Assembly (NCBI GenBank): GCA_963580285.1
Contig: OY757019.1
Coordinates: 63,694,587 to 63,758,586 of the forward strand
Length of the DNA stretch: 64,000 nucleotides
Direction: 5' to 3'
Source of the DNA: Lucinisca nassula
Lineage: Eukaryota > Mollusca > Bivalvia > Lucinida > Lucinidae
Shown in pieces: positions 1 through 64,000 of the stretch. Position 1 is the first letter of the stretch. Every line of letters begins with the position of its first letter. The translations under genes were made by a program, and so were the position numbers. The notes beneath the pieces are model-generated. The model was not told where the DNA came from. It made no database searches and saw only the letters and a program-made list of their open reading frames with translations.

Positions 1-56
1 ATATCATTGGTATGTTTGTTTGGATGGAGGTGTTGCATGCCTATCAACACATTTTT

Positions 57-2104
57 ATCCCCCGACCGAATAGGTTCGGGGGATATAGCGATCAGCCTGG
101 CGTCCGTCCGTCCGTCCGTCCGGAGACGCAACCTTGTGATGGCCATAACTCCTATACCCTTTGAGATTCATTGATGGTTCTTGGCACAATTGTTCACAAG
201 GCCGAGACGGCGTGTCATGCGCAAGAACCAGAACTCTGGATGCCATACTTTCTTAGTTATTTCCCCTTTTAATAAAATAGAATGACTACTTTGTGATGGC
301 CATAACTCCAATACCCTTTGAGATATATTGATGGTACCTGGCACAGTTGTTCACAAGGCTGAGACGGTGTGTCATGCACAAGAACCACAACTCTGGTTGC
401 CATGGTTTTGGAGTTATCTCCCCTTCCAATAAACTAGAGTGACAACCTTGTGATGGCCATATTTCCTATACCCTTTGAGATTCATTGATGGCTCTTGGCA
501 CAATTGTTCACAAGGCTGAGACGGCGTGTCATGCGCAAGAACCAGATCTCTGGATGCCATACTTTTTTAGTTATCTCCCCTTTTAATAAAATAGAATGAC
601 TACTTTGTGATGGCCATAACTCCAATACCCTTTGAGATATATTGATGGTACCTGGCACAGTTGTTCACAAGGCTGAGACGGTGTGTCATGCACAAGAACC
701 ACAACTCTCGTTGCCATGGTTTTGGAGTTATCTCCCCTTCCAATAAAATAGAGTGACAACCTTGTGATGGCCATAACTCCTATATCCTTTGAGATTCATT
801 GATGGTTCTTGGCATAATTGTTCACAGGGCTGAGACGGCATATCATGTGCAAGAACCAGAACTCTGGATGCCATACTTTTTTAGTTATCTCCCCTTTTAA
901 TAAAATAGATGACTACTTTGTGATGGCCATAACTCCAATACCCTTTGAGATATATTGATGGTACCTGGCACAGTTGTTCACAAGGCTGAGATTGCGTGTC
1001 ATGCACAAGAACCACAACTCTGGTTGCCATGGTTTTGGACGTATCTCCCCTTCCAATAAAATAGAGTGGCAACCTTGTGATGGCCATAATTCCAATACTC
1101 TTTAAGATATATTGATGATACCTTGCACAGTTGTTCACAAGGCCGAGAGGGTGTGTCATGCACAAGAACCACAACTCTGGGTACCATGGTTTTTTAGTTA
1201 TCTCCCCTTCCAATAATATAGAATCACTACCTTATGATGGCCACATCTCCAACACTCTTTGAGATATACTGATGATACTTGGTACAGTAGTACATGAGGT
1301 TAAGCAGGTTTGTCACGTGCAAGAACCACAACTCTGGGTGCCCTGGTTTTTTAATTAACCCCCCTGACGATGGCCATAACTCCAATACCCTTTGAGATAT
1401 ATTGATAGTACGTGGCAAAATTGTATACAACATTGAGACGGTGCTTCATGCCTGAGAACCACAACTCTGGGTGCTATGATATTTGAGTTATCTCCCCTTC
1501 CAATATAACAACCTTTGTGATCATCGTACCTCCAATACCCTTTGAGACATATTTGTGGTACTTGATGCAGATGTACATGAGGTTAGGCAGGTGTGTCATG
1601 CTCAAGAATTACAACTCTGGGTGCTTAGGTTTTTTAGTTATCTCCCCTGGCAATATAACCTTGTGATGGCCATAACTCCAACACCCTTTGAGATATATTG
1701 AAGGAACTTGGCACAATTGTATACAAGATACAGAAGGGATGTCATGTGCAAGAACCACAACTGTTGGTGCTGTGGTATTTGAGTTATCTGCCCTTTCAAT
1801 ATAAAAGTATGACCAGCTTGTGATCACCATATCTCCAACACCTTTTGAGACATATTGATGGTACTTTGTACAGAAATACATGAGCTTAAGCAGGCATGTC
1901 ATGCACAAGAACCACATTTCTGAGTGCCCTGGTTTTTTAGTTATCTCCCCTGACAGTATAATCTTGTGGTGGCCATAACTGCAATACTTTTGTGATATAT
2001 TGCTGGTTTAATTCTGGTGCACTTTCTATTGGTGAACAATCTTCTGAAGGCCATATTGGCTTTTGGTCGGGGGATTTGCCATCTCTTCCGATGGCTGTTT
2101 TTGC
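57..2104 (+). mobile_element. Helentron-like array element, family ATCCCCCGACC
   Basis: The head at 57-67 reads ATCCCCCGACC and is the left arm of a hairpin whose right arm ends near 83. A TCCG microsatellite follows at about 102-121. About twelve imperfect units of roughly 155 bp follow, each with the words TGTGATGGCCATAACTCC and CAAGAACCACAACTCTGG. The right end at 2065-2075 is GGTCGGGGGAT, the exact 11-base reverse complement of the head, followed by a second hairpin (GCCATC 2078-2083, GATGGC 2090-2095) and a T-rich end. Subterminal inverted repeats plus a 3' hairpin are what is known of Helentron/HINE elements. No coding capacity is seen; the small - strand frames are array shadows. Confidence 0.75.
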
Positions 2105-2738
2105 TTGTTACTGTAAGCAAAGGCTTCTTTAACCATTTATCAAAGACAATTTTAGATAACCAATATGTATTCAATACGTATTGCAATACGGATTTGCCAT
2201 ATCGCAATATATTGCAATACGCTTTTAGGGGGCAATACTCAGCCCTAATACCAATCCCCCTCCCAAAGCCTTAGATTATTTATTTACTACTGAAATGTAT
2301 AAGGCTGTCAGACATGTAAATTGAAATCTGTAAAACTAGTTACAAAGATTGCTAGTACATCCCAGCCTCTTAGACTCATTATTGTTTACCTGCTATACAG
2401 TAAATTCGAATAGTATTCGAAAAGTTTAGGGTTTCAGCGGTTGATCGCTGAAGATGACGTATCGATTAGCGTACCGCCTCTTGTTTTTTACTGGCTACCT
2501 ATGTACCGCCCTAATCTATTCTTACAGAGCTGCTGAAGTCACGCTAAGGTCAGCTGTTCGGTGTAAATTTCAACATGTTGAAGTTGTGCAGATTTAAAAG
2601 TGTGGACCCAACAGGTCTCCTGGGGGCACGCAAAAATCCGCCTAAATCTTTTACGGATGAGTTCTCAGTAACCGTCTAGTCGAGCAATTAAGTGACAAAT
2701 ATTTATTTTATTTATTTATTTTCTGCCAACAGTGGCCA
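2105..2738. other. Gene-free stretch between elements
   Basis: I see no gene, RNA or clear repeat family here. Around 2165-2222 there are overlapping near-palindromic words built on GCAATACG and CAATATATTG. A TGACGTA word occurs near 2455 without other promoter context. A TTTA-rich run at 2700-2720 leads into the palindrome that follows. Confidence 0.5.
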
Positions 2739-2791
2739 ACTCTTAAAGGAAAGAATTTGCTCCTGAGGAGCAAATTCTTTCCTTTAAGAGT
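2739..2791. repeat. Perfect 53-nt inverted repeat (26-bp arms, 1-nt spacer)
   Basis: The arm from 2739 (ACTCTTAAAGG...) is matched base for base by its reverse complement ending at 2791, with only G2765 unpaired at the centre. A TTTA run lies just upstream. It could be a fold-back copying product or the core of a small palindromic transposon. No family was recognised. Confidence 0.9.
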
Positions 2792-3008
2792 AGATCCCTT
2801 TTTTCGTGGGACAGAGCTTATAGAAAAGCAAACAGGAAGTCCCGAAAGTTGTCCCCTTTTGAAAAAATGGTGGAAAATGCCAGTTGTGGACATTCCCCAC
2901 ATGAAACCAATATTTTTTCCTTTTCTGCAAGATTTCATGTGCCCAATAACAGACTTTAATTGATCAATATTTCTGCTTTTCTGTCAGTTTGTTTGCTTTG
3001 AGGGTTTT

Positions 3009-6000
3009 TAGCTCACCAGAGCCGAAGGCTCCGGGGGAGCTTATAGGATAGGCAGTTGTCCGTCGTCGTCGTCGTCTGGTGTCTGGCGTCAACACTTTCA
3101 AACAACATCTCCTCTGAAGCCACTGGGCATGTTGGGCCCAAATTTTATCTGTAGCATCCTTGGGCTGGGGGATTGAAAGTTTGTGTTTTTTATCAAAATT
3201 CGGCTCATTAGTTTGGTTGCTATGGCAACTTGTAGTTTCCATAGACTGATAATGGGGAAAATTGAAAAATGGCATTTACTGCCAAGCCTCTGCAGATATT
3301 TTGAGAAAACTTTCATAGAAATGTTCCATAGGCAATCTACTATCTGCTGTATGATTTTAAGCCTTCTGCTCATTTTTATTGGTTGCCATGGAAACCAAAA
3401 TGCAAAAAATAGACAAAAAATACTTAAAAAATCATCTCCTCAGAAACCATATGCTCTAGGAGGCTGAGACTTTATGAAAATATTCACCATATTTGCCTTT
3501 ACAGGTTTTGTGTTTTTTATGAAATTTGGCCTTTTAGTTTTGTTGCTATGGCAACTTAGAGTTTCCATTGACTTATAATGGGGAAAACTGAAAAATGGCA
3601 TTTACTGCCAAGTCATTGCAGATATTTTTACAAAACTTACATAAACATGTTCCTTGAGTAAACTTCTCTCAGCCATATGCTTTTATGTCAACCTGGGGGT
3701 CCCCTAGGTTGTGCCGGGGCCATGCCCCGCCCCCTCCACTTCATAAAATGCCTTATATCTCAGAAACCTTACAGATCCCAACCCCTAAACCATATATATT
3801 CTTGTTCCTTATGATAAGATGCATTAAGTGACACCAACCTGGGGGTCCCCCGAGATGTGCCGGGGACATGCCCTGCCCCCTCTATTTCATAAAATGCCAT
3901 TTATCTCAGAAACCATTCAGATCCCCACCCCTAAACTATATATATTCTTGTTCCCTATGCTAAGATGCATTAAGTGACACCAACCTTGGGGTCCCCCCGG
4001 GATGTGCTGGGGACATGCCCCACCCCCTCCACTTCATAAAATGCCATTTATCTCAGAAACCATTGAGATCCCCACCCCTAAACCATATATATTCTTGTTC
4101 CTTATGATAAGACACATTCAGTGATACCAACATTGGGGTCTCTCTGGGGTGCGCTGGGGCCATGCCCCACCCTTCCACTTCATAAATGCCATATATCTCA
4201 GAAACCATTCAGATCCCCACCCCTAAACTATATATATTCTTGTTTCTTATGATAAGACGCATTCAGTGACACCAATCTGAGGGTCCCCTAGGATGTGGCG
4301 GGGCTTATGCCCCACCCCCTCCACTTCGTAAAAGGCTGAATATCTCAGAAACCGTTCAGATCCCCACCCCTAAACCATTTAAATTCTTGTTCCTTATGAT
4401 AAGACGCATTCAGTGATACCAACCTTAGGGTTTCCCTTGCCGCACGAGGGCTATTCCCGACCCCTCCACTTCATAAAAGGCCCAATATCTCAGAAACCGT
4501 TCAGATCCCCACCCCTAAACCATATAAATTCTTGTTCCTTATGTTAAGATGCATTCAGTGATATCAACCTAAGGATCTCCCAGGCCGCACCAGGGCTATG
4601 CCCCAACCTTCCACTTCATAAAAGGTGATATATCTCGGAAACCCTTCAGATCCCCACCCCAAAACCATGTATGTTCTTGTTTCTTATGAAAAGACGCATT
4701 CAGTGACACCAATCTGGGGGTCCCCTAGGATGTGCCAGGGCTATGCCCCACCCCCTGCACTTAGTAAAAGCCCAATATCTCAGAAACCGTTCAGATCCCC
4801 ACCCCTAAAGCATATAAATTCTTGTTCCTTATGATAAGACGCATTCAGTGATACCTATCTAAGGGTCTCCCGGGCCGCACGGGGGCTGTGCCCCACCCTT
4901 CCACTTCATAAAAGGTGATACGTCTCGGAAACCATTCAGATCCCCATCCCAAAACCATATATATTCTTGTTTCATATGATAAGACGCATTCATTGAAACC
5001 AACCTGGGGGTCCTCTGGGATGTGCCCGGGCCATGCCCAACCCCCTCCACTTCGTAAAAGGCTCAATATCTCGGAAACCATTCAGAAACCCCAACCCTAA
5101 ACCATATCTCAGAAACCTTACAGATCCCAACCCCTAAACCATATATATTCTTGTTCCTTATGATGAGACACATTCAGTGATATAGAAGCCTCCGTGGTCG
5201 AGTGGTTACGCTACTCGCCTTGTAAACCAGGGGTCGCAGGTTCGATCCCGGGCTTCTCCAGACTTTCGGATGAGTCTTTAAACCGAGGTCCCGTCTTTGT
5301 ATGACCTTAGCTGTTGGTGGGACGTAAAACTGAAACACTGACTCGCTCACTCATTCAGTGATACCAACCTAGGGGTCTCTGGGGGTGTGCTGGGGCTATG
5401 CCCCACCCTTCCACTTCATAAAATGCAATATATCTCAGAAACTGTTCAGATCCCCACCCCTAAAATATGTATATTTGTGTTCCCTATAATAAGACTCATT
5501 CACTCACATCAATGCGTCTATGTACTAGGAAAACATGCTGATGCCATGGCCCAAGCCTCTACTTCATAAAAGGCCATATATCTCAGACACCATTAAGATC
5601 CCCACCTCATAATCATATATATTCTTGTTTCTTATGATTAGACACATTCAGTCACACAAACTTGGTGGTCCACAGGGGCCATTCCTCTCCTCATCATTTC
5701 ATAAGAGGGCCTCATATTTTGGAAACTGTTCATATCCCCACCCCTAAACAATATATTTTCTTGGTCCTTATTATAAGACACATTCAGTGACAACAATCTT
5801 GGCTTTCCTGGGGTCTGCCAGGGCTATGCTCCAACCCCTTCACAGCTTAAAAGGCCTTATATCTCAGGAACAGTACACATCCCAACCCCTAAACCATATA
5901 TATTCATGTGCCTTATGATAAGATGGATTCATTGATACCATTCAGGGCTCTGTTGGGTCCATGTCTCATCCTTCCTCCTCATAAAAGGCCTAATATTTCA

Positions 6001-6151
6001 GATACAGAGTCCACATGGGTGCTCATTTTGAAATGGGGGTTTGTTTGGGAGACTTTATAATCAATAAATTAAAACCTGAAACCATACATGGCTGCCAGTG
6101 GGCAGTGTCCGCCTGAGTTCTGGTGAGCATTGTGGCCCATGGGCCTCTTGT
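3009..6151 (+). mobile_element. Helentron-like array element, GCTCACCAGA subfamily, complete
   Basis: The head at 3010-3045 contains GCTCACCAGAGCC with a pairing GGCTCCGGGGGAGC arm, followed by a GTC/TCCG-type microsatellite. Two introductory blocks (3100-3690) are followed by about sixteen units of roughly 146 bp (3690-5990). These carry words such as TCAGATCCCCACCCCTAAAC and ATATATTCTTGTTCCTTATG. The right end has TCTGGTGAGC at 6119-6128, the exact inverse of the head arm, then the palindrome GGCCCATGGGCC (6134-6145) and CTCTTGTT. A SINE at 5183-5351 is nested inside. No protein-coding gene is present. Confidence 0.75.
5183..5351 (+). mobile_element. tRNA-derived SINE, complete with TSD
   Basis: The head starting about 5187 has the A-box-like TGGTCGAGTGG and the B-box GGTTCGATCCC of a tRNA, with a Thr-like anticodon loop (CTTGTAA). 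A body with AAACCGAGGTCCCGT and a 3' tail GGGACGTAAAAC plus short repeats (ACTCGCTCACT) follow. It interrupts a 146-bp array unit and is flanked by identical 12-bp copies of CATTCAGTGATA (5171-5182 and 5352-5363), as expected from LINE-driven insertion. The tRNA-like part is a SINE head, not a tRNA gene. A second, inverted copy lies at 34958-35116. Confidence 0.85.
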
Positions 6152-6371
6152 TATGCGTCTCGTCATTGATACAAACCATAAAAAACGCACCTATATAATT
6201 TTGACCGCCTACCACCCCTCCCCAACGAAAACTTGACTCAACGTTGGAACAGCATTTTCAATTCTTTTTTTCTACTATTGGTCGAATCAACATTGGAGCG
6301 TTTTCAATTCTAGTGTGATCGGTCACTGACGCTCCAGGTTTGCAGGATGAAAACATACACAGTACTTAGAG

Positions 6372-6606
6372 ATCTTTAACCTTTACCCTGCACAGAATGG
6401 GCCACCCTACACGTGCACCTCCCTGCACGTGCAGGGGGTCCCCAGTTACCGTCCCAATGCGGAGGACGATGCACTTTGTGGCATTCACCCAGAGCATGTT
6501 CGGACACCGCAGTTTTTTTTACCGCTGCCGGGAATCAAACCGGGAGCCTCTAGCATCATAGGCAAGTGCACTAGCCATTGAGCTACCACATTCGATTCAA
6601 TGTCGA
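6372..6606 (-). mobile_element. tRNA-derived SINE, minus strand
   Basis: Read on the minus strand, 6593-6531 resembles a tRNA: it has GGTAGCTCAATGG (A box) and GGTTTGATTCC (B box). The body runs toward 6372 and contains a T-run at 6513-6520 and a perfect 16-bp palindrome CCCTGCACGTGCAGGG (6421-6436). No target-site duplication could be fixed, so the left end is approximate. Confidence 0.5.
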
Positions 6607-6649
6607 GTGCCTGCTTGGCTACTTTAATACATGTATATACAGGTATTCA

Positions 6650-6965
6650 TTCATTGTTTCTCCTTTTGGCCTCGCCCATCAGGGCTTGAAGAAATAGATG
6701 GGCTGCATGATGCCTCCACGCAGAGCTGAAAACGACCAGCACATAAGTACTGGTAAACCGATAAGATCTAAGCCTGCCCAGGAAAAGCGGTGCGAGTCCA
6801 TGCTCATAAACCCTATTGGTTTCATTGGGCGGCAGGGATTGTGATGTCATTTCATCTCAATGTCGGGTAAAAGTCCCACAAAATTGGAAGCAACGTCTCC
6901 AAAATGACCTATACAGTGTCGACAGGGACGTTAGACCTCAAATCACACAAATCAAAAACAAATCT
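6650..6965 (+). mobile_element. SINE-like repeat, family 2 (GGGACGTTAAAC tail), plus strand
   Basis: This is a dispersed repeat of about 300 bp ending GACAGGGACGTTAGACC and a CAAA-rich tail. It shares blocks with copies at 17420-17696, 20781-21077, 46421-46602 and 47829-48090, for example TCCCACAAAATTGGAAGCAA and TGAGATGTCATTTCATCTCA-type words. Three other copies have a target-site duplication or a simple-repeat tail, so this is a retroposed family. This copy is the most diverged. Confidence 0.65.
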
Positions 6966-7020
6966 TTCTCGTTTCTGCACCAACACTGTGACTGCTGGTT
7001 ACACGGATCAGCCTCGAGGT

Positions 7021-7171
7021 TTTAACGAGTATCCACAGTCTGTTTTGAGCAGAATATATTTATGTTAAACCTTCTGAAAAAAAAAGACTTCTCAACTTTT
7101 CATATGATAAATTGTGGTATTTGTCTTATTTCTGCTAAAAACATAGATTGTGGGTGCTCGTTAGTCCAACA
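7021..7171. repeat. MITE-like inverted repeat
   Basis: The left arm AACGAGTATCCACAG... TTTTGAGCAGAA (7024-7053) is matched by an inverted arm at 7130-7170 (TTTCTGCTAAAAACATAG... GTGGGTGCTCGTTAG), with about 75 nt between. The same arms recur in both orientations at 9365-9430 and 12521-12690, so this is a dispersed palindromic family. Confidence 0.55.
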
Positions 7172-7737
7172 AGTTAGACGTACGCATGCACTCATTTATA
7201 GATTTGTTTTCTACTCACCTGTCACTTAGTGACAAGGTGAGATTTTAGGATCACTTTTTGTCTGTCGTGCGTGCGTGCGTAAACTTTTTATTCAAACGAC
7301 ATCTCCTCCTAAACCACTGATCGGATTTTGACCAAACTTCACAGGAATGATCCTTAGGTGGTCCCCTTTCTAAGTTGTTCAAATGGTTCCGGTCTGTTGC
7401 ATATCTAGGTCACAGGGGCTAAAAATAGATTTTTTTACTGAAAAGTTTAAAAATCTTCTTCTCTGAAACCGCATGGCCCAGGTCTTTGATATTTGGTATG
7501 AAGCTTCATCTAGTGGACTTCATCTAGTGGACTTTATAATTTACTTTTGGTCCTTTGAGATCAGTGTGAATATTCTGAGAAATCAGAAATAAATTATTGG
7601 TTTAGACTCATATTCTAGACAGGTTTTTAACTATTTTGACCCCATTTTGATTTATATCAGTCTTTGAATCGACTGCCTATTCGAAATTCGCAAAATTGCC
7701 GTATGTTGCCTCTGGCTTTCTTTGCCGGATCATTACA

Positions 7738-7783
7738 GGGTCACTGATGAGGCTTTATTAGCCGAAACAACGTAGTATGACCC
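7738..7783 (+). ncRNA. Hammerhead ribozyme, copy 1
   Basis: Stem I is GGGTCA (7738-7743) with TGACCC (7778-7783). The core CTGATGA is at 7744-7750, and stem II is GGCT/AGCC with loop TTATT (7751-7763). GAAA is at 7764-7767. A short stem III (AC...GT) leads to GTA, placing the predicted cleavage after 7777. All invariant core bases of the NUH-type hammerhead are present. Outer stem I may extend through GAT (7729-7731 area) and ATC (7784-7786), leaving a one-sided loop that could contact loop II. Confidence 0.85.
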
Positions 7784-8119
7784 ATCTTCTTTCTTTGAGT
7801 GTTTTCATTGCTCTTAAAGGAACTCATTTTTGATTTTTATTTGCCTTCACTGCAGCTGGTGTTGTGCCGTGTGGCGGCCGTAAAACGTCTTCCCGTACAT
7901 CAACCATAGTGCAGTTTATATTTTACTTTTGGTCCTTTGAGATCAGTGTGAATATTCTGAGAAATCAGAAATAAATTATTGGTTTAGACTCATATTCTAG
8001 ACAGGTTTTTAACTATTTGGACCCCATTTTGATTTATATCAGTCTTTGAATCGACTGCCTATTCGAAATTCGCAAAATTGCCGTATGTTGCCTCTGGCTT
8101 TCTTTGCCGGATCATTACA

Positions 8120-8165
8120 GGGTCACTGATGAGGCTTTATTAGCCGAAACTACGTAGTATGACCC
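8120..8165 (+). ncRNA. Hammerhead ribozyme, copy 2
   Basis: The same fold is displaced by exactly 382 bp: GGGTCA 8120-8125, CTGATGA 8126-8132, stem II 8133-8145, GAAA 8146-8149, TGACCC 8160-8165, with predicted cleavage after 8159. One base differs from copy 1 and makes stem III the 10-nt palindrome ACTACGTAGT. Short palindromic stem III sequences are typical of hammerheads that work as dimers in tandem transcripts. Confidence 0.85.
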
Positions 8166-9269
8166 ATCTTCTTTCTTTGAGTGTTTTCATTGCTCTTAAC
8201 GGAACTCATTTTTGATTTTTATTCTACCAAGATTGTCCAAATTATAGCCCTGGTGCCAAAAATGCCCCCGCCCTTGGGGCTTTGGTTTTACATAGGCTTA
8301 TATAGAGAAAATCTTTAAATATCTTCTTCTCTAAAGCCACAAAGCCCAGGTCTTTGATATTTGGTATGAAGCTTCATCTAGTGGACTTCTACCAAGATTG
8401 TTCAAATTATAGCCCTGGGGCCAAAAATGCCCCTGCCCCTGTGGCCTTTGGTTTTACATAGGCTTATATAGGGAAAATCTTTAAAAATCTTCTTCTCTGA
8501 AACCACAAGGCCCAGTTCTTTGATATTTGGAATGAAGCTTCATCTAGTGGACCTCTATCAAGATTGTTCAAATTGTAGGCCTAGGGTGAAAAATGCCCCC
8601 ATCTGCAGGCCTTTTTGTTTTACATTGGCTTATACAGGGAAAATCTTTGAAAATCTCCTCCAAAACATGGCCCAGTTCTTTTAAATTTAGTGTGTAGCTT
8701 CATCTTGTGGACCTCTACCAAGATTGCTCAAATCATAGCCCTTTGGCCAGAATTGCCCCCGCCCCGGGGCCCTTCGTTTTTACATTGACTTATATAGGGA
8801 ATTTTTAAAAAATATTCTACTCTGAAACCGCAAGGCCCAGGTCTTTGATATTTGGTGTGAAGCTTCATCTAAATTGTTCAAATTATAGCCCTAGAAAATA
8901 GAAGTCAAGGCAATGAAAACCTTTGAAAATCTTCTTGTCTGAAAGCAGAAGGCCAAAGTCTTTGACATTTGGTATGAAGCTATGTCTTGTGGATTTCTAC
9001 CAAGATTGTTCAAATTATAGCCCTGGGACCAAAAATGGCCCGCCCCGGGAACCCCAAGGTTTATGTAGACTTATATAAGGAAAACCTTTAAAAATCTTGT
9101 CTGAAACCAGAAGTCTCCGTTCTTTGACATTTGGTATGAAGCTTCACCTTTTAGACTACTACCAAGATTATTCATATTATAGCCCGTGGCCAATAATGGC
9201 TCTCTCAGGGGCCTACTTGATACCCTATGGATCAGGTGAGCGATCCAGGGCCATCATGGCCCTCTTGTT

Positions 9270-9808
9270 TTATAGATGTGCATGCGACGTTCCGAAGAAT
9301 AACAAAAACATAAATATCAGCATATAAATGTAAAATATGAATGTCTAGAACGCAGAACTCTCATGTATGGGAGTAGGTGCTCGTTAGAACCGCCTCAGTG
9401 CCCACAATTATGTTTTGGAGCAGAACTAAGAAAACAATGTATACCCTTTTAAACCCCAATTTTCTCAGTATAAAGTGGGGTTTTCCAGGGTGTTCATTAC
9501 ATGGACTTGTTAACGTGATCACACAAAATGTAGTAATTTCTACATTTTGCGTCTGTGCTCAACGCAAAAGAAAAATAAAAAAAATAAAAATAAAAACCCC
9601 GCAAAACATAGAAATAACTACATTTTGCATTGATGTAAAAAAACAGTGCCACGCAAAATGTAGAATTACATTTTGCATTGTAACAAGGCTACCATCCTAT
9701 AAGTTCCCCGCAAGCTTTGCTCAGACGAGCTTAAGAAACATGGAACAGTCATAAGACATGGAAAACATATTGAACAAAACCTTCCCTTTTATTGATTGTT
9801 GACATTTT
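9270..9808. repeat. Gene-free stretch with small hairpins
   Basis: There is no supported gene. An arm of the MITE-like family lies at about 9365-9430. A hairpin AAACCCC...GGGGTTT lies at 9450-9482 and recurs at 12717-12749. Hairpins built on CAAAATGTAG/CTACATTTTG lie at 9524-9549 and 9653-9676, with a related, broken one between them. An A-rich run lies at 9560-9600. Confidence 0.5.
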
Positions 9809-12520
9809 TAGCTCACCTGAGCCTTTAGGCTCATAGGTGAGCTTATAGTATAGCCATGGTCCGTCGTCCGTCCGTCCGTCCGTGCGTCCGTCCGTCCGTC
9901 CACCATTTTCAAAGATCTTCTTCTCCAATACTGCAGGGCCAATCAAAGCCAAATTTCATATGGAGCCTCACTGGGATGGGGGAACGAAACGTTGTTCGCG
10001 GGGTCTGGATCACATGACCAAGATGGCCGCCATGCCCATATATGGTAAAAAGCCTTCAAAAATCTTCTTCTCCAGAACCATAAGGCCAGTGGCCTTGAAA
10101 CTTGGCATGTAGCATATGGTACTCGGGCCCATCATGGTTTGTACAAATGGTGACGCTGGGTTGACCTTGACCTATTTTACAGCAATGTCAAATTTGTCGA
10201 CTTAGGCTTTTGCATGGGGCAAAGTGAAAATAATGGATTTATAGGAAACCATTGAAGACAGTGTCACCAAAATTTGTAGATCAGGTAAAGTAATTGAATA
10301 CATGAAGATCTATGGGTCAGAAAGGTCAAGGTCATTCATTGGCCTTAGACCAAGGTCATTCAGGATCCATATTTCAAACATTTTTTTCTCCAAAACTGCT
10401 CAGCCAATTGAAGTAAAATTTAATATGGAGCCTTTGTGAGTTGAACAAATAAAAAATGCCAATACGGTCTAGATCACATGACCAAAATGGCCGTCACGCC
10501 CATATATGGTAAAAAGCCTTAAAAATTCTTCTCCTCCAGAACCGTAAGGCCAATGGCCTTGAAACTTGGCATGTAGCATATGGTACTCAGGCCCATCATA
10601 GTTTGTACAAATGGTGACCCTGAGTTGACCTTGACCTATTTTACAGCAATGTCAAATTTGCCGACTTAGGCTTTTGCATGGGAAAAAGTGAAAATAATGG
10701 ATTTTTAGGAAACCATTGAAGACACTGTCACCAAAATTAGTAGATTAGGTAAAGTAGCTGAATACATGAAGATCTATGTGTAAGAAAGGTCAAGGTCATT
10801 AACTGACCTTAGACCAAGGTCACGCAGGTTCCATATTTCAAACATTTTTTCTCAGAAACTACTGAGCCAATTGAAGTGAAATTCAATATGGAGCCTTTGG
10901 GAGTTGAACAAATGAAAAGCTGCCAATATGGTCTAGATCACATGACCAAGATGGCCACCACGCCCATATATGGTAAAAACACTTCAAAATTCTTCTTCTC
11001 AAGAACCGTAAGGCCAATGGCCTTGAAACTTGGCATGTAGCATATGGTACTCGGGCCTATCATAACTTGTTCAAATGGTGACCCTGGGTTGAACTCGAAG
11101 TATTTTACAGTAATGTCAAATATGCTGACTTAGGCTTTTGCATAGGAAAAAGTGAAAATAATGGATTTTTAGCTCACCTGAGCCTTTAGGCTCATAGGTG
11201 AGCTTATAGTATAGCCATGGTCTGTCGTCCGTCCATCCGTCCGTCGTCCGTCCGTCTGTCCGTCCGTCCACCATTTTCAAAGATCTTCTTCTTCTATACT
11301 GCAGGGCCAATCAAAGCCAAATTTCATATGGAGCCTCAGTGGGATGGGGGAACGAAAGTTTGTTCGCGGGGTCTGGATCACATGACCAAGATGGCCGCCA
11401 TGCTCATATATGGTAAAAAGCCTTCAAAAATCTTCTTCTCCAGAACCATAAGGCTAGTGGCCTTGAAACTTGGCATGTAGCATATGGTACTCAGGCCCAT
11501 CATGGTTTGTACAAATGGTGACCCTGGGTTGACCTTGACCTATTTTACAGCAATGTCAAATTTGCCGACTTAGGCTTTTGCATGGGGCAAAGTGAAAATT
11601 ATGGATTTATAGGAAACCATTGAAGACAGTGTCACCAAAATTTGTAGATCAGGTAAAGTAATTGAATACATGAAGATCTATGGGCGATAAAGGTCAAGGT
11701 CATTCATTGGCCTTAGACCCAAGATGGCCGCCATGCCCATATATGATAAAAAACCTTCAAAAATCTTCTTCTCCAGAACCATAAGGCCATTGGCCTTGAA
11801 ACTTGGCATGTAGCATATGGTACTCGAGCCCATCATGGTTTATACAAATGGTGACCCTGGGTTGACCTTGACCTATATTACAGCAATGTCAAATTTGCCG
11901 ACTTAGGCTTTTGCATGGGGCAAAGTGAAAATAATGGATTTATAGGAAACCATTGAAGACAGTGTCACCAAAATTGGTAGATCAGGTAAAATAACTGAAT
12001 ACATGAAGATCTGTGGGTGAGAAAGGTCAAGGTCATTCATTGGCCTTAGACCCAAGATGGCCGCCATGCCCATATAATATTATGGTAAAAAGCCTTCAAA
12101 AATCTTCTTCTCCAGAACCATAAGGCCAGTGGCCTTGAAACTTGGCATGTAGCATATGGTACTCGGGCCCATCATGATTTGTACAACTGGTGACCCTGGG
12201 TTGACCTTGACCTATTTTACAGCAATGTCAAATTTTCCGACTTAGGCTTTTGCATGGGGCAAAGTGAAAATAATGGATTTATAGGAAACCATTGAAGACA
12301 GTGTCACCAAAATTTGTAGATCAGGTAAAGTAACTGAATACATGAAGATCTATGGGTGAGAAAGGTCAAGGTCATTCATTGGCCTTAGACCAAGGTCATT
12401 CAGGATCCATATTTCAGATATTTTTTTCTCCAAAACTGCTGAGCCAATTTAACTGAAATTAAGTAGGAAAATTGTCACCAGACAGGTGAGCGGTTCAGGA
12501 CCACTGGTCCTCTGGTTCTT
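9809..12520 (+). mobile_element. Helentron-like array element, GCTCACCTGAGCC subfamily
   Basis: The head hairpin GCTCACCTGAGCC/GGCTCATAGGTGAGC at 9811-9842 is followed by TCCG microsatellite and a core of long units (about 350-420 bp). These contain GACCAAGATGGCCGCCATGCCC-type words and GTTGACCTTGACCTATTTTACAGC. A second complete head lies in the same orientation at 11170-11202. The only tail is at 12484 (ACAGGTGAGC), followed by hairpin GGACCACTGGTCC and CTCTGGTT. The second head is either a nested copy or an internal duplication. No gene is present. Confidence 0.65.
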
Positions 12521-13940
12521 ATTTCTACTTAAAACATAGATTGTTAGTATTCATTATAAACTCATCAGCACAGATTATGGGTTTTCGTTACGGAGCCACC
12601 TGAATGAATGTTTCTGCTCAAAACGGGACCGCTTGAGCATAGGTTATCAGCGAGTACCCACAATCTGTGGTTTTAGACAGAACAAAGAACAATATTAAGA
12701 TATTGTACACCCCTGCAAACCCCACTTTTCTCTTTATAAAGTGGGGTTTACCGGGAAGTTCATTATATGGGTTTGTTAACATGATATATCCCAGTCCGAT
12801 GCTTTTGTATTCCCGATCTATAACAGTCACGCTTATTGTGATTCGGGAAAACTAGCGTAGGTTTGTGGGTAGACCTGTATCGTCTGGACCCGATTCTGCC
12901 TTCCCATCAACGTCGAGCCAGCAGGGTAGAAAGGGTTAATGAACAGTTAAAATTAAAGACGCTCTAATGTCGAGTTATCTGCAGTCAGTAAGTTTAGAGG
13001 CGGAGCTACGGCTGAAATGTAATTGATTGGTTACGTCAGACAGCTGAGATGGTTGTTTTTGTCACTTGATAGTTTACTATGACAGTTGTAAACGATTGGG
13101 TTTCCGATCGATCAGATAGCAAACCTTTGGGACTCAAATAAAAATTACTATACAATAATATTTTCTTGGATATATGAAAAATTGCATTACTGGCCATACA
13201 TAAGAGTTTTATAAAAGAAAATGATATGGTTGACGAGAAGTTTGGGTGTATTTGTTAAATATTATTAATACACCACAACTTTATTACAACCCTGTTCATT
13301 ATAACATGGTTTGGATATAATACAGCTTCAATATTGAACCCAAATATGTATAGATTGTATAGAAGAATGACCATAAATGGTAGTTTTTCTGTGTAATCTG
13401 TACATTTTTGTTTGGCTATAACATGGTTATTTGACTAACACAGTTTCTGCTGTGGACCCCATTAATAGTGTTTTTAAGAGGCTGTGCTGTACATTTTAAT
13501 ATCATGATTTGTTAATCCCTAAAGGTTCTAGGAATCTAAGGATTTCAAACAGACATGTATATGAAAACAGGGCAGATCCAGATTAGACTCAAAAGTGGTC
13601 TTATCTGGATCGTTACTGTTTTCTTTCCCTTCAGGAAACTCAAGCAATTTTAAAATGTCCAAAATCTTGGGAATCTTTATGGGAATATGTTAACACTATG
13701 TCAGTAAGGGAAAAAAGTGTACTACCACACATTCATAACTATAAAACACTTCTAAGTCATGTTTTGACAGACTCCAGACTGTCAGGGTGAAAGAGAATGA
13801 AAGGGTAGTACACATGGTGTCTGATAGAGGAAAGAAAGAAATTACTGGAAAACTTTTTTCAGATAAGACCCCTGGTCTGAAAGAAGAATTGTATACTGGG
13901 GTAAAAAAAAAATGGAATTAAACTTAGAGACAAAAAAAAA
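12521..13940. other. Low-repeat stretch without a recognised gene
   Basis: Inverted arms of the MITE-like family lie at 12521-12690. A 12-bp hairpin AAACCCCACTTT/AAAGTGGGGTTT lies at 12717-12749. Around 12990-13050 there are ATTGGTTACGTCA words (CCAAT-box- and CRE-like), which alone do not establish a promoter. From 13130 on the sequence is AT-rich and I see nothing in it. A splice-acceptor-like run at 13617-13635 precedes a 52-codon open frame I do not recognise. Confidence 0.4.
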
Positions 13941-14310
13941 AAACACTGTAAAGATCAAAAACCAAAAAAAGATTGTTTAAATTATAGCTCTGAGGCCAAA
14001 AATGCCCCCGCCCCGGGGACATTTGGTTTTACATAGGTTTATGTAGGGAATATCTTTAAAAAAAATCTTCTTCTCTGAAACTGCAAGGCCAAGGTCTTTG
14101 TTATTTGGTGTGTAGTTTCATCTTGTGGACCTTTGCCAAGATTGTTCAAATTATAGCCTTTGTTGATATTTTGTATGAAGCTTCACCTTTTTAGACCTCC
14201 CTCAACATTATGCACATTAAAGCCCTTGAGTCAATAATGGCCCTCCCTGGGGCCCACTTGTTACTCTATGGATCAGGTGAGCGATCCAGGGCCATCTTGG
14301 CCCTCTTGTT
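13941..14310 (+). mobile_element. 5'-truncated Helentron-like array fragment with tail
   Basis: This has about two units of the TTCAAATTATAGCCC family and ends with TCAGGTGAGC (14273-14282), the hairpin GGGCCATCTTGGCCC and TCTTGTT. No head is present, so the copy is truncated on the left. Confidence 0.65.
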
Positions 14311-14334
14311 GTGTTATAGATTTTAGGAGCTCAT

Positions 14335-15568
14335 TATACCCCCGGCATACGAAGTATGCCAGGGGGTATATAGTTTTCGTCTTTCTGTACGGTCGTTGGT
14401 TCATTAGTTCTTTCGTTCGTTCATACTTCCGTCTGTCCCGCCGTTCGTCAACCTTTACGTCAAAGTTTTGTGTTAAACCTTTTTGATTGCTCAACTGTTA
14501 TATTCTCTTCATATTTGGTAAAGGATATTTCTATAGCATTACCTTTCATATGTAATATCTAAGCCCTTGGGTCAATCCAAGGGTCAAGCCCCTGGGTGGG
14601 CTGTCCATCTGTTTGTCAACTTTTACGTCAAAGTGTTGTGTTAAACCTTTTTGATTGCTCATATCTCTGTCACCACATGTTGGATTCTTTTCATATTTGG
14701 TAAAGGATATCTCTATAGCATTACCTTTCATATGGAATATCTAAGTGCCTGGGTCAATCCCTGGGTCAAGCCCCTGGGTGGGCTGACCATCCGTTTGTCA
14801 ATTTTTACGTCAAAGTTTTGTGTTAAACCTTTTTGATTGCTCATATCTCTGTCACCACATGTTGAATTCTCTTCATATTTGGTACAGGATATCTTTATAG
14901 CATTACCTTTCATATGGAATATCTAAGCACCTGGGTCAATCCCCTGGGTGGGCTGTCCGTCCGTTTGTCAACTTTTGCGTCAAAGTTTTGTGTTAAACCG
15001 TTTTGATTGCTCATATTTCTGTCACCACATGTTGGATTCTCTTCATATTTGGTACAGGATATCTCTATAGCATTACCTTTCATTTGGAATATCTAAGCTC
15101 GCGGGTCAAGCCCCTTGGTGGGCTGTCCATCCGTCAGTCCGTCTGTCCGTTGATCAACATTTATGTCAATGTTTTGTGTTAAACCGTTTTGATTGCTCAT
15201 ATCTCTGTAACCACATGTTAGATTCTCTTAGTATCTCTATAGCATTACCTTTCATATAGAATATCTAAGCCCCTGGGTCAAGCCCCTGGATGGACTGTCT
15301 GCCCGTTTGTCAACTTTGACATCAAGGTTTTGTGTTAAACCTTTTTGATTGCTCATATGTCTGTAACCTCATGTTGGATTCTCTTCATATTTGGTACAGA
15401 ATATAGCTATAGTATTAACTTCCATATGGAATATCTATGCTCCTTGGTCAAGCCACTGGGTGCGGCTAGGTGTCAATAATTAAGACTTAGGCATTTTGAT
15501 TAAGTCCAAGTTTTGTGTTAACTGTTTTCACTGGCCGGGGGTATACATGCCCCACTGGGCACTTTCTC
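14335..15568 (+). mobile_element. Helentron-like array element, family TATACCCCCGGC, complete
   Basis: The head at 14335-14371 is a hairpin TATACCCCCGGCATAC/GTATGCCAGGGGGTATA. A short TCCG/TTCG-type stretch follows, then about six units of 160-185 bp containing GTGTTAAACCTTTTTGATTG and TCATATCTCTGTCACCACAT. The right end GCCGGGGGTATA (15534-15545) is the exact 12-base inverse of the head. A second hairpin, TGCCC/GGGCA (15548-15561), and a T-rich end follow. A truncated relative lies at 49083-49615. Confidence 0.75.
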
Positions 15569-16850
15569 TAGTTACTTACATGTATTTACTTTTGATAGAT
15601 TTAGTTCATACTTGGGCTGGTGATAGGTACTAGTCAAAAGTTTTTATCAGCAGCATCATCATACATGATTGTGACCTTTGGGTCAAGGTTACAGACTAAG
15701 GACTTTTATGTTTTTGCACTGAAGATTTAAGATTATTACTTGCCTTCAGATGAATTTACTTGAGACTTGGAATGGTGATAGATACTGGATTTAAATTTCT
15801 CAAGTGTGTTTGACTTTCAAGGTCATGACCTCAAAGTCACTGTGGCTATCGTAAGAAAAACTCTGTCATCGCTCTAGCCCCTACATTTATTGACAGATTT
15901 TAATATAACTTTACATAAATGTTGCTTATGATATCTCCAGCAAGTTGGACATTCAAAGTCATGACCTAAAGGTCAAGGTCACTATGGCTATTTTTAGAAA
16001 AACTTTGTTATCGCTCCAGGGCCTACATTTATTGACGGATTTTTATATAAATTCACACAAATGTTGCATATGATAATATCTCAAGCAAGTTTAACTTTCA
16101 AGGTCATGACCTCAAGGTCTAGATCACTGTGGCTATTTTTAGAAAAACTGTGTCATCACTCTAGCACCTATATTTATTGATAGATTTTTATATAACTTCA
16201 CACAAATGTTGGGTATGATAGTATCTTGAGCAGGTTTGTCTTTCAGGGTCCTGAGGTAGAGTTCAGGGTCATTGGCTATTTTCAGAATAACTTTTTGAGG
16301 GGGGTGGTTGGTTTTACAGCCCTTTCAAGATTATTTCACTCGAGCCTGGCTCGAACCCACAGCAGTGAGAGACCTAGTGATTAAGAGTCGTCGCTTTTAA
16401 CCACTAGGCCACGGAGGCCCTTGGCTGTATGGGCTACATTTGTTGATGAATTTTGCCATAACTTTACACAAATGTTGCTTATGATAATATCTCGAGCATG
16501 TTCGACTTTCAAGGTAATGACCTCAAGGTTAAGGACAGTGTGGCTATTTTTAGACAAACTTTGTCATCACTCTTATAACTTCATACAAATATTGGGTATG
16601 ATAATATCTCAAGGGAGTTTGACTTTCAGGGTCCTCAGGTCAAGGTCAAGGTCACTGTGGCTATTTTTAGAAAAACTTTGTCTTTGCTCTAGTGGCTACA
16701 ATTGTTGATAGATTTTAATATAACTATATTGATATAGCACTGGATTCTTTCTTTGTGACTTTGTTTCTAGTATGGGTCTGAAAATTTGCCTTTGTGCAAC
16801 TGAGTCAAAGCGCGACTTCCGGTGAGCTATCCTGTCTGGCGACAGGTCTT
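15569..16850 (+). mobile_element. 5'-truncated array element with its own tail
   Basis: Units of about 143 bp contain GGTCACTGTGGCTATTTTTA and TTTCAAGGTCATGACC. The right end has TCCGGTGAGC (16818-16827), directly followed by the hairpin CCTGTC/GACAGG (16831-16846) and TCTTATT. That is the same plan as the other tails, so a GCTCACCGGA head is expected but is not present. A tRNA-like SINE piece interrupts it at about 16318-16430. Confidence 0.6.
16318..16430 (-). mobile_element. tRNA-derived SINE head, minus strand
   Basis: Read on the minus strand, GCCTCCGTGGCCTAGTGG (A box) begins near 16420 and GGTTCGAGCC (B box) lies near 16350. It has the same GCCTCCGTGG start as the SINE at 5183. It interrupts the 143-bp array. 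Ends are approximate, and it is a repeat fragment rather than a working tRNA gene. Confidence 0.6.
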
Positions 16851-17275
16851 ATTGACCTTTGACCTCAAAGTTTGACCTTAACCTTGGAGGTATGGACCTG
16901 GGTTTTGCATGTGACGGACCTGGGTTTTGCATGTTACACATCCTCTCATGATAGTTAACATTTCTACAAAGTAATTTCAAAATCCATCCAGAAATAAGAA
17001 AGTTATTGACTGTGTTTAAGTTTCGGACCCCTTTTTTGACCTTTGACCTCTAAGTATGACCTTGACCTTGGAGGTACGGACCTGGGTTTTGCAGGTGACA
17101 CATCATCTCATGATTGTTAACATTTCTACAAAGTAATTTCAAAATCCATCCAGAAATAAGAAAGTTAATGACTACGTTTAAGTTTCGGACAGACGGACGA
17201 AGGAGTGAATGGATGGATGGACAGGGGCAATTCTATATGCCCTTCCACCATTCCTTCTTCGAATGGCGGGGGCAC
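16851..17275 (-). mobile_element. Minus-strand array element with head hairpin
   Basis: On the minus strand the head runs from 17274 down: TGCCCCCGCCATTC pairs imperfectly with GAATGGTGGAAGGGCA, followed by TCCATCC/TCCG microsatellite. Two units of about 190 bp follow (GGACCTGGGTTTTGCA, AAAATCCATCCAGAAATAAG). The far end abuts the tail of the neighbouring element and no matching tail was found, so the copy is probably truncated. Confidence 0.55.
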
Positions 17276-17419
17276 AAATATCTTCTTGCCTGAAACCAGA
17301 AGGCCCAGGTCTTGGATATTTGGTGTTAAGCTTCGCCTAGTGGACTTCTACCAAGATTATTCAAATTAAATTTAAGCATTGCGGCTAAAAATGGCCATTC
17401 CTGAGGCCCACTGGTTTCA

Positions 17420-17696
17420 TTGATTGATTGATTTGAGGTTTAACGTCCCCGTCAACACTGTATAGGTCATTTTGGGGATGTTGCTTCCAATTTTGTGGGA
17501 CTTTTACCCAACATTGAGATGAAATGACATCTCAAGCCCTGTCAACCAATGAAACCAGTAGGGTTTATAAGCATGGATGGTTCTACTTGCACTGCTTTGC
17601 CTGGGCAGGCTTAGATCCTCTTAGCGGTTTACCAGTTCTCGTGTGTGGTCAGTTTCAGCTCTGCGTAGAAGCATCATGCAGCAGCAGGGGCTATCT
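17420..17696 (-). mobile_element. Family-2 SINE, minus strand, with TSD
   Basis: On the minus strand it ends GGGGACGTTAAACCTCAAAT and a short (TCAA)n tail. It is flanked by 10-bp copies of ACTGGTTTCA (17410-17419 and 17697-17706). The restored site, CCCACTGGTTTCACATA, fits the array consensus. Its body matches the other family-2 copies. Confidence 0.75.
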
Positions 17697-17710
17697 ACTG
17701 GTTTCACATA

Positions 17711-19004
17711 CCAGGGTAGGCTGAAAAGTTCTGAGCCTGACCAAGAAGCAGGCATCGAACAGCCATGAAATTTTGTATTCATTAAATCCAAACCTTTATT
17801 ACTTGATTTGACTCAAATGAGTTCAAGTTTACCTGCAATAACGTAGAAATTCTTGACTGTGAAAATTGATACTGGCACGTTTTTGAGAAAATGGACAAAA
17901 TCTGGCATCGTGGTGTCATCAAGTACCTCCATAAAAAGGGGTTAGCTCCTAATGACATTCATGCCGATATGGTTGCTACATTAGGGGATGATGCTCCTTC
18001 GTATGCAACCGTGAAAAGGTGGGCAGCAAATTTTAAGATGGGCAAGGACAGCCTTGAAGATGATGACCGGTGTGGACGACCCACAACGGCAACAACTGAG
18101 GAAACCATCAGCCAAGTGCACAGGGCCGTGATGGATGACAGGCGTTTAACTGTGAATCAGCTAGCTAACACTATTTGCATCTCCCGTGAACTGGTAGAGA
18201 ACATTCTACACAGTGAATTAGGAATGTCGAAGGTTTCCGCCAGATGGGTGCCACGGCTTTTGACGCCTGACCAAAAGTTGACCAGACTGAACCTGTCACA
18301 AGCAAACTTGGCTATTTTTGAAGCAGACCAAGATGGTTTTCTTGACCGTTTTGTCACTCAGGATGAGTGTTGGGTTCATCACTTTGAGCCAGAGACCAAA
18401 AGACAATCCATGCAATGGAAGCACCCTGGCTCACCCCCTCCAAAGAAGGCAAAGGTCGTCTCCTCTGCAGGGAAGGTGATGGCATCAGTGTTCTGGGATG
18501 CCAAGGGTATAATATTCATAGATTACCTTCAAAAGGGCAGAACAATTAATGGGGAGTATTATGCAGATCTGCTTAAACAATTGCGAAAAGCAATTAAGGC
18601 TAAATGACCCGGAAATTGACAAAAGGGGTCTTGTTCCATCAGGACAATGCGCCTGCTCATAAATCGGTTGTCGCAATGGCTGCTGTGCATGACTGTGGCT
18701 TCACACTTGTCAATCACCCTCCATATTCACCTGATCTAGCTCCATCAGATTATTTCCTGTTTCAAAACATGAAAAAGCACTTGGCTGGGCAGCATTATCG
18801 GTCAGACGAGGAGGTGATAGCTGCTGTGGAGGAGTTTTTCAGGGACAAAGATGAGACCTTCTATACCACTGGGATCTTAGGACTCCAGCTTTGCTGGAGG
18901 AAGTGTGTGGACAGGAAGGGAGACTATGTTGAAAAATAAGGCACTTTCAGCATGGAAAAACCATTGGATCTTGGTCAGGCTCAGATCTTTTCAGCCTACC
19001 CTCA
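17711..19004 (+). mobile_element. mariner transposon, 1294 bp
   Basis: The terminal inverted repeats are AGGGTAGGCTGAAAAG followed by TTCTGAGCCTGACCAAGA on the left, with the inverse at 18971-19002. They match at 33 of 34 positions. TA dinucleotides flank both ends (17709-17710 and 19005-19006), the normal Tc1/mariner target duplication. The restored array site reads TTTCACATATGCTTATAT. It carries one broken transposase gene. Confidence 0.92.
17891..18939 (+). pseudogene. mariner transposase (DD34D), single frameshift
   Basis: The transposase cuts the element out and re-inserts it at TA. Frame 1 (17891-18607, 238 codons) holds the N-terminal helix-turn-helix DNA-binding region and the first catalytic Asp in TQDECWVHH near residue 158. 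Frame 2 (18604-18939) holds FHQDNAPAH and YSPDLAPSD; counting residues between these Asp gives 34, the mariner signature DD34D. The C-terminus ends KGDYVEK, as in complete mariner proteins. Together the frames give about 348 residues, close to the usual 345. The only break I see is the frame change with a TGA at 18605, so the copy is young but probably not autonomous. The subfamily was not assigned. Confidence 0.92.
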
Positions 19005-19114
19005 TATGCTTATATGGGGAAAACATTTGAGAATCTTCTTTCCTGAAACCAGAAGGCTCAGGTCTTTGATACTTAGTGTGAAGCTTCATCTAAAGGACCT
19101 TTTATCAAGATTGT

Positions 19115-19608
19115 TAGTTCACCAGAGCTGAATGCTCTAGGGGAGCTTATAGTATAAGCAGTGGTCCGCCGTCCGCGTCTGCATCAACATTTTCGAACGA
19201 CTTCTCCTCAGAAACTACTAGGCCAATTGAAACCAAATTACATGTGAATCCTCCATGGGTTGGGGGAAAGAAAGTTTGTTCATGGAATCTTGGTCACGTG
19301 ACCAAGATGGCCACCATGCCTGTATATGGTAAAGACCTTTAAAAATCTTCTTCTCAGGAACCAAATGGCCGATGACCTTGAAACATGGTATGCAGGATCT
19401 GGAACTAGGACCCTACATCAAAATAAAATTTGTCACTTAGACATTTGCATGGAAAAAAGGCAAGACAGTGTATATTGCTGATTGCATGATAGCCTGTTGT
19501 TGTCACGACCAAGATGGGCACCATGCCTTTATATGGTATAAACCACATGACCTCTGGTGTACAAACCACATGACCTTAAGTGAGCATAGTGGCCCAAGGG
19601 CCTCTTGA
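19115..19608 (+). mobile_element. Short complete Helentron-like element, clean TT insertion
   Basis: The head TAGTTCACCAGAGC has a partner arm at about 19137-19146 and a TCCG-type stretch. A short core follows. The tail AAGTGAGC is followed by the hairpin GGCCCAAGGGCC and TCTTGA. Left flank AAGATTGT and right flank TCAAATTATAG rejoin to give the array consensus exactly, so insertion was between two T residues with no duplication. The end repeats have diverged, which suggests an older copy. Confidence 0.7.
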
Positions 19609-20205
19609 TCAAATTATAGCCCTGGGGCCAAAATTGGCTCTGCCCTTGGCCCCTCATGTATTACATAAGCTTATATAGTGAAAACCTTTAAAAACCTCTT
19701 GTCTGAAACCAGACGGCCCAGATCTTTGATATTGGGTATAAATCTTCATCTTGTGAACCTCTACCAAGATTGTTCAAATTATAGTCCTGAGGTCAAAAAT
19801 GGCGGCACCCTGGGGCCCACTGGTGAAATATAGTGAAAACATATACATATATTGAAAACCTGAAAAAATCTTCTTGTCTGAAACCAGAAGACCCATCTAG
19901 CATCATCTAGTAGACCCCTTCCAAGATTGTTCAAATTATAGCCCTAATGCTGTAAATGGCTCCACCCTGGGGCCAACTGATTTGTACGAAAAACCTTGAA
20001 TAATTTTCTTGTCTGAAATCAGAAGGCTAAAGTCTTAGGTATTTTGTATGAAGCTTCGTCTAATGGACCTCAACCAAGATTGTTCTAATTATAGACCTGG
20101 GGCTGAAAATTGCCCCACACCGGGACCCACACGAAAGTATCGCCAATGGAAGGTCAGGTGGTTTTTGGAAAGGCCAGCAGGGCTTCTGTTATGGCCCTGT
20201 GTCAG

Positions 20206-23200
20206 TCTGTGCATAAACTTTTTAGCTTTTTGAGCTTTTGTGATCACATGTTGTCCGTCATCTGTCGCGCGTGCGTGCGTTCGTCCGTAAACAATTTTAA
20301 ATAAGTATATCTCTAATACCCCACGGCCAATCTTGATCAAATTTCATGTGAAGCATCATCAGGTAGGGGCAAAGGCTGCATTAGGTTTTGGAGCTGATCA
20401 GATTGGAATTCTGGTTGCCATGGCAACATATAGCTCCCATAGACTCATAATGGAAAAAAAAAGCGGCAGTTGGTCAGCTACATAATTCCTGCCAATCATG
20501 CCCCTGGGTTCCAAATGGGCCACGCCTGGGGCCCCTTCTCTCCCATAGACTCATAATGGAAAAAAGCTTCGAAAATCTTCTTCTCTGAAACCACAGGGCC
20601 CAGAGCTTAGGTATTTAGCATGAAGCAACGGCAAGTGGTCACCTACATAATTCCTGCCAATCATGCCCCTGGGGTCCAAATTGGCCGCGCCCGGGGCCCC
20701 TTACCTCCTATAGACTCATAATGGAAAAAAAAAAAACCTTCAAAAATCTTCTCTGAAACCACAGGGCCCAGAGCTCAGATTTTTTTGTTTGATTTGAGGT
20801 TTAAGTTCCCTCAACACTGTTAGGGTCATTTTGAAGACGTTGCTTCCAATTTTGTGGGACTTTTACCCAACATTGAGATGAAATGACACCTCAAGCCCTG
20901 TCGCCCAATGAAACCAATAGGGTTTATTAGCATGGACGGTCGGCCTTGCACTGCAGTTCCTGGACAGGCTTAGATCCTCTAAGCGGTTTACAAGTACTAG
21001 TGTGCAGGCCGGTTTCAGCTCTGCGTGGAAGCATCATGCAGCCCATATATTTCTTCAAGCCCCTATGGGCGGGGGCCGCCCAGAGCTCATATATTTAGCA
21101 TGTAGCAATGGCAAGTGGTCACCTACATAATTCCTGCCAATCATGCCCCTGGGGTCCAAATGGGCCACGCCCCGGGGCCCCTTCGCTCCCATAGACTCAT
21201 CATAGTGGAAAAAAAGCTTCAAAAATCTTCTTCTCTGAAACCACAGGGCCCAGAGCTAAGATATTTAGCATGTAGCAACGACAAGTGGTAACCTACATAA
21301 TTCCTGCCAATCATGCCCCTGGGTTCCAAATGGGCCACACCCCGGGGCCCCTTAGCTCATATAGGCTCATAATGGAAAAAAGCTTCGAAAATCTTCTCCT
21401 CTGAAATCACAGGGCCCAGAGCTTAGGTATTTCGCATGTAGCAACGGCAATTGGTCACCTACATAATTCCGTCCAACCATGCCCCTGAGGTCCAAATTGG
21501 CCACGCCCCAGGGCCTCTTGTCTCCTTTTGACTCATAATGGAAAAAAAAAAACCTTGAAAAATCTTCTCTGAAACCACAGGGCCAAGAGCTCAGATATTT
21601 AGCATGTAGCAATGGCAAGTGGTCACATACATAATTCCTGCCAAAAATGCACCTGGGGTCCAAACGGGCCACGCCCCGGGGCCCCTTAGCTCCTATAGAC
21701 TCATAACGGAAAAAAGCTTCAAAAATCTTCTTCTCTGAAACCAATGGGCACAGAGCTTAGATATTTAGCACGTAGCAACGGCAAGTGGTCACCTACAGCA
21801 TTCCTGCCAATCATGCCCCTGGGGTCCAAACGGGCCACGCCCCGGGGCCCATTAGCTCCTATAGGCTCATAATGAAAAAAAGCTTCTTCTCTGAAACCAC
21901 AGGGCCCAGAGCTGAGATATTTAGCATGTAGCAAAGGCAAGTGGTCACCTTCATAAATCCTTCCAATCATGCCCCTGGGGTCCAAATGGGCCACGCCCTG
22001 GGGCCCCTTTGCTACTATTGACTCATAATGGAAAAAAGCTTTAAAAAACCTTCTTCTCAGAAACCACAGGGCCCAGAGCTTTAATATTTAGCATGTAGCA
22101 ACGGCAAGTGGTGACCTACATAATTCCTGCCAATAATGCCCCTGGGGTCCAAACGGGCCACGCCCCGGGGCCCCTTAGCTCCTATAGACTCATAATGGAA
22201 AAAAGCTTCAAAAATCTTCTTCTCTGAAACCAATGGGCCCAGAGCTTAGATATTTAGCATGTAGCAATGGCAAGTGGTCACCTACATAAATCCTGCCAAT
22301 CATGCCACAGGGTATAGAGCTTAGATATTTAGCTTGTAACAATGTCAAGTGGTCACCAACTTAAATCCTGCCAATCATGTCCCTGAGGTACGAATTGGCC
22401 ACACCCTGGGGCCCCTTAGCTCCCATAGACTTATAATGGAAAAAAAGCTTCAGAAATCTTCTTCTCTGAAACCACAGGGCCCAGAGCTTAGATATTTAGC
22501 ATGTAGCAAAGGCAAGTGGTCACCTACATAAATCCTGCCAATCATGGCCCTGGGGTCCAAATGGACCATGCCGGGGGCACCTTAGCTCCCATTGACTCAT
22601 AATGGCAAAAAAAAAGCTTCAAAAATCTTCTTTTCTGAAACCACAGGGCCCAGAGCTTAGATATCTAGCATGTAGCAACGGCAATTGGTTAGCTACATAA
22701 TTCCTGCCAATCATGCCCCTGGGTTCCAAATGGGCCACGCCCGGGGCCCCTTCTCTCCCATAGACTCATAATGGAAAAAAGCTTCGAAAATCTTCTTCTC
22801 TGAAACCACAGGGCCCAGAGCTTAGCTATTTAGCATGTAGCAAGGGCAAGTGGTCACCTACATAAATCCTGCCAATCATGCCCCTGGGTTCCAAATGGGC
22901 CCCGACCCCAGGGCCCCTTAGCTGTGATAAACTCATAATGGAAAAAAGCTTCGAAAATCTTCTTCTCTGAAACCACAGGGCCCAGAGCTTATATATTTAG
23001 CATGGAGCAATGGCAAGTGGTCACCTACATAGATCCTGCCAATCATGCCCCTCGGGTCCAAATTGGCCACGTCCCGGGGCCCCTTAGTTCCCATAGACTC
23101 ATAATGGAAAAAAGCTTCAAAATCTTCTTCTCTGAAACTGTGAAGCACAGAACTTAGATATTTAGTATCTAGCAACATAAAATAGTCACCTACATAAATC

Positions 23201-23699
23201 CTGCTAACCCTGCCCCTGGCGTCAAAATTGGCCACGAGGTGCTCATCAGCTCCTATAGACTTATAATGGAAGAAACTTCAAAAATCTTCTATGAAACCAT
23301 AAGGCCCAGAGCTTAGATATTTAGTTTGTAGCAACGTCATGTGGTCACCGACATAAATCCTGCCAATTATGCCCCTGGGATCCAAATTTGCCACACCCCA
23401 AGGCTCTTTAGCTCCCATAAACTTACAATTGGAAAAACTTAAAAAATCTTCTTCTCTGAAACATCATGGCCCAGAGCTTAAATATGTAGCATGTATCAAC
23501 ATCTAGTGGTCACCTACATAAATCCTGCCAGCCATGCTCTTGGGGTCAAAATTGGCCAGGCCCATGTGCTCATTAGCTCCCATAGACTTATAATGGAAAA
23601 AGAAAAAAAAAATCTTTTCCTCTGAAACCATAAGTCCCAGAGGTTAGATCTTTAGTATGTAGCCACATGAAATGGTCACCTTAATAAATCCTGCCAAAA
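20206..23699 (+). repeat. Long array of about 170-bp units (about 19 copies)
   Basis: Units contain CTGAAACCACAGGGCCCAGA, TTAGCATGTAGCAACGGCAA, TCCTGCCAATCATGCCCCTG and TAGACTCATAATGGAAAAAA. A degenerate head (TTTTTAGC...TGAGCTTTTGTGATCAC, then TCCG/TGCG repeats) is visible at 20219-20286. The small - strand frames are consequences of unit length, not genes. One family-2 SINE is inserted at 20781-21077. The same family continues at 33895-35270. Confidence 0.75.
20781..21077 (-). mobile_element. Family-2 SINE, minus strand, with TSD
   Basis: It is bounded by near-identical copies of GCCCAGAGCTCAGAT (20766-20780) and GCCCAGAGCTCATAT (21078-21092). The tail on the minus strand reads GGGAACTTAAACCTCAAATC then (CAAA)n. 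It splits a unit of the 170-bp array. Confidence 0.75.
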
Positions 23700-23971
23700 A
23701 TGCCCCAGGTCCTTGATATTTGGTATGAAGCTTTATCTAGTGGACCCCTACCAAGATTGTTCAAATTATAGTAATGAGGCCAAAATGCCCCTGCCCCGGG
23801 TCCCTTTGGTTTTACATAGGATTATATAGGGAAAATCTGTAAAAATCTTCTTCTCTGACACAGCAAGGCCCAGGTCTTTAATATTTGGTATGAAGCTTCA
23901 TCTAGTTGACCCCTATCAAGATTGTTCAAATTATAGTGCTGGGACCAAACATTCCCCCGCACCGGTGCCCC
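23700..23971 (+). repeat. Array fragment left of the LINE
   Basis: Two units of the TTTGATATTTGGTATGAAGC family lie here. The same family resumes at 30739, to the right of the LINE. CCCCCGCACCGGTGCCC at the left junction and CCCCCGCCCCGGGGCCC at the right junction may be the target-site duplication, or simply the array word repeated. Confidence 0.65.
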
Positions 23972-23999
23972 GCGCCAGCATGGGGGGTAGAAATATGGC

Positions 24000-25272
24000 G
24001 GCTGCCTTCGGGAGTGTGGCAGAGTGGTAAGACCCCACCGAAAACAGTCCCCTTGCCGAGACCACCCGGTGCCTCGAAATAGGTGGCTGCCTTCAGCTTC
24101 TGTGGCAGTTGGATAAAAGCCTCCAACATACAGAACAATTGTTCGTTCGACAGGTATTATTTTGTGATCAATTTTGTTCAAATGTATCTTACCAATTTTT
24201 TAACAATACACTACCCGAGATCTGTCCTTTTAAACCTTTCCTATCTCATGTTACTACCATGCTGCATTTGTACGTGTATCATCTGTGCTGGTGGGCCGCA
24301 CACTGCAAAGAAGAAAACCTCATCTGTGTCTAACATATGTGTTTGTACTGTGTATGTGTCACTTTTTCATGCTCCAACACTCTGCACATCAAACAATGAA
24401 AGATGCATTTTGTATACGTTATAGATAAGTAACTTGTCATTTCATGTTACCCCAAAATTATTTTATGTTACACCAAAGTTAACAGAATCAGATACTTATC
24501 ACTAAGTTCTGATCATCTAACACAGCTTATTTCTAACACAGTTTATAAAATCCTTTGTTCTTTTGGAAACTTATCACCTTAATAATTTCTTACCATAATC
24601 GTGGATCTCGTATTTAGCAAAGGATCTCCTGTTTTCAGAGCCAAGCTTTTATTTAAGCAAACGTTTTTGGCCTCCCTTGTCTGTAGGGAATAAAATATAC
24701 AGGTCACTTTCCTTCTGTAGTGAATGGGGATGAAATTCCTTGTTGAAACAGGCGCCACTTGTTTGCCGTGAGTGGCGTCTCGTATGCTGGAAGAAGGGAT
24801 CCTGATGATTGAGAAAAGCCCAGGGATCTCCAGCTTTTCAACACATCATTTTTGCCCATATTTTAGATAGACAAGGGGTTTGGGCTAGATCCGGCCTGAA
24901 TCAATCGGCTCAGTCGTGCCAAGCTCTAGAATCGCACAGCTTGTTCTTTACTTCCTTCTCTCTTTTTACGTATCTTTATGGTACAAACCGGGTGTAATTT
25001 TGTCTTATTCCTCTATCTTTGAGTGTTGTTTGATGGGCGGCGGCTGATGGATTAATCGGTGGGCTTGTACTGGGGAAATTCAGCAGAAACTTCAGGGTGC
25101 ATAGTTGAGATTCATAAAACAGAGGTGGAGCGGAAGGACTCTGGTCCTGTCATCGAGTATAATAGCAATGTAGCCTTGGCGTTGGAAATAGGAGATCCAT
25201 TTCCATTAAACGTCCCCTTGTAAGGCTCCAAGGAGGGTGGGGCGCATAGCTATCGAATAATTTATTATCACT
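24000..25272 (+). promoter_or_regulatory. LINE 5' UTR (promoter region by position)
   Basis: About 1.3 kb precedes the likely ORF1 start. I see two GGYGGCTGCCTTC blocks near 24000 and 24080 and no convincing conserved ORF. LINEs of this type usually carry an internal promoter here, but no motif proves it. Confidence 0.4.
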
Positions 25273-26571
25273 ATGGGATACAATACTAGGAAAAGAGCAT
25301 TTTTAGACTTATCAGATGGCGACCCTGAACTGGCTACATTCAATTTCAAAGCAAATGAAAATTTCGCAAGATTTTTAGTGGTTTCGAGCAACGAAGAAAA
25401 AGGCTGTAACTACACTTTCACCTTTTGTCATTGAAAAAAAAATTGAAGCTTTAATTGGAACGCCAAAAAATGTAAAAAAATTGAAAAACGGAACACTTTT
25501 AATTGAAACTAATCGAAAATCTTAAACGGAAAACCTTCTCAAAATAAACAAATTTTTCAACCTTAACGTCTCTGTCACGGAGCACAAAACATTAAATTCA
25601 TGTAAAGGAATACTGCGTGACAGAATGCTTAAACAGGAATCGGAAGCCAGCATTGTTGACTATTTGAAAGAACAAGGAGTTACGGCCTGCAAACGATTCA
25701 AAATTAAAAGAGACAGAAATCTAATCAACACAAACACACTACTACTTACTTTCAACACAACTACGTTGCCGAAACCGCTGAAAATCTTCTACAGAATAAT
25801 ACCGGTTGAAATCTGTGTGCCCAATCCTCTGCGATGTTTTAATTGTCAGAGGTTTGGGCATCATGAGAATGATTGTACTGTCCCTGACGGATCTGTTTGT
25901 GAGAAGTGTGGTGGTACCGATCATCACACTATCAACTGCAAGAATTTTCCAAAGTGCGTGAACTGCGGAAAAAATTATCTGTCCAAATCAAACGTCTGTG
26001 AAGTTTGGAAAACGGGAAAAGAAATTATGAAAATCAAAGTCACTCAAAACGTCACATATTTGGGAGACAAGAAAATTCATCAAAATAAACCAGAATCCAC
26101 ATTCGCCAAAGTTGTCCAATCCCTAACCAGCAAACCTGAAACCAAAGAAACATCTACACAATTTAACGAAAAAGATTTTGAAATTAAACCCCATTCTAAA
26201 ATTATTACCTCTTCTGTAAAACCCAAACCACATTGTCACAACCTACTTCATCGTCACAACCTACTACATCGTCACAACCTACTACATCGTCACAACCTAC
26301 ATCTACTCACCATTCAAGAACAGAATCTAGACAAACTTCACAGACCAGTTTACAACCTAACAGCAAACATTCTAACAGATATCACTCCCGATCCACGTCA
26401 GGGACAGCAGATCAAAAAGAAAAAAACGGCAAAGAAAAGCATAAAGAATCAAACCCAAACAGTAAAGCGGCGTCTGCTGATCCAGTAAAACTGGCTAATC
26501 AGTATGGCGCCCTTGAAAACATGGAGTTGGATGTTGATCCCTCCACGTTCTCAAAGCATAATAAAAGATAA
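25273..26571 (+). pseudogene. LINE ORF1, gag-like zinc-knuckle protein (broken)
   Basis: ORF1 proteins of this class bind the element RNA. The first ATG in context is at 25273 and opens MGYNTRKRAFLDLSDG. A frame change near 25410 and a TAA near 25524 break the N-terminal half. The frame 25625-26488 holds an acidic/basic region, the conserved PNPLRCFNCQRFGH with CCHC knuckles (CFNCQRFGHHENDC, CEKCGGTDHHTINC, CVNCG), and a SYAKVV-like FAKVVQS. A third frame (26233-26571) carries the C-terminus. It begins with a Gln/Ser/Thr-rich stretch made by a short tandem repeat (CATCGTCACAACCTACTA type, 26240-26300). ORF1 ends 42 bases before ORF2. Confidence 0.8.
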
Positions 26572-26612
26572 AAGGATTAAATTCCTTGTTTTAATCTTCT
26601 CTCCATTCAATC

Positions 26613-29600
26613 ATGGATAAGAAGTCAATAATTCAATGGAATTGTCGAAGACTGAAAGCCAATTTTAACGAACTTTTAATTTTAACTACACTTTTTTCTC
26701 CTAATGTCATTTGTCTCCAAGAAACTTTTTTGGAAACTACAGATAATCTTAATTTCAAAGGTTACACTATGTACAATCATATCACAGCGGATGCTCAGAA
26801 GGCATCCGGAGGTACATCGATCCTGGTAAAATCTAACGTTCCTCATAGGAAAATAGATGTAACCACTAATTTACAAGCTGTTGCTGTAAACGTCACTTTA
26901 TCCAAATCCATAACGATTTGTTCTGTCTACCTTCCACCACACTATAATTTTTCTAAACGAGAATTAGAAAATCTAACTAATCAATTACCTAGTCCTTATA
27001 TATTATTAGGAGACTTTAATAGTCACAGCAAATTATGGGCTTGCTCGGATACAAATGACAAAGGAGAAATTATAGAAAATTTTATTGCTGAAAATAAATG
27101 ATTTAAGTTTATTTAATGATAAACAACCAACATAAATTCATTCTCCCACAAGAAATTATTTTGCTTTAGATCTTTCAATTTGCTCCCCAAATATTTATCT
27201 AGACTTTGTTTGGTCTGTTGTGGACAATCTCCACGGGAGCGATCATTTTCCGATAGTAATTGAAGAAATTGAATCTACCCATGAGGATCGCCACCCCAGA
27301 TGGAATTTGAGTAAAGCAAATTGGGAAAATTTTAATCAATTATGTAATGAAAAACTCGGACCTGAATTTTTTTAAAACTGCAAATGATATACAAGATTTT
27401 ACTGATCAATTGATTGATATTGCTGAAAAATGTATTCCTAAATCCTCGACATTTTCAAAAAGAAACAAACCTTGGTTTAATGATGAAGTTAAAAATTCAA
27501 TCAATAAATGAAAATCTGCATTACGAAAATTTAATAAACAACCAACAAAAGAAAATCTTATCCATGCCAAACATATGCGAGCTAAAGCTCGCAAAACAAT
27601 AAAATCAGCCAAAAAAGCATCTTGGCAGCAATACGTCTCCAAACTGAATACCAGAACACCAACGAAGAAAATATGGGACATGATTAGAAAAATTAGTGGC
27701 AAAAACAAATCAAATAAACATGTCCATACCAAATCAAACTGAAATATATGTTCAACGGCTAAAGACATTTCCAATGCCTTGGGGGAAAATTTTCAGAAAA
27801 ACTCCTCTAGCTCAAATTATTCAGAAAGCTTCCAAAATATTAAAGAAGAACAAGAGGAAAAGAATTTAATTTTTTTTTCATTAAATCACGAAAAATATAA
27901 TTTACCTTTCACTACTGAAGAATTATTAGATGCTCTCCATGAATCTCATGATACTGCTGTTGGTCCTGAGGACATACACTATCAAATTTTAAATTATTTA
28001 TCCAATAAGGCATTGGAAACATTATTAAACATTTTGAATGATATTTGCATCACTGGAAAATTCCCTGAAAACTGGAGAAAAACTACCATTATTCCTATTC
28101 CGAAACCTAATAAAGATCATACTGAAGCCACTAATTACAGACCTTTTGCTTTGACAAGTTGCGTATGTAAAACAATGGAGAGAATGATTAATGATAGGCT
28201 GGTTTGGTTCTTAGAATCAAACCAGCTTATCACTAAATTTCAAGCTGGATTTAGAAAGAACAGCTCTACTAACGATCATTTGATTCGCTTAAAATCATTT
28301 ATACGTGATGCCTTTATTAAAAAAGAAAAAAAGGCGTAGCTGTATTCTTTGACCTCGAAAAGGCCTATGATACGACTTGGAAATATGGCATCATGAAAGA
28401 TTTACAATCCTTGGGCCTTAAAGGCCGATTACCACTTTTTATTCAAAATTTCCTATCAGATAGAACATTTAATGTTCACATAGGAAATACATTATCAGAC
28501 ATATTTGATCAAGAACAAGGTGTACCACAAGGTAGTATTTTTGCACCGACCTTGTTCAGTATTAAAATTAATGATATAGTTAAATGTGTAAAAGACCCAG
28601 ATTGTTCGCTTTTTGTTGACGATTTTGGAATTTTTTATCGCTCCAAAAATATGGAAACCATTGAATTTAAACTCCAAAGGTGTTTAAATAATATAGAAAC
28701 TTGGGCAACAGAAAATGGTTTTAAATTTTCAAAAACAAAAACTCAGTGTGTTCATTTCTGCCAAATTCGAAAGTTGCATTTAGATCCAGTTTTAACAATA
28801 TACGGCAGTCCAATTCCAGTCGTCACTGAGGCGAAGTTTTTGGGTCCTTTATTCGATAACAAATTGTCTTTTATTCCTCATATCAAAGTAGAAGTAAAAC
28901 AAAGATCAGGAATCGATACAATTAACTTACTCCACCCATCAAAGACACCAAAGGAAAGAAACACAAACACTAAGCGACCAGACCATAATGGAAACTTAAA
29001 CAAAGGAAGGCCATAAGGACAGTTACTTTCCCACAAAATGGCCATATGGCCATCCAAAATAAAAAAGACACAAGTGATACACACAGTAAGTAACAAACAA
29101 CACCATAAATAAACCGCCACAGAAGAACCGCCTTGGAACGGTCAGTGGAATGATTTCCACTGGGGGGCTTAAATCGATTTTACGTGGCCACAATCCAAAG
29201 CTTTGTAAGCTAAATGTTAAAAGCTCTTGATATTCTGAAAGTCCTGTCCAGTTCCAACTGGGAAGGAGATCACACTGTTCTTTTAAATCTTAATAGATCT
29301 TTAATTTGTTGCAAATTGGACTATGGTTCCATTGTCTATGGATCTGCTAGGAAATCTTATTTAAAATCTTTGGATACTATACATCATCAAGGTTTACATT
29401 TAGCACTTGGTGCCTTTCGTACTTCACCTGTGGAAAGTCTTAATGCTGAATCAAATGAACCATTGCTTTATATTAGAAGAGAGAAATTGTCTCTTCAATA
29501 TATTACTAAGTTAGCCACAAATCCACTCAATTCAGCATATGACACTGTTTTTAACCCTAACTATGAAAGAGTTTATAATAACAAACCATCTGCTATTAAA

Positions 29601-30630
29601 CCTCTTGGCTTAAGAATCAAACCTTTACTTGAAGAGGCCAATATTAATGTCCAAAATATTCAATCGTTCTCATTACCATCAAAAGAACCATGGACATTAA
29701 ATCATCCAAAGATAATTTTAGACTTGCATAAAAATAAGAAATCCGAAATTGATTCACATATTTTTTAAAAACGAATTTTTAGAAATCAAATCCAATTTTA
29801 AACATCACATTTCCATTTACACTGACGGTTCGAAACAAGATGAGAAAGTTGCTTGTTCTGTCATTAGTCCGAATTTCACTGACAGCATTAGATTACCCGA
29901 TTATAGCTCTATTTTTACCGCTGAAGAAAAAGCAATCGATATTGCACTCTATTATATTCGGAGACCAATCCGAAAAACATTTTATCATCTATTCAGATTC
30001 TCTTTCTGTATTGAAAGCTCTCAAAGATCAACAGCATAGAAACCCCTTGATTCAACAAATTTTACGTAAATATCACTTTCTTTCCACCTCGAAGGAGATC
30101 ATTTTTTGCTGGCTTCCCAGTCATGTTAATATCCATGGAAATGAGTTAGCAGACTTAGAAGTTATGGAAATGAGTTAGCAGACTAAGAAGTTAAATCTGC
30201 TTTATCGTTAAATATAACAAATTTAAAAATCCCTTTCTCAGATTTTAAATCCAACATAAATAAGTATATAAAGAATAAATGTCAATCTATTTGGGAAAAC
30301 GAAACTAACAATAAATTGAATAACCTTACTTTTATAGCAAATGTACTTTCACAAATTACAGTGGAAAAGATCAGACAAAGATCACTAGATGCCATATTGG
30401 ACATACAAGACTCACTCATTCCTACATTTTAAAAAAACCAACAAGCACCTTTCTGTGTATCTTGTAATGAACCGTTCACAGTGAAACACTTTCTCATTTC
30501 ATGTATAGAATTTCATCATATACGAACAAAATATTTTAATGTTTCAACGATGAAAGAACTTTTTAATGACATACAATCTTACCAAATAATCAATTTTCTT
30601 AAAGAAACCAGACTTTTTAACAAACTGTAA
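26613..30630 (+). pseudogene. LINE ORF2: endonuclease, reverse transcriptase, RNase H, zinc finger (broken)
   Basis: The ATG at 26613 opens the APE-type endonuclease: IQWNCR, LQETFL, LLGDFNSH, then GSDHFPI in a shifted frame near 27240. The reverse transcriptase spans about 27900-28890 with NYRPFALTS, FQAGFRKNSST, FFDLEKAYD, GVPQGSIFAP and FVDDF. FVDD is an acceptable variant of the FADD box. RNase H follows with YTDGSK (near 29820), AEEKA, YSDSLS (near 29995) and HGNELAD (near 30140). A C-terminal CVSC...H...C finger lies at 30455-30505. At least five frame changes or stops, and the insertion at 28889-29196, make it inactive. Normal ORF2 order is otherwise intact. Confidence 0.88.
28889..29196 (-). 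mobile_element. 3' fragment of a second retroelement inside LINE ORF2
   Basis: Read on the minus strand, this 308-bp piece matches 57590-57892 closely (GGATTGTGGCCACGTAAAAT..., GCGGTTTATTTATG, TTTTACTTCTACTTT). It is flanked by AAAG at 28885-28888 and 29197-29200. It is a 5'-truncated, inverted insertion that separates the RT from the downstream ORF2 parts. Confidence 0.8.
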
Positions 30631-30738
30631 TTATTAAGATTTTAATTTTTAACCTTACTTTATTTTATGCATAATATATAATTTTTTTAGACGCTATATG
30701 CCCTATTAGGGTTGAGCGGTTTTAAATAAATCATCCAT

Positions 30739-31873
30739 CCATCCATCCCCCGCCCCGGGGCCCTTTGGTTTTACATGGGCTTACATGTATATAGGGAAAA
30801 TCTTTAAAAATCTTCTATGAAACCTCAAGGCCCAGGTCTGTGATATTTGGTATGAAGCTTCATCTAGTGACCCCTACCAAGATTGTTCAAATTATAGTAC
30901 TGGGGCCAAAATACCCCTGCCCCGGGCCCTTGGGTTTTACATAGGCCTATATAGGGAAAATCTTCTACTCTGAAACCGCAAGGCCCAGATCTTTGATATT
31001 TGGTATGAAACTTCATCTTGTCGACCTCTCTCAAGATTGTTCAAATTATAGGCCTGGGGCCAAAAATGTCCCTGCTCAGGGGCCCTTTGGTTTTACATAG
31101 ACTTATTTAGGGAAAATCTTGAAAAATCTTCTTCTGTGAAACCACATGGCCCAGGTCTTTGATATTTGGTATGAAATTTCATCTAGTGGACCTCTATTAA
31201 TTAAGATTGTTTAAATTATAGCCCTGGGGCCAAAAATCCCCACGCCCCAAGACCCTTTGGTTTTACATAGACTTATATAGGGAACTCTTTAAAAACCTTC
31301 TTCTCTGAAACTGCAAGGCCCATGTCTTTGACATTTGGTATGGAGCTTCATCTAGTGGACCTCTACCAAGATTTTTCCAATTATAGCCCTCGTGCCACAA
31401 ATGCCCCCACCTGGGGCCTTTTGGATTTACATAGACTTTAGAGATAATCTTTGAAAATCATCTTCTCTGAAACAGCTAGGCCCAGGTCTTTGATATTTGG
31501 TGTAAAGGTACATCTAGTGGACCTCTATCAAGATTGTTTAAATAAAAGCCCTGAGGCCAAAAATGCCCCTGCCCTGGGGCCATTTGGTTTTACATAGGCT
31601 TATGTAGGGAATATCTTTAAAAAAAATCTTCTTCTCTGAAACTGCAAGGCCCAGGTCTTTGATATTTGGTGTGTAGCTTCATCTAGTGGACCTTTGCCAA
31701 GATTGTTCAAATTATAGCCTCTGTTGATATTTGGTATGAAGCTTCACCTTTTTAGACCTCCCTCAACAGTATGCACTTTATAGCCCTGGGGCCAATATTG
31801 GCCCTCCCCGTGGCCCACTTGTTACTCTAAGGATCAGGTGAGCGATCCAGGGCCATCATGGCCCTCTTGTTTC
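30739..31873 (+). mobile_element. Array element continuation with tail
   Basis: About seven units of the TTCAAATTATAG family end with TCAGGTGAGC (31835-31844), the hairpin GGGCCATCATGGCCC and TCTTGTT. Together with the fragment left of the LINE, this was one element before the LINE entered. Confidence 0.65.
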
Positions 31874-32249
31874 TTTAAACATCTCCTTTTTCCTAAACTA
31901 CTTGGCTGATTGTAACCAAACTTCACAGGACTTCAAAGAATTTTGTTGCATGCAGAACAAATCTTCTTCCCCAAAACCGCTCAATGGATTTCATTCTTAT
32001 TTTGCATGAATGTTCCTTGGGTCAGATGCCTTGAAGAAATTTTGATCAGTCAAAAAACATGGCCGCCATGGCCACTCCCCTTGGCTCAATAGCTTCCATA
32101 GACTTATAAAGGGTAAAAAATTTAAAAAATCTTCTGCAGAACCTCTCAGTGGATTTCATTCCTATTTAGCATGAATGTTCCTTGGGTGAACCCCTGCCAG
32201 ATTCATTTAAGAAATTTTGATCAGACCCAAAAAACAAAATGGCCACCAT
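31874..32249 (+). repeat. Array fragment left of the hAT-like element
   Basis: Units contain TTTCATTCCTATTTAGCATGAATGTTCCTTGGGT-type words and AAAATGGCCACCAT. It continues at 33895, so it is the target of the hAT-like insertion. No gene. Confidence 0.6.
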
Positions 32250-33894
32250 CAGGGCTCTAGAAATTTTGAAATCCCAATCGGTCCAGAAGGTGACCGATGA
32301 CGTCATCACTGACTTATTTTTTGCAAGTTTTTTGCTGCATGCTTCGTTTTTCGTTTTGCATGTTTTTTGTTTGATTGTTTGTGCATGTTTCGTTTAGGCA
32401 TGTTTTGATCATTTGGTGTATATTTATCTGTTGTTCATTATGTAAATAAATAGTTGAAATAAAGAGAAAGTCGTACCACATTTTGCTTTCTATTATCCAT
32501 GTTATTCCTGAACCAGTACCTGTATTATATTTTGGAAATTCCCCAGGTGTATTTTTAGAATTACTGAATGCAGTAAATTATCGTTGGTACCCAGCTTCAT
32601 AATGCGTTGTGCTGCTGTTAGCCATTACAACAAGTATTGCCTTTCTAAAATGGAGTAATGTTCGCCCCTGTGCCACGTCGAGGCCCAGCACATCCGTCTT
32701 CGACAGGGTTTTTTTTTTTATTTTTTTTTTTTTTTTATTTATGATTCCCAACGTGTTGCATGTATGATACAATGAAAAGCATCAATTATAAAAGATAGAA
32801 GAGTAAAAGCTTTTTTGTAGCCTCAATGTGAAGATGTAGGCGACGGCCAACACATCTTTTATATATGTTCAAATAGCTTGTTCTGCTTTTCTTTTAAAGA
32901 AGTGGTGCCCTGAACCACCACCTATAAATCGTCTTTTGCATGGTAGATGTGGCGGCTATCACATCTTTTTGTCTATTCAACAAGCTTGCCCTGCTTCTTG
33001 GTGTTTTTAAAGACATGGCGCCCTGAACCGCCACCTCTAGAACGCCACATGCGAAATATAGGCACAGGCTGACAGTTCATTTCAGGATCCGGTTCCCCAT
33101 GCCGGTTTTGTTCCTGTTCATGTATCAGTGTCGGGTTGCCAATCCGACATTCTGGTTGTTTTTCAGTCGGTTTGCCAGGCCGACAGTTTATGCCCTTATC
33201 CGGTTCCCCGTTTTTCAGTCGGTTTGCCAGGCCGACAGTTTATGCCCTTATCCGGTTCCCCAAGCCGGGTTTTGTCTTGAACCGGGTTGCCAATCCGGTC
33301 GTTTGACTTTTTGAACATCGATAAGATGCTACGTTGAGCCATTGCAATAAAATTGAACAGCGAAAACCAAATGAAAATCTGCAACTTATATACCCCAAAT
33401 TCTTTAATTACTTCCAAACATGATAATGTTTTTTAACTGCTCCAGTGCTATTGATCAATCGAGCCATTTAAAGTGCCGATATAATTAACACACTTTTAAT
33501 TCTTACAAGGATAGTTTAGTATAACAGTTTACGAAAACAAACAAACAAATTATGTTTGATTGCCATTAGATTAAACACGATCAAGGCTTCTTTGATATCA
33601 CAATCATGCACCGCTTAATCACGTTTTGGCTGACTGACTGTCATTAGCCTTAATCCCGCGAGAGTCTGCGATACCTGGCGAGATCTCGAAAACGTGTTTA
33701 CTGTCAAACTCAAATTCATCCCCTAGAGAGATAATTGGATTATATTACTGGCACAATAAACAGTTTGACACCTAACCAGGTATAATTTCTCTGTTTTTTC
33801 ACTTCGATTTTAGCTTATTGGGGTTTTTTTTTTCGGACCGATTTTTCAGCAAAATCGGTTTTCATTTTCAAAAAATCGGACTTCTAGAGCCCTG
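32250..33894. mobile_element. hAT-like non-autonomous DNA transposon, 1645 bp
   Basis: The ends are CAGGGCTCTAGAA (32250) and TTCTAGAGCCCTG (33894), perfect 13-bp inverted repeats. Flanking octamers GCCACCAT (32242-32249) and GCCACCAC (33895-33902) match at seven of eight positions; 8-bp target duplications and CAGGG ends are hAT features. Inside I see no transposase frame. There are long A/T runs (32708-32740) and a block of small hairpins at 33089-33300. It is best read as a deletion derivative mobilised in trans. Confidence 0.8.
33089..33300. repeat. Cluster of small hairpins with a 52-bp tandem duplication
   Basis: Short stems recur with similar loops: CCGGTTCCCCATGCCGG (33089), GTCGGGTTGCCAATCCGAC (33130), GTCGGTTTGCCAGGCCGAC twice (about 33166 and 33218), then an AACCGGGTTGCCAATCCGG-type stem near 33280. 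A 52-bp unit starting TTTTTCAGTCGG at 33159 is repeated at 33211. The cluster lies inside the hAT-like element. Confidence 0.75.
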
Positions 33895-35270
33895 GCCACC
33901 ACCCTTGGCTCATTAGCTTCCATTGACTTATAAAGGGAAAGACTTCAACACTCTTCTTCTCTGAAACCATAAGGTCTAAAGCTCAGATATTTAGTATGTA
34001 GCAAAGTTATTTGGTCACCTACATAAGTCCTGCAAACTATGCCTCTGGTGTCCAAATTGGCAATGCCCCAGGGATTATTAGCTCCCATCAACTTATAATG
34101 GAAAAAAACTTGAAAAATTTTCTTCTCTGAAACCATAAGGCCAAGAGCTTAGTTTAATATGTAGCAACTTGAAGTGTTCAACTACATAACATAAAGCCTG
34201 CCAACAATGCCCCTGGGGTCCAAATTGGCCACACCTCTGAGGCTCATTAGCTCCCATAGACTTATATTGGGAAAAACTTAAAAAAATCTTCTTCTCTGAA
34301 ACCATCAGAGCCCAGAGCTTAGATATTTAGTATGCAGCAATTTCAAGTGGTCACTCACATAAATCCTACCAAGCATGCCCCTGGGGTAAACAATTGGCCA
34401 CCCAAGAGGTTCATTAGTTCCCATAGACTTATAATAGGAAAATTTAAAAAAAAAGTGATCTTCTGTGAAACCATAAGGCCCAGAGCTTTAGATATTTAGT
34501 ATGCAGCAATGTCAAATGGTCACTCACATAAATCCTGCCAACCATGGCTCTGGGGTCCAATTGGCCATGCCCCTAGGCTCATTAGCTTCCATAGACTCAT
34601 AATGGGAAAAACTTAAAAAATCTTCTCTCAAACCATAAGGCCCAGAGCTTAGATATTTAATGAATAGCAACGTTAAGTGGTCTCCTACATAAATCTTGCC
34701 AATCATGTACCTAGCTCCAAATTGGCCATGCCCCGAGGCTCATTAGCTCTCATAGACTTATACTGGGAAAGTTTTCAAAAATCTTTTTCTCAGAAACTAT
34801 AAGTCCCAGAGCTTAGATGTATAGTATGTTGCAATAGTAAGTGGTGTCCTACATAAATCCTGCCCACCATGCCTCTGGGGTCCAAATTGGCCACACCTCA
34901 TTTCACAAATCTTCCTCTCTGAAACCATACGGCCCAGAGCTTTGATATTTAGAATGTGAGTGAGTGTTTGTGTTTTATGTCTCACCAACAGCTAAGGTCA
35001 AACGGAGACGGGACCTCGGGTTTAAAGACTCATCTGAAAGTCTGGAGAAGCCTTGGATCGATCCTGCTATCCCTGGTTAACAAGGCGAGTAGCATAACCA
35101 CTGCACCACGGAGGCTTTTGATATTTAGAATGTTGCAATGTTATGTGGTCGCCAACATAAATTCAGCCAACCATGCTCCAAGGATTTAGATAATTTCTTC
35201 AAAATGGTCAATTAGATGGTTTCTACTATAATTTAGAATGAATATTTCTTGGGTGGATCACTTGTCTTTT
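33895..35270 (+). repeat. Array of about 170-bp units, second block
   Basis: It has the same unit words as 20206-23699 (AAACCATAAGGCCCAGAGCT, TAGATATTTAGTATG, TAGACTTATAATGGAAA). A SINE is inserted at 34958-35116. No gene. Confidence 0.7.
34958..35116 (-). mobile_element. tRNA-derived SINE, minus strand, 17-bp TSD
   Basis: This is the inverted relative of the SINE at 5183. The tRNA-like head (GCCTCCGTGG...) is at its right end near 35116 and the GAGTGAGTG tail at its left end. TTTGATATTTAGAATGT flanks it on both sides (34941-34957 and 35117-35133), an exact 17-bp target-site duplication. Confidence 0.88.
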
Positions 35271-36323
35271 TAGCTCACCTGAGCACAAAGTGCTCATGGT
35301 GAGCTATTGTGATCGGTCAATGTCTGTAGTGCTTCGTGTGTCGTGCGTCTTCAACAATTTGCTTTAAATTTGGACTCCTCCTAAAGCATTGGGCCAATTT
35401 GATACAAAATTCACAGGAATGCTGCCTGGGTGGCTCCCTACCAAAATAGCTAAAATCCTTCCGCTCCGATGAACAAGATGGCCACCAAAGCTAAAAATAG
35501 AAAAATCTTTAAATGCAAACTCCTACTGTACCCTTGGGCCAATTTCATTCAAACTTCACAGAAACATTGCTGAGGAGACCCTTTACCAAAATAGCTAAAA
35601 CGGTTCCGCTCCAGTGAGTAAAATGGCCGCCAGTGCTAAAAATAAAAAACATCGTAAATTTGCTTCAAACATGAACTCCTCCTAAACCCTTGGGCCAATT
35701 TGATTCAAACTTCACAGGAATATTGGCTGGGTGGCTCCCTACCAAAATAGTTTAAATTGTTTCGCTCGGATGAACAAAATGGCCACCAGAGCTAAAAATA
35801 GAAAATTCTTTAAACACCAACTTCCACTGTACCCTTGTGCCAGTTTCATTCAAACTTTAGACACATTGCTTAGGTGACCCTTTACCAAAATAGCTAAAAC
35901 GGTTCCGCTCTAGTGAGCAAAATGGCCGACAGAGCTAAATATAGAAAAACATCATAAATTTGCTGCAAACACAAACTCCTCCTAAACCCTTGGGCCAGTT
36001 TGATTCAAACTTCACAGGAATGTTGCCTAGGTGACTTTCTACCAAAATAGAAAAAACGTTGGGCTCTTACTAACAAGGTGGCCACCAGAGCTTAAAATCT
36101 AAAAAATCTTTAAACGACAACTCCTCCTGTACCCTTGGGCCAATTTCATTCAAACTTCACAGAAACATTGCTTACCTGACCCTTTACTAAAATAGCTAAA
36201 ACGGTTCCGCTCCAGCGAGCAAAATGGCCGCCAAAGCTAAAAATAGAAAAACATGGTAAATTTGCTTCAAACGCAAACTCCTCCTAAACCCTTGGGCCAA
36301 TTTGATTCAGATTTCACAGAATG
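35271..36323 (+). mobile_element. Helentron-like array element (GAGCAC subfamily), interrupted
   Basis: The head GCTCACCTGAGCAC/GTGCTCATGGTGAGC is at 35274-35305, followed by a GTCTG/TCGTG-type stretch and units of about 145-155 bp (CTCCTCCTAAACCCTTGGGC, TTCAAACTTCACAGGAATG, AAAATGGCCGCCAGAGCTAA). The array breaks off in mid-unit at 36323, where the polymerase-bearing segment starts. No tail was found. Part of it is copied at 38117-38940. Confidence 0.7.
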
Positions 36324-36553
36324 TCGGCGTTCGCTATTTGTACCAGCCTGGCGAGCTTGAAGGGGGCGCCAGCGAGCGACTGATCCCATTATGGTCTCTG
36401 GATGTGCACCGGCTCAGGCACACACTGACCAAGCCCGACGAGCCTGTGGTGTATTACTTGCAGGAAAGACTTCAGCACGGTTTTGTACGCGAAGAACTTC
36501 TTGTTGTGCCTCCCGACACACAGATTCATCCGGATGGGGTTTTCACGCTCTGA
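36324..36553 (+). CDS. C-terminal fragment of unrecognised protein (possibly integrase C-terminus), copy A
   Basis: An open frame entering from the segment's left edge ends at a TGA (36551-36553). It has a normal protein composition and compact hydrophobic spacing, with GFVREELLVVPPDTQ near its end. The frame has no start of its own; the ATG at 36302 lies in array DNA. Its stop overlaps the convergent HNH frame by about ten bases in both copies, as expected of two real genes meeting tail to tail. From memory it recalls tails of retroviral-type integrases in large transposons, but this is only an inference and needs a profile search. Confidence 0.45.
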
Positions 36554-36800
36554 GGACTGCGTAACCTCTTTTTCGGTTGCACTCAAGGCACGTCAGGCGA
36601 ACATTGTCACAGGTGTGGTCTTCGGTATTGTCCAGCCGGTCAACACTAAACTGCTGGGTGTCCTGTGGTTGGTAAGCCAAAGGGAGCTCAATATCACATG
36701 CGGCACAGTGATTGTTCTGTGCCTCCTTCAGTGCTAGGATCTGATTAACCTTCAGGCTAAACCTGAGCCCCTTGGCTTGGTCCTGTCGCTTGTGGGCCAC
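36543..36800 (-). pseudogene. HNH-type zinc domain fused downstream of helicase, copy A
   Basis: The 85-codon frame shows NNHCAACDIELP, then FSVDRLDNTEDH and LTCLECNRKRG. Two CxxC pairs around an H/D-N core form the layout of HNH nucleases (such as the HNH/Endonuclease VII-like group), which cut or nick DNA. On the minus strand it follows the helicase remnant after one frame change near 36856, so it was probably the C-terminal domain of the same protein or the next gene. The same frame change is present in copy B. Confidence 0.6.
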
Positions 36801-37766
36801 AAGCTTCTTCGCAATAACCTTGGGGAGCTGCTGCTCGGTGAGTATGGGTGGCCCCTCAGAACCCTTCTCTGACTAGACTTTCGAGCTGGTGAATGTACTC
36901 CACCCTTGACACTGCCAAATATGCGAGATTGGACCACTGCAGGAAGTCATCGATAATCCAGACTTTTTGGGGGTCTGCGATGGTGAGACCTTGGCTTGAG
37001 TGGACTCTGATGGCATAGCCAAGAGCCCAGTCCTGGCCCCATATGCCGTTGAGGACCTCGCGGGCGGTTTGCAAGGAAACCTCGACAATGTCATTCAGAA
37101 CAAGCTCCTGCTGGTCTCGCTCACCATCCAGCACCAAGGGCCCAGGGATGGTGACCATTATGCTTTGCGCCGAGTATCCTTGGGACGATATAACAGAGGA
37201 ACTGGAAGGTCAGGGAAATGCTTCTCATGTCTCTCCAACAGCCACATCTGGGCCCGGTCGCGAAACCTTCTGCCTCAAGGTCAGGATCCAGTCCCCCAGC
37301 TTCCAAGCTTCCATGAATCGGTCCTATCCAAGGCAGGCCGGTAGCGCTTGTCTCATAGCCTGACACTGTACTCAGTCTGGTCTGAGAGGGATCTCCTTTT
37401 TAAAAATAAGAGCTTTCAGAGCCGGTTCTTTTGCCCTGTGGTCGGTCAGGACCTCTTCATAGTAATCGGCTCTCCGCTGCAGCCAGTTGTGCGGCATTTC
37501 TCCGGCGATAGGGTGCGGCTGCCCCTGGTTGCCACAACAGATGACCTAGATGCCTCATTTAGCCAGTCAAAGAAGGTTTCCAGAGTGGGGCGAGGCACTG
37601 TGCAGATCTCGTCCCAGATTTTCACGCAGGGAATGAACTTCTGTCCCATCCTTTCGGGTGTCCAGTCTGTCTGGCCACTCCAGTGGAAGAAGCTGTGATA
37701 GGTCTGGGCCGGGACGCCCCTGGCCCGCATCTCTTTGGCCAAGCGATGGGTCTTGGTTAAGACGAA
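36801..37766 (-). pseudogene. SF1 helicase remnant (Pif1/RecD-like), copy A
   Basis: Motifs appear in helicase order on the minus strand. A DEI box and an aromatic segment lie at about 37640-37600, a GDQGQP-like motif III in a shifted frame near 37535, and the C-terminal YAIRVHSSQGLTI and LAYLAVSRV (36890-37010). The last two are hallmarks of UvrD/RecD C-terminal domains. Walker A is lost with the deletion at 37766. Several stops and frame changes separate the motifs. Such helicases unwind DNA during replication of large mobile elements and DNA viruses. Confidence 0.7.
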
Positions 37767-38035
37767 GCATCAAAAGCCAGTCGACTCGCTCTGGCCTGAA
37801 CACCCTCAACAAATTCGACATCACCGATACCGAATGAGTCTTTCCCTCCTTCCTCCATGTAGAGAAGACCGCAGCAGCGCCGTCCACTTCGAACTCATCT
37901 TTGGCATCGTAAAGAATCTCGACCCACTGATCATCTGGAAGCCCCACCGGGTGATGGACCTGACAGTCCAGGTCCGTAAATTGTTGACCCTGTGGGACTG
38001 GGTCGGGTATTTCTGCAAGAATCTCATTGATCAAT
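37767..38035 (-). pseudogene. Leading segment of the replication gene, copy A
   Basis: This frame begins after the (GAA)n run on the minus strand (MINEILAEIPDPVPQ) and runs open to the deletion junction at about 37766, then reads out of its natural context into helicase sequence. It is identical in type to 42410-42663 of copy B, where it precedes the polymerase. I do not recognise a domain. Confidence 0.5.
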
Positions 38036-38095
38036 TCTTCTTCTTCTCTTCTTCTTCTTCTTCTTCTTCTTCTTCTTCTTCTTCTTCTTCTTCTC
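38036..38095. repeat. (TTC)n microsatellite, copy A
   Basis: This is about 60 bp of TTC with one interruption. It forms the right edge of the polymerase-bearing segment. On the minus strand one frame reads poly-Glu leading into the ORF. Copy B has a shorter run at 42665-42705. Confidence 0.9.
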
Positions 38096-38116
38096 GAATA
38101 AGTGTCATTCTACATT

Positions 38117-38940
38117 AAATCTTTAAATGCAAACTCGTACTGTACCCTTGGGCCAATTTCATTCAAACTTCACAGAAACATTGCTGAGGAGACCCTTTAC
38201 CAAAATAGCTAAAAAGGTTCCGCTCCAGTGAGTAAAATGGCCGCCAGTGCTAAAAATAAAAAACATCGTAAATTTGCTTCAAACATGAACTCCTCCTAAA
38301 CACTTGGGCCAATTTGATTCAAACTTCACAGGAATATTGGCTGGGTGGCTCCCTACCAAAATAGTTTAAATTGTTTCGCTCGGATGAACAAAATGGCCAC
38401 CAGAGCTAAAAATAGAAAATTCTTTAAACACCAACTTCCACTGTACCCTTGTGCCAATTTCATTCAAACTTCATAGACACATTGCTTAGGTGACCCTTTA
38501 CCAAAATAGCTAAAACGGTTCCGCTCCAGTGAGCAAAATGGCCGACAGAGCTAAATATAGAAAAACATCATAAATTTGCTGCAAACACAAACTCCTCCTA
38601 AACCCTTGGGCCAGTTTGATTCAAACTTCACAGGAATGTTGCCTAGGTGACTTTCTACCAAAATAGAAAAAACGTTGGGCTCTTACTAACAAGGTGGCCA
38701 CCAGAGCTTAAAATCTAAAAAATCTTTAAACGACAACTCCTCCTGTACCCTTGGGCCAATTTCATTCAAACTTCACAGAAACATTGCTTACCTGACCCTT
38801 TACTAAAATAGCTAAAACGGTTCCGCTCCAGCGAGCAAAATGGCCGCCAAAGCTAAAAATAGAAAAACATGGTAAATTTGCTTCAAACGCAAACTCCTCC
38901 TAAACCCTTGGGCCAATTTGATTCAGATTTCACAAGAATG
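38117..38940 (+). repeat. Array part of tandem duplication, copy B
   Basis: It repeats 35506-36323 in the same order, including the TTTGATTCAGATTTCACA variant just before the polymerase-bearing segment. No gene. Confidence 0.8.
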
Positions 38941-39170
38941 TCGGAGTTCGCTATTTGTACCAGCCTGGCGAGCTTGAAGGGGGCGCCAGCGAGCGACTGA
39001 TCCCATTATGGTCTCTGGATGTGCACCGGCTCAGGCACACACTGACCAAGCCCGACGAGCCTGTGGTGTATTACTTGCAGGAAAGACTTCAGCACGGTTT
39101 TGTACGCGAAGAACTTCTTGTTGTGCCTCCCGAAACACAGATTCATCCGGATGGGGTTTTCACGCTCTGA
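38941..39170 (+). CDS. C-terminal fragment of unrecognised protein (possibly integrase C-terminus), copy B
   Basis: This matches the copy A frame with one visible substitution near the end (PPETQ for PPDTQ). It stops at 39168-39170 and overlaps the convergent HNH frame (39160) exactly as in copy A. It is open from the segment's left edge and truncated at its N-terminus by that edge. Function is not established. Confidence 0.45.
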
Positions 39171-39417
39171 GGACTGCGTAACCTCTTTTTCGGTTGCACT
39201 CAAGGCACGTCAGGCGAACATTGTCACAGGTGTGGTCTTCGGTATTGTCCAGCCGGTCAACACTAAACTGCTGGGTGTCCTGTGGTTGGTAAGCCAAAGG
39301 GAGCTCAATATCACATGCGGCACAGTGATTGTTCTGTGCCTCCTTCAGTGCTAGGATCTGATTAACCTTCAGGCTAAACCTGAGCCCCTTGGCTTGGTCC
39401 TGTCGCTTGTGGGCCAC
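39160..39417 (-). pseudogene. HNH-type zinc domain, copy B
   Basis: This has the same 85 codons and the same CAAC...CLEC pairs as copy A. It is linked to the helicase C-terminus upstream by the same frame change (near 39473), which shows the break is older than the duplication. An HNH domain next to a replicative helicase would fit a nicking or cleavage role in element mobility. That role is an inference. Confidence 0.6.
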
Positions 39418-40450
39418 AAGCTTCTTCGCAATAACCTTGGGGAGCTGCTGCTCGGTGAGTATGGGTGGCCCCTCAGAACCCTTCTCTGACTAGACTTTCG
39501 AGCTGGTGCATGTACTCCACCCTTGACACTGCCAAATATGCGAGATTGGACCACTGCAGGAAGTCATCGATAATCCAGACTTTTTGGGGGTCTGCGATGG
39601 TGAGACCTTGGCTTGAGTAGACTCTGATGGCATAGCCAAGAGCCCAGTCCTGGCCCCATATGCCGTTGAGGACCTCGCGGGCGGTTTGCAAGGAAACCTT
39701 GACAATGTCATTCAGAACAAGCTCCTGCTGGTCTCGCTCACCATCCAGCACCAAGGGCCCAGGGATGGTGACCATTATGCTTTGCGCCGAGTATCCTTGG
39801 GACGATATAACAGAGGAACTGGAAGGTCAGGGAAATGCTTCTCATGTCTCTCCAACAGCCACATCTGCGCCCGGTCGCGAAACCTTCTGCCTCAAGGTCA
39901 GGATCCAGTCCCCCAGCTTCCAAGCTTCCATGAATCGGTCCTATCCAAGGCAGGCCGGTAGCGCTTGTCTCATAGCCTGACACTGTACTCAGTCTGGTCT
40001 GAGAGGGATCTCCTTTTTAAAAATAAGAGCTTTCAGAGCCGGTTCTTTTGCCCTGTGGTCGGTCAGGACCTCTTCATAGTAATCGGCGCTCCGCTGCAGC
40101 CAGTTGTGCGGCATTTCTCCGGCGATAGGGTGCGGCTGCCCCTGGTTGCCACAACAGATGACCTAGATGCCTCATTTAGCCAGTCAAAGAAGGTTTCCAG
40201 AGTGGGGCGAGGCACTGTGCAGATCTCGTCCCAGATTTTCACGCAGGGAATGAACTTCTGTCCCATCCTTTCGGGTGTCCAGTCTGTCTGGCCACTCCAG
40301 TGGAAGAAGCTGTGATAGGTCTGGGCCGGGACGCCCCTGGCCCGCATCTCTTTGGCCAAGCGATGGGTCTTGGTTAAGACGAGGGGGTTCTTGTCACGGA
40401 AAAGCTTGATCGCTCGGGTGGTCTTGCCGCTACCTCCACCACCGTTTAGG
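39418..40450 (-). pseudogene. SF1 helicase remnant (Pif1/RecD-like), copy B
   Basis: Here the N-terminal part survives. A Walker A motif GGGGSGKT is read on the minus strand at about 40445-40420. An open frame (40359-40063) follows with TYHSFFHWSG and a DEI Walker B-like box, then a shifted frame with the motif III-like GNQGQP. The C-terminal HSSQGLTI and LAYLAVSRV are near 39640 and 39520. The helicase couples ATP hydrolysis to DNA unwinding. It lies directly downstream of the polymerase, possibly as one fused replication protein. Several stops make it inactive. Confidence 0.75.
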
Positions 40451-42060
40451 TAAGTGGTGTCGGGTCAGGGGATCGTCATAAAGTGGTGCGGACGAATCGG
40501 GCAGGTCTTTGATGTTTGCTATATATTCAGGGTCGGGGGGCGTAGACCGCATGCAACAAGGTATGTAGAGTTGTTCACCCTTGTCACGCCACTGAGCTTG
40601 GGCAATCACGTCTCGTGGTGGCATCGGTGTCTCCTCCTCTTGGCGAGTGAAACAGATGCGGCAATATCCTTTTGGGTGGATTTCATGAGATTTGAAAGCC
40701 TCAATCCCCTCTAGTTTATAGAGTGCAGCTTTCCGGACATAGATAGAATCGGTAGCCACTCGGACAACCTAGGGTTCAAACCTTGAAAGCATGGAGATTA
40801 GATTGGTGTAGGCCAGCATGCTTGCCCTCAGGTGAGCGTACTGTGGTTGGGAGCCATCATAATACATGAGAATATAGCCTAGAGGACACTTTTCGGGAAC
40901 TCCGACCAGGGTACCGCTTTGGCAGGTGTCTCGCACGAGGAAGTGGAGTTCTCCCTGGTCAGTCACAAGTCTTTGTGTCAGTCATTTGCCACCAGCTCCA
41001 TTGGCAGCTTTGGCTCCCTGGGTGAACTTGCCGATAACACTGCAGACTTGGTCACGGTAATCTGGAAGCCACACATCGGTTTGCTTCTTAAAGGTGATGA
41101 TGGCTTCCCGAACCTTGAGGCTCTTCAGCAAGCCAGACTCTGTGAGGAAGGCAAGGAGCTGTGTTGGGGCCCAACCACTTTCGGAGGCGAAATGCTTCCC
41201 GTACCAGGCAGGGATGACAGGATGGCAGGTTGCATCAAACTCCCATTCTTGAATCTTGGCGGAGGAGAATCTTTGGGGAGAGCGCCATTGATGGCTACAT
41301 GGACCATCCAGTTGGTTGGGTGTCCGAACTGCTCGAAATAGGGTTTGGCTTCACCCATGCCCTGGAAGGATGCCGGATAGCAGGCCTTCATGTCGATGCT
41401 GACGACTCCCCTTGTGTCATAATTCATAGAGTTCCAGAGGCCGCCGTGACCGTGCTCCACACAGGCCTTCTCGACATCTGGAAGGAGGTTGGCTGGGGTT
41501 GGCTTCCAGCCGTTCCTTTCCTTTGCCACAATACTGGCTGCGTGATTTTCACCGAAGGCTCTTTCAGCAAGTTCAGGGTTGCCAAGTTTGGCGCAGATTG
41601 CTTGGAGTCGCTCTTGGGCCTCCCGTGTCCTGTAGGTGCGGCCGTCTTGGAGCACGAACTGGTCGACTGAGAGTTGTCGGCCTACATTCATGTCTTGGCC
41701 ACCCAGGAGCCAGACTGCAATCGGCTCCCAACGGGTTGCTTCCCGAATGGCCTCTCCCTCCTTGATGTGAACCTCTCTACTCTGGGGGAAGTGGAGGTCT
41801 TTGGACCAAGTGTGGCCATTATGGCAAATGAGTTCTATGGTTCTATGACCACCATTCCCACCTCTACCATATTTGCCACTGTTGAAAATATCCTCCCCAG
41901 CAATATCCCTCAGGATGATTGCCCCCTTAAGAATTTTCTCTAGGTTAGACACATCTACAACCGAGGCTCCAGTTTCACGGATCCTCTCTTTCCATTCCTG
42001 TATTTTCTGGCGGTGGGTCGATGTCAAACCCTGACCCCTCATAGCGCTTCAAAATACTCC
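40430..42060 (-). pseudogene. Family B DNA polymerase remnant (DNA_pol_B_2-like)
   Basis: This would copy the element's DNA. A long frame (42042-41125) carries an exonuclease/TPR-side region and polymerase motif A, SIDMKACYPAS, near 41400-41370. Further frames hold a palm segment (40966-40769) and motif C, VATDSIYV, near 40757-40735. The usual motif C is DTDS; here the first Asp is Ala while the second is kept. The first stop after motif A comes from frame changes at about 41270 and between 41125 and 40966, and another lies at 40765. It is found only in copy B. The closest relatives I can suggest are polymerases of large transposons, linear plasmids and DNA viruses. Confidence 0.7.
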
Positions 42061-42663
42061 ACAACTCTCTGGGCCACACAGTTGAGGTCACTATCTCTTA
42101 GTAGGGCGAGGTTGGCAGAATCAGGGTCTCTGATGGGGTAGAGGCCGTAGACAACAGTGGTTACAGGATAGGCGTTTTGGTAGAAGTCTTTGTCAATTCC
42201 AGTCAACACACCAGGCCGAGTGTCCCGTGAAATCTAAACGATGGCCTGTCCCCTCCTCTCCTCGCAAACTGGGTCAAATTTGTCTTCTAAGAACCAACCA
42301 CCTCCTTGTTTTTTTGCGAAGAAACATGAGTTTCAATAGAAATCCACCCTCCGGTCAGGTTATCAAGCAACCTTGCCGCCCTCTCGTCTATCATGCTGGC
42401 ATCAAAAGCCAGTCGACTCGCTCTGGCCTGAACACCCTCAACAAATTCGACATCACCGATACCGAATGGGTCTTTCCCTCCTTCCTCCATGTAGAGAAGA
42501 CCGCAGCAGCGCCGTCCACTTCGAACTCATCTTTGGCATCGTAAAGAATCTCGACCCACTGATCATCTGGAAGCCCCACCGGGTGATGGACCTGACAGTC
42601 CAGGTCCGTAAATTGTTGACCCTGTGGGACTGGGTCGGGTATTTCTGCAAGAATCTCATTGAT
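42061..42663 (-). pseudogene. Segment upstream of the polymerase (leading region), copy B
   Basis: Open pieces on the minus strand (42663-42410 and 42490-42287, then a frame toward 42060) look like real coding sequence joined by frame changes. They carry INEILAEIPDPVPQGQQ, a DKDFYQNAYPV-like stretch, and VYGLYPIRDPDSANLALLRD near 42100. They may be the polymerase N-terminus or a separate upstream gene. No domain was recognised. Confidence 0.5.
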
Positions 42664-42664
42664 C

Positions 42665-42705
42665 AATTCTTCTTCTTCTCTTCTTCTTCTTCTTCTTCTT
42701 CTTCT
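42665..42705. repeat. (TTC)n microsatellite, copy B
   Basis: About 41 bp of TTC with one interruption, shorter than in copy A. It ends just before the head of the next array element at 42719. Confidence 0.9.
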
Positions 42706-42718
42706 CGAATAAGTGTCA

Positions 42719-45503
42719 TTATGTCTCCCCCGAAAAATTTTTTTTCGGAGAGACATATTGTTTTTCCCCCGGGCGTCTGTCTGTCTGTCCGTCTGTCCGT
42801 CTGTCTGTCTGTCCGTCTGTCTGTCTGTCTGTCCGTCTGTCTGTCACACATTCGTGTCCGCTCTATAACTTGAAAACCGTTGGAGCTATCGTCACGAAAC
42901 TTAGTATAAATATAAATCAGCATTAGACGACGTGCAGTGCGCAAGAACTATAACTCTCGCATTTATACTTTTTGAATTATCTCCCTTGGAAGTTTGTTGG
43001 TATGTATATATGTATGGGCAAATCGTGTCCGGTCAATAACTTTCTTATTTTCAGATGGATTTTAAAATTACTTGGCAGAAATATTAACAACCATAAGACG
43101 ATGTGTGGTGCGCATGAATCAGGTCGGTACCTCAAAGGTCAAGGTCATACTTAGAGGTCAAAGGTCAAAAAAGGGGCCTTTTTTTCGTATTTGGTCAATA
43201 ACTTTCTTATTTTGAGATGAATTTTAAAATTACTTGGCAGAAATATTAACCACCATGAGACGATGTCTGGTGTGCATCAGGCAGGTCAGTACCTCGAAGG
43301 TCAAGGTCATACTTAGAGGTCAAAGGTAAAAAAAAGGGGCCTTTTTTTCGTGTTTTGTCAATAACTTTCTTATTTTGAGATGGATTTTAAAATTACTTGG
43401 CAGAAATATTAACCACCATGAGACGATGTGTGATGTGCATCAGGCAGGTCAGTACCTCGAAGGTCAAGGTCATACTTAGAGGTCAAAGGTCAAAAAAGGG
43501 GCCTTTTTTTCGTGTTTTGTCAATAACTTTCTTATTTTGAGATGGATTGTGAAATCACTTGGCAGAAATGTTAACCAATATAAGACGATGTGTTACATGC
43601 ATGACCCAGGTTGGTACCTCAAAGGTCAAGGTCATACTTAGAGGTCAAAGGTAAAAAAGGGGCCTTTTTCCGGTTTTGTCAATAACTTGCTTATTTTTAG
43701 ATAGAATTTGAAGTTACTTGGCAAAAATGTTAACTATCATGAGACGATGTGTTGCATGCATGATACAGTTTGATACCTCAAGTGTCAAGGTCATACATAG
43801 AGGTCAAAAGTCAAAAAAGGGGCCATTTTTTTCGTGTTTGGTCAATAACTTTCTTATCTGTAGATGGATTTTGAAATTGCTTGACAGAAATGTTAAACAC
43901 CATGAGATGATGTGTTGCACGCATGACCCAGTTTGGTACCTGAAAGGTCAAGGTCATACATAGAGGTTAAAGGTCAAAAAGGGGCCTTTTTTTGTGTTCT
44001 GTCAATAACTTTCTTATTTTTAGATGGATTTTGAAATTATTTGGCAGAAATGTTAACCACCATAAGACGATGTGTTGCGTGCGTACCTCAAATGTCAAGG
44101 TCGTACTAAGAGGTCAAAGAACAAAAAGGGGCCTTTTTATGCCTCCAACTTTGAAAAAGTTGGAGGGGCATATTGGTTCTGGTTCGTTTGTCCGTTCGTC
44201 TGTCCGTTACGCTTTTGATGCATAGCATAACTAAAGAACCGTGTATGCTAGGGTTTTGAAATTTCATATATGGATTCCTCATGGAAAATTAGCTGAAACG
44301 TATTTTTTTTCTCGTCCGGATTATGCCCCCTTCAAGAGTTATTGCCCTTCGAATTTTTTTTAATAAAATCTTGTCAGCAAGATATCTCAAAAACTATTGG
44401 AGCTAGAGCCTTAAAAATTGGTGAATATATTGGTGGTGATGAGTAGATGAACTGATTAACTTTTGACAAAATTCTGAAAAATACTTTGTGAGTTACGGCC
44501 CTTTGTCATTTTAGTAATTTGTGCCCATTGTAATGTATGCTAAAAGTGATGCATAGCATAACTTTAGAACCGTGTATGCTAGGGTTTTGAAATTTCATAT
44601 ATGGATTTCTCATGGAAAATTAGCTGACTCGTATTTTTTTTCTCGTCCGGATTATGCCCCTTTCAAGAGTTATTGCCCTTTGAAATTTTTTTAATAAAAT
44701 CTTGTCAGCAAGATATCTCAAAAACTATTGGAGCTAGAGCCTTGAAAATTGGTGAATATATTGGTGGTGATGAGTAGATGAATTGTTTAACTTTTGACAA
44801 AATTCTGAAAAATACTTTGTGAGTTATGGCCCTTTGTCATTTTGGTAATGTGTGCCCATTGTAATGTATGCTAAAAGTGATGCATAGCATAACTTTAGAA
44901 CCGTGTATGCTAGGGTTTTGAAATTTCATATATGGATTCCTCATGGAAAATTAGCTGACTCATATTTTTTTTCTCGTCCGGATTATGCCCCTTTCAAGAG
45001 TTATTGCCCTTTGAAATTTTTTCAATAAAATCTTGTCAGCAAAACTTCTCAAACACTATTGGAGCTAGAGCCTTGAAAGTTGTTGAGTATATTGATGGTG
45101 ATGAGTATATGAACTGATTAACTTTTGACAAAATTCCGAAAAATACTTTATGAGTTATGGCCCTTTGTCATTTTGGTAATTTGTGCCCATTGTAATGAAT
45201 GCTAAAAGGGATGCATAGCATAACTTTAGAACTGTGTATGCTATGGTTTTGAAATTTCATATATGCATTCCTAATGGAAAATAAGCTGACGCATATTTTT
45301 TTTCTCATCCGGATTATGCCCCTTTCAAGAGTTATTGCCCTTTGAAATTTTTTGAACATTTTTAAAGTTACTTTGCAGAAATGTTTATCTTCATTAGATG
45401 ATGTGTTGCACACAAGACCCGGCTCAATACCTCCAATGTCAAGGTTATACTTAGAGGTCAAAAACGGGGGAGACATCTGTGTTTTTGTAGAAAAACAAGT
45501 TCT
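42719..45503 (+). mobile_element. Helentron-like array element, family ATGTCTCCCCCG, complete
   Basis: The head ATGTCTCCCCCG (42721-42732) pairs with CGGAGAGACAT, followed by a TCTG/TCCG run (42775-42845). About seven units of roughly 161 bp (TAACTTTCTTATTTT, CAAGGTCATACTTAGAGGTC) run to about 44135. An inner array (44138-45345) interrupts it, then one more unit follows. The tail CGGGGGAGACAT (45465-45476) is the exact 12-base inverse of the head. The hairpin TGTTTTT/AAAAACA (45480-45497) and a T-rich end follow. No gene. Confidence 0.8.
44138..45345 (+). mobile_element. Nested array element, 331-bp units, tail missing
   Basis: The head hairpin TATGCCTCCAAC.../...GTTGGAGGGGCATA is at 44139-44174, followed by TCCG/TCTG. 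GATGCATAGCATAAC starts at 44217, 44548, 44879 and 45210, a steady 331-bp period. The last unit stops near 45345 and the outer element resumes. No tail was found, so the right end was lost. Confidence 0.7.
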
Positions 45504-45714
45504 AGTTCTACATTATTTTTGTATTACATTCATTAGTTCAATCTATATAATTAACATATATGTATATGTCTACAACACCAATAAAGGAGAGGATAAATAT
45601 AGGCTGTGCCTACATCCAATCCTTTGACATTTTTATGTATATTTGTAGTACAAATGTATGTATATGTCATAAAATTTTGAATAAATAAATAAATCAATTC
45701 ATCCACGTTGTAAA
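45504..45714. other. AT-rich gene-free stretch
   Basis: There are AATAAA words near 45680 and 45690 and a TATATGTATATG run. Nothing else is seen. Confidence 0.4.
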
Positions 45715-45717
45715 ACG

Positions 45718-46074
45718 GGTATACTATTTACACAAATATCTCTAAATGGAAATTCGAAGGTCAAGGAGCTCGCACATTACCAGATCGAATTGTATCCTGG
45801 CTTTCTTCTCCAAGGCCATGTGCCGGCCACATATTTTATCCCGTCCACAGGCCCAACAGATTTCTATTTCGCTTTGAACACCTTTCCCAGATTTTCTACA
45901 GGGAATCGGGATTTTCTTACCTTTGCGAATTTTGGCTAAATGAATCTTGCAGTACACCTTGCAGCAATTCTTCCCACAGGTGGTTAGCCTGCCCACATTT
46001 AACCACCCACAATTGTCATAGCCCTTCATTATTAGATAGGTATACTATGTACATCGATATCCCTAAATGGAAAT
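45718..46074. repeat. Pair of 36-bp direct repeats around a small ORF
   Basis: GGTATACTATTTACACAAAT... (45718-45754) and GGTATACTATGTACATCGAT... (46039-46074) match over about 36 bp with a few differences, 321 bp apart. They bracket the cysteine-rich ORF, so the whole may be a small duplicated or mobile unit. Confidence 0.7.
45742..46029 (-). CDS. Small cysteine-rich basic protein, 95 aa, unrecognised
   Basis: The frame opens MKGYDNCGWLNVGRL and has at least nine Cys in paired arrangements: TTCGKNCCKVYC, then IPCRKSGKGVQSE, then ICWACGRDKICG. Charged helix-like sequence (ALEKKARIQF) and a short hydrophobic tail follow. CxxC spacing suggests two zinc-binding modules. No signal peptide or membrane span is seen. 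Similar small zinc proteins occur, to my recollection, scattered in invertebrate genomes, probably with repeats. The function is unknown. Direct repeats flank it and a large hairpin follows at 46075-46194. The absence of stops over 95 cysteine-rich codons is the main support. Confidence 0.5.
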   Translation of the reverse strand: MKGYDNCGWLNVGRLTTCGKNCCKVYCKIHLAKIRKGKKIPIPCRKSGKGVQSEIEICWACGRDKICGRHMALEKKARIQFDLVMCELLDLRISI

Positions 46075-46194
46075 GGCACCCACCGAGTGTCTCATATAAC
46101 AACGTGGGCAAAAACCTAGAGCCCGGGGCTGGCGAGGGTTGTGGGCCTCAACCTGGGGCTCTGGGCTTTTGCCCGCGTTGTTATACGAGGTGCC
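46075..46194. repeat. Large imperfect hairpin, about 120 nt
   Basis: The left arm GGCACC...ATATAACAACGTGGGCAAAA...AGAGCCC (46075-46124) is answered by GGGCTCTGGGCTTTTGCCCG...TTGTTATACGAGGTGCC (46155-46194). Bulges separate the paired blocks. It begins exactly where the second 36-bp direct repeat ends. Confidence 0.75.
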
Positions 46195-46420
46195 ATTGGT
46201 ATGTCGCAGCCAGTTGGGGTGAAATTCTTTTATGGTTGGGAGGCTTAATTTGGCGAATAAAAAAAAAATCATGTTTGGTTTGTGGGGCTTAATTTGCCAA
46301 AATAAGGATTTTTTTTGGTCAAAATGAGGTGGAAGCCTTAATGGTTTGAATGGGGCTTGAAAGGTTGAAAGGCTGAAACAAAAAGTCTAGTCACCCTCCC
46401 TGCTGCTGCCTGCCCACACA
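46195..46420. other. Gene-free stretch
   Basis: This G/T-biased sequence has short A-runs and repeats of GGCTTAATTTGGC and GGGGCTTAATTTGCC. No ORF or RNA is recognised. Confidence 0.4.
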
Positions 46421-46602
46421 AAGCGGTGCGAGTCGGACCGTCCATGCTTATAAACCCTATTGAGTTCGTTGGGCGGCAGGGCTTGAGATGTCATTTCATC
46501 TCAATGTCAGGTAAAAGTCCCACAAAATTGGAAGCAACGTCTCCAAAATGACCTTTACAGTGTTGACAGGGACGTTAAACCTCAAATCAAACAAACAAAA
46601 CC
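46421..46602 (+). mobile_element. Family-2 SINE, 5'-truncated, plus strand
   Basis: It ends GACAGGGACGTTAAACCTC AAATC and (CAAA)n, and shares TGGAAGCAACGTCTCCAAAA with the other copies. It lies about 35 bp upstream of the PSMA2 acceptor site, inside the intron. Confidence 0.75.
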
Positions 46603-46637
46603 AGTGAACTCCCGTTTTTATCCATTTATATTTTCAG

Positions 46638-46812
46638 GTACAGTGATAATCTAGAATTAGAGGATGCCGTTCACACGGCTATACTTACCCTCAAAGAAAG
46701 TTTTGAAGGTCAGATGACGGAAGATAATATAGAAATAGGGATCTGTAATCAGGAAGGATTTAGAAGACTAACACCAGCAGAAGTTAAAGACTATCTTGCT
46801 TCAGTACAGTGA
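46638..46812 (+). CDS. PSMA2: PSMA2, last coding exon (proteasome subunit alpha type-2)
   Basis: The alpha-2 subunit is part of the outer heptameric ring of the 20S proteasome, which gates entry of proteins for degradation in cytosol and nucleus. The exon encodes 57 residues and a TGA at 46810-46812. [32 protein letters not shown] and [15 protein letters not shown] match the animal PSMA2 C-terminus almost residue for residue. The acceptor is a pyrimidine-rich run ending TTTTCAG (46631-46637). The exon starts with one base of a split codon. The exon is intact. Upstream exons were not found in the window, so the preceding intron may span a large part of it. It is the only host-gene exon I can support. 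Confidence 0.95.
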
Positions 46813-47009
46813 TCAGTCATGGTAGTTTATGAAGGCCCATAAGAATCCTTTCAGTGCACATGTACTATTAGTTGACCCTTGATGTTTGAAGAAGAAAAAA
46901 TAACAGCAGATGAGTGCTGAATCTTCATCTAGCACTGTCAGGAGACAGTCTCCATGTATGAAACAGTATTTAGGTTAAAAATTAAAATGTGAATGATTTG
47001 CATTCCAAA
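46813..47009 (+). other. Probable PSMA2 3' UTR
   Basis: The sequence after the stop has no repeat family up to about 47009. An ATTAAA word at about 46980 is a common variant poly(A) signal; no canonical AATAAA lies closer. The end of the transcript cannot be fixed from sequence. Confidence 0.5.
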
Positions 47010-47160
47010 TGCGAATATGCTATCGCATTTTGCAATATTAACGTTCCATTATGTAATGTACACTACGTAACGTGTATAATGCACATTCCAATAAGCGAAT
47101 GTGGCTTTGCATTTTGCAATATTAACATTCCATTATGTAATGTACACTACGTAGCTTGTA
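47010..47160. repeat. Two direct repeats of about 80 bp
   Basis: GCGAATATGC...GCATTTTGCAATATTAAC...TACACTACGTAACGTGTA (from about 47010) is repeated from about 47094 with a few changes. Nothing indicates function. Confidence 0.75.
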
Positions 47161-47310
47161 GCATCCTTGGGCTGGGGGAATGAAAGTTTGTGTTTTTAAT
47201 GATCAGCACATTAGATTGGTTGCTATGGCAACTTAGAGATTCCATAGACTTATAATGGGGAAAATAGAAAAATGGTATTTACTTCCAAGCCTTTGCTTAA
47301 TGCTGGTAAA
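47161..47310 (+). repeat. Headless fragment of the GCTCACCAGA-type element
   Basis: It contains TAGCATCCTTGGGCTGGGGG and GGTTGCTATGGCAACTTAGA, as in the introductory blocks at 3140 and 48290. No head or tail is present. Confidence 0.6.
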
Positions 47311-47828
47311 TGCAGTGAAGACAAAATTCATATGTTGTTTATTACCATTATACCCTTTGAAAAATCTGCAGTCTTAGATTTATGGTTAAAATATGGCTCA
47401 ATACAGGAAAGAATAAACCCAGTGATGTAACTCAAAAAATAGTATGACATCCATTTTTTAATATTTCTACATTTTAGTATCTCTTTCTTGTCTAAGAAAA
47501 ATATGCAAATGCACTCCATGTGATTATCTATCTCATCACTCCATTACCGGTACTTTCTGTGGTCACGTGGGGGTCACTAATAGCAGATCATCCTTTCTGA
47601 TTCTGCTATTAGGGACCCCTGGATTGTTTAAACTGCAAATCCTATTACTGTGACATATATTTATATCACTTCTACCTATTGAAAAGCAAATTTATCTTCG
47701 TTTCAAATGATTCAAATGTTAGTTTAAGAAGTATATGCACAGCACAGATCAGAACAGAAAATATATCTAGGGCTTGTTCAGAAAATACTTAAGCACTTGC
47801 TGTTCTGTGATGCAAATGAACTGTTGTT
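47311..47828. other. Gene-free stretch with one strong hairpin
   Basis: An 18-bp stem with one mismatch (GGGGTCACTAATAGCAGA 47570-47587; TCTGCTATTAGGGACCCC 47602-47619) encloses a 14-nt loop. The rest is AT-rich and I see nothing else. Confidence 0.6.
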
Positions 47829-48090
47829 TTTTTTTGTTTGATTTGAGGTTTAACGTCCCCATCAACACTGTAAAGGTCATTTTGGAGACGTTGCTTCCAA
47901 TTTTGTGGGACTTTTACCCGACATTGATATGAAATGACACCTCAAGCCCTGTCCTGTCGCCCAATGAAACCAGTAGGGTTTATTAGCATGGACGGTCCGC
48001 CTCGCACCGCGGTTCCTGGACAGGCTTAGATCCTCTAAGCGGTTTCTACTTACCAGTACTAGTATGCGGGCCAGATTCAGCTCTGCATGA
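47829..48090 (-). mobile_element. Family-2 SINE, minus strand
   Basis: On the minus strand it ends GGGGACGTTAAACCTCAAAT and (CAAA)n. Its body matches the other copies (GGAAGCAACGTCTCCAAAAT on the minus strand). It lies downstream of PSMA2. Confidence 0.75.
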
Positions 48091-49082
48091 TTTTCTGTAA
48101 ATTTATGTCATAACTGTATTATGCCATCATTCAACTTTTTTAGCTCAGCAGAGCCTTTGGCTCTGGGGGAGCTTACAGGATAGGCTGTTGTCCGTTGTCG
48201 TCCTCTTGGACGTCGTCTGATGTCAACACTTTCAAATGACATCATCTCTGAAGCCACTGGGCCGATTCAGCCCAAATTTCATCTTTAGCATCCTTGGGCT
48301 GGGAGATTGAAAGTTTGTTTTTAATGAAAATTGGCTTGTCAATTTGGTTGCTATGGCAACTTAGAGTTTCCATAGACTTATAATCGGGAAAATTGAAAAA
48401 TGGCATTTACTTCAAAGCATCTGCAGATATTTTGACAAAACTTTCATAGAAATGTTCCTTAGGCAATCTACTATTTGCCATCTGATTTTAGGGCTACTGC
48501 TCATTTCTATTGGTTGCCATGGAAACCAAAATGAAAAAATAGAAAAAAAAAATACTTCAAAAATCATCTCCACAGAAACCGTATGCTCTATGAGGCTGAG
48601 AGTTTTTGGAAATATTCACCATATTTGCCCTTACAGGTTTTGTGTTTTTTTTATGAACTTCGGCTCTTTAGTTTGGTTACTATGGCAACTTAGATTTTCC
48701 ATAGACTTATAATGGGGAAAATTGAAAAATGGCATTTGCTGCCAATCATTGCAGATATTTTGACAAAACTTTTTAGAAATGTTCCTTGAGTAAATGTCTC
48801 TCAGCCATATTGTTTTTATGCCAACATGGGGTCCCCCAGGTCGTGCCAGGGCCATGCCCAACCCCTCCACTTCATAAAAGGCCATATAACTCAGAAACCA
48901 TTCAGATCCCCGACCCAAATCCATATGTATTCTTTGTTCCTTATGATTAGACCCATTCAGTGACACCAACTTGGGAGTCTCCCGGGATGTGCCGGGGTCG
49001 TGCCCCACCCCTCCATTCCATAAAAGGCCCAAATATCTTGGAAACCTTACAGATCCCCACCCCTAAACCATACATATTCTTG

Positions 49083-49615
49083 TTATACCCCTGGCATACG
49101 AAGTATGCTATGGGGTATATAGTTTTTGTCCTGCCGTTCGTCCATCCTTCCCTGTGTCCATCTGTCCGTCCGTCCCTCTTAACATTTTGGTTAAAATTTT
49201 GCGTCAAAGTTTCTAGGAGATTGTATCTTCTGAACCGTTTGATAGATTTAGTTGATACCAACACTGAAGTTACATACTGGTCTTAAGATTTCATTGATGC
49301 ATGTCCTACCCCCCCCCCCCCCCACCCCCCCACCCCCACAGTGACCTTGTGGTCAAGGACACATACTTTGAAATTTTACATTTGGTTAAAGTTTTATGAC
49401 AAAGTTTATAGATGCCTGTATGTTCTAAACTCTATGACAAATTCAATTGATACTTGCATTGATGTTGCATCCAAAGATTTCATTGATGCATAACCCACCC
49501 TGCTGCTTCGGTAACATTGATACCCCCACTCCTTCAGTAAATTTGATGCCCTCACTGCCTTGGTCCATTTACAAATTTTAAGTTTAGTTAAGCTTTTACT
49601 ATTTATACAGTCTAA
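49083..49615 (+). mobile_element. Truncated TATACCCC-family element
   Basis: The head hairpin TATACCCCTGGCATAC/GTATGCTATGGGGTATA is at 49084-49120, followed by TCCG-type repeats, a C-rich run (49310-49340) and part of the core. No tail is present, and the host array returns at about 49616. A 191-bp piece (49364-49554) is also found inverted at 52186-52376. Confidence 0.6.
49364..49554 (+). repeat. 191-bp repeat, member 1
   Basis: As read, it is identical to the reverse complement of 52186-52376. The ends are TACTTTG and GCCCTCA. Confidence 0.9.
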
Positions 49616-52185
49616 CCTGTCGCCTGGCCCCACCCCTCCATTTCACAAAAGGCCATATATCTCAGAAACCATACAGATCCCCACCCCAAAACCATATATA
49701 TTCTTGTTTCTTAGGATAAGACGCATTTAGTGACACCAACCCGTGGGTCCCCCGGGATGCGCCAGGGTCATGCCCCACACCCTCCATTTCACAAGAGGCC
49801 CAATATCTTGGAAACCTTACAAATCCCAACCACTAAACCATATATATTGTTGTTCCTTATGAAGAGACGCATTCATTGACACCAATTTGGGGGTCTTCCT
49901 GGGTGCGCCGGGCCCTTGCCCCACCCTTTTACTTCACAAAAGGCCATATATATCTTAGGAACCATTCAGATCCTTGCCCCTAAACCTTATATACTCTTGT
50001 TTCTTATGATTAAGCACATTCAGTGACACTAACCTGGGATGTGCCTGGTTGTGCCCCACCCCTTCATTTCATAAAAGACCCAATATCTCAGAAACCTTAC
50101 AGATCCCAACCTGTAAACCATATATATTGTTGTTCCTTATGATAAGACACATTCATCGACACCAACCTGGAGGTCTCCCGGGTCAAGCCAGGGCCTTGCC
50201 CCACCCCACCACTTCACAAAAGGCCATTTATCTCAGAAACTGTTCAGAGCCCCACCCCTAAACCATATATATTCTATTATGATAAGGCGCATTCAAATAA
50301 CACTAGCTTGGGATAAAAGCCATATATCTCAGAAACCATTCAGATCCCCACCCCTAAACAATAACATTCTTGTTCCTTATGATAAGACTTGTTCAATCAC
50401 ACCAACCTAGGAGTCACTTTGTGCAGGGGCAATGTGCCCTGCCCTTCCACTTTAAAAGGCCATATATTTCAGAAACCATTCAAATCCCCACCCAATATTC
50501 ATATATGTTCTTGTTCCTTACCAACACACCAACTTGGGGGGTCCGCAGGGGCCATTCCTCTCCTCTCCACTTCATAGAAGGGCCTCATATATCAGAAACC
50601 GTTCAGATTCCCACCCATAAACCATATATATTCTTGGTCCTTATGATAAGACACATTTAGGGACTAGAATCTTGGGCTTTCCTGGGATCAACAGGGCAGT
50701 CCTAACCCCTCCATGACTTAAGAGGCCTTATATCTCCGGCACACAGATCATACTGCTCCACCATATACATTGTTCCTTATTAGCTCACCTGAGCATGAAG
50801 TGCTCAAGGTGAGCTTTTGGGATCGGTCTTTGTCCGTCGTCCATCGTTCGTGCATCCGTCTGTGCATCCGTCGTCAACTTTTGCTTTAAACAACTTCTTC
50901 TCCAAAACTGATGGACAGATTTTGATCTAATTTCACAGGAATGCTCCTTGGGTGATCCTCTACCAAAATTGCTCAAAATGTTCCACTCGGGTGAACAAGA
51001 TGGCCACCAGAGCTAAAAATAGAAAAACTTTAAACGACTTCTGCTTAACCAGTGGATGGATTTTGAAATTATTTCACAGGAATGTTCCTTGGATGACCCT
51101 CTTCCAAAATTGCTCAAACCATTCCACTTGGGTGAACAAAATGGCCGCCAGAGCTAAAAATAGAAAAACCTTTAAACGACTTCTTCTCCTTAACCAGTGG
51201 ATGGATTTTGAAAATATTGCACAGGAATGTTCCTTGGGTGCCACTCTACTAAAATTGCTCAAAAAGTTCTGCTCGGGTGAATAAAATGGCAGCCAGAGCT
51301 AAAAATAGAAAAACCTTTGAAGGACTTCTTCTCCTTAACTAGTGGATGGATTTTGAAATAACTTCACAGGAATGTTCCTTTGGTGACCCTCTACCAAAAT
51401 TGCTCAAACTGTTCTGCTTGGGTGAACAAGATGGCTACCTGAGCTAAGAATAGAATAACCTTTAAACGAATTTTTCTCCTTAACCAGTGGATGGATTTCG
51501 AAATTATTTCACTCGAATGTTTCTTTGGTGACCCTCAACCAAAATTGCTCAAACTGTTCCGCGCGGGTGAACAAGATGGCCACCAGAGCTAAAAATAGTA
51601 TAACCTTAAAACAACTTTTTGCCTTATACAGTGGATGGATTTTGAAATTATTTCACTCAAATGTTTCTTGTTTGACCCTCTTCCAAAATTGCTAAAACCG
51701 TTCCACTCTGGTGAAAAAAATGGCCACCAGAGCTAAAAATAGAAAAACCTTTAAACGACTTCTTCTCCTTAACCAGTGGATGGATTTTGATATTATTTCA
51801 CAGTAATGTTCCTTTGGTAAACTTCTACCAAAATTGCTCATACTGTTCCGCTCGGCCACCAGAGCTAAAAATAGAAAAACCTTTAAACGACTTCTTCTCC
51901 TTAACCAGTAGATGGATTTTAAAATTACTTCACAGGAATGTTCCTTGGGTGATCTTTTACCAAAATTGCTCAAACTGTTCAGCTCCGGGGAACAAAATGG
52001 CCACCAGAGCAAAAACTAGAATAACCTTTAAATGCACTTTTCTCCTTAACCAGTGGATGGATTTTGCAATTATTTCACCAGAATCTTCCTTGGGTGACCC
52101 TCTAACAAAATTGCTAAAACCGTTGCTCTCAGGTCAACAAAATGGCCACCAAGAGCTAAAAATAGAAAAACCTTTAAACGACTTC

Positions 52186-52376
52186 TGAGGGCATCAAATT
52201 TACTGAAGGAGTGGGGGTATCAATGTTACCGAAGCAGCAGGGTGGGTTATGCATCAATGAAATCTTTGGATGCAACATCAATGCAAGTATCAATTGAATT
52301 TGTCATAGAGTTTAGAACATACAGGCATCTATAAACTTTGTCATAAAACTTTAACCAAATGTAAAATTTCAAAGTA
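52186..52376 (-). repeat. 191-bp repeat, member 2 (inverted patch in array)
   Basis: It breaks a 144-bp unit between CGACTTCT and CTTTAACTAAATG and carries the reverse complement of 49364-49554. It looks like a templated patch, not a transposon, since it has no terminal structure or target duplication. Confidence 0.9.
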
Positions 52377-53064
52377 CTTTAACTAAATGATGAATTTTGA
52401 AATTATTTCTCTGGAATGTTCCTTGGGTGACCCTCTACCACAATCGCTCAAACCGTTCTGCTCTGGTGAACAAAATGGCCTCTAGAGCTAAAAATAGAAA
52501 AACCTTTAAACGACTTCTGGACCCATTAACCAGTGGATGGATTTTGAAATAACTTCACAGGAATGTTCCTTGGGTGACCCTCTACCAAAATTGCTCAAAC
52601 CTTTCTGCCCTGGTGAACAAGATGGCTGCCAGAGCTGAAAATAGAAAAACCTTTAAACGACTTCTTCTCCTTAATCAGTGGATGGATTTTGAAATTACTT
52701 GACAGAAATGTTCCTTGGGTGACCCTCTACCAAAATTGCTCTAACTGTTCGTTCTGGTGAACAAAATGGCTGCCAGAGCTAAAAATAGAAAAACCTTTAA
52801 ACAACTTCTTCTCCTCAACCAGTGGATGGATTATGAAATTATTCGACAGAATGAGGTTTGAGGTTTTTAGCTCTGGTGGCCATCATGCTCAGTTAAGCAA
52901 AATATTTTGAGCAATTTTGTTAGAGGGTCACTCATGAAACATTCCTATAAAATTGCCTCCTTTTAGAGACAGATGTCTTTTGAAAGTTTTGGCCCCCACC
53001 CACCTTTGCTGCAAGGTGCTTCTACAGGAGTATTGGTAAACCACTTTGACGGTTTTAGCCTATC

Positions 53065-53150
53065 TAGGCAAAGTGGTGCAAGTGGAACCATCAATGCATT
53101 TAACCCCATTGCTTTCATTGAGCGGCAGGGCTTGAGATGTCATTTCATCA
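53065..53150 (+). mobile_element. Family-2 SINE fragment
   Basis: AAAGTGGTGCAAGTGG...CATTGAGCGGCAGGGCTTGAGATGTCATTT-type words match the middle of family-2 copies. Both ends are missing. Confidence 0.6.
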
Positions 53151-53567
53151 AAAATGACTTCTACTTCTCAAAATGACTTCTACTCCTAAACAGGCAGACT
53201 GATTTTGAATTAATTTCACAGAAATGGTCTTTGGGTCCAACCAAATTGCTCAAACCCTCCACTCCACCATATATTACCCACAATTCCATTTGTACAATAG
53301 GATCAGATGAGCGATCCAGGGCCATTATGGCCCTCTTGTAATAAAAAGCATTTAGTGATACCAACCAGTGCTCCAATGGGTACATGCCCTACACCCTCTA
53401 CTTCATAAAAGGCCTAAAGTTTCAGATACTGAGTCCAGATGGGTGCCTATTCGATATGGGGGTTCATTTGGGTGGTAGATTAAAATGATACCATGTTAAA
53501 ATACATGGCTGCCATTGGGCAGTGTGCACCTGAGTCTGGTGAGCATAGTGGCCCATGTGCCTCTTGT

Positions 53568-54303
53568 TAAATGCTATATTAGTAGATCTTGTCAATATGG
53601 TGATAAATGTCATGAATCTGGGCAAAGAATACATTGAGCTTCCAAAAAGTGTATGTGGTTAAATTCAGTTCATTAGATAATATTTACATTTCCAGTGTAA
53701 AGTCTAATGTAAACCTATAGAAAAGTATGTAGTTCATTCTTCCATGAACACATCAAGTCACATGGTTTTCAGTGAGGTCAAGTGACATCAGTCTAAAACA
53801 TTGTTCTTTACAGGCGTTGGTGACGTCCACACTGTTCTGCTCTTTGTAGTAAAACAGTGTGTAAATGTTTTTTAGCTTTAAAAATTTGCCCTATAAGCTT
53901 TTATGATGAGGGGCATAGAATGTAAATATAAAATAAGAACTTAATTTTTCTGCTCTTTCATGAAAGTATGAACGACAGTAGGCTGCTAGCAAAGTTTACA
54001 TGAACCCCTTTGGGGTTCATTTACTTTGCACGCAACCCAATGCGTTCATACATTCATGAACAGCAGAAAAATAAAATTCAATTCTTATTTAAGACTGGTT
54101 ATTGTCAAGTTAGCATGGACGAAGAGCATCAGACAAAAATAGGTTTTTGTATATTTTGCAATTGGCACAAATTAAATTTTCCTTGACCAAGATAAGGCTT
54201 GGTCGGATTTGCAATTTTTTAATTGAACTTTGGGGAAAACATGTTTGGCATTGGAAATGGGGTCGCATTGTGTGCGTGTTTTTTTATTGTTTGTTTGTTT
54301 TTT
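53568..54303. other. Gene-free stretch with a long fold-back
   Basis: The only structure I see is an imperfect inverted repeat at 53931-54091 with arms of about 78 nt. It meets at GAACCCCTTTGGGGTTC and ends with AATAAGAA/TTCTTATT. The remainder is AT-rich without supported ORFs. Confidence 0.6.
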
Positions 54304-54483
54304 TTTAGCTCACCAGAGCCGAAGGCTCCGGGGGAGCTTATAAGATAGGCAGTTGTCCTTCGTAGTCTGCGTCGTCTGGCGTCAACACTTTCAAACGACA
54401 TCTCCTCTGAAGCCACTGGGCCGATTGGGCCCAAATTTTATCTGTAGCATCCTTGGCCTGGGGAATTGAAAGTTTGTTTTTTT

Positions 54484-56735
54484 TAGCTCACCTGTCACGC
54501 AGTGACATGTTGAGCTTTTGGGATCACTTTTTGTCTGTCGTCCGTTGTGTGTGCATGCGTAAAATTTTTCTTCAAATGACATCTCCTTAAGCACTGATCG
54601 GATTTTGACCAGACTTCACAGGAATGATTCTTACGTGATCCCCTTTCAAAGTTGTTCAAATGGTTCCAGTCCATTGCACATCTAGGTCACAGGAGCTAAA
54701 AATAGATTTTTTAAATGAAAACTTAAAAAATCTTCTTCTCTGAAACCGCAAGGCCCAGGTCTTGGATATTTGGTATGAAGCTTCATCTAGTGGACCTCTA
54801 CCAAGATTGTTCAAATTAAAGCCCTGGGGCCAAAAATGCCCCTGCTCGGGGGCCTTTGGTTTTACATAGGCTTATATAGGGAAAATCTTTAAAAATCTTC
54901 TCTGAAACCGCAAAGCCCAGGTCTTTGATATTTGGTGTGAAGCTTCACCAAGATTGTTCAAATTATAGCCCTGGAGCCAAAAATGCCCCCGCCCCGGGGG
55001 CCTTTGGTTTTACATAGGCTTATATAGGGAAAATCTTTAAAAAATCTTCTTCTCTGAAACCGCAAGGCCCAGATCTTTGATATTTGGTGTGAAGCTTCAT
55101 CTAGTGGACCTCTTTCAAGATTGTTCAAATTATAGCCTTGGGGCCAAATATGCCCCCACCCCAGGGCCATTTGGTTTTTCATGGGTTTATATAGGGAAAA
55201 TCTTTAAAAAATATTCTTCTCATAAACCTAGGGGCCTTTGGTTTTACATAGGCTTATATTTGGAAAATCTTTAAAAATCTTCTTCTCTGAAACCGCAAAG
55301 CCCAGGTCTTTGATATTTGGTGTGAAGCTTCACCTAGTGGACCTCTACCAAGATTGTTCCAATTATAGCCCTGGGGCCAAAAATGCCCCTGCCCCGGGGG
55401 CCTTTGGTTATACATAGGCTTATATAGGGAAAATCTTTAAAAATCTTCTTCTCTGAAACCCCAAGGCCCAGGTCTTTGATATTTGGTGTGAAGCTTCATC
55501 TAGTGGACTTCTACCAAGATTGTTCAAATAATAGCCCTGGGGCGAAAAATGCCCCCGCCCCGGGGTCCTTTGGTTTTACATAGCCTTAAATAGGAAAAAC
55601 CTTTAAATTCTTCTCTGAAACCACAAGGCCCAGGTCTTTGATATTTGGTATGAAGCTTCATCTAGTGGACCTCTACCAAGATTGTTCAAATTATAGCCCT
55701 GGGGCCAAAAATGCCCCCGCCCCTGGCCTTTTGGTTTTACATAGACATATGGGGAAATTCTTTAAAAATCTTCTTCTCTGAAACCACAAGGCCCAGTTCT
55801 TTGATATTTGGTGTGAAGCTTCATCTTCTGGACCTCTATCAAGATTGTTAAAATTATAGGCCTAGGGCGAAAAATGCCCCCCCCCCCCCCCCCCCCCCCA
55901 CCTGGGAGCCCTTTGGTTTTACATTGGCTTATGTAGGGAAAATCTTTAAAAATCTTCTTCTCTGAAACCGCAAGGCCCAGTTCTTTGATATTTGGTGTGA
56001 AGCTTCATCTTCTGAACCTCTATCAAGATTGTTCAAATTATAGGCCTAGGGTGAAAAATGCCTCTGCCTGAGGGCCCTTTGGTTTTACATAGGCTTATAC
56101 AGGGAAAATCTTTAAAAATCTTCTTCTCTGAAGAGGTCTTTGATATTTGGTGTGTAGGTTCATCTAGTGAACCTCTACCAAGATTCTTCAAATCATAGCC
56201 CTTGGGTCAAAAATGCCCAAGCCCCGGGCCCTTCGATTTTACATTGATTTATATAGGGAAATTAAAAAAATCTTCTACTCTGAAACCACAAGGTCGTCGT
56301 CTTTGATATTTGGTGTGAAGCTTCATCTAGTGTATCTCTATCAAAATTATTCAAATTATAGCCCTCGGTAAAAGAAGTCAAGGCAATGAAAACCTTTGAA
56401 AATCTTCTTGTCTGAAAGCAGAAGGCCAAGGTCTTTGATATTTGGTATGAAGCTTTGTCTTGTGGATTTCAACCAAGATTGTTCAAATTATAGCCAAAAA
56501 TGGCCCGCCCAGGGACCCCAAGATTTATATAGACTTATATAAGGAAAACTTTTAAAAATTTTCTTGTCTGAAACCATAAGGTTCCGGTCTTTGATATTTC
56601 GTATGAAGCTTCACCCTTTAGACCACTACCAAGATTATTCAAATTATAGCCCGGGGCCAATAATGGCACTCCCAGGGGCCCACTTGTTACCCTATGGATC
56701 AGGTGAGCGATCCAGGGCCATCATGGCCCTCTTGT
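54484..56735 (+). mobile_element. Nested Helentron-like element (TTCAAATTATAG units)
   Basis: The head GCTCACCTGTCACGC/...GTGACATGTTGAGC is at 54486-54514, then TGTCTGTCGTCCG. About fourteen units follow. The tail TCAGGTGAGC (56699-56708) has hairpin GGGCCATCATGGCCC and TCTTGTT. A run of about twenty C residues at 55879-55898 lies within a unit. No gene. Confidence 0.75.
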
Positions 56736-56791
56736 TTATCAAAATCGGCTCATTAGTTTGGTTGCTATGGCAACTTGTAGTTTCCATAGAC

Positions 56792-57350
56792 CCTATTTCG
56801 ATGGTTTGATCAGTCAGATTTACCCCCCAGAACTTCAGTTAAATAAAGCAGGTTCTTCTGATACCGAGTCCCCGTTTTTGGATTTACGTCTATCTGTTGT
56901 AGATGGGTTTGTTTCGTGCAAAATTTGTGGTAGGTGTGGTGACTTTGATTTTGGGATTGTGGGTTTTCCTTTTTTGGGTGGTGGTGTTCCTCGTGCGCCA
57001 TCCTGTGGCGTTTATGTTTCGCAGTTGGTTCGGTTTGCTGGAGTGTGTAGTCATGTAGCTGACTTCAAGCTCGTAATAAATTGTTGACAGCTAAACTTCT
57101 TGGTCGGGGTTGTCGGTGCCTTGGGCTGCGAGGGCCTTTTCGGGGTTTTATAGACGCCATTCTTATTTAATTTCGGGGTTCGATGTTGGACATAAATCCC
57201 TGTGTTATACGACAGACTGCATGCATGGTAGTTGGCCCAGTCACGGTTGGCGGCTTTGCTTTGCTCTTTGGTTGTGCGCCGGTGGGTCGGGTCTCGGGTT
57301 CCATGACGGTTCCAACGTAAAGGCTTATTGAGAATCAGAGAGATCTAATT
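56792..57350 (+). pseudogene. Reverse transcriptase C-terminal region (possibly Penelope-like), broken
   Basis: The open frame (to 57085) shows QIYPPELQLNKAGSSDTE, SPFLDLRLSV, a DFDFGIVGFPFLGGGVP core and YVSQLVRFAGVCSHV. After a stop at 57085 the similarity goes on in a second frame (LTAKLL-like, then FSGFYRRH and LISGFDVGHKSL near 57110-57210). Such blocks follow the YLDD box in a group of invertebrate retroelement RTs. I recall them from Penelope-like or related elements, but the catalytic box is outside this fragment, so the class is uncertain. GC content is higher than in the surrounding arrays. It is inactive. Confidence 0.55.
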
Positions 57351-57892
57351 CAAGGTAATGTTGGTTGGTGCCTGATGCTCTGTCTCTGGTCGGGCACATC
57401 GGAGTCTAACTGTTGGTTTTCTTTAGCTCCAGCATTTCAGTGGTTTCTTGCTGTCGAGTCCTCACCGTTGTCTCACCTCTGTGGTTCTTTGATTATGTGT
57501 GTTCACGGGGATGTTGCGCTGATGAGTTAGGAGGCCTTCATGCGGACTGAACAAATTATTTGTCTAAATCTCGACGGAAGTAAGGGCGAGGATTGTGGCC
57601 ACGTAAAATCGATTTAAGCCCCCCAGTGGAAATCTTCCCACTGACCGTTCTAAGGCGGTTCTTCTGCGGCGGTTTATTTATGTTATTGTTTGTTACTTAC
57701 TGTGTGTATCACTTGTGTCTTTTTATTTTGGATGGTCATTTTGTGGGAAAGTATCTGTCCTTATGGCCTTCCTTTGTTTAGGTTTCCATTATGTTCTGGT
57801 CGTTTAATGTTTGTGTTTCTTTCCCTTTGGTGTCTTTGATGGGTGGAGTAAGTTAATTGTATCGATTCCTGATCTTTGTTTTACTTCTACTT
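56792..57892 (+). mobile_element. 5'-truncated retroelement with RT C-terminal fragment
   Basis: About 1.1 kb splits the outer element between TTTCCATAGAC and TTATAATGGGG. It starts in the middle of coding sequence and ends ...TTTTACTTCTACTTT, the same end as the inverted fragment at 28889-29196. Truncation at the 5' side and a fixed 3' end are typical of target-primed retroelements, including Penelope-like elements. Confidence 0.7.
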
Positions 57893-59867
57893 TTTATAAT
57901 GGGGAAAATTGAAAAATGGCATTTACTGCCAAGCCTCTGCAAATATTTTGACAAAACTTTCATAGAAATGTTCCATAGGCAATCTACTATTGGCCATATG
58001 ATTTTAGGCCTTCTGCTCATTTTTAGCTCACCATCACGTAGTGACGAGGTGAGCTTTTGGGATCACTTTTTGTCAGTCGTCCGTCGTGCGTGCGTCCGTC
58101 CGTGCGTGCGTGCGTGCATGCGTAAACAATTTCTTTAAACGACATCTCCTCCTAAACCACTGATCGGATTTTGACCAAACTTCACAGGAATGATCCTTAG
58201 GTGGTCCCCTTTCAAAGTTGTTCAAATGGTTCCGGTCTGTTGCACATCTAGGTCACAGGAGCCAAAAATAGATTTTTTTTTACCAAAAACTTAAAAAATC
58301 TTCTTCTCTGAAACCACAAGGCCCAGGTGTTTGATATTTGGTATGAAGCTTCATCTAGTGGACCCCTACCAAGATTGTTCAAATTATAGTGCTGGGGCCA
58401 AAAATGCCCCCGCCCCGGGGCCCTTTGGTTTTACATGGGCTTATATAGGGAAAATCTTTAAAAATCTTCTTCTCTGAAACCACAAGGCCCAGGACTTTGA
58501 TATTTGGTATGAAACTTCAACTAGTGGACCCCTACCAAGATTGTTCAAATTATAGTGCTGGGACAAAAAATGCCCCCGCCACGGGGCCCTTTGGTTTTAC
58601 ATTGGCTTATATAGGGAAAATCTTTAAAAATCTTCTTCTCTGAAACCACAAGGCCCAGGTCTTTGATATTTGGTATGAAGATTCCTCTAGTGGACCCCTA
58701 CCAAGATTGTTCAAATTATAGTGCTGGAGCCAAAAATGCCCCCGCCCTGAGGCCCTTTGGTTTTACATAGGCTTATATAGGGAAAATCTTTAAAAATCTT
58801 CTTCCATGAAACCACAAGGCCCATGACTTTGATATTTGGTATGAAGCTTCATCTAGTCGACCCTTACCAACATTGTTCAAATTATAGTGCTGGGACAAAA
58901 AATGCCCCCGCCACGGGGCCCTTTGGTTTTACATTGGCTTTTATGGGGAAAATCTTTAAAAATCTTCTTCTCTGAAACCACAAGGCCCAGGTTTTTGATA
59001 TTTGGTATGAAGCTTCATCTAGTGGACCCCTACCAAGATTGTTCAAATTATAGTGCTGGGGCCAAAAATGCCCCCGCCCCAGGGCCCTTTGGTTTTACAT
59101 AGGCTTATATCGGGAAAATCTTCTTCTCTGAAACCACAAGGCCCAGGAATTTGATATTTGGTATGAAGCTTCATCTAGAAGACCCCTACCGAGATTGTTC
59201 AAATTATAGTGCTGGGGCAAAAAATGCCCCCGTCCTGGGGCCCTTTGGTTTTACATGGCCTTATATAAGGAAAATCTTTAAAAATCTTCTTCTCTGAAAC
59301 TGCAAGGCCCAGGACTTTGATATTTAGAATGAAGCTTCATCTAATGGACCTCTACGAAGATTCTTCAAATTATAGCCCTTGGGCCAAAAATGCCCCCGCC
59401 CTAGGGCCCTTTGGTTTTACATAGACTTATATAGGGAAAATCTTTAAAAATCTTCTTCCCTGAAACCACAAGGCCTAGGTCTTTTATATTTGGTATGAAG
59501 CTTCATCTAAAAGACCCCTAACAAGATTATTCAAATTATAGTGCTGAGGCCAAAAATGTCCCTGCCCCAGGGCCCTTTGGTTTTACGCAGGCTTATATAG
59601 AGAAAATCTTTAAAAATCTTCTTCTCTGAAACCGCAAGGCCCAGGACTTTGATATTTGGTATGAAGCTTCATCTAGTGGACCCCTTCCAAGATTGTTCAA
59701 AATATAGTGCTGGGGCAAAAAAATGCCGCCGCCCCGGGGCCCTTTGGTTTTACAAAACTTATATAGGGAAAATCTTCAAAAATCTTCTTCTCTGAAACCC
59801 CAAGGCCCAGGACTTTGATATTTGGTATGAAGCTTCATCTAATGGACCTCTACCAAGATTGTTCAAA

Positions 59868-61437
59868 CTAGAGCTGTCAGAGGATCTGACTATAGCCCCG
59901 CTTCAGCGCTGTCAGAGAAGAAAGTTATTTAAGCTGCAGAGAAAACAGTTATGAACAAGAAATAACTGTTGAAAATTTTACATTATCTGGAAAAACTCTA
60001 AGAGTTGTGAGCCCTTGTCCCTCATTTCAATGAGCATGATACATTACCAGAATGTCCATGTTTATACTAAATTTCATCTTCCATTTTTCAATGTTCAAAG
60101 GGTAATAACTCCTAAAGTAGGCAAATCAGAGTCAGGGTTCCTGCGCTCTGCACATTGTCTCATGGTGCTTTACACTTGTGTTAAGTGTCATGAAAATATC
60201 TCAAATGGTTTGTGAGTTATGGAGCCGACACAGTCAAAATTGCCTTTTTAAATGTTCAAAGGGCAATAACTCCTAAAGTAGGCAAACCAGAGTTATGGTT
60301 CCTGCACTCTGCACATCATCTCAAGGTGCTTTTCATTTATTTGAAGTTTCATGAAAATATCAGAAACGGTTATGGAGCGGACATAGTTAAAATTGCCATT
60401 TTTTAATATTCAAAAGCCTATAACTGAAAAAGTAGACAATCCAGAGTTTGGGTTCCTGCGCTCTGCACACGTAATATGGTGCTTTACATTTGTGTGAAGT
60501 TTCATAAAATTATCTCAAACGGTTTTTGAGTTATCGAGCAAAGACGGCTAAAATTGATATTTTTCAATATTCAAAGGGAAATAACTCAAAAATTAGGCAA
60601 TCCAGAGTTATGGTTCCTGCACTCTGCACACCATCTCATGGTGTTTAATGTTTGTGTGAAGTTTCATGAAAATATGTGAATGGGTTTTAAAGTTATGGAG
60701 CGGACACGAAAATTGTTAACAGACACAGACAGACACACAGAAAATACGAAAACCAGAGTTATGGTTCTTGCGCTCTGCACATTGTCTCATAGTGCTTAAC
60801 ATTTGTGTGAAGTTTCATGAAATTATCTCAAATGGTTTTCGAGTTATGAAGAGGACACTGTTAAAATTGCCATTTTTCAATGTTCAAAGGGCAATAACTC
60901 CAAAAATAAGCAATGCAGAGTTATGGTTCCTGCGCTCTGCACATCGTCTCATAGTGCTTAACATTTGTGTGAAGTTTCCTAAAAATATCTCAAACGGTTT
61001 TCGAGTTATGAAGCGGACACAATTAAAATTGCCATTTTTCAATGTTCAAAGGGCAATAACTCCAAAAGTAGGCAATCCACAGTTATAATTCCTTCGCTCT
61101 GCACATTGTCTTATGGTGTTTAACATTTGTGTGAAGTTTCATGAAAATATGTTAAGCAGATACAAAGTTATGGAGCCAACACAAATTAACGGAATTACGG
61201 AATTACGGAAAATGTTCAAAGGGCAATAACTCCAAAAGTAGACAATCCACAGTTATAATTCCTTCGCTCTGCACATTGTCTTATGGTGTTTAACATTTGT
61301 GTGAAGTTTCATGAAAATATGTTAAGCAGATACAAAGTTATGGAGCCAACACAAATTAAAGGAATCACGGAATTACGGAATGACAGAAGGACATGGCAAA
61401 TCCAATATAGCCCCACTTTTTCAAAGCGGGGCTATAA
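59868..61437 (-). mobile_element. Helentron-like array element, family TATAGCCCCGCTT, minus strand
   Basis: On the minus strand the head TATAGCCCCGCTT (61436-61424) pairs with GTGGGGCTATA, then TTCCG-type repeats. Units of about 155 bp (on the plus strand: GGGCAATAACTCC, GGTTCCTGCGCTCTGCACAT, GTTTCATGAAAATAT) follow. The tail is AAGCGGGGCTATA (59903-59891), an exact 13-base inverse, directly followed by the hairpin GTCAG/CTGAC (59890-59876). Flanks GTTCAAA and TTATAGCCC rejoin to the host consensus. Confidence 0.78.
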
Positions 61438-61964
61438 TTATAGCCCTGAGGCCAAAAAATGCCCCCGCTCTGGGGCCCTATGGTTTTACATAGACTAATA
61501 TAGGGAAAATCTTCAAAAATCTTCTTCTCTGAAACCACAAGGCCTGGGTCTTTGATATTTGGTATGAAGCTGCATCTAGTGGACCTCTATCAAGATTATT
61601 CAAATTATACAGGGTTCATACGCATCAGGGAAAAGTCAGGGAAAAACATTTTTTTTCAAGGTCAGGGAATTGTCAGGGAATTTTACAAAATGTCAGGGAA
61701 AGTTTGAAATTTGGAAAATGTCAGGGAAATGTCAGGGAATTTTCTGATCTTGGCAAGCACCAATTTGTAAAGGTTGAGGCAGTTTCTTCAAATATTTCCT
61801 TTTTCATAATCGCACTTACAGCAATTTAAGCATAACTTTAAATTGTATGCATATATCTATATTCTACATATTTTTCAAATTCCATATGGAAGAAACTGAA
61901 AGGGATTTGCACCCCTTACCTCCTGAGCAAATCTGGTGATGGCTATATCTAATGATTCGATCCC

Positions 61965-62455
61965 CCCTCCACTTCATAAAAGGCAATATAACTCAGAAAC
62001 CATTCAGATCCCCATCCCTAAACCATATATATTCTTGTTCCTTTTGATAAGACACATTCAGTAACACCAACCTGGGGGTCCTCCCGAATGCACCGGGGTC
62101 ATGCCCCACCCCCTCTATTTCATAAAAGGCCCAATATCTCAGAAACCTTACAGATCCCAACCCCTAAACCATATATACTCTTGTTCCTTATGAAGAGACA
62201 CATTCAATGACACCAACTTGGGGGGTCTCCCGGGATGAGCTGAGGCCTTGCTCAACCCCTCCACTTCACAAAAGGCAATATATCTCAGAAAACATTCAGA
62301 TCCCCACCCCTAAACCATATACATTCTTGTTCCTTTTGATAAAACGCATTCAGTGGCACCAACCTGGTGGTCCCATGAGATGCGCCAGGGTCATGCCCCA
62401 CATTAACACCAACTTGGGGGGTCACCCTGGTTGCGCCGGGGCCTTGCCCCACCTG
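61965..62455 (+). repeat. 146-bp array fragment carried inside the transposon
   Basis: Three to four units of the 3009-6151 type (TCAGATCCCCACCCCTAAAC, ATTCTTGTTCCTT) have abrupt ends and no head or tail. Confidence 0.8.
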
Positions 62456-62479
62456 TATAAGTTGTCATCTATAGTAACT

Positions 62480-62645
62480 ATGCAAAAAGATGCAGATGAC
62501 ATTGCTCTGGAGGCTGAAAAGAAAAGGAAATTGAATTACTTTCCAAGTCAAATGCTTTCCGGGCAAAGGCAACAGTTGTGAAAAAGGATCTTACTGTGCT
62601 AGATGCCAAGATATCATCACTGCAAGAAAAAATGAACACTTCCTA
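62480..62645 (+). pseudogene. Coiled-coil fragment, probable transposase C-terminus
   Basis: KDADDIALEAEKKRKL in one frame continues, after a frame change near 62550, as KSNAFRAKATVVKKDL and ISSLQEKMNTS before a stop. This is a charged, heptad-like helix. Sequences of this type occur at the C-terminus of several invertebrate transposon proteins, from memory. Its position inside the transposon makes a transposase remnant likely. The rest of the gene is not present or not recognisable. Confidence 0.45.
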
Positions 62646-63701
62646 AATCCTTTGTATTGCTGTCTTGTTGAATGAACATAGATGTTACTCTTTTTAATTG
62701 GTAATCAGAATGACAATTCCATTTTAATGTAATTTAGTAAAGCTATGTTCAGAAAAACAGTTCGATTTGGCTAATATGTTCAGGTTTCCAAAATTAATTG
62801 CTTCATTGTCTATTGGTCATAACATAAAAAGGATTGTTTGAAACAGTGTATTTGATTACTTTTTAATGCATGATAATTTTGCTTACCAATGTGTATTGTA
62901 TAATCACCAGCTCCATATCCAGTTGATTTGGAATAAACAAACAAAATATTAAACAATGTAAATGTTTGTCAAAAAAGGAGGTAAGGGTTGGCTGTAGGGG
63001 TGGTGGAGGCCAACATTCAATTTTTAATTTAAGATTGAACCACTAAATGTGCACATTTCAAAATAACAAGTTTGTATCGTGCCAAACCAAAATGTCAGGG
63101 AAAAATGCTTTCATGTCAGGGAAAAGTCAGGGAAATGTCAGGGAATTTTGTCTGAAAAAATTTGTATGAACCATGTTATAGCCCTGATACCAAAAATGTC
63201 CCCGCTCCGGGGCCCTTTGGTTTTACATAGACTTATATAGGGAAATCTTTAAAAATCTTCTCTGAAACTGCAAGGCCAAGGCCTTTGATATTTAGTATGG
63301 AGCTTTATCTAGTGGACCTCTACCAAGATTGTTCAAATTATAGCCCTGGGGCCACAAATACCCCCCATCCCGAGGCCCTTTGGTTTTACATAGATTTATA
63401 TAGCCCCGGGACCATTTGGTTTTTGCATAGGCTTATGTAGGGAATATCTTTAAAAAAATCTTCTTCTCTGAAACTGCAAGGCCCAGGTCTATGATATTTG
63501 ATATGTAACTTCATCTAGTAGACCTTTGCCAACATTGTTCAAATTATAGCCTTTGTTGATGTTTGGTATGAAGCTTCACCTTTAAGACCTCCCTCAACAT
63601 TATGCACATTAAAGCCCTTGGGCCAATAATGGCCCTCTCTGGGGCCCACTTGTTACACTATGGATCAGGTGAGCGATCCAGGGCCATCATGGCCCTCTTG
63701 T

Positions 63702-64000
63702 TAGCTCACCGTCACGTAGTGACGAGGTGAGCTTTTGGGATCACTTTTTGTCCGTCGTCTGTCGTGCGTGCGTGCGTCCGTGCGTAAACAATTTCTTTAA
63801 ACGACATCTCCTCCTAAACCACTGATCGGATTTTGACCAAACTTCACAGGAATGATCCTTAGGTGGTCCCCTTTCAAAGTTGTTCAAATGGTTCCGGTCC
63901 GTTGCACATCTAGGTCACAGGAGCCAAAAATAGATTTTTTTCACCAAAAACTTAAAAAATCTTCTTCTCTGAAACCACAAGGCCCAGGTGTTTGATATTT
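63702..64000 (+). mobile_element. Helentron-like element head and first units, cut by window end
   Basis: The head GCTCACCGTCACGTAGTG/...GACGAGGTGAGC starts directly at the last T of the preceding element's TCTTGTT. TCCG/TGCG repeats and the introductory ACCACTGATCGGATTTTGAC block follow. It is nearly identical to 58024-58330. Confidence 0.75.

Follow-up and report, generated by a model that had tools for sequence, protein, structure and literature searches.

A retrozyme-like insertion in a Helentron array

The stretch of DNA analysed here, which we call the window, comprises 64,000 nucleotides of the Lucinisca nassula genome. From 7207 to about 9270 on the plus strand it holds a non-autonomous Helentron of the HINE type with 166-bp central repeats. 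The left end of this Helentron carries the hairpin CTCACCTG at 7214 together with a microsatellite, and the right end carries CAGGTGAG at 9233 and a palindrome at 9247-9263. This arrangement of a 5' subterminal inverted repeat with hairpin, a microsatellite, central repeats, a 3' subterminal repeat and a palindrome is like that of the HINEs of bivalves, which PMC7492417, where it deals with their anatomy, presents as non-autonomous Helentrons with central repeats of 140-180 bp. More copies or pieces related to this HINE lie at 54479-56740, 58027-59870 and 63176-64000. The window also contains the remains of a non-LTR retrotransposon (25526-29768), with endonuclease and RVT_1 matches in successive frames, and a Mariner-type transposase fragment (17870-18607; Transposase_1 and HTH_48).

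Inside the 166-bp repeats lies an insertion of 688 bp (7535-8222, plus strand), equal to 1.8 units of 382 bp, whose end points are uncertain by about 2 bases because TT is common to element and target. Unit 1 (7535-7916, plus strand) is complete; it differs from the majority of genomic units at eight positions and lacks one base that most units have. Unit 2 (7917-8222, plus strand) consists of the first 306 bp only and stops at the 3' end position usual among the genomic copies that we examined. The two units show four differences in these 306 bp, and all four are transversions. The element closes with the 3' terminal tail CATTTTTGATTTTTATT (8205-8222, plus strand), at which reverse transcription presumably began. 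The unit has a GC content of 0.38, below 50%, and the longest stop-free stretch on the plus strand of the corresponding circle is 46 codons. The 688-bp element is non-coding and holds no Penelope-like coding region for reverse transcriptase (RT) and GIY-YIG nuclease. A repeat comparison of the window revealed no repeats within the element other than the unit itself.

The HINE is distinct from the inserted element and is merely its landing site. The nesting in a Helentron-like array that an earlier note on this DNA had proposed is borne out by the position of the insertion inside the 166-bp repeats, between HINE-type left and right ends. As for its further suggestion that such nesting may be new, several other copies of the element also lie in repeated DNA, and the nesting is unremarkable as such.

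When the flanks of the element are joined, 33 array units of the window align over the site. In 30 of these units exactly 15 bp are missing, corresponding to one T and to the 14-bp duplication that immediately precedes the element. If TT is common to element and target, the empty site in the window reads GGAC/TTCTACC (a slash marks the point of insertion), and the element is not flanked by a duplication. Both copies of the 14-bp target sequence stand in tandem to the left of the element (7504-7534, plus strand), a pattern that occurs once in the window and may be a by-product of the insertion.

Hammerhead motifs and their predicted folds

As the earlier note had claimed, and as pattern and descriptor scans confirm, the element carries two complete hammerheads 382 bp apart, with the motif GGGTCA-CTGATGA-GGC..GCC-GAA-A..T-A-TGACCC and all core bases present in both. 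Each has a stem I of 6 bp and a stem II of 3 to 4 bp, and the open stem is stem I, which makes them type I. In hammerhead 1 (7738-7783, plus strand), stem III is ACAACGTAGT, with 2 bp followed by an A-A mismatch, and in hammerhead 2 (8120-8165, plus strand) it is the palindrome ACTACGTAGT, the majority form of the family. Self-cleavage is predicted from the sequence at 7777-7778 (GTA/TGACCC) and at 8159-8160, both on the plus strand.

On both strands of the window, the hammerhead descriptor finds exactly these two sites and nothing else. The same descriptor gave four matches in total on 100 dinucleotide-shuffled windows, one of them with a stem I of at least 6 bp. A looser core pattern without stem pairing returns the same two sites in the window, and at least two matches in five of 100 shuffles. 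Since the two motifs are copies of one unit and not independent, the motif alone leaves room for chance; a chance origin is unlikely because 70 of the 73 genomic motifs in our first sample of copies, defined below, keep the core. Copies across the genome without conserved core bases would, according to the earlier note, have spoken against its reading, and the first sample is not of this kind.

A search of the window against Rfam found no family at its gathering score. RF00008 was the only hammerhead family among the matches, at 20.3 and 17.8 bits and so below its cut-off of 48.5, and RF00163, which we take to be the Rfam model for type I hammerheads, was absent from the matches in the window at E-values up to 5. 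The check by covariance models that the earlier note had proposed thus came out negative, and the hammerhead motif is present though missed by the standard Rfam cut-offs. Two minus-strand Rfam matches to HtrA thermometers were far under threshold and were taken as chance. Exact and gapped ribozyme patterns gave 0 matches each against viral contigs.

For a single motif, the unconstrained minimum free energy (MFE) structure is not the hammerhead. Its energy is -14.0 kcal/mol, compared with -12.8 and -13.2 kcal/mol for the constrained folds, i.e. within about 1 kcal/mol, and the stem III pairs of copy 1 are unformed even in the constrained fold. When copy 2 is co-folded with itself, the dimeric hammerhead is the unconstrained MFE structure (-39.3 kcal/mol). 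Co-folds of copy 1 with itself and of copy 1 with copy 2, the pair that the window locus itself would form, have an MFE structure other than the dimeric hammerhead (-35.1 kcal/mol). In a control with shuffled stem III, the dimeric hammerhead was the MFE structure in 14 of 300 cases. The palindromic stem III is therefore predicted in silico to favour a dimeric ribozyme, as the earlier note had claimed, when copy 2 pairs with itself and hence for the family majority, and not for copy 1 with itself or with copy 2. According to PMC7229834 and PMC7761336, efficient cleavage is the work of monomers for most invertebrate hammerheads and of dimers for those of amphibians; a ribozyme acting as a dimer in the present family is a prediction.

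The 382-nt circle is predicted to fold at -93.9 kcal/mol (z -3.2), and one of 400 shuffles was equally good. The z-score is -3.1 without the ribozyme and -0.34 for the complement, and 15 background windows have a mean of -0.8, with three below -2.5. The highly self-paired circular RNA that is a feature of retrozymes is, in this family, a matter of fold prediction.

Copies across the genome

We used unit 1 as a first query against the 2.93-Gb assembly from which the window comes. From 2724 first-look candidates, which are not confirmed copies, 40 were scored and gave 129 matches at 30 loci. Removal of the overlapping loci L014, L015, L024 and L029 left a first sample of 26 independent copies, including the window copy, with a bias from the query toward copies that have a whole unit 1-382. 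A diverged unit from L013 served as the second query, for which 40 scored of 2482 candidates gave 30 more loci. The second sample comprises 18 pieces, 16 of them new, after overlaps had been merged and L038, L049 and L058 dropped because they run off their loci. The unit measures 382/383 bp, which lies within the range of short tandem units (about 150-450 bp).

The copies end at nearly the same base. The 3' end lies at unit position 306-311 in 25 of the 26 first-sample copies, with L008 ending at 317, and at 304-311 in 12 of 16 in the second sample, where the others end at 301, 205, 215 and 325. Over both samples, 37 of 42 pieces end at 304-311 (37 of 41 copies if L041 is counted as one), the remaining five being L008, L039, L048, L054 and one piece of L041. 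At L041 (815-2947), a piece ending at unit 215 is followed by 268 bp of other DNA and then by a piece starting at 219; this is probably a single copy split by a later insertion.

The 5' ends are scattered over the unit (first sample, Rayleigh p 0.19), and lengths run from 0.7 to 5.3 units over both samples and from 1.80 to 5.32 in the first. The longer copies cross the ribozyme cleavage site, and three pieces of less than one unit (L036, L052 and L060) have the usual 3' end. A small circle on which copying sets out from a fixed point and continues for several laps is the simplest template for copies whose 5' ends lie almost anywhere, whose 3' ends nearly coincide and whose sequence runs through the cleavage site. 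Because units of 383 and 385 bp alternate in L015/L016, a dimeric circle was considered as template; it was rejected, since the extra bases are at differing positions. Ten of the 37 refined 5' ends (L001-L060) lie at unit 363-382, beside the 3' arm of a hairpin predicted to form between about 314-319 and 375-380. The enzyme perhaps stalls there, and we do not press the point because both queries favour copies that reach unit position 1. Among the 26 first-sample copies, the 5' end closest to the cleavage site at 243/244 is that of L017, which adjoins it at unit 245.

In the first sample, 54 of the 73 ribozyme motifs are identical, and three, counted by eye from the strings, have a broken core. 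A palindromic stem III together with intact core and stems is found in 59 of the 73, five of these 59 with a change in loop II, and the A in stem III of the window's copy 1 is a minority base present in three of 76 unit segments. The second sample (L031-L060) is more diverged, and 10 of its 33 motifs are not intact, seven of them through small hammerhead deletions. As the motif varies like the rest of the unit (1.26% of motif positions against 1.23% elsewhere, first sample), and as these 10 motifs are not intact, we see no selection on the fixed copies.

Variants tend to be common to the units of one copy. The first sample has 71 positions at which all covering units carry one minority base, with at least one such position in each of the 26 copies, compared with a mean of 4.5 and a maximum of 13 when the unit segments were dealt at random 100 times. 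A further 89 positions differ in a single unit only and 10 in other ways; we read these as later mutations, of which L007, L010 and L030 have many. The units of these three copies are more diverse than would simply be expected if each copy went back to a single circle, which speaks against such descent. The mean distance between units in the first sample is 0.0096 within copies and 0.0268 between them. In the second sample, 41 common minority positions are spread over 10 of the 12 multi-unit pieces (random dealings: mean 7.1, maximum 15), while 52 positions differ in a single unit only and 10 in other ways.

The junctions reveal no regular target-site duplication (TSD), since the two flanks of a copy are hardly more alike than mismatched flanks: the longest word common to both has a mean length of 5.0 bases against 4.83 in mismatched flanks (26 copies). 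Two of the 26 copies have flank words of 9 (L003) and 8 (L008) bases, and 0.9% of mismatched flanks reach 8; the 8-base word of L008 adjoins both junctions and is perhaps a true TSD. Manual reading of five empty-site paralogues points to insertion without flanking duplication at GGAC/TT (window copy), GCGAC/TT (L005, with TA in two other paralogues), CAGTG/TTG (L009), GGCT/C (L018) and CTGAC/TT (L020), so that all but L018 have TT or TTG at the 3' junction. Paralogues of L002, L011, L012, L026 and L027 align too, but are too diverged or ambiguous, and at L027 some 15 bp of target may have been lost.

In copies whose right flank starts with T, TT or TTG, the end of the retrozyme is not separable from the target, and this fits priming by a nicked end that pairs over a few bases with UUU(G). 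A target logo of 37 junctions, with the five pieces that have other 3' ends left out, has a weak excess of A and C after the T's shared with the tail. The first flank base after the T's is A or C in 23 of the 26 first-sample copies.

A probable circular template and its alternatives

We consider it very probable that the insertion at 7535-8222 of the window is one of the genomic copies left by a metazoan non-LTR retrozyme, which has spread through a circle-based cycle. The unit size, the type I ribozyme, the low GC content, the tandem form and the relatives in the same genome all support the retrozyme-like dimer that the earlier note had seen here. The tandem units, the intact ribozyme cores, the fixed 3' end, the scattered 5' ends, the common variants and the five empty sites are observed, and together this footprint of the copies suggests target-primed reverse transcription that sets out from a single point on a small RNA circle and runs round it.

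Cleavage, circularisation, priming and the identity of the enzyme are what we infer, in a cycle that would run as follows. A tandem retrozyme copy would be transcribed by read-through, the type I hammerheads would make one cut in each unit, possibly working best when the palindromic stem III joins two of them, and a host RNA ligase would close the 382-nt RNA into a circle; the read-through and ligase steps are taken from the accounts in PMC7229834 and PMC7761336. An RT from another retrotransposon would then begin at a fixed position of the circle, at about unit 306-308 in UUUUUGAUUUUUAUUUG, with a nicked chromosomal end that pairs via TT or TTG as its primer. Reverse transcription might cover less than one lap or upwards of five, and would stop almost anywhere. 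Finally, the cDNA would be connected with the opposite side of the break, usually with no TSD arising.

The main rival to a circular template is a linear multimer of RNA, left uncleaved and terminated in the T-rich tail as at a polymerase III-like stop, which would be reverse transcribed from its 3' end, with the ribozymes as passengers or serving another step. We regard this as unlikely. The fixed 3' end does lie inside a T-rich tract, TTTTTGATTTTTATT, a multimeric RNA would likewise cross the cleavage site, and uncleaved RNA from an already homogeneous array could give the common variants. However, this tract is present in every complete unit, and the RNA would have to pass one to five of them and stop at the next. 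Polymerase III A and B box patterns were tried and gave no match, the 5' ends show no concentration at a single start, and lengths run from 0.7 to 5.3 units.

Insertion of a single copy and its later expansion in place, in the manner of a satellite, by unequal crossing-over or replication slippage, strikes us as very unlikely. Units that are more alike within than between copies would suit it, as would the many tandem arrays in the window, but it does not predict that most copies, at unrelated sites, combine a partial first unit of any length with nearly the same last base, and the sub-unit pieces at L036, L052 and L060 share that 3' end. Scarcely credible is a hammerhead match by chance in an unrelated short interspersed repeat, for which the lack of Rfam families at gathering score, the single-motif MFE structure and the two or more loose core matches in five of 100 shuffles could be cited. 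Against it stand the genomic motifs, whose core is complete in 70 of 73 (first sample) and 23 of 33 (second sample), a predicted well-paired circle, and a tandem form and unit size that agree with mussel retrozymes as described in PMC7229834.

If copies arise by reverse transcription of a circle, the question of the enzyme follows. Penelope-like elements are regarded in the relevant parts of PMC7229834 and PMC7761336 as a likely or strong, though unproven, candidate. A search of the same genome for GIY-YIG nucleases gave 746 candidates, of which 150 were scored and yielded 138 matches. L073 (1078-7345) holds a Penelope-like tandem in which a 5'-truncated copy precedes a longer copy and both stop at the same 3' end, a layout like that of the retrozyme copies. 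The RT (RVT_1) and the GIY-YIG nuclease of this element lie in one 820-codon frame, and hammerhead scans of the element found none.

The Penelope-like family of L073 ends in the 11-mer TTTTTGATTTT, which is also in the retrozyme tail; the 3' ends compared are ...GGACTTTTTGATTTT at L073 and ...CTCATTTTTGATTTTTATT in the retrozyme. In controls, 134 of 20000 shuffled tails and 4 of 25588 30-mers from the window gave a tail match of 11 nt, figures that are uncorrected for the number of families examined. Twenty of the 138 GIY-YIG matches were followed downstream to a further 3' end each: 13 of these ends have the 11-mer, six have TTTGTTGATTTT and one (L085) is without the tail. The 11-mer is absent from the 12 loci L061-L072, in roughly 3.2 kb each. 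Of the 20 further ends (L074-L093), 18 run into (TA)n, holding (TA)6, whereas the retrozyme copies are not in (TA)n targets. The Penelope-like family thus differs from the retrozyme in coding for RT and GIY-YIG, in having no hammerhead in the scans and in its (TA)n targets, and with a matching tail on one side and differing targets on the other, the evidence for it as partner is mixed.

Tentatively, and with more doubt than belief, we put forward a general model for animal retrozymes. Their insertion may proceed by rolling reverse transcription, primed by the target, of a single circle that the ribozyme has made, with the chromosome end pairing with UU(UG) at one internal start, several laps and no TSD, and the enzyme may be Penelope-like, recognising the common tail UUUUUGAUUUU as LINE enzymes do SINE tails.

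Relation to known retrozymes

Retrozymes make abundant small RNA circles in animals, and the footprint of the copies bears on how such circles re-enter the genome, from sequence alone. The start site, the tail and the junctions are precise targets for biochemistry, and the same analysis is applicable to any genome with retrozymes. PMC7229834 leaves the return of the circle to the genome open, in its discussion of this step, and offers target priming or a small-RNA primer as options. In the main text of that article, to which our comparison is confined, we found no mention of 3' ends at a fixed position, of 5' ends spread over the unit, of variants common to the units of an array or of insertion without TSDs.

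Plant LTR retrozymes, as portrayed in PMC7229834, resemble the present element in having a hammerhead-bounded unit that is thought to pass via a circle. They differ in their type III hammerheads, in the distance of about 700 bp between these, and in their LTRs, PBS, PPT and 4-bp TSDs.

The metazoan non-LTR retrozymes reported there, from Mytilus galloprovincialis, Acropora millepora and axolotl, are much closer. According to that account, they have type I hammerheads, tandem units of 150-450 bp (about 350-390 bp in the mussel), low GC content and no coding capacity, and they occur as dimers to multimers that give a paired circle. All of this is found here, the paired circle by prediction, and the likeness is one of description. 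Their TSDs, when present, are stated to be longer than 4 bp, and stem III is a 10-nt palindrome here compared with one or two pairs and a tetraloop in axolotl. The retrozyme is thus a published kind of element, of which the window element is most likely a further member, placed in a HINE-type Helentron repeat array. The new part, as the copies suggest, is the footprint that they leave in the host genome: one start, a variable stop, several laps on one template and no regular TSD.
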